Positions 1 to 29,706 of a stretch of 29,706 nt of DNA are shown here, one piece after another. The notes below the pieces were generated by a model. That model was not told the DNA's origin. It did no database searches and was given only the letters and a program-made list of their open reading frames with translations. The stretch's first letter is position 1. Each line of letters opens with the position of its first letter. Source of the DNA: a virus; the IMG/VR virus record IMGVR_UViG_3300036834_000083, positions 1-29,706 of that record; one strand, 5' to 3'. A program made the translations under genes and the position numbers.

Positions 1-50
1 GGGCTGATCTCGCCCGCCGAGAACGCCGAATGAATCAGCGATATCGTCAT
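1..50 (-). CDS. Tail nozzle/stabilisation protein, N-terminal fragment
   Basis: Only the first 16 or so codons are in the window (ATG at 50-48), reading MTISLIHSAFSAGEISP. The pattern 'NSF-x-x-GE-x-SP' right after the start is typical of phage tail proteins of the T7 gp12/nozzle type, and its position just downstream of a tail-tube-like gene (gap of 3 bases) fits. The rest lies beyond the left edge. The assignment comes from the N-terminal pattern and context only. Confidence 0.55.
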   Translation of the reverse strand, partial: MTISLIHSAFSAGEIS

Positions 51-53
51 CGG

Positions 54-848
54 CTAATAGGCGCTGCCATCCGGAAGACTCAACGGATCCCAGGCGCTGA
101 GCGCCCCGGTTGGAAAGCCGTACACCGGCCAGCCTTGTATTCCCCTGACCCGCATCCAATCGGGCAGGTGGTCTTGTACACTCCACCCCTCATTGCCGTC
201 GGCGACGCGCGCCGCATTGAGCGCACCGGCGGCCTCGCCGCTCGCCGCCTGGCGCAGGCTCAGCGCCAGCTTCTTGTCGGGCACCACCGCCAGCGCCAGC
301 CGCGCCGCCAGCAGCGAGCACAATGCCGACAGAAACAGCGCATCCCATTGCTGCGGGTCGAACATCGCGCTGGTGTAGACGAGCTGCGCGCCCTGCACGT
401 TGGTCAGGATGGCGTTGAGCTCGAACAGCGTCGTCACGACAAACGGGGCGGGCTGTGTCCCGGTGATCTGGGTGTTCCAGCCGATCCCCGTCATCGGCGG
501 GGTCTGCGAGGTCACCACCGGCGAGATCTGCGGGATGTACCTGACCCGCACACAATCCTGCGGGTAATGGTAAGCGTAGAGCCACGGCATGATCGTCATC
601 TGCGCCGGGTCATAGGGCGGTGGGACGATGGGCGGCGCCGTCGCGTCATACATCAGGTCGAGCACCCGCATCTTGCGGGCAAAGTTCCACGGCGCAGCGC
701 GTAAGAGATCGCGCACACTCGGCCCATAGTGCCGGAGCGCCGCGTTGGCCGCCTCGGAGCCTTCCTGCATCTCACTGATCGCGGCCACGCCGAGATAATC
801 CAGCGCCCGGTTCACGACATCGGCCGCGCCGGTCGGCGGGTTCGCCAT
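54..848 (-). CDS. Tail tubular protein A-like head-tail connector (copy 2)
   Basis: A 264-residue protein of the T7 gp11/P22 gp4-like adaptor type, which would sit between portal and nozzle. Visible signs are the N-terminal helix with VVNRALDYLG, then LLRAAPWNFARK (W54-K59), then YAYHYPQDCVRVR (about residues 91-103), a layout usual in such podovirus connector proteins. A second protein with the same layout is encoded at 2590-3234, so the phage carries two related connectors with a fibre-like gene between them. The ATG at 848 follows the stop of no overlapping gene but is separated by one base from the 86-residue ORF stop at 849. The next gene downstream is a nozzle-like protein. The family call is by pattern, so the name is fairly but not fully certain. 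Confidence 0.65.
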   Translation of the reverse strand: MANPPTGAADVVNRALDYLGVAAISEMQEGSEAANAALRHYGPSVRDLLRAAPWNFARKMRVLDLMYDATAPPIVPPPYDPAQMTIMPWLYAYHYPQDCVRVRYIPQISPVVTSQTPPMTGIGWNTQITGTQPAPFVVTTLFELNAILTNVQGAQLVYTSAMFDPQQWDALFLSALCSLLAARLALAVVPDKKLALSLRQAASGEAAGALNAARVADGNEGWSVQDHLPDWMRVRGIQGWPVYGFPTGALSAWDPLSLPDGSAY

Positions 849-1109
849 CTATTTTTGCTCCGCCGGTTGACCCGGCGCCGGCGGGTTCACCGGGGGATCC
901 TTCAGGCGGCCGAGCTGCGCCTTCAAATCGGCAATCTCGCTCTGCAGCGCGGCGATCATGCCGTTCGCGACCATCTGATCGACGGTGGCGTTCTGCTGCG
1001 CGCGCAACGCCAGCGCCTGCCAGTCGGCCGGCGGCTGCGGGGGGGCTACCCCTTGTGCCGCCGCCGGGCCCGCCCCCAGCAGCGCGACCAGGACGACCCC
1101 CTTTAGCAT
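849..1109 (-). CDS. Small exported coiled-coil protein in the tail module
   Basis: This 86-residue protein begins with a classical signal peptide: MLKG, a hydrophobic stretch and a cleavage-like AAAQG at about residues 16-20. A short helical, coiled-coil-like part follows (MVANGMIAALQSEIADLKAQLGRLK, split around residues 47-71) and then a Pro-rich tail. The start (ATG 1109) overlaps the end of the preceding fibre-like gene (stop 1105-1103), which indicates translational coupling. I do not recognise the family. A Sec signal in a virion operon suggests that it acts in the periplasm or envelope, for example during lysis or entry, but this is inference. Confidence 0.6.
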   Translation of the reverse strand: MLKGVVLVALLGAGPAAAQGVAPPQPPADWQALALRAQQNATVDQMVANGMIAALQSEIADLKAQLGRLKDPPVNPPAPGQPAEQK

Positions 1110-2593
1110 GCGGCGGCCTGCACGATTAGCAACCCGCTGCCGTTCGTGCAGACGTATTGTGTCGCCGGGCCGGCGGCGTTGGTGATCGTCGACAGGTTGA
1201 CGGTACCAGCGATCGTCAAGGTTTGACCAGTGACGCCAAGATCGATGACGCCGGTACCGCCGCCGATGTTGAGCGGATGACTGCCAGCGCCGATATTGAG
1301 CGCTTCGTTGGTGTTGCCGACCGAAATCGTTCCGCTAGAGCTAGTGATCATACCACCAGTTTGGTCGAACACCCCAGTACCACCGACGGTGAAGAACAGA
1401 TCACCATTTACAATGCTGAGACTGGCCCCCGCCGAACCGCTGAGATTGAGCGAACCGCCATTAGCGCTCATCACAATCGTCTGGTTGACGCCTCCAGCGT
1501 TGCCATAGTTGAACTGAACAATCTGGCTCGAACTACTGGCGATAGCGTAGTTTGCCCGCCCGATATTGGCGAAATACCCGGCGACACCATTATTGCTGTA
1601 AAAGCAGGTCCCCCATTTGGCGATTGTACCTTGATGATTATCTAGATCAGCACAGACCACTGCGCTGGACGAAGCAGGCTGGGCGATCGACCCTCCACCA
1701 ACCGACAACCCAATACCAGTACTGCTGGTGCTGGTGAAGTTGAGATCAAACTCGTTGATCAACTGTCGACCGGTTCCACTACTGGCCACCAACCCGCGAT
1801 TGTCGCTGAGTGCGGTGTTGATACCCCACACCGAGGCGCCGTTGACATCAGCAATGCCCATCCCGAACAGCGCCACCGCGGTCGGGTAGGGGCCGGCGAT
1901 CGGCGCTTGCGCCATGACGTAGCCGGCGACGCCGTTGACCAGGTCGATGCTGGTGCCCAGCGTCGAGATCCCGATGCCGCGGATCGCGTCGTAGCTCACC
2001 GCGGTGGTGCAGTTGCAGAAAATCCAGTTGGCGATCTGCTGCGCGGTGTAGCCGTTCTGGCTGCGGCCAAGCACTGCGGCGCCTTCGCTCGCCGGAGCGA
2101 CCGGGCCGGTAAGGCTGTCGGTCACCTGCCCGCGGCCCTGCCGCAGCAGCGTGCCGGTCACGTTGTTGAACGAGGCGATCTCGGGGATCGCGGTAACATT
2201 GGGGCCGAGCACATTGCCCTGGCCGGTGCCGGGGAACGGATAGGTGCTGCCGTTGATCGTAAAAACCAGCCCCTGCGGCGGCGCGCCGCCAAAAGCCCCG
2301 TATGAGATTACCCCACCGGCGCCCATGCACAGCTGGTGATAGGGTCCGGTAATTGGCGCGTCATTGATGCAGAACGGCAGGTTGTTGTTGAGCTGCGAGG
2401 TGATGTTGAGCTCGGTCAGCCCGGTGCCGGCGGGGCCGCCGTTGGCCGGGCCGGCATCGCCCAAGGTCAGATTGGTGATCCATTTGCCGGTGTGCCCGGG
2501 CAACGGCTTGCCGCTTTGGATCATCTGCTGGGCGGGGGCAATCCCCGCGATCACCAGCAGCGGCAGACCGACGAACAGAAAGCGGCGTCTCAT
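1103..2593 (-). CDS. Fibre-like glycine/serine-rich protein with signal peptide
   Basis: A protein of 496 residues, starting at ATG 2593, which overlaps the stop of the upstream connector gene by 4 bases (ATGA). An in-frame extension to 2734 is rejected because it reads through the connector gene. The N-terminus (MRRRFLFVGLPLLVIAGIAPAQQ split as Arg-rich start, hydrophobic core and Ala-Gln end) is a signal-peptide-like segment. The remainder is rich in Gly, Ser, Thr and Asn with beta-type repeats and ends in a Cys. A middle part (about positions 1290-1850 on the DNA) has clearly lower GC than its surroundings, as is common where receptor-binding domains are exchanged. A tail fibre or surface-recognition protein is the most likely role; the signal peptide is unusual for a virion protein. 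Confidence 0.6.
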   Translation of the reverse strand: MRRRFLFVGLPLLVIAGIAPAQQMIQSGKPLPGHTGKWITNLTLGDAGPANGGPAGTGLTELNITSQLNNNLPFCINDAPITGPYHQLCMGAGGVISYGAFGGAPPQGLVFTINGSTYPFPGTGQGNVLGPNVTAIPEIASFNNVTGTLLRQGRGQVTDSLTGPVAPASEGAAVLGRSQNGYTAQQIANWIFCNCTTAVSYDAIRGIGISTLGTSIDLVNGVAGYVMAQAPIAGPYPTAVALFGMGIADVNGASVWGINTALSDNRGLVASSGTGRQLINEFDLNFTSTSSTGIGLSVGGGSIAQPASSSAVVCADLDNHQGTIAKWGTCFYSNNGVAGYFANIGRANYAIASSSSQIVQFNYGNAGGVNQTIVMSANGGSLNLSGSAGASLSIVNGDLFFTVGGTGVFDQTGGMITSSSGTISVGNTNEALNIGAGSHPLNIGGGTGVIDLGVTGQTLTIAGTVNLSTITNAAGPATQYVCTNGSGLLIVQAAAC

Positions 2594-3234
2594 CCCATCC
2601 GGCTCGCGGCAATCGAGGTGAAGCTCGACGCCTCGCCCAATTTTTCGCGCGCGAAGTCGGGCCGGCCGGCCAGGGTCAGCGCCAGCACCGAGGCGAGCGC
2701 CCGCACCATCGCCTCGGCAAAGCCCCAATCCCACAGGCTCGGGTCGGCGATGTTGGCGGTGTAGATCGCCAGCGGGTTTTCAAGGTCGGCCAGGACCACC
2801 TTGGTGGGTGCGGCGACGACGCCGGCGCGGTCCTCATCCATAAGTTGGAAGCGGGTCGGCAGCGGCTCGAGCTGCTCGCCGCCCATGTATTGCGGCGGCG
2901 TGTCGCGCAATTGCCGCAGACGGATGCAGTCGGCCGGGTAGGCGTATTCGAAGCGCCACGGCGGAGGAGGCATCAGGTAGTTCGGCGGCGCCGGGGCCAG
3001 CGCGGTCAGCAGCAGGGTCAGCGGCGCCGTCTTGCGGGTGAATTCCCAGTCATTGTGCCGCAGCAATGCCAGATAAGTCGGCTGGTAGAGGATACTGGCG
3101 GCGTTCGCCGCGGCGATGCTGTCGCCGGCCGGCGGACTGAATCCGGTAACTGGAGTGGTTGAAGGTAGTTCGGCAATCTGAGCTACGGCGCGATTGACAA
3201 TATCGTACTGACTTGTCATGACGGCAATGGTCAT
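2590..3234 (-). CDS. Tail tubular protein A-like head-tail connector (copy 1)
   Basis: A 214-residue protein with the same plan as the product of 54-848: DIVNRAVAQI near the start, LLRHNDWEFTRK (W63-K68), and FEYAYPADCIRLRQLR (about 95-110). In T7-like phages such proteins form the ring below the portal. Its start (ATG 3234) overlaps the stop of the 118-residue gene by an ATGA; a second ATG at 3219 (MTSQYD) is possible. It is coupled to the fibre-like gene downstream by ATGA at 2593. Which of the two copies is the main adaptor cannot be told from sequence. Confidence 0.65.
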   Translation of the reverse strand: MTIAVMTSQYDIVNRAVAQIAELPSTTPVTGFSPPAGDSIAAANAASILYQPTYLALLRHNDWEFTRKTAPLTLLLTALAPAPPNYLMPPPPWRFEYAYPADCIRLRQLRDTPPQYMGGEQLEPLPTRFQLMDEDRAGVVAAPTKVVLADLENPLAIYTANIADPSLWDWGFAEAMVRALASVLALTLAGRPDFAREKLGEASSFTSIAASRMG

Positions 3235-3587
3235 TTGCGATAGCGCTGGCTGGCCCGCTCAGCCCGGCCCGTCATCTCGTCCTCGGTGTCCTCGTTCTCG
3301 ACGACCATGCGAACGATCTGGCACTCTACCCGCAGTTTGGAGCCGTTCTTCGGCGGTGTGACATTGGTCACCTCGGCAAACGCCCGGATGTCGAGCGTGT
3401 CGCCTTCGACGATGTCGTCGTCGAGGTCGAGCTTCTCCAAGGTTTCTTCGTCGAGACACAGACACAGGCCGGGCGGATAGTCGCCGACGAAGTCGATCGG
3501 ATCGATCTCGGGCGGGTTGAGGATCTCCTCCTTCTCGGCACGGCTGCGCGCCATGTCGACCATGCCCCGGGGTCCACCCTGCGCCAT
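3231..3587 (-). CDS. Small acidic capsid-associated protein
   Basis: A protein of 118 residues, strongly acidic, with the core PPGLCLCLDEETLEKLDLDDD followed by a beta-rich stretch that ends in a charged tail. The pattern 'P-Y/P-GL-x-L-x-LDEE-x-LEKL' recurs in small proteins encoded near the capsid genes of podoviruses, some of which are annotated as capsid staple or stabilising proteins. The start overlaps the stop of the charged protein upstream by one base (TGATG), and its own stop forms an ATGA with the connector gene. The capsid role is inferred from family resemblance and position, not from a diagnostic motif. Confidence 0.6.
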   Translation of the reverse strand: MAQGGPRGMVDMARSRAEKEEILNPPEIDPIDFVGDYPPGLCLCLDEETLEKLDLDDDIVEGDTLDIRAFAEVTNVTPPKNGSKLRVECQIVRMVVENEDTEDEMTGRAERASQRYRK

Positions 3588-3937
3588 CAGCCAGGCTCCG
3601 CGGTCTGCCCGGCCCCGGAAGCTGCCATGACATCTTCTGCGGCCGGCTTGGAGAGCCGCGAGCGCGCATCGGTGTGGCGCTTGGTCAGGTCGCGGTGCTC
3701 GCGTTCATGCCGGGTGTGCATGTCCCGCCTTTCGCGATGGTGGCGCTCGGCCATGTCCTGCGCCTCGACTTCGTTTTCGTCGCGCGCCCCCTCTTCGTCG
3801 CCCATGCGGGTCTCGCCCCCGCGCCGGGCCGGCTGGGGCTCGTCACCCCCTTGTTCGCCACGGCGTTCGGCCCGGTCCGCTTTGCCGGCGCGGTAGCGCT
3901 TGCCGGCGCGCTCGTCGCGCGGATCGTCAGCCATCAT
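3587..3937 (-). CDS. Highly charged Arg/Glu/His-rich protein
   Basis: About 116 residues, almost entirely Arg, Glu, Asp, His and Lys, with a helical stretch containing AERHHRERRDMHTRHEREHR (about residues 63-82), so a long charged helix is likely. Two consecutive ATGs (3937 and 3934) follow a strong AGGAGG; the second has the better spacing, while the first forms an ATGA with the upstream stop. I do not recognise the family. Such charged proteins between capsid and tail genes may be packaged or act in assembly, but nothing in the sequence shows this directly. Confidence 0.55.
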   Translation of the reverse strand: MMADDPRDERAGKRYRAGKADRAERRGEQGGDEPQPARRGGETRMGDEEGARDENEVEAQDMAERHHRERRDMHTRHEREHRDLTKRHTDARSRLSKPAAEDVMAASGAGQTAEPG

Positions 3938-4203
3938 TCCTCCTCATCGCCCTGCTTGATCGATGGGTAGCGCTTCTTAACCTTCGCGCGCACCGCAGCC
4001 TTCTCCGCACTCGATCCGTGTTGTGACACTCTCGCCAACGCGTTGCGCGCGTGACTTTCATTGGGGATCGGATACGAACCCGCGCCTTTGCCTTCCAGCC
4101 CTTCCCCCTTGCCAGGGAGCGCGAACTGGCTTTTGCCGAGGCTCTTGCGTGCCCGCGTTGTCAGCCGCGCCACATCAAGCATCCCGAGATGAGCGTTTGC
4201 CAT
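3934..4203 (-). CDS. Small basic protein with 'HARNALARVSQHG' motif
   Basis: An 89-residue protein if it starts at ATG 4203; ATG 4182 is an alternative that reduces overlap with the upstream gene from 29 to 8 bases. The C-terminal half reads AGSYPIPNESHARNALARVS followed by QHGSSAEKAAVRAKVKKRYP. This motif is widespread in small phage and bacterial proteins and at the ends of some larger phage proteins (DUF6582-like). Its function is not known to me. The longer upstream frame to 4350 is an artefact of the overlapping gene. The stop lies in an ATGA with the charged protein downstream. Confidence 0.65.
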   Translation of the reverse strand: MANAHLGMLDVARLTTRARKSLGKSQFALPGKGEGLEGKGAGSYPIPNESHARNALARVSQHGSSAEKAAVRAKVKKRYPSIKQGDEEE

Positions 4204-4387
4204 GCTTGCTCTTGGCGTAGCGCCGGTCGGCGCGGCTCCGCTCCTCGCCCGCCTTTTCCGGCAGCCTGCCGCCGGGATCGCTTTTGGTGAACTCCTTCGC
4301 CACCGATTGCGGCACGCCGCCGGCGCCGCCTTTCTTCGCCGCTGCGGCAAACATCAATCTTCGCTGCGCCTCGCTGGTTGCCGGCAC
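4175..4387 (-). CDS. Small phage protein of the 'SEAQRRLM' family
   Basis: A 70-residue protein with a GTG start at 4387, chosen because the codon overlaps the upstream TAG (TAGTG) and places the conserved core right at the N-terminus: PATSEAQRRLMFAAAAKKG, then GGVPQSVAKEFTKSDPGGRL. This arrangement (S-x-AQ-x-R/F-M/L, then a VP-x-SVAKEF segment, then a Gly-rich turn) is a common small phage family near DUF3008. The role is unknown. The C-terminal part is basic (RYAKSKHGKR). The upstream-extended reading to 4429 would run into the preceding gene and is not needed. Confidence 0.65.
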   Translation of the reverse strand: MPATSEAQRRLMFAAAAKKGGAGGVPQSVAKEFTKSDPGGRLPEKAGEERSRADRRYAKSKHGKRSSRDA

Positions 4388-4743
4388 TACAGCACCCGGT
4401 CCCACGTCGAATTGCTCGCGGAAAAGCAATAGGCGACGCCGGTCATCGCCGGGGTGATCGTCGTTGCCGCGTCATTGATCGTCTGCCCAGTGCCGGCCGT
4501 CAGGGTCAGCGCAGTGATGATCTGGGTGCTGAAGATGCGCACGGTCATCCCGTCGACCGGGGCGGGCGGCAGCGCGATGGTCAAGGCCGCCAGGGTGCCC
4601 GCCGGCCGGATCGAGATCATCGCCGAGTCATTGGGGATGGTCACGGTCGTACCGGTAGCAACTGCCCCCGCCTTGTAGTAGGTGTGGCTGTTGAACGCCT
4701 GCGATTCGAAGTCCGTCTTGCTGGTCGCCAATCTCAGCGGCAT
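4387..4743 (-). CDS. Beta-rich virion protein, possible decoration or fibre-tip domain
   Basis: 118 residues. After a short N-terminal region (SQAFNSHTYYKAG), the body has repeated Thr/Ala/Ile strands typical of small phage beta-domains: a TLAALTIALPPAPVDGMTVR segment, then FSTQIITALTLTAGTGQTI, ending in YCFSASNSTWDRVL. Similar endings are seen in many phage proteins annotated only as hypothetical or tail proteins. The start is ATG 4743, eight bases after the stop of the upstream gene at 4752. Its place between capsid cement and tail genes favours a structural role. Confidence 0.6.
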   Translation of the reverse strand: MPLRLATSKTDFESQAFNSHTYYKAGAVATGTTVTIPNDSAMISIRPAGTLAALTIALPPAPVDGMTVRIFSTQIITALTLTAGTGQTINDAATTITPAMTGVAYCFSASNSTWDRVL

Positions 4744-4751
4744 CGGATCAC

Positions 4752-4964
4752 CTAGATGTTGTTGCAGATCTTGCCGGTGACATCGAGCGTGAACGGCGCT
4801 TGGCTACCCGCCGCGTAGGTCCATCGTGTGCCGACCGGCGCCGTACCGCAGGCGGTGACGACAATACCGGTCATGAATGGCGTCGTGCCGGTCTGCGTCC
4901 ACCCGGCGCGAATCAGGATCGCCGCCGCAATCAAGGCGCCGGCGATGATGACCGCTCGACTCAT
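4752..4964 (-). CDS. Small exported or membrane-anchored protein
   Basis: 70 residues, with an N-terminal hydrophobic segment (MSRAVIIAGALIAAAILIRA) that can serve as a signal peptide or anchor. A short beta-type region with two Cys residues (C39 and C66) follows. Start ATG 4964 overlaps the preceding stop by ATGA. Family unknown. It is the third protein in this late cluster with a Sec-type N-terminus, along with the products of 849-1109 and 1103-2593. Confidence 0.6.
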   Translation of the reverse strand: MSRAVIIAGALIAAAILIRAGWTQTGTTPFMTGIVVTACGTAPVGTRWTYAAGSQAPFTLDVTGKICNNI

Positions 4965-5575
4965 GCGCCCATGCTCCTGTAGCGGCCGTTGGGCTCGCGC
5001 TGCCGCTGGCTACCTGGCGTGACGCCGGGCATCTCGGGAACCCCGTCGGGTGCCCCGACCACCCGCACGTTGGATTGGCTGCGCGGCGTCCCGAGCGGCG
5101 GCGGTTCGGGTCGATTGCCGACAATGCTGGCCTGCCGCGGGCGGTTGCGGTAGGCGTCGTAGGACTGGTCGGCGAGATCCGGCGTCACCCCGCCGATCGA
5201 GGCCAGATAGAGCGCGACGACCTCGCGCGCCGGCTGGTTGAGCGGCTCCATCTGCTCGTTGGGAATGCCGTAGAATTCGATCTGCTGTCCGCTCTCGATC
5301 AGAATGTCGTCGACGAAGAACCCGCCGGGCGCCGGGGTGGTGATCTCATAGCGCGGCACCGTGCCGGCATCCTCGTACTGCCGCAGCAGCTCGAGCATCT
5401 GCTCGTGCGCCTGGCGCCGCCCCTCCAGCACGGCTGGCGCCACCGCCGGGGCGGCGCCTCGAGCAGAGCCATTATTCGCCGCGGTGAACTCCGCCAGAGC
5501 CTGCGCAAGTACGCGCGCAAAGTCCTCCGGCGCGCGCGCCGCGACGCCCTCGGTGACCTCGTCATAATCGGCCAT
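4961..5575 (-). CDS. Phage protein of unknown function downstream of the capsid genes
   Basis: 204 residues from ATG 5575 (MADYDEVTEG). The longer frame to 5818 is rejected because it overlaps the cement gene and its extra N-terminus is Arg/His-rich shadow sequence. There is a helical, Ala-rich N-terminal half with QAHEQMLELLRQYEDAGTVP, then a conserved-looking core GGFFVDDILIESGQQIEFYG followed by IPNEQMEPLNQPAREV, and a disordered Pro/Arg-rich tail. I do not recognise the family. The position between cement protein and tail genes, and ATGA coupling to the next gene, suggest a virion or assembly role. Confidence 0.6.
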   Translation of the reverse strand: MADYDEVTEGVAARAPEDFARVLAQALAEFTAANNGSARGAAPAVAPAVLEGRRQAHEQMLELLRQYEDAGTVPRYEITTPAPGGFFVDDILIESGQQIEFYGIPNEQMEPLNQPAREVVALYLASIGGVTPDLADQSYDAYRNRPRQASIVGNRPEPPPLGTPRSQSNVRVVGAPDGVPEMPGVTPGSQRQREPNGRYRSMGA

Positions 5576-5580
5576 CGCAC

Positions 5581-6111
5581 TCAAGCCGCGGCGGTGTAAT
5601 TTGCAGGATAAAAGGTGTACAAATCTTCCGCCAGCCCAATGCCCGAGAAGATGCTGCCGCCGGTGAACGGGCCGCCGGTCACCGCATAGTTGAGCCGGAT
5701 GAAGCGCGGCAGCGGGGTGTTCTGCAATACCCGCCACGGCCAATCGATCGGGAAGATCCGACCCGGCGCGACGATGCCGCTGGCCAGCACCGGGCCGCTC
5801 TCGGCGTAGGTCGTCCACGTGCCCGGAACATTCGAGCCGTTGTCGGGCGCCCCCTGGAACTGGATGTTGAGCGAGGCGGTGCCCGGCGCCAGCGCCACGG
5901 TGATGAAGTTTGCCAAGGTCGGGATGGCCGCGCCCGGCCCGGTGCCGAGGTCCTCGCCGAACACCCCGCCCGCCGAGATTCCGATGCGGTTGGTCGAAGC
6001 ATTGCCCGAGCCGACGCCCAAGAGGTCGACAATGTGGGAGCTGGCGCCGCCGGCAGTGATCAAGTCGCCCGGCGGTGCCGCAGTGAAGTAGAGCGTGCTG
6101 TCGAGTATCAT
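5581..6111 (-). CDS. Capsid cement protein, Bbp16-like
   Basis: 176 residues from ATG 6111, whose A of the stop/start TGATG overlap joins it to the major capsid gene. The N-terminus MILDSTLYFTAAPP, the following SSHIVDLLGVGSGN, and the beta-rich 'LNIQFQGAPDNGSN..TYAESGPV' stretch match the plan of Bbp16 of Bordetella phage BPP-1, which binds the outside of the capsid shell and stabilises it. The C-terminal part (FIRLNYAVTGGPFTGGSIFS) is also typical. The longer frame to 6150 reads into the capsid gene. Being directly downstream of the major capsid gene agrees with the BPP-1 order. Confidence 0.75.
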   Translation of the reverse strand: MILDSTLYFTAAPPGDLITAGGASSHIVDLLGVGSGNASTNRIGISAGGVFGEDLGTGPGAAIPTLANFITVALAPGTASLNIQFQGAPDNGSNVPGTWTTYAESGPVLASGIVAPGRIFPIDWPWRVLQNTPLPRFIRLNYAVTGGPFTGGSIFSGIGLAEDLYTFYPANYTAAA

Positions 6112-7157
6112 CAGACCACCCTCGCCTCGGTATTCAGCAGGACGTCGCAAACCCGTATTGGGATACCTCTAAAGCTGGTTACCGGCTCACCAGCGTAGTC
6201 TCTTGGTCCTAACAATACGTTGCGATCTCTTATCGCTTGGAGATCGGCATATTCGCGACTTGTCCTATTCATGTAGATGGCCGGCCGGATGCCGGGGGCG
6301 GGTTCGCTGGGCGCATCGGTCTTGACGATGCCCGACTGGTTGCGCGCCATCTTCGGCAGCCGCACGACGGCTTTCGACAACAGCGCGAACAGATCGGCCG
6401 CATTGGCCCCGGCCAATCCGGCCGCGGTCACGTCGATATTGGCAATGCGCACCGCGTAGCGCCAATCCTTGACCGCCAAGCCGCATTCGTGGCGGAACCA
6501 GCTGGTGTAGGCCTCGAACCGGTTGCCGGCGGCGTCAAACCCCGGCACCACGTCGCCCTTGTCCTCGAACGTCAGCCCGGCCTTGGAACCCTTCGGAAAG
6601 ATGCCGAAAATGGTCTCCTCGCCCCAGCCGACCAGCCAGATCGACGTATTGGCGTTGGCGGTGCCGAGCCCGTCCATGACATTGAGCGCATTGTTGGCGT
6701 TGGCCAGGCTGACGGTGTTGTAAAGCGGGCTGTACCCGGTGAACTGCGAGGGGCTGACCGTCGAATTGCCGTAGAACAACGTCACCGCGACCTGCTGCGC
6801 GAGCCCCTCGAGAAAGGCGTTGTCCTCGCTGTAGCGGAACTTTGCGACATTGCCCGACATCTCGGCCAGCTTGCGATCGATCTGCGAATACGCTTCAAGC
6901 ATGCCGGTGCCGACGGTGACCTGCGCCGTCGTCGATTTGCCATACGGCACGCCCTGATAGAGCGAGCGCCAGGTGCCGCTGGGGATCGAGGTGCGCAGGG
7001 TCATCTTGTGCCCGGTGGCGAGGTTGCCCTCGATCCACATCATGTCGTCGTAGACCTCGTTGGCTTGCGACATCATCTCGGCGATGTCGTCGATCTCGCC
7101 CTGCGGATCCGTCCTTCTGGCCCAATCGGCCAGACTCAACCAGGCGCCAGTTGCCAT
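6111..7157 (-). CDS. Major capsid protein
   Basis: 348 residues, starting at ATG 7157. The protein has the plan of the BPP-1/GP7-type HK97-fold capsid family: N-terminal ATGAWLSLADWARRTDPQGE, then 'DDMMWIEGNLATGHKMTLRT', 'SGTWRSLYQGVPYGKSTTAQ', a central 'FYGNSTVSPSQFTGYSPLYN', and a C-terminal 'GIPIRVCDVLLNTEARVV'. No separate N-terminal delta domain is obvious, which agrees with a separate scaffold gene just upstream. The 3' end (about 6150-6260) uses AT-richer codons than the rest of the gene. Cement gene follows with a 1-base overlap. Confidence 0.85.
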   Translation of the reverse strand: MATGAWLSLADWARRTDPQGEIDDIAEMMSQANEVYDDMMWIEGNLATGHKMTLRTSIPSGTWRSLYQGVPYGKSTTAQVTVGTGMLEAYSQIDRKLAEMSGNVAKFRYSEDNAFLEGLAQQVAVTLFYGNSTVSPSQFTGYSPLYNTVSLANANNALNVMDGLGTANANTSIWLVGWGEETIFGIFPKGSKAGLTFEDKGDVVPGFDAAGNRFEAYTSWFRHECGLAVKDWRYAVRIANIDVTAAGLAGANAADLFALLSKAVVRLPKMARNQSGIVKTDAPSEPAPGIRPAIYMNRTSREYADLQAIRDRNVLLGPRDYAGEPVTSFRGIPIRVCDVLLNTEARVV

Positions 7158-7159
7158 TG

Positions 7160-7864
7160 CTACCTAACCTCTCGCATCGTCGAATAGCGCCGCCCGGGGC
7201 CGTCGTCGGCCTGCGGCGGCTGCGGGTTGGCGGCGACCAGACGCGGCGCCGCCAGTGCCGCCGCGACATTCGCCAAAAACCGGATGAACGCCGGGTGGTC
7301 GCCAATCCCGGTGTGATTGATCGCGGCGATAAATTCGGCGCGCTGCCGGTCGTTACCAGCGAAACGGTCGCGCACTGCGGCGGCCTGCTGCAGGGTGGTG
7401 CCCTGGCGATTGCCGCCGATCTCGGGGTCGGCATAGAAGGCGTCGCGCCATTCCCCGCGGGTGCGTTCGAAAACCTCGTGCTGGCCGCGCTGGATGCGCG
7501 CGATCTCCTGGACCGCAAGATCCATCAGCGCCTGGCCGCGCTGCTGCGGGGTGAGTTCGGCGGCGCTGATGATGCGGTTGAGCTCGCCGATTTCAGCTTC
7601 GCCGACCTGCACTCCGTCCGGCACGGCATAGGGTTCGAAGACCGGCGGCTGTGGGGTTTGCGCCTCGCTGACCAGCGAGGGTTGCAAGGTCGACGGAAGC
7701 GGCTGGGCGGCCTGATCTGGCGTTGCTTCAGGCGGCTCGGGAGCGCTCGGCGGCGGGGCCGGCCCAGGCGGGACTGGAGGCGAAGCCGGTTCGGGTGTGA
7801 CAGGCGGCGCCGGCTCGGGCACCCCTGGCGGCGGCGGCGCGACCGGTGGTTGCGGATCAGCCAT
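7160..7864 (-). CDS. Capsid scaffold protein
   Basis: 234 residues: a long Pro-rich, disordered N-terminus (about residues 1-75), then a helical Ala/Gln/Glu-rich section (GELNRIISAAELTPQQRGQA) and a C-terminal 'DAFYADPEIGGNRQGTTLQQ' with 'INHTGIGDHPAFIRFLANVA'. This helical body with a 'W-x-x-x-DPEIGG ... LN-TG-x-GNHP-x-x-RFLA' ending is usual for the scaffold encoded between portal and capsid in T7-like and BPP-1-like phages. The scaffold would guide shell assembly and leave or be degraded before packaging. It overlaps the Bbp19-like gene by 8 bases and ends 2 bases before the capsid start. Confidence 0.75.
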   Translation of the reverse strand: MADPQPPVAPPPPGVPEPAPPVTPEPASPPVPPGPAPPPSAPEPPEATPDQAAQPLPSTLQPSLVSEAQTPQPPVFEPYAVPDGVQVGEAEIGELNRIISAAELTPQQRGQALMDLAVQEIARIQRGQHEVFERTRGEWRDAFYADPEIGGNRQGTTLQQAAAVRDRFAGNDRQRAEFIAAINHTGIGDHPAFIRFLANVAAALAAPRLVAANPQPPQADDGPGRRYSTMREVR

Positions 7865-8195
7865 TTTCCTGCGCCATCAGAACATATTGCTCGGGAGCCA
7901 CGCGCATGACCTGCGCCAAGAGGGCCAACCCGATATTGCGCTCACCGAGGCAGAATGCGGTTGCATCGGGTTGCCCCGGAAGGAACCGGTTTTCAAAGAT
8001 ATGGCAGGCGACGAGTTGGTCCCAGATCCACGCACGGCCGACCGGGTCGCCGAGCACGCGCGCTAGAAAATCGTCCTGCTGCTGGTCGCGCAAGGCGGCG
8101 AGCTCGCGCCGCCGCTCGACCTGCTCGGCATCGTCGGCGTTGTAATCGCCTTCCGAAAGACGAGGCGCTTCAAGGATATCATCGAATCCCCGCAT
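7857..8195 (-). CDS. Bbp19-like phage protein
   Basis: 112 residues. The core DDFLARVLGDPVGRAWIWDQ, then LVACHIFENRF and ATAFCLGERNIGLALLAQVM fits the Bbp19 domain family ('RRVLG-x-x-GR-x-x-W-x-LL..F..G-x-RN-x-GL-x-LL') found next to scaffold and capsid genes of BPP-1-like podoviruses. The precise function is not known to me. The start is ATG 8195, preceded by a 112-base intergenic region with an AT-rich inverted repeat, so this could be the first gene of a separately transcribed capsid unit. The end overlaps the scaffold start by 8 bases. Confidence 0.75.
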   Translation of the reverse strand: MRGFDDILEAPRLSEGDYNADDAEQVERRRELAALRDQQQDDFLARVLGDPVGRAWIWDQLVACHIFENRFLPGQPDATAFCLGERNIGLALLAQVMRVAPEQYVLMAQENG

Positions 8196-8261
8196 AAACC
8201 GCAGCGTGACACGGGAGTTAGTACAAAAGTCAAGAGAAATCGCGTAGCTAGTCTTCAGTCG

Positions 8262-8302
8262 AAAATAATATTTCTGTGACGCGCGAAAGAAATATTATTA
8301 TT
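8262..8302. repeat. AT-rich inverted repeat upstream of capsid genes
   Basis: The 112-base gap 8196-8307 holds an 11-bp perfect inverted repeat, AATAATATTTC at 8264-8274 and GAAATATTATT at 8289-8299, with a 14-base GC-rich loop containing ACGCGCG. The 12-mer AAAATAATATTT (8262-8273) also occurs on the minus strand at 20346-20357, again beside a GCGCG core. It may be an operator, a terminator of the upstream unit, or part of a late promoter. A TTGACT at about 8236-8241 on the minus strand could be a -35, but I find no good -10. Confidence 0.5.
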
Positions 8303-8307
8303 TGGCT

Positions 8308-8526
8308 TCAGTGTGGCTGGTTGCGGTCAGCCGGCATGACGTAGAGGCTCTGCAGCCCGCCCCGCCGCCGCGCCAGCGCCAGCACCTTCTTTTGCTGCGC
8401 GGCATACATCGCCGCCAGCTGCAGCCAGCCCGGGTCGCCGCGCCAGTGCGCCAGTTGTCTACATGCCCCTTCGGCTTCTTTTAAACATTGCTGGAGTTTT
8501 GAAAAGATCTCAGATTCGGTTAGCAT
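8308..8526 (-). CDS. Small helical phage protein between portal and capsid genes
   Basis: 72 residues from ATG 8526 (MLTESEIF); a TTG at 8535 with AGGA five bases upstream is an alternative that adds three residues. The sequence is helical with 'LKEAEGACRQLAHWRGDPGW' and 'LQLAAMYAAQQKKVLALARR'. Small proteins with this plan, 'LA-x-x-RGD-x-x-W-L', occur near T7-like portals, usually annotated as hypothetical. It overlaps the HNH gene end by 17 bases. The 3' end is followed by an AT-rich inverted repeat. Confidence 0.55.
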   Translation of the reverse strand: MLTESEIFSKLQQCLKEAEGACRQLAHWRGDPGWLQLAAMYAAQQKKVLALARRRGGLQSLYVMPADRNQPH

Positions 8527-8977
8527 AATAATCAACCGCTTCCTGATAGGTTTCCCCCTTACGGATTACCCGCGTGCTCAAAACATTCCGACCAAGCCCC
8601 AATTTCCGCTGAGCCTCAGCAACAGGCACGCGCTCTCCTCCGACAACAACAAGTACTGCCGATCGTGAATTTGCCATTTGTTCATACCGTGTCGACCACA
8701 GGCAGTTCCACAAAGCATAGGGGCCATTGTTGTCGCGGCGATCCAGCGACTTGCCCGGCGGACGCGAGCCCATGTCGCGATAGAACGCGGCAAACGAGTC
8801 CCGCCATTCCTCACAAACCGTGATCCCTCTGGCGCCATAACGACAGTACCCCGGAGCATTCGGGTTATAGCACCGCTGCTTCATTGCAACCCATAACTTG
8901 TATTCTTTGAGAGCCCGGCTCATTCCATGAGTTCTCTTCGCAGCGGGGCCTAGAGCCCGCGCTTCCTCGCGGGTCAC
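8510..8977 (-). CDS. HNH homing-endonuclease-like protein
   Basis: 155 residues. GTG 8977 is chosen as start because it overlaps the portal stop (GTGA), and because the in-frame TREEARALGPAAKRTHGMSR continues directly into the conserved part. The core YKLWVAMKQRCYNPNAPGY, then CRYGARGITVCEEWRDSF, 'GSRPPGKSLDRRDNNGPY' and 'LWSTRYEQMANSRS' is the well-known small phage homing-type domain with D-R-x-D-N as metal-binding part. The C-terminal 'VPVAEAQRKLGLGRNVLSTR' looks like a NUMOD-type DNA-binding helix-turn-helix. Its codons are less GC-rich than those of the portal. It probably promotes its own spread by cutting copies lacking it. The much longer in-frame ORF to 9997 is a shadow of the portal. 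Confidence 0.75.
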   Translation of the reverse strand: MTREEARALGPAAKRTHGMSRALKEYKLWVAMKQRCYNPNAPGYCRYGARGITVCEEWRDSFAAFYRDMGSRPPGKSLDRRDNNGPYALWNCLWSTRYEQMANSRSAVLVVVGGERVPVAEAQRKLGLGRNVLSTRVIRKGETYQEAVDYYANRI

Positions 8978-10842
8978 CGCCCCATCCCGGGCGCCGCGGC
9001 GCCGGCTCCAGGCGGCCCGGCACCACCGCCGGCGCCCGTGCCGAGCATCGCCGCGAGCGCGTTCTGGCCGCCCCCGACATCGACCTGACTGAGCGTCTGC
9101 GCACCCTGCACCGCGGCCTGCGAGGCCGCCACCGCGGCGGCCTGCTGCTGCTGCTGCGCCCGCGCCCCGCGAAGCTGCTGCAATGCTTGAGGCGTTCTCA
9201 AAATGCGCCGCGTCACGTTGAGCAAATCGGCATATTCCCGCACCAGCGCATCGGGATCGACCAAATCCTTGGCCTCGGGAAACGCCGCCGCGAGGTTTCC
9301 CACAGTGGCCATGAAGCGCTCGATCCCGCCGGTCGCCGCGGCGCGCTGCGCCAGCGCCATCTCCGAGACGTATTCGGCCTGCAGCGGCAGGTGGCGCAAC
9401 CCCGGCGGCACCGGCGGCAGCAGTCCCTTGCGCTGCATGATGCCGAAAATGCGCGCGATCGCGGGCGACGCCGCCTCCGACTGAAACCGCTCGATCACCG
9501 GCCCCAGCATCTGGATCTTCTCGCCCTTGCGTTCGTAAATCTCGAGCTCGTTGCGCGGCTGCACCCCCTCCATCTGCGAGATCATCAAAAAAATGTCGGT
9601 GAAGAAGGTGCGGTTGATGCGGGCCTGGATTGCCTCGATCTTCTTTTCCATGCCGGTCAAATCCGGCATCACCTCGTAGATCGGCCGCATCCCTTTGCCA
9701 GGCTCGACGCTGGTAACGTAGGTCACCTGGCCCGGCAGGGTCGACGATGGCTGGTTCTTCAATTCCGCCCCAGCGAGCAACGGCGGGCGCACCTGCTTCT
9801 CGATCGCCTCGGCCTCGCGCCGGGTCATCAATTGCAATTGCATCACATCGGGCAGCGCGTCCATGCCGGGGCTGCGCCCGTAGGCGTCGTTCGACGTCGT
9901 CGCCCAGCGCGGCGCAATAAACGCCTGCTCGGTAAACCCGCGCAGGCTCAGCGCCCGCTCGTTTTGCTGCCCCCACACCCAATAAACTTCGCGCCACGTA
10001 AAGTCACCCCCATTGGCGCCATTGGGGAGCACCGCGCCGCTCGATCCATCACGCCGCCGGATCGGGAAGTTGGGCTCGATCGCCTGGGCAATGACCCGTT
10101 CGGTCTCGAGCGCCGCGCCTTTGGTTTCCCACAACGTCTTGATGTCGGGCGGGCAATTGTTCAATCCGAACATCTCGACGGTTTGCGCAACAGTCAGCGT
10201 GAACAACCGGAACAGGCTTTCGACCCGGAAGCTCGACCCAGCCGCAAGAAAGTATTCTCCAGCACAGGGATTGTAACACCGGATCACATCCTCTTCGTCC
10301 TCGTAAACGATGACGACGGCGGTCCCAAAAATCACCAGATCCTCGAACATCTGCGCGAAAGCATCATAGAAATTGCTCTCGGCCATGACCGCGTACATGC
10401 GGTCCTCGACCTGCTCGAGCCATTCCATCGATTGATTGTCGAGCTCGGGCCCCTGGTTGCCCATGCCGGCCGTCAGCTTGAACCACGGCCGCGACGGCGA
10501 GCACAGGCCGCTCATCATGCCGCTGGCGCACACCCGCATCGCCAGCGTGGCGGTCCCGTCGACGATCTCCTGATTGATCGGGAAGCCGCGGGTCATTGTA
10601 TTACTTGTGATTAACCAATGATAACGGCGCGGAGTTAAGTAACGGGCAAGCAATGCCCAGTGTTCCCACCAGCTAAGGCGCCAACTTCTAAGCATAGACA
10701 GTCTAGCTTCTAAGTGGGCATATAAGTCACCCCACTGCGGATCGCTGCGGAACGGTAGGATGCGCGCCTCGCCCGGCTGCGCCGCCAGCAAGGTCGGCGA
10801 CGCGCGCTCGTAGAAGGCTAAGGCTTGCTGCGAGCGCGCCAT
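8974..10842 (-). CDS. T7-type portal (head-tail connector) protein
   Basis: 622 residues, the usual length range for podovirus head-tail connectors (Head-tail_con family). Recognisable parts are 'LRSWRLSWWEHWALLARYLT' (about 51-70), 'DGTATLAMRVCASGMMSGLC' with 'SPSRPWFKLTAG' after it, 'YAVMAESNFYDAFAQMFEDL' followed by 'FGTAVVIVYED', and 'TNDAYGRSPGMDALPDVMQL'-type sequence (here TSNDAYGRSPGMDALPDVMQ). The C-terminus is Gln/Ala/Gly-rich. It forms the dodecameric ring through which DNA is packaged. The 5' part (about 10590-10740) is markedly AT-richer than the rest. ATG 10842 follows the upstream stop by one base; the end overlaps the HNH gene start. Confidence 0.9.
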   Translation of the reverse strand: MARSQQALAFYERASPTLLAAQPGEARILPFRSDPQWGDLYAHLEARLSMLRSWRLSWWEHWALLARYLTPRRYHWLITSNTMTRGFPINQEIVDGTATLAMRVCASGMMSGLCSPSRPWFKLTAGMGNQGPELDNQSMEWLEQVEDRMYAVMAESNFYDAFAQMFEDLVIFGTAVVIVYEDEEDVIRCYNPCAGEYFLAAGSSFRVESLFRLFTLTVAQTVEMFGLNNCPPDIKTLWETKGAALETERVIAQAIEPNFPIRRRDGSSGAVLPNGANGGDFTWREVYWVWGQQNERALSLRGFTEQAFIAPRWATTSNDAYGRSPGMDALPDVMQLQLMTRREAEAIEKQVRPPLLAGAELKNQPSSTLPGQVTYVTSVEPGKGMRPIYEVMPDLTGMEKKIEAIQARINRTFFTDIFLMISQMEGVQPRNELEIYERKGEKIQMLGPVIERFQSEAASPAIARIFGIMQRKGLLPPVPPGLRHLPLQAEYVSEMALAQRAAATGGIERFMATVGNLAAAFPEAKDLVDPDALVREYADLLNVTRRILRTPQALQQLRGARAQQQQQAAAVAASQAAVQGAQTLSQVDVGGGQNALAAMLGTGAGGGAGPPGAGAAAPGMGR

Positions 10843-10843
10843 C

Positions 10844-11074
10844 TTACGAACCGAGCAGCGTCTTCTGCTGCACCGCCGCCGGCTCAGTCAGCCCCTGCGG
10901 CGTCGTCATGATCGTGCCGGCGGCACCCGCTCCGGCGGCGGCCCGCGAACGAGCGAGCTGCGATGCGCCCGCCGCCGCGACGCTCGCATCCGCCGCGGTC
11001 GGCGGGCCCGGCGGCGGTGGCGGCGGCGGCGGCGCAGCCGGGGTCTTCGCGCCACCACCAAACAAAGCGCCCAT
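10844..11074 (-). CDS. Small Pro/Ala-rich protein upstream of portal
   Basis: 76 residues from ATG 11074 (MGALFGGGAKTP), preceded by GGAGG eight bases upstream; an in-frame start at 11089 lacks this spacing. A run of prolines (residues about 14-24) is followed by 'ADASVAAAGASQLARSRAAA' and 'GTIMTTPQGLTEPA'. Small proteins starting MG-x-LF with Pro-rich middle and a 'R-x-RAA-G-x-x-T-I-L/M-T' part are common directly before T7-like portal genes. Function unknown. The stop is one base before the portal start. Confidence 0.65.
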   Translation of the reverse strand: MGALFGGGAKTPAAPPPPPPPPGPPTAADASVAAAGASQLARSRAAAGAGAAGTIMTTPQGLTEPAAVQQKTLLGS

Positions 11075-11110
11075 GTCCGTGCCCTCCAAAAGTCCCCTAG
11101 GAAGCCCGTA

Positions 11111-11125
11111 GGCGCATTTTGCGCC
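11111..11125 (-). terminator. Short hairpin between terminase and portal units
   Basis: The stem GGCGCA/TGCGCC with a 3-base AAA loop lies in the 123-base gap 11075-11197. No U-run follows on the minus strand, so a true intrinsic terminator is doubtful; it may attenuate transcription or simply be a structured leader. Nothing else was seen in this gap. Confidence 0.25.
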
Positions 11126-11197
11126 CGCGCCGCTACCTAAGCACCCAAAAACCCAAACCCACCATCAGGCGGCCTCCGGGCGCGTCCGCTGGGCCAT

Positions 11198-12682
11198 CTA
11201 TCGCGGGTAGCGGCGCTCGTCGCGCGCCGCTATCGGCCGCGGCCACAACTCGGCGAGCGGATCATAATCTACCCGATGGCGCGGCGCACCCTGCGCGTGG
11301 TCCTGCTTCGCCAAGACCGGAAACGCGAAGGTCAACGCCAACGCATCGGCATGATCGGGCGAGAACCCCAGCCGATCCTTCAACCCTTCCTTGGGTTCGA
11401 GGATCAGCTTGTCGCGCTTGAAGCTGTAGGTCGTCGAGGTCAGCGCCTGGGTCAGCTCGGGCGCCTCGGGCAAGGCGCCGCCAGCCCGGATCCAGTCGAC
11501 CAGCTCGAAATACATCTCGGCGCGCTTGTTCTCGTAGCGCGCGTCGAGCGGTTTGTCGGCAAACCCGACCGGCACCGGCTCCCGGCCCAACTGGCGCAGC
11601 TGGTCGATCCAGCCGGCGCCGTAGCCGCCGGAATTGTCCACAAAACAAGCGTCGGCATCCCAGTCGCCCCATTTGCGCGCCACCAGCCCGCCGCCTTGCA
11701 GCGAGTCGATGTTACGCTGCACGATGGCTGGCCAGGCAACCAGCCCCTGACGCGGAAAGATCACGCTCGCGTCATCGCCGTAGCGCGCCACATCGACGCC
11801 GAGCACGCGCGCCGCACCGGCATAATCGGCCGGGCGGTAATGCCGCCGCATCGCATCGGCGACCTCGTCGGGCCCGATCAGCGTGTTGATGCTGGCCGGC
11901 GGGAAGCGGCCGAAGATGTTGATCAGCACCCACGGGCTGTCGGCACCGTACTGGCGGATCTGCTCCCTGGCATGGTCGGCCGAGATGCGCGGCGAGCGGT
12001 GTGGGTCGTCGGGATCGCCAGTGATCTCGACGACATGCCACAGATCGCGCGAGCTGGAGCAGGCCCGCCACAGCGGCCCCTCGAGGTGCGTCGGGTTGCC
12101 GGCCTGCACGATGTGCCCCTCGACGCATGAGCTCAGCGCCGACTCGGCGGTGACCATCACCGCGTCCGGGATGCCGCCCGACTCGTCGAGCAGGAACAGC
12201 ACGTAGTCGGCATGCAGCCCGGCCAAGGTGTCAGCCTGCTGCTGCCGATCCGCCGATTGCGACCACGACCGCGCCGTCATGAACCAGGTTTCGGGGTGGT
12301 CGTTGGCGAAAATGCGGGTCTTCGTCCAGGTGAATTTGGCCTTGAGCAATTCCGAGCGGTCGCGCCACTTGGCGAGCTCGGCCCATAAATTGTCGTCAAG
12401 GTTCTTGCCCGAAATCGACGTCGCGGCGCATTTGGGTTGCGGCCGGGTCAACAGAAAATTCCAGCCAAGCCACGCCATGCAGGCAGTTTTCCCCGGGCCT
12501 TTGCAGGCCTTCATCGCCAGCCGCGGGCTCGCCGGGAACGCCTCGAGCGCCTGCTCCTGCCACGCGTCCGGCTCGACCCGGAACAACTGCCGCACCATCC
12601 TCGCCGGATGCAACCGCCAGTCCGCCAGCGTGGAAGAGGCCTGGCCCTCAACCCCATTTGGCTCAGCTGGCATCGGCGCCAT
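11198..12682 (-). CDS. Terminase large subunit
   Basis: 494 residues, an ATP-driven DNA packaging motor with nuclease. The ATPase part has Walker A as KACKGPGKT (K58-T66), Walker B as VLFLLDES (161-168, acidic D166/E167) and 'HIVQAGNPT' (190-198, motif III-like). The nuclease part has an RNase H-like fold with GVDVARYGDDAS (295-306, D297), 'ACFVDNSGGYGAGWIDQL' (D349) and SPDHADALAL (D443, D446). Length is normal. The start at ATG 12682 overlaps the small subunit gene by 20 bases; the weak N-terminal codons before DWRLHP allow a slightly later start. The portal unit follows. Confidence 0.9.
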   Translation of the reverse strand: MAPMPAEPNGVEGQASSTLADWRLHPARMVRQLFRVEPDAWQEQALEAFPASPRLAMKACKGPGKTACMAWLGWNFLLTRPQPKCAATSISGKNLDDNLWAELAKWRDRSELLKAKFTWTKTRIFANDHPETWFMTARSWSQSADRQQQADTLAGLHADYVLFLLDESGGIPDAVMVTAESALSSCVEGHIVQAGNPTHLEGPLWRACSSSRDLWHVVEITGDPDDPHRSPRISADHAREQIRQYGADSPWVLINIFGRFPPASINTLIGPDEVADAMRRHYRPADYAGAARVLGVDVARYGDDASVIFPRQGLVAWPAIVQRNIDSLQGGGLVARKWGDWDADACFVDNSGGYGAGWIDQLRQLGREPVPVGFADKPLDARYENKRAEMYFELVDWIRAGGALPEAPELTQALTSTTYSFKRDKLILEPKEGLKDRLGFSPDHADALALTFAFPVLAKQDHAQGAPRHRVDYDPLAELWPRPIAARDERRYPR

Positions 12683-13007
12683 TCGGCTTAGCCGGCGCCT
12701 GCTCGAGGCTGCGCAGGACCAACTGCTCGAGGGTTAGGCCAGTCTCGACGCTGGCGGTCATCGCGGAAAGCCGCGGGCGTTCATAGGGCGCGGCCGCACG
12801 GGCGGCGTCGAGCCGCAACTCGATCGGCTGGCGACCGTCCCGGTAGACCAGCTGCAGCAGGGCGAGCGCGTCGCCGGCAAACGCGTGCGACCCGAGCGCA
12901 TCGACCATCTGCTCGGCGGCCGCGGCAAGCGCCCGCTCACGCGCCACCGTTCGCCGATTGGGCGAGCCTTTCCGCGAGCCGCCACCCGTCTTTACGCCAC
13001 GCGCCAT
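12663..13007 (-). CDS. Terminase small subunit-like protein
   Basis: 114 residues. A basic N-terminus with GGGSRKGSPNRRTVARERAL, then helices (AAAEQMVDALGSHAFAGDAL, 'LQLVYRDGRQPIELRLDAAR') fit a family of small terminase or terminase-associated proteins with 'GSRKG-x-PN' starts. The small subunit recognises the packaging site and loads the large subunit. The 20-base overlap with the large subunit gene supports this. The start is ATG 13007; the gene follows a 51-base gap after the methyltransferase C-terminal frame. Confidence 0.7.
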   Translation of the reverse strand: MARGVKTGGGSRKGSPNRRTVARERALAAAAEQMVDALGSHAFAGDALALLQLVYRDGRQPIELRLDAARAAAPYERPRLSAMTASVETGLTLEQLVLRSLEQAPAKPNGADAS

Positions 13008-13058
13008 GGCGCTTTATGGCATTTTGCGAGGCGTGCGTCATCTGCGCCCTATTGTCAT

Positions 13059-13283
13059 TCATTCCGCAGCGATCTGCGCGAACATGCCCGCGTCGTCGCG
13101 CACCCGGCGCTCACTCATTGCGGCATAGCTGGGCGCCAGTTCGATGCCGATACAGTCGCGGCCGAGCTGGTCGGCTACCAGCGCCGTCGTGCCGCTGCCG
13201 AGGAAGGGGTCGAGGACGGTTGCGGGCTTAGTCAGCGGGATGGTCCAATGACCATTATGCGGCACGGTCAGCCGTTGCCGCAT
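13059..13283 (-). CDS. DNA methyltransferase, C-terminal catalytic part in a shifted frame
   Basis: This frame encodes PATVLDPFLGSGTTALVADQ followed by LGRDCIGIELAPSYAAMSERR. That is motif I (DPFLGSGTT), which binds S-adenosylmethionine, and the following strand of an N4/N6 amino-methyltransferase of the beta order. The motif IV part of the same enzyme is in 13255-14538, in a frame one base away. The ATG at 13283 (MRQRLTV) has no visible ribosome binding site, so separate translation is doubtful; a frameshift mutation, programmed shift or sequence error is more likely. 75 codons are counted from that ATG; the open frame extends upstream to 13397. Confidence 0.6.
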   Translation of the reverse strand: MRQRLTVPHNGHWTIPLTKPATVLDPFLGSGTTALVADQLGRDCIGIELAPSYAAMSERRVRDDAGMFAQIAAE

Positions 13284-14538
13284 CGCAGGAGCAGGAGGGG
13301 CGCCAGCCGATGGTCTGCGCTTCTGTCGTGCCGCGCGGGAAACCTTCCCAAGAATTCGACTCGTCCATGGGCTTTTGATCGAATGCGCCCCGCACACCCC
13401 GCTCTTGATTGACGTCGGTCTGCGGTGTGAATTTCTTCTCTACCACCCGCACATACGGCGCGAGACACTTACTGCAGCATCCCCTAGCGCTGGTGCCGGC
13501 GAGGATGGCGCGGCGCGGGATCTCGCTGACGAAGGTGGCGAAGTGCGCCTCGGGGAAGGGCTCGGGGCCGAGCGTCCAGACGTTGCGCATATTTCGCTTG
13601 CTGGTTATACGAGATCCCAACGAAGGCACTCGATCAGCATCAGCTCCGCGTTGTAGGTAACTTTCGCCTCGCTGCGAGCTACTTTCTGTTTCCATTTCGG
13701 CAATAAAGCCGCCGCTTCTAGTCTGCTCTTCAGTTTTGCGTCTGCCCGTTCTTTCGCAGCCATAATTTCCGCCTGATTTCGGACCATTGTTAGCTCCCGA
13801 GTTGTTTTGAATGCCACGCTGATTCTTGTATCGATCGCCGGTTCGGAACTCGAATTGCCCGCCGTGTCCGTTGTCTTCCGCCTCTTCCTTCACCGCCTCA
13901 GCATCGTAGAAATACCGGGCTGATTTCGTCAGCAGGAACACCTTTTCGTGCGCGCAGGTCGGCCGGTCGGTGCACGATTCCGGCATCGGGGCCTTCTTCG
14001 CCCACACGATCTCGCTGCGCAGCCACCAGCCATCGGCCTGCAATGCCAATGCAAAGCGCGCCGGTATCTGCTGCAACTGTTTATTGGCGAAACTGTCGCC
14101 CAGATTCACCCAGCAAGTCGCATCGCGGCGCATCACGCGCTTAACTTCGGCGAACACCTCGACCAAGTGCGCAATGAACAACTCCGGCGTCGGCTCGAGC
14201 CCGAGGTCGCCGCGCCATGCGCCACAGTGGCAGCAGAAGCCCCGCTCTTTGATTTCGCGGATAGGCTCGCGATGCTCGGCGGTCACAGCATTGCGGATGC
14301 CGGCGGCGAGTTGCGGCCCTGAATTGGCTTGGCTCCAGTTGCCTTTTCCGATCTCGGTGCCGATCTGCTCCATTTGAAAATCGTGTCGACAATCCTTACC
14401 GCCGCCCCACACCTGCGGCTCTGTGCCGTATGATCTGAGGCCGTAATAGGGCGGCGATGTAACGACGCAGTGCACGCTCTCATTCGGCAGATCAGCGAGC
14501 CGGGCGAGAACATGACCGACCAGCACACGAACGCTCAT
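13255..14538 (-). CDS. DNA N4/N6 methyltransferase, N-terminal part (broken frame)
   Basis: 427 residues from ATG 14538 (MSVRVLVGHVLARLADLPNE). Motif IV is VVTSPPYYGLRSYG (about residues 24-37). Then follow 'VKRVMRRDATCWVNLGDSFA', 'FALALQADGWWLRSEIVWAK' with KAPMPES, 'AHEKVFLLTKSARYFYDAEA', 'MRNVWTLGPEPFPEAHFATF' and Cys-rich 'GTSARGCCSKCLAPYVRV' with a second 'RPSCSCDAA'. The frame stops at 13257-13255 just before the motif I segment, which is in another frame. This subgroup is common in phages and usually protects DNA from host restriction. It is not of the CcrM type by its motifs. A low-GC patch at 13590-13850 lies in the variable region. The longer frame to 14616 is upstream shadow. Confidence 0.75.
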   Translation of the reverse strand: MSVRVLVGHVLARLADLPNESVHCVVTSPPYYGLRSYGTEPQVWGGGKDCRHDFQMEQIGTEIGKGNWSQANSGPQLAAGIRNAVTAEHREPIREIKERGFCCHCGAWRGDLGLEPTPELFIAHLVEVFAEVKRVMRRDATCWVNLGDSFANKQLQQIPARFALALQADGWWLRSEIVWAKKAPMPESCTDRPTCAHEKVFLLTKSARYFYDAEAVKEEAEDNGHGGQFEFRTGDRYKNQRGIQNNSGANNGPKSGGNYGCERTGRRKTEEQTRSGGFIAEMETESSSQRGESYLQRGADADRVPSLGSRITSKRNMRNVWTLGPEPFPEAHFATFVSEIPRRAILAGTSARGCCSKCLAPYVRVVEKKFTPQTDVNQERGVRGAFDQKPMDESNSWEGFPRGTTEAQTIGWRPSCSCDAATADRAA

Positions 14539-14557
14539 GCCGTGGCGACCGGGCCGC

Positions 14558-14758
14558 TCATGATTTGTCCCTGCTCTGCAACCGCCGCAGCCGCTTGTAG
14601 CGGCGCTGATAATCATTGTAGCGGGTCCGGTTGCGCTGCCGCCAGTGCCGCATGTAGGCAGTGCTGTGCGGCTGCTCGCGGCGTTCGCGCTGGCGTTCGC
14701 GTTCTTGCCGGGTGAAGTCGCGCAATTGCCGGATCAACGCGTCAGCTCCGGTGGTCAC
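14558..14758 (-). CDS. Small very basic protein
   Basis: 66 residues, starting at GTG 14758, which overlaps the stop of the GcrA-like gene (GTGA). The sequence is rich in Arg, Gln and Tyr: LIRQLRDFTRQERERQRERR, then STAYMRHWRQRNRTRYNDYQ and RRYKRLRRLQ. It probably binds nucleic acid, but I do not recognise a family. The longer frame to 15268 is a shadow of the GcrA-like gene. The methyltransferase starts 19 bases after its stop. Confidence 0.55.
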   Translation of the reverse strand: MTTGADALIRQLRDFTRQERERQRERREQPHSTAYMRHWRQRNRTRYNDYQRRYKRLRRLQSRDKS

Positions 14759-15288
14759 GCTGCGATCTCCCGCAGCAGCTCTGCCGGCCGCGGCTTTTGG
14801 TACAGCCGCGCGGCGTGCGCGGCGCACCACGACGAACCCGCCAGGCAGACCTCGCCGCAATAGGCCCAGCCGGGCTCGGCCGGGTCGCCGGCGATCCACC
14901 GGCACCCGGTCTGCCGCACCTGCGGCCAGTTGAGCCGCGCCTCGAGCTGCGCCAGTAGCGGCACCGCCGGCTGCCGACGGCGGTGGACAATCCCGGCGAC
15001 CGCGTTCTTCGTCGCTCCGAGCTCGACGGCGATCTGCGTATAGGTCACCCCCTGCGCGGCGAGCTGCAGCGCCCGCGCGACGCGCTCCGCCGGCCATTGC
15101 GGGCTGACTGGCCGGACCGGCGACCATGGCCGGCCGCCGCGGCGCTTGCGGCGGTAGAGGAAATTGGCGACCGCGGCGGTGGTCGTGCCAAGCTCGCGCG
15201 CGATCGCCACGGGGCCCAGAGCCTGCGCCCGCAATTCGACCACCCGGGCGATGTCCTCGGCGCTCCACCAGCGCTGACGGGCGGTCAT
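14755..15288 (-). CDS. GcrA-like regulator with two DNA-binding domains
   Basis: 177 residues from ATG 15288, which overlaps the preceding stop by ATGA. GcrA of Caulobacter is a sigma70-dependent activator that acts at promoters carrying methylated GANTC. The C-terminal Cys/His segment is diagnostic: GCRWIAGDPAEPGWAYCGEV (C129, C144) followed by CLAGSSWCAAHAARLYQ (C148, C155, H158). Upstream are two helix-turn-helix units instead of the usual one: WWSAEDIARVVELRAQALGP with VAIARELGTTTAAVANFLYR (7-46), and QWPAERVARALQLAAQGVTY with TQIAVELGATKNAVAGIVHR (64-103). Each has the 'W-x-x-E ... IA-x-x-LG-x-T-x-x-AV' pattern. The longer frame to 15396 starts within the repeat array. It probably modulates phage or host promoters. 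Confidence 0.8.
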   Translation of the reverse strand: MTARQRWWSAEDIARVVELRAQALGPVAIARELGTTTAAVANFLYRRKRRGGRPWSPVRPVSPQWPAERVARALQLAAQGVTYTQIAVELGATKNAVAGIVHRRRQPAVPLLAQLEARLNWPQVRQTGCRWIAGDPAEPGWAYCGEVCLAGSSWCAAHAARLYQKPRPAELLREIAA

Positions 15289-15557
15289 TTCCGCGGCCCT
15301 GTCAGCCTGCGGATCTGGAAGCGCCGGATAAACGCCGGATAATTTCCCTCGGAAACCGTTCTGGACCGTCTTGGCTGCCCCGCCGGATAATCCCACCCTT
15401 TAGGGTGATTATCCGGCGGCAGCGGTCCTCCACGAGGCGAGGGCCGCCGGATAAACGCCGGATAATTCTTACCGGAAATCGGCAAAATGGCGGATTTGCT
15501 CGATTCTGCCCGCCGGATAATTGCCGGATAATGTCGATCCGGCGCCGGATAATTCAT
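15285..15557 (-). CDS. Possible 90-residue protein translated from the repeat array
   Basis: The ORF runs from ATG 15557 to stop 15287-15285. It forms ATGA overlaps with the ATPase gene at its start and with the GcrA-like gene at its end, and GGGAGG lies five bases before the ATG, so translation is likely. The product is Pro/Arg/Tyr-rich and repeats (N)YPAFIRR: MNYPAPDRHYPAIIRR, KNYPAFIRRPS and GNYPAFIRRF. The repeats come from the DNA element TTATCCGGCG, which is present in two frames and both orientations, so the DNA rather than the peptide may be under selection. No known family. It may serve only to couple translation of its neighbours. Confidence 0.45.
   Translation of the reverse strand: MNYPAPDRHYPAIIRRAESSKSAILPISGKNYPAFIRRPSPRGGPLPPDNHPKGWDYPAGQPRRSRTVSEGNYPAFIRRFQIRRLTGPRK
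15322..15552. repeat. Array of nine CGCCGGATAA elements, many at 11-bp spacing
   Basis: Copies of CGCCGGATAA start at 15322, 15333, 15381, 15445, 15456, 15511 and 15543 on the plus strand, with a one-mismatch copy at 15522 and an inverted copy at 15409-15418. Three pairs are spaced exactly 11 bp apart, about one helical turn. The inverted copy pairs with that at 15381. The spacing resembles iterons of a replication origin or a repressor array. The core TTATCC on the minus strand is shared with the DnaA box TTATCCACA, but the rest differs. The helicase-like gene lies directly beside it. Confidence 0.75.
15379..15420. repeat. Imperfect inverted repeat inside the array
   Basis: The two arms, GCCGGATAATC-CCACCCT and AGGGT-GATTATCCGGC, meet at TTTAGGG and are complementary except for a two-base bulge. 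The stem is about 18 bp. No U-run follows on either strand, so it is not an ordinary terminator. It could extrude as a cruciform or serve as a dimeric binding site. Confidence 0.6.
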
Positions 15558-16822
15558 CCGGGCCTCCCGATCACAAAAAGTCCGGTCTGCTCCTCGCGTT
15601 GCACCGGGTCGCGGTATTTGTCGAGCTTCAGAAAGTGCCGATCCTGCTTGCCGCTGAGCCAGGTGTTGATGATTTCCCGGCACTGCGTATCGTTGAGCTC
15701 GGGGAAAGCGTCCTTGACGGCAGGCGAGACGGCCCGATCGGTCGCTTTGGCGTGGGTCGTGTAGCGGCGCCCCGGCTGGGGTCCGGCGTCGATGGTGTCG
15801 AGCAGCGCGTTCGCGCGAGAGGCGGTGGCGATTTTCCACAAATCGACGGGCTGCCAACATTCGACCGTCTGCACTTTATCGCCATTGGGGTAAAGTGTCG
15901 TGCCATTGCCGACGTCGACGCCTATGAGCTTGAACCATTTGGCATTTTTAGCCGGCGGCGCAATATTTACCTTGGCCGAGTCCATACGGATCAGCAAGCG
16001 TCTTTCGTCGTCGTCTACATTGAATTGGGCAGCCTCGTCGGCAGTCATCTTGGTCAATGTGTAGACCAGTCTGCCGGCATCCTTTACGGCACTGGCGCCG
16101 CGGCCGATATCGGCATTGCCGGGATCGGCCTGCCCGCCCTTGCGGGTGTGATGCGGGAAGTCGACCGCAATGTGATGGCGGGCCGCGATGTCACTGAGGA
16201 TTTCAGCGACCATATCGAGTGCGTTGTTGTCGTTTTCCTGAACCCCGTGGGTCTTGATCAGCGGATCCAAAATGACCAGGTCGACACCGCGTCGAACAAT
16301 CGTCTCCTCGAGTGCGGCGCCAAGTTTTCCGGGAATGGTGTCGCCGTTCCGGCGCTGCTTGGCGAGCTTCAAATCGCTGCGTGAGACCGCGGCGAGAAAC
16401 AGGTAATCCTTCGTGTCGGCCTTGGTCAGCTTATAGTGAAGCTCGGCCGCCTTCACGCGCCGTCGCAGCTCGTCCCGAGAGTCCTCGAAGCACACCAGCA
16501 ACACGCGGCAGCGATCAAAGACGTGCTCGCCGATCAGCGGCCGGCCGGTGGCCAGGGAGAGCGCGCAAGCAATACGCAAGGCGGTTTTGCCGCTGGCGCC
16601 GTCGCCGAGCAGCGCGGAGAGAAATTCGCGGCAATAGAGGTTGCCGAGCAACCAGCCGCGCGGCGGGATCGGCTCGTCGTCGTCGCCATTGTCCCACTCA
16701 CCGAGGTCGATCGGCGGTTCCGGCTGCGGTTGCCGCTTCGGCGATGATGTTTGTTGAGTGTTCTGGTGTTGGCGCTTGTACGCGTCGTTGAGGCTGTTGT
16801 AAGCGGTGGTTCGTCCTAGCAT
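15554..16822 (-). CDS. RepA/AAA_25-type helicase-like ATPase
   Basis: 422 residues. The central domain is RecA-like: Walker A GDGASGKTAL (73-82), 'VLLVCFEDSRDELRRRVKAA' (107-126) and Walker B VDLVILDPLIKTHG (180-193), then 'AVDFPHHTRKGG' and 'IGRGASAVKDAGR'. This layout is found in RepA-type hexameric helicases of phages and plasmids. The C-terminal part (FPELNDTQCREIINTWLSGK) may be a small helical domain. The N-terminus (1-50) is polar and probably disordered. It likely unwinds phage DNA at the origin. The start ATG 16822 follows the upstream stop by one base; the stop overlaps a 90-codon ORF by ATGA, next to the repeat array. Confidence 0.8.
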   Translation of the reverse strand: MLGRTTAYNSLNDAYKRQHQNTQQTSSPKRQPQPEPPIDLGEWDNGDDDEPIPPRGWLLGNLYCREFLSALLGDGASGKTALRIACALSLATGRPLIGEHVFDRCRVLLVCFEDSRDELRRRVKAAELHYKLTKADTKDYLFLAAVSRSDLKLAKQRRNGDTIPGKLGAALEETIVRRGVDLVILDPLIKTHGVQENDNNALDMVAEILSDIAARHHIAVDFPHHTRKGGQADPGNADIGRGASAVKDAGRLVYTLTKMTADEAAQFNVDDDERRLLIRMDSAKVNIAPPAKNAKWFKLIGVDVGNGTTLYPNGDKVQTVECWQPVDLWKIATASRANALLDTIDAGPQPGRRYTTHAKATDRAVSPAVKDAFPELNDTQCREIINTWLSGKQDRHFLKLDKYRDPVQREEQTGLFVIGRPG

Positions 16823-16823
16823 T

Positions 16824-17438
16824 TTAACTCCCCCAATGATCGTAAGCCGCTTCTGACGTCGGTCGGCGGAAAGTGACCGGCGGCGGTTTTTCGGGCGGCT
16901 TCAGCACCTGCTCCAGTTCAAGCTGATGTGCCCGGTCTTCGGCCTGCCAGCCGTGGTCGAGGCACCACAGCACCCGGCGGCGTTCCTCGGCGCTGCCGAG
17001 CAGCACCACTCCTTCGCAGCCGGACTGCAGCCAGCGCAGCACCGAGCGGTGGACGAGTTGCGCAAAGGGTTCGTGCAGGTCGACCGCGCCGAGCCAGGTG
17101 GCGTTGCCGCAGCGCCGGTGCATCGTGTTGGGATGACGCGGGCACCAGGAGACCAGGTCGATCAGATTACCGAAACGCACCCACAGGTCGGGACGCGCGG
17201 TCAGCGGCGTGTCGGGATAGTGCACGCAAACCGGCGTAATGTAGGCGAGCTCGCCCGCCGGGTCGGGTTCGAACAGATCGTCTTTGCCGGTAAACCGGAT
17301 CGGCGCGATCCCGACGAGCTGCGCGAAGAACAGCATCGGCGCCGAAATGCCGAGCTCGTCGCACAGCTCGGCGCCGTCGGCCTCGACCAGGTTGGCGAAC
17401 GCCTGCGCCATCTCGGCGGCAAGCTGAGCGGTTTTCAT
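16824..17438 (-). CDS. Unknown protein upstream of the helicase
   Basis: 204 residues from ATG 17438 (MKTAQLAAEM), which overlaps the upstream stop by ATGA and has GGAGAGG immediately upstream. Features are a helical N-terminus, then APIRFTGKDDLFEPDPAGEL, 'WVRFGNLIDLVSWCPRHPNT', 'GNATWLGAVDLHEPFAQLVH' and 'WLQSGCEGVVLLGS'. Proteins with a 'DLV-x-W-x-P..P..R-x-G-x-A-x-WLG' segment and 'W-L-x-x-GC-x-G' are encoded beside AAA ATPase genes in alphaproteobacterial prophages, but I know no function. The Trp/Cys-rich core could be a nucleotide or DNA-interacting domain like those in primase-associated proteins; this is speculative. Confidence 0.6.
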   Translation of the reverse strand: MKTAQLAAEMAQAFANLVEADGAELCDELGISAPMLFFAQLVGIAPIRFTGKDDLFEPDPAGELAYITPVCVHYPDTPLTARPDLWVRFGNLIDLVSWCPRHPNTMHRRCGNATWLGAVDLHEPFAQLVHRSVLRWLQSGCEGVVLLGSAEERRRVLWCLDHGWQAEDRAHQLELEQVLKPPEKPPPVTFRRPTSEAAYDHWGS

Positions 17439-17773
17439 TCTCCTCTCTCCGGGTTGCGACCCGGCGGGAGAGCGGCCCGAAATTCGGCGCAAAGGCGCCC
17501 GATCGCGGAACATAAATTTTCCGCTTGCGGACGATCTGATTTTCGAGGAATATCTCGCCTGCCACGGCAGAGATATTCCCCGGCTTCGTGCCGGATCACC
17601 GGCCCGCCCTCCTCCCAGGCGGGTCTTTGATTTCTGGGTCTTGGCTTCCCTTCACTCGCTTCAATCCGCGCCGCGCAAACGGCGAAGCGCGAGTGTAGCG
17701 CCTCGGCGGCGTCGAGTCGCGCCTGAGGGCGCTCCAGGGCGGAAATAATTTTCGGGCGTGGAATATTTTCCAT
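17435..17773 (-). CDS. Small basic protein of unknown function
   Basis: 112 residues from ATG 17773, with GGGAG six bases upstream. The sequence is Arg/Pro-rich: PRPKIISALERPQARLDAAE, 'RNQRPAWEEGGPVIRHEAGE', and 'ENLCSAIGRLCAEFRAALPP'. It is coupled by ATGA to the next gene. I recognise no family. The ORF is real by context (position in a coupled operon) rather than by homology; overlapping ORFs in other frames are shadows. Confidence 0.5.
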   Translation of the reverse strand: MENIPRPKIISALERPQARLDAAEALHSRFAVCAARIEASEGKPRPRNQRPAWEEGGPVIRHEAGEYLCRGRRDIPRKSDRPQAENLCSAIGRLCAEFRAALPPGRNPERGE

Positions 17774-18082
17774 GCGCAGCTCCCTGTGGACAGATCCCGG
17801 AAGCGGTTGCGCGGTCAGCGAAATTCAGGATATTCGGACGCAATTCGAGCGTCGCGAAAAATTCGCTTGCAAAATCTCCGAAAATTTCCGAAATAATCGG
17901 GTGCCGGCCCGGATTATTTCGGTCCTCTTCAGAGGATGTGCGCAGCCCCCCTTCCGGGGGGTTGTGTATTTTCAGGGGTGATTTTCCGAGGTAGCCGCCC
18001 TCCCCTCAGCCCGGACCAAACCGCCAGCATAAAACCGTCACGGGCCGCCCGGCAACAAGCACGAATCGAGAACTTGCGCCGA
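17774..18082. other. 309-base region without a gene, with two inverted repeats
   Basis: The stretch is AT-richer than its neighbours in part. It holds an inverted repeat with arms at 17888-17901 (CCGAAATAATCGGG) and 17908-17922 (CCCGGATTATTTCGG), and a GC hairpin at 17946-17961 (six C, TTCC, six G) followed by TTGTGTATTTT on the plus strand. The first may be an operator, the second could stop transcription on the plus strand. The nearby ORFs on the plus strand (17758-17994) have no support beyond being open. No ribosome binding site or known motif was seen. Confidence 0.45.
17888..17922. promoter_or_regulatory. Inverted repeat, possible operator
   Basis: CCGAAATAATC-GGG is mirrored by CCCGGATTATTTCGG with a six-base centre. 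The half-site AAATAATC resembles the AT-rich elements at 8262 and 20322 but is not identical. It lies about 115 bases upstream of ATG 17773, so it could control the helicase operon. Confidence 0.35.
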
Positions 18083-18526
18083 TCAAGCGACGAGGCGGTG
18101 GTCCCTGAGTGGCAGCCCCCAGGCGCGGACCTGCGCCAGCATCTCGTCGACGCTGTGGGCAACCGCGACCGCGGCGCCGGCGGCGCGCAGTTTCGGAAAT
18201 ACCTCCTCCTGCCCTTCGAGGATGCGCGGCGCCCCGCGCCGGGTGCGCACAACGCGTGTTTTCGAAAGCCGGCCGCCCCGTCGACGTTTTAATTCGATCC
18301 CAAATACCAACCCTTGGAAAATCAAAAATATGTCGCAGAGGCCGCGCTTGAGGCCGATGCGCGCCAGGCGCGCGGTCTGCGCCCCCGACAATTTGACGTG
18401 GCCGACCGGCATCGAAAACCAAAATGCCGGAGGCAGCAAGAGCGCGTTCAGGGCTGAAGCGCATGCTTCATGAAGATCAATTTCGAGCGGTTCGGCGACC
18501 GTGAGGCGGAAGGGACGTGTCGGCAT
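18083..18526 (-). CDS. VRR-NUC domain nuclease
   Basis: 147 residues. The C-terminal half is a virus-type replication-repair nuclease fold of the PD-(D/E)xK type: GLKRGLCDIFLIFQGLVFGI (D65), then ELKRRRG (E78, K80), then GQEEVFPKLRAAGAAVAVAH (Q106). These agree with the family pattern 'G-x-DI ... E-x-K ... Q'. Such proteins act as structure-specific nucleases in replication or recombination; in phages they are often stand-alone. The start is ATG 18526 with GAGG seven bases upstream. It is the first gene of the leftward early operon, facing a 471-base control region. Confidence 0.8.
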   Translation of the reverse strand: MPTRPFRLTVAEPLEIDLHEACASALNALLLPPAFWFSMPVGHVKLSGAQTARLARIGLKRGLCDIFLIFQGLVFGIELKRRRGGRLSKTRVVRTRRGAPRILEGQEEVFPKLRAAGAAVAVAHSVDEMLAQVRAWGLPLRDHRLVA

Positions 18527-18611
18527 TTGAGGACCTCGCCGGGGGGAAAGCGGGGTTCCCCATTCGTACTGTAGCGCGAGGCTGCCCGCAAGCGCCGAGG
18601 CTGGCGGGCGA

Positions 18612-18651
18612 TTTTAATATTTTAATACCAGATATTGTGTTTTAATATTTT
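18612..18651. repeat. Direct repeat TTTTAATATTTT (two copies)
   Basis: Two identical 12-mers start 28 bases apart in the divergent control region, with the core AATATT being self-complementary. In this GC-rich genome such AT-rich direct repeats are likely protein binding sites or promoter parts. Confidence 0.5.
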
Positions 18652-18781
18652 CGGTTGCAGGTTTTTTGGGTTCCGCGCCACAACCTCTGCGAGTGTCCCG
18701 CGAAAAGCAACATCCGGGACAGTTAATTTCCGGTCGCAGAACGGATGTTATGGAAAATCGCCGACCTCCTCGGCTCGTGTC

Positions 18782-18825
18782 GTGAATAATGGGTGAATAA
18801 TGCGTGAAGGCGGCGTGAAGGCGGC
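18782..18825 (+). repeat. Four tandem 11-bp units (GTGAA-type)
   Basis: Units are GTGAATAATGG, GTGAATAATGC, GTGAAGGCGGC and GTGAAGGCGGC, starting at 18782, 18793, 18804 and 18815. All begin with GTGAA at an exact 11-bp period. This places the shared GTGAA on one face of the helix. It may be an operator or iteron array in the divergent control region. Confidence 0.7.
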
Positions 18826-18997
18826 GCGATGTCCGTCACGTTTTTCCCGCCAAGTATAACGCCTGCGGCGTGAAATTCATCAAATGTTCGGTCCCGGCGC
18901 CGCGTGTCGTTAACCCTATTCGCGGTTGACACGGCTTGCCTTGAAACGAAACTGTCACCGAAAAGAGCAAATACGGCCACGATCGAGAGGTTTCGCG

Positions 18998-19462
18998 ATG
19001 GCCATGCGCGGAAACGAATTTATCCGGGTGGAGCTCGACCTGCCGGTGGCGGTGGCCGAGATGCTGGTCGCGGTCGGCGCGGCGGCAGCGGCCGCACTCG
19101 ACCCCGATGCGGCGGACCAGCGCGCCGATCAGGTCGCGGCGCTGGCGGCAGCGGCAATCGTGGCGATCGCCAATGGGGTGCGGCAAGGACTGGGGGGCGA
19201 GATGCCGCCGGTCGAACCGCCGCCTGTTGAAAACGCCACCCAGCAGAGCCGCATCATCGCCGACGTGCTTGCCGCCGCCGCTGCGGGCGAAGAGTTGCGC
19301 GTGAAGGACATCGGCGAGCGCCTCGCGGCGGCCGGCGCCGACTGGCGGCGGGCGCGCCTCAACAGCGCGCTGTGGTGGGAGGCCCACAAACCCAATGGCC
19401 GGCTGCGCTCAACCCGGCACGGCTATTACCGCCTCACGCCAAAGGATGGTGATGATGTCTGA
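18998..19462 (+). CDS. Unknown protein with winged-helix-like C-terminus
   Basis: 154 residues from ATG 18998 (MAMRGNEF), preceded by GAGAGG; the frame open from 18926 lacks a ribosome binding site. An Ala-rich N-terminal half (VAEMLVAVGAAAAAALDPDA) is followed by QQSRIIADVLAAAAAGEELR, 'VKDIGERLAAAGADWRRARL' and 'GRLRSTRHGYYRL'. The end resembles a winged-helix wing (small beta hairpin with RHGYYRL), so DNA binding is possible. I do not recognise the family. It is the first gene of a short rightward unit and overlaps the next gene start. Confidence 0.6.
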   Translation: MAMRGNEFIRVELDLPVAVAEMLVAVGAAAAAALDPDAADQRADQVAALAAAAIVAIANGVRQGLGGEMPPVEPPPVENATQQSRIIADVLAAAAAGEELRVKDIGERLAAAGADWRRARLNSALWWEAHKPNGRLRSTRHGYYRLTPKDGDDV

Positions 19463-19619
19463 CGATCAACAAGAGGTCTTGCGGCGGATCCTCGAAGAAC
19501 TGGTCGCCGAAGCGCTGCGCGAGGGCCTGCTGCGCGGCCCGGCGTACCTGGCGCACGATCTCGTCGTCGGCATCATGCAGCGGCTCGCCGCCGCCGGTCT
19601 CGAAATCCGCCGGCGCTGA
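19455..19619 (+). CDS. Small helical protein of unknown function
   Basis: 54 residues from ATG 19455 (MSDDQQEVLRRILEELVAEA), or from 19452 or 19446; AAGGA lies upstream. It overlaps the end of the previous gene by 8 bases and ends two bases before the opposing gene. The sequence is one or two amphipathic helices with LLRGPAYLAHDLVVGIMQRL. No family recognised. Confidence 0.55.
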   Translation: MSDDQQEVLRRILEELVAEALREGLLRGPAYLAHDLVVGIMQRLAAAGLEIRRR

Positions 19620-19621
19620 TT

Positions 19622-20209
19622 TTACGCCCTCGCCGAATTGCCGCTCCGCCGGTTGCGGCTGCCGAGCGGCCGGCCGCGGCGCTTAGGTGCTTCCGGGTCG
19701 GGAATGCGCGACTGCGCCAGGGCTTCGGCGCCGACGTTCCAGCCGCCGTCCCACACCTGGTGCAGGTAGCTGCCCGGCGTCCACGGGTTCTGGTCGCGCG
19801 CCCGCCCTGCTTTGCCGGCGGTATGCCCAGCGTCCGAGACTTGGTGCGCCTGGTGCTCGGAGACCGCGGCCTCCTCGGCCGCGAGGCGGGCCTCGCAGTC
19901 CTCACCATTGGCGGCGGCGGGAAATCCCATCGTCGACTGGTAGCCCAACGGCTTGCCGAGCCATTCGAGGTTGCGGCGGTATTCGCGGTCCTCGGCCTCG
20001 CGCCGCTCGCCCGATTTCTCGGCCTCCTTGCGGGCCCGGTCGAAAGCGTGCAAGTTCAGACCGGCGCCCTTGATGCGCGCCCTCAGATCCTTGCGCATGC
20101 CGACCGCCTCGGCGACCGCCGCGTCGACGTCGGTGTATTCATCAAAAAATGCGAGAAAGCTGGCTTTGGTGACGTTCCCGTCGCTGTCGCCGCTGGTGGC
20201 TGCTTGCAT
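19622..20209 (-). CDS. Phage regulator-like protein with RMF-like patch and AT-hook-like tail
   Basis: 195 residues from ATG 20209, with GGAGG five bases upstream. The N-terminal half is helical: KASFLAFFDEYTDVDAAVAE, 'RIKGAGLNLHAFDRARKEAE' and 'RRNLEWLGKPLG'. This matches small alphaproteobacterial phage proteins with 'A-x-x-L-x-LKA-x-D-x-A..LRWLG-x-PLG'. Then 'NPWTPGSYLHQVWDGGWNVG' resembles the ribosome modulation factor signature 'NP-x ... W-x-GW'. The C-terminus RRGRPLGSRNRRSG looks like an AT-hook. A ribosome- or DNA-linked role is suggested by these parts only. The frame upstream to 20242 is not needed. Confidence 0.6.
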   Translation of the reverse strand: MQAATSGDSDGNVTKASFLAFFDEYTDVDAAVAEAVGMRKDLRARIKGAGLNLHAFDRARKEAEKSGERREAEDREYRRNLEWLGKPLGYQSTMGFPAAANGEDCEARLAAEEAAVSEHQAHQVSDAGHTAGKAGRARDQNPWTPGSYLHQVWDGGWNVGAEALAQSRIPDPEAPKRRGRPLGSRNRRSGNSARA

Positions 20210-20321
20210 GGACGCCTCCGGGGGCAGGGGAAATGAGGCCACGGCAAGACTAAGCGCGCGAGCTCGACAAGGGCAAGAGGGTTAAGGACGAATTTTGCAC
20301 TGTCCTGGATATTATCGTCCG

Positions 20322-20357
20322 AATATTATTTTCTTGCGCGAGATTAAATATTATTTT
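20322..20357. repeat. AT-rich repeat element between two leftward genes
   Basis: AATATTATTTT occurs at 20322-20332 and again at 20346-20356, with TTGCGCGAGA between. The 12-mer AAATATTATTTT (20346-20357) is the reverse complement of 8262-8273, and both places have a GCGCG centre, so the two elements are related. It overlaps the stop of the Cro-like gene and lies about 110 bases before the next gene's start. A common regulator's binding site is possible. Confidence 0.5.
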
Positions 20358-20590
20358 TTCCGGGGCCGGCCGCGGCCCCGCGGCACCGGATAGATGTCGG
20401 GGCGCAATTCATGATGAGGAATGCCGAAGAGCCGATGGATTGTCGCGACGTACTTCAGCGGCACCATCTTCCACATCATCACCGCGGAGCCCGTGATGGG
20501 CGGATCGAAAAGCTTGCCGAGCGCCGTAAATCCGCCGGCCTCGGCGACGGCAATTTCGATGCCAGGGTGGCGGTCGCGCTTGCTTCGCAT
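20351..20590 (-). CDS. YdaS/Cro-like phage repressor
   Basis: 79 residues. The pattern IEIAVAEAGGFTALGKLFDP, 'MMWKMVPLKYVATIHRLFGI' and PHHELRPDIYP fits the YdaS/Cro-like family ('A..AGG-x-TALAK ... V-x-x-W....VP...V-x-x-I-x-x-x-GI..HELRPDIYP'). The helix-turn-helix is in the first 50 residues. The C-terminus GRGRPRKK is basic. These proteins bind operators in lysis/lysogeny control. ATG 20590 has no ribosome binding site, while a promoter-like sequence ends only about 9 bases before the ATG, so the mRNA may be leaderless, as known for lambda cI from PRM. Confidence 0.75.
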   Translation of the reverse strand: MRSKRDRHPGIEIAVAEAGGFTALGKLFDPPITGSAVMMWKMVPLKYVATIHRLFGIPHHELRPDIYPVPRGRGRPRKK

Positions 20591-20598
20591 CTGCCAAA

Positions 20599-20627
20599 AA
20601 ATAAATCAAACTACCGCGATAAGGCAA
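20599..20627 (-). promoter_or_regulatory. Promoter-like sequence for the Cro-like gene
   Basis: On the minus strand TTGCCT (20627-20622) is followed after exactly 17 bases by TTATTT (20604-20599). Transcription would begin near 20592, two bases before the ATG. ATAAGG (20619-20624) and CCTTAT (20645-20650) form an inverted repeat around the promoter's upstream side and could be an operator. Confidence 0.35.
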
Positions 20628-20648
20628 CCCCATGGTAAGCTAGACCTT

Positions 20649-20762
20649 ATGCCCGGCGTCGCCACCAAATCCGACATCAAGCTGCTCGCCGGCAAACTGA
20701 CGCTGTTGATCTGGGCGGTCGGGCTCAACGCCGCCGCGATGATTACGATGCTGGTCTGGTAG
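20649..20762 (+). CDS. Small single-span membrane protein
   Basis: 37 residues from ATG 20649: a polar start (MPGVATKSDIKLLAGKL) and one transmembrane helix (LLIWAVGLNAAAMITMLVW). It ends directly before the next ATG (20763), so the two genes are coupled. Small phage membrane proteins of this kind occur near repressor genes, but no function is evident. The open frame upstream to 20421 is antisense to the Cro-like gene. Confidence 0.45.
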   Translation: MPGVATKSDIKLLAGKLTLLIWAVGLNAAAMITMLVW

Positions 20763-21173
20763 ATGGCTCGCCTGCCGCGCCTGCCGCCGAACATCGCCCA
20801 GCTGCAGCGCGGCGTCCGACATCCGGCGTGGCCCGAGCCGGGTTGGTTCAAGCTACGCTTGGCGCGTCGCGGGCCGTGGATTCCGGCGCTAATTTGGCAG
20901 CCGTGCCCGATGGTGGAGCCGTTCGAGGCCTCCGACCCGGCGGACTGGTGCTGCCCAACCGACCCGTGGCGCGGCCCGCGCTGGCTGCGCGCTACTATCG
21001 GTGATGACGAGGTTGATCCACTCGACGTTTGGGCTCGCGGGCAGAAGATCACCGCTCAAGAGTATTATTGGCGGCTCGCCGTGCGCGCCTGGGCCGTCGC
21101 CGAGGCGCCGCACGAGCCCGAAGCGAGCCCGCGTCAACCGATCAATTTGAGCCGCCAGCCGGCGCTGTTCTAG
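20763..21173 (+). CDS. Unknown phage protein rich in Trp and Pro
   Basis: 136 residues. Trp-rich with WPEPGWFKLRLARRGPWIPA, 'DPWRGPRWLRATIGDDEVDP' and 'LDVWARGQKITAQEYYWRLA' and a Pro-rich end. The pattern 'DGE/DEVDP-x-x-VW ... IT-x-x-EY ... W' occurs in alphaproteobacterial phage proteins without known function. It follows the 37-residue membrane protein without a gap and converges on the membrane protein gene 21170-21400 (4-base overlap of the ends). Confidence 0.6.
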   Translation: MARLPRLPPNIAQLQRGVRHPAWPEPGWFKLRLARRGPWIPALIWQPCPMVEPFEASDPADWCCPTDPWRGPRWLRATIGDDEVDPLDVWARGQKITAQEYYWRLAVRAWAVAEAPHEPEASPRQPINLSRQPALF

Positions 21174-21400
21174 TGGGCCGCCGGCTGCGGCGCCGGCGCT
21201 GGAACTTGAATGACAATCGGCGGCGGCACTGGTTGTGAACCGATCTTGTACCCGAGAAAACCAAAAATCGCTGCCACCGCGACCAGCGCCGCAACAATGG
21301 TTTTCCACGGTTCGATCCGGGTTAGCGTGACTTTGTACCGCGTATCCGCTTCCATGTTTTCGATGTGCGCCTTGCGCTCATCCTCCTCGCTATAGCTCAT
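21170..21400 (-). CDS. Small membrane protein with EPWK motif (copy 1)
   Basis: 76 residues from ATG 21400 (MSYSEEDERK); ATG 21409 is an alternative. A charged helix with HIENMEADTRYKVTLTRIEP is followed by WKTIVAALVAVAAIFGFLGY, a transmembrane segment, and a Pro-rich end. The product of 24288-24494 has the same plan (polar helix, 'ADTEYK', 'EPWK', membrane helix), so the two are probably related. The topology would place the charged helix in the cytoplasm and the Pro-rich end outside, or the reverse. Function unknown. Confidence 0.6.
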   Translation of the reverse strand: MSYSEEDERKAHIENMEADTRYKVTLTRIEPWKTIVAALVAVAAIFGFLGYKIGSQPVPPPIVIQVPAPAPQPAAH

Positions 21401-21408
21401 TATCCACA
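21400..21408 (+). promoter_or_regulatory. Consensus DnaA box
   Basis: TTATCCACA at 21400-21408 is a perfect match to the DnaA box consensus. It lies at the start of the membrane protein gene. A single box is weak evidence for an origin. Confidence 0.35.
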
Positions 21409-21429
21409 TTATCACGGGTGACCTGCGGG

Positions 21430-21443
21430 GGAAATTAATTTCC
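21430..21443. promoter_or_regulatory. Perfect 14-bp palindrome, possible operator
   Basis: GGAAATTAATTTCC lies between the leftward membrane protein gene and the rightward recombination operon. The half TTAATTTCC also occurs at about 18723 in the divergent control region. An operator is plausible for this region, which lacks a gene from 21410 to 21582. No convincing promoter was found there, though CATAAT at about 21541 could be a -10. Confidence 0.4.
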
Positions 21444-21582
21444 GCTGCCCGCGTGCACGGAAATTGCATTAAATTCGGGCTCGCAAAATTTCCAGCAAAG
21501 TCGCATAAAATCTAGCCTTCGCCAGTTGCGCGCCAAGCCACATAATGCTAAGGTTCAGCTTAGGCTTGTCAGGAGACTTTCG

Positions 21583-22383
21583 ATGGCAGAGACCGCAACC
21601 CCGATCCGGCCGGGCATTGGGCACAATTTGCCACCCGAAGAAATCATCGACCCGCAGGACCCGGAAATCCTGAGGGCCCGCCTCGGTCGCGACCACGCCG
21701 ATCTGCTGCGCCGTTTCGTCGAGCTCGAGCAGGGCGCGGCGCGCATCCCGGCGGTCAAGACCGAGGCCGATGCGCAGCGGATCGTCGACTTCGTCGCGCA
21801 GCAATGCACACCGCTGAAGACCGAGGCGAAGCAAATTCACGACCGCGAGAAAAAGCCGTTTCTGCAATGCGGCAAGGTGGTCGACGAATTTTTCTTGCGC
21901 CGCATCGAGCGGTTCGGCGTTGTGGTCGCTCAAGTGAGCCAACACGCCGAATTATTCTACAAGCGAAAAAAAGTAGAGCAAAGACAACGCGAGGAGGAGC
22001 AGCGGCGCCGCGCGGCTGCAGAGGCCCATCGCGCCGCCGAGGAAGCCGCCCGGCTCCAGGTCGAGGCAAGAAAAACCGCCGCCACCGATCGCGCGGCGGC
22101 GGCTCGGTTAGGTGTAGAAGCGCAAGAAGCTGAAGAGCGGGCCGCGGTCGCTCAGGCGATTGTGGAGGCGCCGCCCGCCGCGACCAGGATTCACGGCGAC
22201 TACGGCGCCGTCGCGTTCGAAAAGACCCGATGGCGGTTCGAGGTCGTCGATCCCACCCAGATCCCGCTGGGCTATCTGAAGCTAGATGACGACGCGATCA
22301 ACGCCGCCATCGCTGATGGGGTCCGTGAGATCCCCGGCCTCGAAATATTCGAAGAGCACCAATTCCAGATCAGGCGGTGCTGA
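21583..22383 (+). CDS. Coiled-coil protein upstream of the Bet-like recombinase
   Basis: 266 residues from ATG 21583, with AGGAGA six bases upstream (the open frame from 21526 has none). After an N-terminal 'IRPGIGHNLPPEEIIDPQDP', a long charged helix with RKKVEQRQREEEQRRRAAAE (about 127-146) forms a coiled coil. The C-terminal part reads WRFEVVDPTQIPLGYLKLDD and 'AAIADGVREIPGLEIFEEHQ'. Proteins with this ending ('Y-x-x-VDE..I..AI..G-x-R-x-IPG-x-x-I') are encoded next to RecT/Bet genes, possibly related to the DUF1351 or Gam type. A role in recombination, such as nuclease inhibition or end binding, is likely but inferred. Confidence 0.65.
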   Translation: MAETATPIRPGIGHNLPPEEIIDPQDPEILRARLGRDHADLLRRFVELEQGAARIPAVKTEADAQRIVDFVAQQCTPLKTEAKQIHDREKKPFLQCGKVVDEFFLRRIERFGVVVAQVSQHAELFYKRKKVEQRQREEEQRRRAAAEAHRAAEEAARLQVEARKTAATDRAAAARLGVEAQEAEERAAVAQAIVEAPPAATRIHGDYGAVAFEKTRWRFEVVDPTQIPLGYLKLDDDAINAAIADGVREIPGLEIFEEHQFQIRRC

Positions 22384-22386
22384 GCC

Positions 22387-22596
22387 ATGAAAACCAATAT
22401 CGCGATCCTGGTCAACATGTGCGACGTGGAAATCACGCCTACCGGAGATGTGCAATTCGCCGCGGTGACCGCGCTGATGGCGGCGCTCCGCGACGGCTGC
22501 CCCGGCGGCTGGACCGTCGCGGCCGACGCCGCCAACGGCGTCATTACCGTAACCCGCAACCCCAGCAGCGCAAAGGAGGCATCCCCCCATGCCTGA
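22387..22596 (+). CDS. Small protein of unknown function
   Basis: 69 residues from ATG 22387, three bases after the upstream stop. The sequence is compact with a beta-alpha-beta look: NIAILVNMCDVEITPTGDVQ, 'FAAVTALMAALRDGCPGGWT', 'VAADAANGVITVTRNP'. No family is recognised. It overlaps the Bet start by 8 bases and lies in the same operon. Confidence 0.55.
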   Translation: MKTNIAILVNMCDVEITPTGDVQFAAVTALMAALRDGCPGGWTVAADAANGVITVTRNPSSAKEASPHA

Positions 22597-23995
22597 CGGC
22601 GATCAGACCGTTGTAGCGATTCCCGAGACTCGACCAGATTTAATCAAACTCTCGCCGCCGCGGCTGCCGTGGCACCCCGACCTAAAGGAGCGCTTCGACA
22701 TCGATGGCGCTCAATGGCGCGCGCTGATCGATGCGATCTGGCCCGCCGCCAAGAGCGTCGATTCAATCGTCAATGCGCTCTCCTACTGCAAGGCACGCCG
22801 CCTCGACCCGTTCAAGCGGCCCGTCCACATCGTGCCGGTGTGGTCACGGACGGCCAATAAGATGATTGAGACGATCTGGCCGGGGATCGGCGAATTGCGC
22901 ACCACGGCGTTTCGCACCGGCCTCTATGCCGGGCGCGACAAACCCGAGTTCGGCCCCGACAAGACCATGGATCTGGGCGGCGTCGCGGTCACCTTCCCGG
23001 AATATTGTGAACTCACGGTGTACCGGCTCGACCGCAATGGCCAGCGGATGGCTTATCCGGGCCCGCGGGTCTACTGGCTGGAGAGTTATGCGACGGCGGC
23101 GCGCGACACGCAGGCTCCCAATGAAATGTGGCGGAAGCGTCCGCGCGGGCAGCTCGAAAAATGCAGCGAAGCTGCCGCATTACGCGCCGCCTTCCCCGAG
23201 GAGATCGGCAACGACTACACCGACGACGAGATGCGCGGGCAGGTCGTCGACCATGAGCCAGGCCCGCCGCCGCCGCGCCCACGCATGGAGGAATTCGCCG
23301 TAGCCGCGGCTCCTCAGACCGCAGGCGATACCGCAACCAGACCGGCCGCTGATGCAACACCGCGCCGCGGACGTGGCAGCCCTCGCACCAAGCCGGCGGC
23401 GCAGGCGGCGGAGCCCAACCCGCCGCCCGAGGACAAACCCTATTCCTTCGCCGATCATTTGGGCGAAGTGCACGAGTTCGTGGAGTTTGAAGAGGCGGTT
23501 GCCGCCTATGCCGACGTGCTCGCCGCCGTCGACAGCACGGCCGCGCTCGAAGCCGCCTGGGAGAACGGCGCGGCGCTGATCCAGGCCTTGCGCGACAAGG
23601 GGCATGGCAGCGCCGTCGACGCGCTCGTCCGGCAGTTTTCCGAGCTGCGCGCGGCGTTTGAGCCGGAGGAAGACGCACCGGAAGACGCACCGGAAGACGC
23701 ACCGGAAGACGCACCGGAAGACGCACCGGAAGACGCCTCAAATGAGGCGGCAAAAAGTAACGTGGCATCTGCCGCTTACGACGTCGCGGTGCCGATGACC
23801 GGCACGGCGCAGGCGTGGTTTCAGCCTGCTCGCGCCAAATTGCGCGAGATGACCGAGGCCGGGCGCCCGCCGGTCGATTTCAAACGCTTCAGGGCGGAAA
23901 ACGCCACGGCATTGGCGTTGCTCAAGAAGACCATGAGCGCGTGGTATGGGATCCTGGAAAAAATCATCGCGGCCGGCGAGACCGGGCCCGGATGA
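22589..23995 (+). CDS. bet: Bet/RecT-family single-strand annealing protein
   Basis: 468 residues, starting at ATG 22589 after a strong AAGGAGG. The N-terminal 200 residues match phage recombination protein Bet: FDIDGAQWRALIDAIWPAAK, 'YCKARRLDPFKRPVHIVPVW', 'IETIWPGIGELRTTAFRTGL', 'YTAARDTQAPNEMWRKRPRG'-type sequence (here ATAARDTQAPNEMWRKRPRG) and 'QLEKCSEAAALRAAFPEEIG'. It anneals single strands during phage recombination. The C-terminal half is an extension: Pro/Arg-rich linker, a helical part (EFEEAVAAYADVLAAVDSTA), an EDAP repeat, and a final helical domain. The end overlaps the HIRAN gene by ATGA. No exonuclease partner is visible in the window apart from the VRR-NUC gene. Confidence 0.85.
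   Translation: MPDGDQTVVAIPETRPDLIKLSPPRLPWHPDLKERFDIDGAQWRALIDAIWPAAKSVDSIVNALSYCKARRLDPFKRPVHIVPVWSRTANKMIETIWPGIGELRTTAFRTGLYAGRDKPEFGPDKTMDLGGVAVTFPEYCELTVYRLDRNGQRMAYPGPRVYWLESYATAARDTQAPNEMWRKRPRGQLEKCSEAAALRAAFPEEIGNDYTDDEMRGQVVDHEPGPPPPRPRMEEFAVAAAPQTAGDTATRPAADATPRRGRGSPRTKPAAQAAEPNPPPEDKPYSFADHLGEVHEFVEFEEAVAAYADVLAAVDSTAALEAAWENGAALIQALRDKGHGSAVDALVRQFSELRAAFEPEEDAPEDAPEDAPEDAPEDAPEDASNEAAKSNVASAAYDVAVPMTGTAQAWFQPARAKLREMTEAGRPPVDFKRFRAENATALALLKKTMSAWYGILEKIIAAGETGPG
23669..23740 (+). repeat. Six 12-bp repeats encoding EDAP
   Basis: Five exact copies of GAAGACGCACCG and one diverged (GAAGACGCCTCA) lie in frame within the Bet-like gene and encode an acidic EDAP repeat. The identity of the copies suggests recent slippage expansion. 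Confidence 0.9.
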
Positions 23996-24297
23996 CGGAA
24001 GTAACGATTCCGATCGCCGGGGTGCAATTCCACAGGGGCGCTCGCGAGACGCTGGCTTCGCTCGCCCCCGGCACGCGGCTCGTCCTGGTACGCGAGCCGG
24101 TGAACAAATACGATCCGCTCGCCATCGCGGTGTGGCTGCCGGCGCAGAAAGGGATCGAGCGCCGGAAGCTCGGCTTCCTGCCGAAAGCCCAAAACGTCGA
24201 GATCGCCTGGGCGATCGCTTCGGGCGTGGCGCTCGCCGCTACGTTCGCGGGGCACGACGAAGAGAACCGGCCCCAGATAATGATACGATGGCCGTGA
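23992..24297 (+). CDS. HIRAN domain protein
   Basis: 101 residues from ATG 23992, overlapping the Bet stop by ATGA. The pattern IPIAGVQFHRGARETLASLA, 'LVLVREPVNKYDPLAIAVWL' and 'RKLGFLPKAQNVEIAWAIAS' fits the HIRAN domain ('G-x-x-F-x-G ... L-x-L-x-REP-N-x-YD-x-x-AI ... G-x-LP'), which binds 3' ends of single-stranded DNA in HLTF/Rad5 helicases. Here the domain stands alone. It may recognise DNA ends or gaps in phage recombination with Bet. It overlaps the next gene start by 10 bases. Confidence 0.75.
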   Translation: MTEVTIPIAGVQFHRGARETLASLAPGTRLVLVREPVNKYDPLAIAVWLPAQKGIERRKLGFLPKAQNVEIAWAIASGVALAATFAGHDEENRPQIMIRWP

Positions 24298-24494
24298 CCG
24301 AGGACGAGGAGCGGCAATTGAGGATGGAGCTGATGCGCGCGGACATTGAGAATAAACGCGCCGACACCGAATACAAACGCGGATTGCTCAATTACGAGCC
24401 CTGGAAGCTCATCCTTGCGGCATTTGGGGCTGGCGCTGCCTTGATGGCTGCGCTGACCGCTGTGGTGACGCTGCTGGTGGTCTACCTGAAATAA
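24288..24494 (+). CDS. Small membrane protein with EPWK motif (copy 2)
   Basis: 68 residues from ATG 24288 (MAVTEDEERQLRMELMRADI), overlapping the HIRAN gene by 10 bases, without a clear ribosome binding site, so it is probably translated by coupling. A charged helix with NKRADTEYKRGLLNYEPWK is followed by a membrane helix (LILAAFGAGAALMAALTAVV). The plan equals that of the product of 21170-21400. Function unknown; last gene of the recombination operon. Confidence 0.6.
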   Translation: MAVTEDEERQLRMELMRADIENKRADTEYKRGLLNYEPWKLILAAFGAGAALMAALTAVVTLLVVYLK

Positions 24495-24502
24495 AACTAG
24501 CA

Positions 24503-24527
24503 GGCGCCATCGGGGGCGCCATCGGGG
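24503..24527. terminator. Tandem 12-bp repeat forming a hairpin between convergent genes
   Basis: GGCGCCATCGGG is repeated twice (24503-24514 and 24515-24526). The two self-complementary GGCGCC parts can pair into a short stem. No U-run follows, so an intrinsic terminator is uncertain. The place between converging genes fits. Confidence 0.35.
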
Positions 24528-24543
24528 TACGAATCCGGGCGGC

Positions 24544-24885
24544 TCACCGCAACCATCGGCGCCACCATGGCCGGCGATCGGCGAGCATCACTCGGTCAAG
24601 CAGGCTCCGCAAATGCCGAATCGTTTCCTCCCGATCGGTTGCCAGGGCACGCCACAGCTCGACCTCACCCCGTAAGTCGGTGGCAGCGGCGGGAGTGTCC
24701 TTCTGTAACCCGTTGCCCTCCACGCTACCGATCATCGGGTAAACCCGGTGCAGCTCGGCGGGATCGATCCGATAGCTGCCGTCCTCGTTCTTCTCGGCGG
24801 AAACCCTGCCGGTCTTGATCGCCTTGGCGATCGTCGGCCTGGCCTTGCCGGTTGCCCGGGCGGCGTCGCCCAACGTGTAAGCCAT
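24544..24885 (-). CDS. MerR/excisionase-like DNA-binding protein with coiled coil
   Basis: 113 residues. The N-terminal AYTLGDAARATGKARPTIAK and AIKTGRVSAEKNEDGSYRID with PAELHRVYP form a winged helix-turn-helix of the MerR/excisionase type. A helical segment with RGEVELWRALATDREETIRH (about 71-90) and a C-terminal basic WWRRWLR follow. Such 'AA-x-ATGKS-x-x-T-I-x-x-AIK-x-G-x-x-S' proteins are found on phages and plasmids as replication or partition-linked regulators. ATG 24885 is preceded by a GGGGGAG ribosome binding site located inside an inverted repeat. Confidence 0.75.
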   Translation of the reverse strand: MAYTLGDAARATGKARPTIAKAIKTGRVSAEKNEDGSYRIDPAELHRVYPMIGSVEGNGLQKDTPAAATDLRGEVELWRALATDREETIRHLRSLLDRVMLADRRPWWRRWLR

Positions 24886-24886
24886 G

Positions 24887-24934
24887 ACTCCCCCTGTTCC
24901 AGTGCGCCACGAAGCAGCGGCGGCCAGGGGGAGT
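24887..24934 (-). promoter_or_regulatory. Inverted repeat that masks the ribosome binding site
   Basis: A 10-bp perfect inverted repeat, ACTCCCCCTG (24887-24896) and CAGGGGGAGT (24925-24934), lies directly before ATG 24885. In the minus-strand mRNA the upstream arm ACUCCCCCUG would pair with CAGGGGGAGU, which contains the Shine-Dalgarno sequence GGGGGAG. Translation would then be blocked unless the stem opens. It may also be a DNA operator. Confidence 0.55.
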
Positions 24935-25006
24935 GACCGGGTTGCGTGGCATGGTTGCCATCCTCGCTTATCCGCCCATTTGCGTCACGCAAAAGGGGGC
25001 GCGGAC

Positions 25007-25039
25007 ACAAAAACCGGCCTGGCTTCGACTCCAGGCCGG
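25007..25039 (-). terminator. Intrinsic terminator of the Pro/Gly-rich gene
   Basis: On the minus strand CCGGCCTGG and CCAGGCCGG form a perfect 9-bp stem with an 8-base loop (25023-25030), followed by TTTTTG. This is a textbook Rho-independent terminator about 130 bases downstream of the stop at 25172. Confidence 0.85.
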
Positions 25040-25171
25040 CAAGTCGGGGAGGAAACCTTTAGCGGGTCGGCGTCGGCCGCCGCCGCCCCCGCAGCAACCG
25101 CCTCCGCTCGCGTGCGGAAATGCCTGCCGACACCGGCGGCGGTTCCGGTGGTGGCTCGTCCGCAGGCGCGG

Positions 25172-25627
25172 CTAAGGGACTGGCTTGGGTTCCGGGGTCG
25201 GGGGTAACCCCTGGTCCGGAGCACCCGGCGGTGGCCACACACCGGGAGGAACTGGGAGACCGTGATCGGGGTGGCCGGGATGGAAGATCGGCGGCGGCCA
25301 GACACCGACTGGCGGTTGCGGCCAGACGCCAGGAGGTGATCCGCCAGGGGGCTGTGGCCACACACCGGGAGGCGGCCCGCCAGGGCCGATCGGATAGGTT
25401 GGGAAGCCTGGACCTTGACCTGGCCCGCCCCCAGGCGCGATCGGATGCGCCGGATAGCCGGGACCGGGCCACACTCCAGGAGGATAGTAGATGGGCGGCA
25501 TCGGCTGACCACCGCCCATGATCGGCGGCATCGATCCGACCGGCGGATAGTAGATCGGCGGCATGATCGCAACCGGTGGCGGCCCGACGTTGATCGGCTC
25601 GACGACGACGAGATAGGTTTGTGCCAT
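25172..25627 (-). CDS. Pro/Gly-rich repeat protein
   Basis: 151 residues from ATG 25627 (MAQTYLVVVEPINVGPPPVA), with GGAG upstream at long spacing. Nearly the whole protein consists of Pro, Gly and aromatic residues. MPPIYYPP occurs twice, PPGVWP and close variants at least four times, and IFHPGHPDHGLPVPPGVWPP near the end. Similar Pro-rich proteins with 'HPDQGLP' repeats are known from alphaproteobacterial phages, without function. It probably forms an extended polyproline structure. Transcribed alone, with a terminator downstream. Confidence 0.65.
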   Translation of the reverse strand: MAQTYLVVVEPINVGPPPVAIMPPIYYPPVGSMPPIMGGGQPMPPIYYPPGVWPGPGYPAHPIAPGGGPGQGPGFPTYPIGPGGPPPGVWPQPPGGSPPGVWPQPPVGVWPPPIFHPGHPDHGLPVPPGVWPPPGAPDQGLPPTPEPKPVP

Positions 25628-25821
25628 TGCGTTTTTCGCTCCTCTGGGGGATGCCGGTTGAAGAGGAAGACCCGCGTACCGGCACAGCGCGGAAAGGAAG
25701 AGAGCCTGAAGTCGCGCGGCTGAACAAGTCTCGGATGCGCTGACTTGATGAATTTTTTGCAGTTAATATTTCCCGGCGCGACTATTTCGGATATTGCATT
25801 TTCCGACGGGCGACGACGTCG

Positions 25822-25850
25822 TTGCCGGTAATTGGGCAAGACGCTATCTT
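25822..25850 (+). promoter_or_regulatory. Promoter-like sequence before the hairpin units
   Basis: TTGCCG (25822-25827) and TATCTT (25845-25850) are 17 bases apart. Transcription would start near 25857, a few bases before the first hairpin. Match to consensus is moderate, so this is a candidate only. Confidence 0.3.
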
Positions 25851-25863
25851 CTAGATCACCCTT

Positions 25864-25920
25864 CGCCGCTTCGGCGGCGCGGATTGAAACGAGATCTCCT
25901 TTCCGGGAGCGGATTGAAAC
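25864..25920 (+). other. Two tandem hairpins with CRISPR-repeat-like 3' handle
   Basis: Unit 1 has stem CGCCGC/GCGGCG closed by a TTCG loop (25864-25879), then CGGATTGAAAC ending at 25890. Unit 2 has a stem CTCC/GGAG (25896-25909) then CGGATTGAAAC ending at 25920. The period is exactly 30. A stem-loop followed by GCGTGGATTGAAAC or similar is the plan of type I-C CRISPR repeats. Here there is no room for spacers, so this is no normal array. It may be a repeat mimic, a remnant, or chance; in frame it would also encode a repeated RIET. Confidence 0.5.
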
Positions 25921-25927
25921 AAACGCC

Positions 25928-26665
25928 ATGAAAGCATTGCTCGCCGTTGCCGTCATCGTCTGCGCCCCCTTGCTTTCGCCAGCGGGGCTTTCGCCAGCGG
26001 GATCCGCCCGCGCCGACGAGATCTTTTTCGGCTCGTTCGCGACGCCCGCAGGATGCGCCTCGATCGTTGCCGGCGATGAGGGCGCGGTCTGTCCTTCGGG
26101 GCTGACCTTTGCCGGCGGCAGCGCCGGCACGCTCACGGTCAGCGGGTTCCTCGGCAACCCCAACAGCAGCGCCGCGGCCTTCACGACATTCAAAGGCCCG
26201 CCGAATTTGTTGGATGAGCAGGGCATTGGCGAGAACGACCTCGGTCCCGGCAGTGCGTGCAATACGACCGACTGCGAAATTGGCGGCGGCGCTTCAGTGG
26301 CGGTCACAGCGTCGGTGCCGCTGTCGCAAGTCGATGTCATTGTCTCCAGTGTGCAGGGATTTGAAAGCTTCAATGTGTTCGCCGGCACTGCGGCAGGCTC
26401 ATTGGTCGAAGTCGCCAGCGGGCTTAATGCCAGCAACTGCGTGCTGTTTCCCGGCCAGACCGACGTGTGCGCGGTGACGCTGGCGACGCCGGCCACGATG
26501 ATCGCGATCGAGTCGAACAATTCGCTCGTGGCCGCGGCCGACGTGCTGCTGGCGGCGGTCTCGACCGCGGCGCCGAGCGCAATCCCCGAGCCGTCGTCGC
26601 TGGCCCTGCTTGGCGCCGGGCTTCTCGGCCTCGGCGTGGCCTGGAGGCGGCGCCACAACAACTAG
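25928..26665 (+). CDS. PEP-CTERM sorting domain protein
   Basis: 245 residues from ATG 25928. A signal peptide (MKALLAVAVIVCAPLLSPAG to SARADE, cleavage near residue 29) is followed by a Cys-containing beta-rich domain (ASIVAGDEGAVCPSGLTFAG, 'NTTDCEIGGGASVAVTASVP', 'GLNASNCVLFPGQTDVCAVT'). The C-terminus is a PEP-CTERM signal: PEPSSLALLGAGLLGLGVAW then RRRHNN. Such proteins are processed by host exosortase and sent to the outer surface or exopolysaccharide. The upstream frame (from TTG 25832) would hide the signal peptide. A PEP-CTERM protein inside a phage segment is unusual; it may be a cargo gene altering the lysogen surface. Confidence 0.8.
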   Translation: MKALLAVAVIVCAPLLSPAGLSPAGSARADEIFFGSFATPAGCASIVAGDEGAVCPSGLTFAGGSAGTLTVSGFLGNPNSSAAAFTTFKGPPNLLDEQGIGENDLGPGSACNTTDCEIGGGASVAVTASVPLSQVDVIVSSVQGFESFNVFAGTAAGSLVEVASGLNASNCVLFPGQTDVCAVTLATPATMIAIESNNSLVAAADVLLAAVSTAAPSAIPEPSSLALLGAGLLGLGVAWRRRHNN

Positions 26666-26934
26666 GGCGGCGCGGCCGGGCTGGCGAGCAGGTATCCGGC
26701 GATCGCCGAGAGGGCGGCGAGCGCCGCTTCACCGGACACTTTGTCGACCAGGGTCAACAGTACGATCGCCGGCACGATCAGCAACAACGCGATGCTGCGG
26801 GCGATGACGCGGCCCTCGATGATCGCATGGGCGAGATCTCCATCGATGACCACCGTGGCGACAAACAGGCCGCAGACCACGACGAAGACGAAGGCCAGCG
26901 CGCCGGCGGCGATCCAGGCAAGGCGGGTGTTCAC
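26662..26934 (-). CDS. Small membrane protein, possible holin
   Basis: 90 residues from GTG 26934, which overlaps the tail fibre stop (GTGA). Two main transmembrane segments (WIAAGALAFVFVVVCGLFVA and SIALLLIVPAIVLLTLV) are separated by a polar loop, and a third weakly hydrophobic helix (AALAALSAIAGYLLA) ends the protein. The size and position after a tail fibre gene fit a holin or related lysis protein, but no endolysin is visible in the window. Similar membrane proteins near S74-type fibre genes have no assigned role, so the holin call is only a possibility. Confidence 0.55.
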   Translation of the reverse strand: MNTRLAWIAAGALAFVFVVVCGLFVATVVIDGDLAHAIIEGRVIARSIALLLIVPAIVLLTLVDKVSGEAALAALSAIAGYLLASPAAPP

Positions 26935-28709
26935 GCCTTGGCTTCAAGGGTCGCGATGCGAGCCTCGAGCGCCGCATTCTGCGCCGCCAGCTCCTTGACG
27001 GCGTTGATCATCGCATAGATCGCCCGCCCGGGATCGACGGTCTTGAAGATTTCACCCTCGATTGCCCGCTCGCCGACGAGCTCCGGCATGATCTCGGCGA
27101 CATCATCGGCGATAAGCCCATAATGCGTCGTGCCGTCAGCCGGCAACCCGCCCTTGCCGTTGTATCGGAACGTCACCGGTTCGAGCTGCAGCACCTCCTC
27201 GATGCCGCGCAGGTATGGCGCGATGTCCTCCTTTAGACGTCGGTCGGAGAATGCGGCCCATGTCCCGCTGAGGTTGGAGCACGCCCCGGCGACGCTGATC
27301 TGCATCACAGTGCCGGCAGTGGGATTGTAGAGATTGGCCGCGCTGCCGGTGGCGAACCATTGCCACTGCAGCGCCGTGGCGCGGTCGGCGAACATTAGCC
27401 CAGCATTCGCTCCCAGCGCCTGGATTAATCCGCCGGTTGTCTGGATATTGCCCTGAACATTCAAGGTGCCGGACCCGAGATTACCGCTAGCCGGGCTGCC
27501 AACAACCAGCCCCGAGCCGAGAATGCTCGCGCCGTTCTCGATATTGAGCAACCCCGTAGCGGTGATCTGTAGGCGAACCGCAGCCGCGGTCTCATCGGCG
27601 AGGTTGAACTCGCCGGTCGACATTGCCCCGAAGGTCCAGGTGCGGCCACCCGTTACAATGGCGCGGACGCGCGCCGGGCCACCGGTCGGCGAAGTGATCG
27701 TGACAGCATCGTTAGAACCGGAGAGCGCGGCAGCCGGGCTGGCGAAGAGCTGTGGCGCGGTAAGATTGCCGGTCAGTGTGCCGCCGCTCAGCGGCAGGCG
27801 GCTGGTATCTGAAGCATGCACGTGATCGGCGCGTGCCCAGGTCGTCCCGGTGCCGATCGCCACCGCGCCGTTCATCAGCGGTGGCGTCGAGGACGCCACT
27901 GGTAGCGCCGCGGTCACCTGTGCAGCAGTCTGATAGCCAGCAGGGTTGGTTACGTTGTAGGGAGTGAAGCCGAGCGCGCCGGTCACATCGCCAGAAGACA
28001 GCGTCACCGCACCAGAGCGTGTATTGAAGGTCAGCACCGGGGCAGTCGCTTGCCCGGTGCCGCCGTTGGCGACCCCTAGAATGCCGCTCACGTCGGCCGT
28101 CAAGCTGACGGCACCGAATGTCGGCAAGCCGGCCGCATTGCCGTGCAATACCGTATTCACCGCGCCGAGCGAGCCCAGCGCCCCGATCGCCGTCGCTCCG
28201 GTGCCGACAGTGAGCGCGTTGGTGGTCAACGTGCCCGTAGTGACATTGCCGCCGCCGGCTGGGGCAGCCCACGTGCCGTCGCCGCGCCAGAAGGTGGCCG
28301 CGGAGGCACCGGTCCCGGAGTTCAAATTACCGACCGGGACATTGCCCAAACCGACCGTGCCCGATGTCGTGATCGTGCCGCCGGTCAACGGGGCATTAAA
28401 CGCGATGCTGGTTACAGTGCCGGGGGCGCCGCCCGTTCCGTTGCTTGCCGCGGTGATGCGGCCCTGCGGGTCGATCGTCAGGTTGCTGTTGGTATAACTG
28501 CCCGCGGTCACCGCGGTGTTGGCGAGCCGCGGCGCGGCGTCCGAGCGCATGTACGTGGCAGCGACGCCGTTGACCGCGGTGCCGCTCACCTGTGCGGTCG
28601 GGTTGCCGGCAACCGGCAGGGTGCCGCTGCCGCGCCAGCCGATCGGGCCGATCGGATCCGGGTTCTGCGGCGGCACCCAGAAGCGGCGCGGCGGGGCGAG
28701 CGGCGGCAT
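26931..28709 (-). CDS. Tail fibre with C-terminal S74 intramolecular chaperone
   Basis: 592 residues, ATG 28709 overlapping the upstream stop by one base. The N-terminal part is Pro-rich (PPRRFWVPPQNPDPIGPIGW), followed by Gly/Thr/Ala repeats typical of trimeric fibres (GNVPVGNLNSGTGASAATFW, 'DVTGALGFTPYNVTNPAG'). The C-terminal about 105 residues are the Peptidase_S74 chaperone: SDRRLKEDIAPYLRGIEEVL (from about 488), 'VTFRYNGKG', 'HYGLIADDVAEIMPELVGER', and a terminal coiled coil. In such proteins the chaperone helps trimer folding and then cleaves itself off before the conserved Ser. It recognises the host surface. Confidence 0.9.
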   Translation of the reverse strand: MPPLAPPRRFWVPPQNPDPIGPIGWRGSGTLPVAGNPTAQVSGTAVNGVAATYMRSDAAPRLANTAVTAGSYTNSNLTIDPQGRITAASNGTGGAPGTVTSIAFNAPLTGGTITTSGTVGLGNVPVGNLNSGTGASAATFWRGDGTWAAPAGGGNVTTGTLTTNALTVGTGATAIGALGSLGAVNTVLHGNAAGLPTFGAVSLTADVSGILGVANGGTGQATAPVLTFNTRSGAVTLSSGDVTGALGFTPYNVTNPAGYQTAAQVTAALPVASSTPPLMNGAVAIGTGTTWARADHVHASDTSRLPLSGGTLTGNLTAPQLFASPAAALSGSNDAVTITSPTGGPARVRAIVTGGRTWTFGAMSTGEFNLADETAAAVRLQITATGLLNIENGASILGSGLVVGSPASGNLGSGTLNVQGNIQTTGGLIQALGANAGLMFADRATALQWQWFATGSAANLYNPTAGTVMQISVAGACSNLSGTWAAFSDRRLKEDIAPYLRGIEEVLQLEPVTFRYNGKGGLPADGTTHYGLIADDVAEIMPELVGERAIEGEIFKTVDPGRAIYAMINAVKELAAQNAALEARIATLEAKA

Positions 28710-29059
28710 CAGCGGCTCTCGAGCGCCGCGAGGCGCTCCTCGACCTCGCGCATGCGGCGCTCCAATTCGGCCAGGGTGTCCGCGACGCCGCGAGCGGGTC
28801 GGGTGCCGCGGTCATAGACATAGCCCGGCCCATCACGCTCGCCGTAGGCGGCGTTGGCCGATTGCGCATGTCCGCGCGGCCGTCCGGGCTCGGCCGGCGG
28901 CGGGTATTGGATGTCGTACTGACGATAGCCCCCATTGGGCCGTGGCGTCACGTCGCGCATCGGCGGCGGGCCGAGCACCGTCCTCGGCGCGGTTGTTTCG
29001 CGTGAAACAACGCGCACGCTGGCCGGCGAGCCGTCCCAGCGTTTTCCCAGATCAGCCAC
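28709..29059 (-). CDS. Small coiled-coil protein, 5' end altered by a homing gene
   Basis: About 116 residues from GTG 29059 (ADLGKRWDGSPASVRVVSRE); ATG 28960 (MRDVTPRPNGGYRQ) is an alternative start giving 83 residues. The C-terminus is a short coiled coil (TLAELERRMREVEERLAALE). The GTG start overlaps the stop of the HNH gene. A seven-codon ORF on the other side of the HNH gene (29584-29561) encodes MTDLGQK, which corresponds to ADLGKRW here, so the HNH gene appears to be inserted at the beginning of this gene. Function unknown; coupled to the tail fibre. Confidence 0.55.
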   Translation of the reverse strand: MADLGKRWDGSPASVRVVSRETTAPRTVLGPPPMRDVTPRPNGGYRQYDIQYPPPAEPGRPRGHAQSANAAYGERDGPGYVYDRGTRPARGVADTLAELERRMREVEERLAALESR

Positions 29060-29564
29060 GCGCAAATGCTCCGTGAAGTTTTGCAGCCGCTTGTCGGTAA
29101 GCGGCATCCGCTTCCTGTTTAGTGTCAAACCGACCAAGGTGAACTGATTTCCCGCTAACAAATATTGAAGACAACCATTTGCTGCGAGCCTCATCCCAAT
29201 ATACGCCCTTGAGTCCAGATTTGCTATCCTTGTGCCCTTTTAAATTAAATGAATTTTGCTGAGGAGTAACCTCTCGAAGATTAGCAATACGGTTATCAGC
29301 ACGATCACCGTTAATGTGATCTACATGTAGTTTTGGCCATGAACCGTAAAAGTGAAGCCAAGCCAGTCGTGCAGTGCGATATTTGTGAGCATCGATCTTA
29401 ATATAGACGTATCCCTTTTTATTTAACCATCCCGCCGGTTTGCCGATATAGCGTGCGTTGTGGGCATATTTGCTGCGATGAGCACGCTGACGCCAAACAA
29501 ACGTGCCCGTAGTCGACTCGTAGTCAAGTATCTCGCGAAGCCGTTCTACTGTAAGGGCTGTCAT
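29052..29564 (-). CDS. HNH-AP2 homing endonuclease
   Basis: 170 residues from ATG 29564. The HNH part has LHVDHINGDRADNRIANLRE (H-N-H residues DH, N, and N in NLREVTPQQNSFN). Upstream is a region 'FVWRQRAHRSKYAHNARYIG' with 'KGYVYIKIDAHKYRTARLAW' typical of this group. The C-terminal GLKGVYWDEARSKWLSSIFV with 'HLGRFDTKQEADAAYRQAA' is an AP2 DNA-binding domain. Its DNA is clearly AT-richer than the surroundings. Such genes spread between phages by cutting unoccupied sites. It lies at the 5' end of the gene 28709-29059. Start and stop overlap both neighbours. Confidence 0.85.
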   Translation of the reverse strand: MTALTVERLREILDYESTTGTFVWRQRAHRSKYAHNARYIGKPAGWLNKKGYVYIKIDAHKYRTARLAWLHFYGSWPKLHVDHINGDRADNRIANLREVTPQQNSFNLKGHKDSKSGLKGVYWDEARSKWLSSIFVSGKSVHLGRFDTKQEADAAYRQAAAKLHGAFARG

Positions 29565-29584
29565 TTCTGGCCGAGATCGGTCAT
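29561..29584 (-). pseudogene. Seven-codon remnant of the gene start (MTDLGQK)
   Basis: ATG 29584 overlaps the upstream partial gene's stop (ATGA), and the reading frame stops at 29563-29561, exactly at the HNH start. The peptide MTDLGQK matches the ADLGKRW start of the gene after the HNH insert. It is probably the original start of that gene, cut off by the insertion. Confidence 0.5.
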
Positions 29585-29706
29585 TGGATAGCCTCCGCTC
29601 CTTTCAACGCCGCCGCGCGCGCCTGCCAGCCCGCCTGGAGCGCCGTCTCGATTTCCGGCATGTCCTGCCGCAACTGCTGTTTTGCTGCGTTGCGGTATTT
29701 GTTGAC
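29581..29706 (-). CDS. C-terminal end of a truncated gene
   Basis: The open frame from the right edge ends with VNKYRNAAKQQLRQDMPEIE, TALQAGWQARAAALKGAEAI and Q before TGA 29583-29581. The peptide is helical. It is the end of a gene that begins outside the window and is too short to identify. In a circular genome it would belong to the tail or internal virion protein block that follows the nozzle gene at the left edge. Confidence 0.5.
   Translation of the reverse strand, partial: VNKYRNAAKQQLRQDMPEIETALQAGWQARAAALKGAEAIQ

Follow-up and report, generated by a model that had tools for sequence, protein, structure and literature searches.

What is the function of the repeats that lie between a helicase gene and a GcrA-like gene in this viral DNA, and which protein would read them? 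The window, that is the whole 29.7-kb stretch analysed here (29,706 nucleotides), encodes terminase, head-tail, capsid and tail-fibre genes, most of them on the minus strand. An N6/N4 DNA methyltransferase gene occurs at 13255-14616 and a gene for a RecT-family annealing protein at 22589-23995, the latter oriented against the majority of the genes. The repeats are contained in a gap of 265 bp, delimited by the helicase stop codon (15554) and the GcrA-like ATG (15288) (Table 1).

The 10-mer CGCCGGATAA occurs exactly in eight copies in the gap, seven on the plus strand and one inverted, and a ninth copy, TGCCGGATAA, carries one mismatch; the nine copies reported in the preliminary description are thus obtained if one mismatch is allowed. 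The 9-mer GCCGGATAA, common to all nine, has exactly nine occurrences, against at most two for the best 9-mer of the shuffled gap (2000 mononucleotide shuffles), and no exact copy of CGCCGGATAA was found outside the gap in a scan of the whole 29.7 kb. These counts confirm that the repeat array is real. The three pairs at 11 bp described earlier (15322/15333, 15445/15456 and 15511/15522) were recovered, the copies at 15522 and 15543 being 21 bp apart, as was the long stem, formed by the copy at 15381 and the inverted one at 15409. The additional argument that a spacing of 11, not a multiple of three, and an inverted copy exclude an effect of the encoded peptide is moot, since the array is intergenic.

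Table 1. Features of the array region and of the adjoining genes in the window.
Feature	Position	Strand	Basis or remark
GcrA-like gene	14755-15288	-	HTH and GcrA matches
Intergenic region, putative replication origin	15289-15553	.	Position 3' of helicase conserved among relatives
Iteron CGCCGGATAA (gene strand TTATCCGGCG)	15322-15331	+	Exact match
Iteron CGCCGGATAA, 11 bp after 15322 copy	15333-15342	+	Exact match
Central hairpin	15374-15423	.	Core CCCTTTAGGG at 15396-15405 (gene strand CCCTAAAGGG)
Iteron CGCCGGATAA, one arm of central hairpin	15381-15390	+	Exact match and folding
Iteron CGCCGGATAA inverted, other arm of central hairpin	15409-15418	-	Exact match and folding
Iteron CGCCGGATAA	15445-15454	+	Exact match
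Iteron CGCCGGATAA, 11 bp after 15445 copy	15456-15465	+	Exact match
Iteron CGCCGGATAA	15511-15520	+	Exact match
Iteron TGCCGGATAA, one mismatch	15522-15531	+	11 bp after 15511 copy
Degenerate tenth iteron CGCCGGATCG, palindromic overlap with last copy	15535-15544	-	
Iteron CGCCGGATAA, end adjoins helicase stop codon	15543-15552	+	Exact match
RepA-family replicative helicase (SF4, RecA-fold), 422 aa, C-terminal winged helix	15554-16822	-	
C-terminal winged helix, residues about 328-422, putative iteron-binding domain	15557-15841	-	Model and family covariation

The helicase matches Pfam AAA_25 (RecA-fold RepA; E 9e-37) and no other domain, with no SF3/D5-type helicase domain found. It gives a profile match to RSF1010 RepA (1G8Y) at E 7e-26, and the top Foldseek matches of its fold are 1nlf, 1olo and 1g8y. 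Beyond the part that resembles RSF1010 RepA, the protein has some 100 extra C-terminal residues predicted to form a winged helix with the order H-H-H-E-E (AlphaFold pLDDT of 88 for the tail domain alone and 91 for the whole helicase). Fold comparison of this tail returned unspecific winged-helix matches only (Z up to 7.1), and the P4 alpha domain was absent among the matches listed. Several of the helicase C-termini of loci L018, L022, L024, L025, L031, L032 and L035 end in an acidic stretch with a terminal D/E-x-PF, which resembles the tail of SSB and could be a docking site for a partner protein.

Homologues of the helicase occur on Microvirga, Methylobacterium and Rhodoplanes plasmids, on 80 bacterial contigs and on many virus contigs; P0001 as sole query of the viral contigs recovered no relative, and alignment queries were needed to retrieve them. 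Of 165 distinct loci, 103 have one 8-mer repeated at least four times within the first 300 bp 3' of the helicase gene, compared with 41 of 8673 control windows drawn from the same loci, and in about a dozen of the flanks that appeared to lack an array, this was located 350-500 bp further on. The 130 clear arrays are built on 63 distinct 9-mers, with repeat words of 8-10 bp. The words of the relatives differ from GCCGGATAA (e.g., GGTGGCGCA, GGTGAGGAA, ACTGGAGCA, ACTGACGAC and ATTCGGGCA), and those of the closest relatives of the window are CATTCGGGCA and CGTTGGCGCA. A recurrent layout consists of a reverse-complement word, about 20 bp, a word, 10-11 bp and a further word, followed by a reverse-complement word, a hairpin and a word. 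Neighbouring words in the same orientation are most often 8-11 bp apart (210/370), so that the helical phasing proposed earlier applies to the three 11-bp pairs of the window, while strict 11-bp spacing is no rule of the family. As to conservation in related phages, the helicase and the array architecture are kept and each locus has its own word; the relatives do not keep the protein at the expense of the DNA repeats, the architecture persisting while the word sequence is replaced.

Among cultured phages, the same kind of array is present in Rhodoferax phage P26218 and Microcystis phage Mae-Yong1326-1, and no clear array was seen in the 3' gap of the helicase genes of Yersinia X1, Azospirillum, E. 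coli phage BUCT618 and ctfPj964. In the Rhodoferax phage (L201, 2369-3171), a separate gene of 97 aa overlaps the RepA stop codon and is followed by eight copies of CTGCTACAA and a hairpin, an arrangement suggestive of a helicase whose winged-helix reader has been split off. Two helicase loci with different words occur per genome in Methylobacterium longum (L089/L115) and in Methylobacterium sp. J-068 (L043/L051), as expected if equal words within one genome are incompatible. An exact-word scan of the viral contigs gave a single match, L004, an unrelated phage contig with the same word as the window and a different replication module. There, three repeats resembling GCCGGATAA and spaced by 11 bp (2298-2330) lie within the coding sequence of a gene close to one for a DnaB-like helicase.

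The central hairpin of the window is strong (DNA MFE -21.1 kcal/mol, z -5.2, with none of 200 shuffles as good), and its counterpart recurs in the family. Of the 130 array flanks, 63 contain a hairpin of the form CCC(A/T)3-6GGG, as do 26 of 3478 control windows (0.7%); its core is mostly CCCTTTAGGG or CCCTAAAGGG, and in 53 of the 63 loci with the hairpin it is flanked by inverted words. The array is thus twofold, a word that differs by locus being combined with a hairpin that stays constant.

If the variable word is read by the helicase, the two should change together. Word similarity follows identity of the C-terminal domain once the ATPase core is accounted for (partial r 0.33, permutation maximum 0.16), compared with a partial r of 0.08 for the core given the C-terminal domain, and in a segment scan along the helicase the extra word signal rises only in residues 322-412. 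Three alignment columns of the tail domain stand out. Gln at column 489 goes with GG at word positions 1-2 (80/83) and Arg or Lys with AC (19/21); Arg at column 582, in the wing, goes with C8 (74/74), other residues occurring mostly with A, G or T (31/35); and Asn, Met, Glu or Gly at column 583 goes with G6 (50/50), Arg, Lys or His being found mostly with A or C (43/51). High mutual information between word position 4 and core column 146 was dropped and left unused, because the position hardly varies and the signal comes from 11 outlier words.

The three residue-base rules were fixed in writing before new loci were fetched. In the held-out set of 39 loci with less than 90% identity to the training set, a few of which were former no-array flanks whose words were already known when the rules were written, the rules held in 38/39 (column 582), 36/38 (column 489) and 34/37 (column 583) cases. 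By residue class, the agreement was 21/23 for Gln-GG and 15/15 for Arg/Lys-AC at column 489, 34/34 for Arg-C8 and 4/5 for non-Arg residues at column 582, and 12/12 for N/M/E/G-G6 and 22/25 for R/K/H-A/C at column 583. In a tree built from the core domain, a change at column 582 shared its branch with one at base 8 in 20 cases (1.95 expected), and a change at column 489 with one at base 2 in 19 (1.43 expected). In the whole protein, the best predictor of base 8 is column 582 (p 6e-29, the next column 6e-7) and that of base 2 is column 489 (p 3e-28, the next 8e-9). Given these same-branch changes and single-column predictors, shared descent alone is insufficient as an explanation. Since the word changes together with specific residues of the winged helix, comparison indicates that this domain reads the array in the helicase family. 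No description of a residue-base code across such a helicase family was found in open papers, most of the subscription literature lying outside the search.

The window itself belongs to a divergent clade, with L116-L119 at 45-52% identity, in which the wing reads D-P-x-x-R with the Arg one column later, so that the Arg-C8 rule fits this clade only after a shift of one residue. With this post hoc shift, R409 fits C8 of the window word in the orientation TATCCGGCG, for which orientation and register were chosen manually with L116-L119 as the guide. E410 likewise fits G6 and C5, an E-C5 agreement that is absent from L118 and L119. The code is established on the main clade, and the window, agreeing post hoc, is only consistent with it.

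Several replication systems resemble this arrangement in part. SaPI Rep recognises, through its C-terminal domain, multiple short iterons that follow immediately after the Rep gene itself (PMC7581432). The layout of SaPI Rep/ori, and also of SCCmec Cch2, is that of the window, a helicase tail with short iterons directly 3' of the gene, but Rep and Cch2 are D5_N/DUF927-type helicases, whereas the window motor is of the RecA-fold RepA family. Satellite phage P4 likewise carries on its replication protein a winged helix for origin repeats (a binding that is presumed in the window), although P4 alpha belongs to another helicase superfamily, SF3, and the primase is separate or varied in the window family. 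The alpha winged helix binds the origin repeats, and unwinding and priming follow (PMC4234260). Lacking an SF3/D5 domain, the window helicase would work like the SaPI/P4 type and is no member of it.

IncQ/RSF1010 (RepA-RepB'-RepC) shares with the window family a RepA-type hexameric helicase, iterons and short stem-loops, which in RSF1010 are the ssi hairpins where the primase starts. RSF1010-type iterons, of about 20 bp at 22-bp spacing, are not matched by the family words, which are shorter (9-10 bp, at 10-11 bp spacing) and vary by locus. A separate RepC, for which no match was found among the scanned subset of window proteins, binds the iterons in IncQ, whereas in the window family the reader would be a winged helix joined to the helicase itself. 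Unwinding in RSF1010 is done by RepA, and RepB' primes at the stem-loops that have become exposed (PMC4234260). In pRN1 of Sulfolobus, the origin is directly 3' of the replication-protein gene, and a C-terminal winged helix and a required stem-loop are present (PMC4234260), features in which it resembles the window; pRN1 differs in that iterons are lacking, the primase is archaeo-eukaryotic and the helicase belongs to SF3. The best reading of the window module is that of a SaPI/P4 layout on an RSF1010 RepA motor, with the putative iteron reader fused to the helicase.

It is therefore with considerable confidence that we propose the array as the replication origin of the phage, with iterons bound by the C-terminal winged helix of the helicase, which would load itself at the hairpin. 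Helicase subunits would bind the TTATCCGGCG iterons through this domain and so accumulate on both the tandem and the inverted copies that surround the CCCTAAAGGG hairpin; the bound helicase would then melt the DNA at the array and load itself as a hexamer, and a primase would begin synthesis, for which the hairpin, once exposed, may be the start signal. For the window, helicase binding, self-loading, melting, the role of the hairpin and the start of replication at the array are all inferred; in the family, comparison of the loci shows that the array travels with the helicase gene and that architecture and hairpin are kept while the word varies. Primases vary among the relatives, including a toprim gene, a RepB-primase-like fusion (in one relative) and a Prim-Pol fusion. 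In the window, an ORF of 229 aa with no family match (16824-17513), directly upstream of the helicase gene, is a possible place of the missing primase. The cumulative GC-skew minimum of the window is at 15605, beside the array, as the origin reading suggested in the preliminary description would have it, but no mean switch occurs at the array in 111 relatives, and GC skew therefore counts as weak support. An AT-rich unwinding element was rejected, the AT excess before the hairpin being just 5-8%.

The covariation shows binding and not initiation, and the array bound by the helicase might serve in regulation or incompatibility (by autorepression, copy control or handcuffing) while synthesis starts elsewhere. 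Plasmid iterons do both jobs, serving in replication initiation and in regulation and incompatibility, and the lack of a general skew switch at the array is in line with such a role. We nevertheless regard it as improbable, since a place 3' of the helicase gene is poor for autorepression and the conserved hairpin within the array, together with the SaPI precedent, favours an origin. Much less credit is due to a role in RNA, in which the hairpin and repeats would terminate or attenuate transcription behind the helicase operon: a strong G+C-rich hairpin does lie 3' of the gene in many loci, but no T-run follows it in the window, and tandem words outside the hairpin that covary with a DNA-binding domain need a reader at the DNA level.

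The same low standing is given to operators of a phage regulator acting on the downstream gene, such as the adjacent GcrA-like protein. The array immediately precedes the start codon of the GcrA-like gene (15288), a usual place for an operator, and the protein has HTH and GcrA matches; yet at the loci of the relatives, which keep the array, neither the GcrA-like gene nor any other neighbour except the helicase was seen, and the word covaries with the helicase tail. The GcrA-like protein, named earlier as a candidate binder, was rejected on synteny and covariation. Hence, of the two DNA-level functions envisaged at the outset, origin iterons have strong comparative support and operator sites do not. 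Binding by host DnaA, which had been suggested by the TTATCC core common to the array and the DnaA box TTATCCACA, has a negligible probability: no copy in the array attains TTATCCACA or matches the consensus TTATNCACA, and the words of the relatives, including those of the nearest ones (CATTCGGGCA and CGTTGGCGCA), share no DnaA core. Exact TTWTNCACA occurs in the window only at 15832 (TTTTCCACA, inside the helicase gene) and 21400 (TTATCCACA), which is the chance level.

The candidate iteron origin is of the known kind in which an initiator helicase has its origin downstream, and the unexpected element is the residue-to-base code. We give even odds to a wider reading in which RepA-type helicases of phages and plasmids would form a large origin-binding family with a code at one residue before a W-[VF]-G motif and two in the wing, from which the word may be predicted; the words would diverge fast, and differ between elements within one cell, because cross-talk or incompatibility of co-resident elements is avoided. 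A readable code of this type would make the origin word predictable from the protein sequence. The comparison provides a predicted origin and its reader for a large group of phages, prophages and plasmids, most of them uncultured, from Alphaproteobacteria and further afield, and origin specificity takes the form of a code open to testing at the level of single residues. The many natural, mutually distinct pairs of origin and helicase also allow the question of whether iteron divergence sets the compatibility of co-resident elements.
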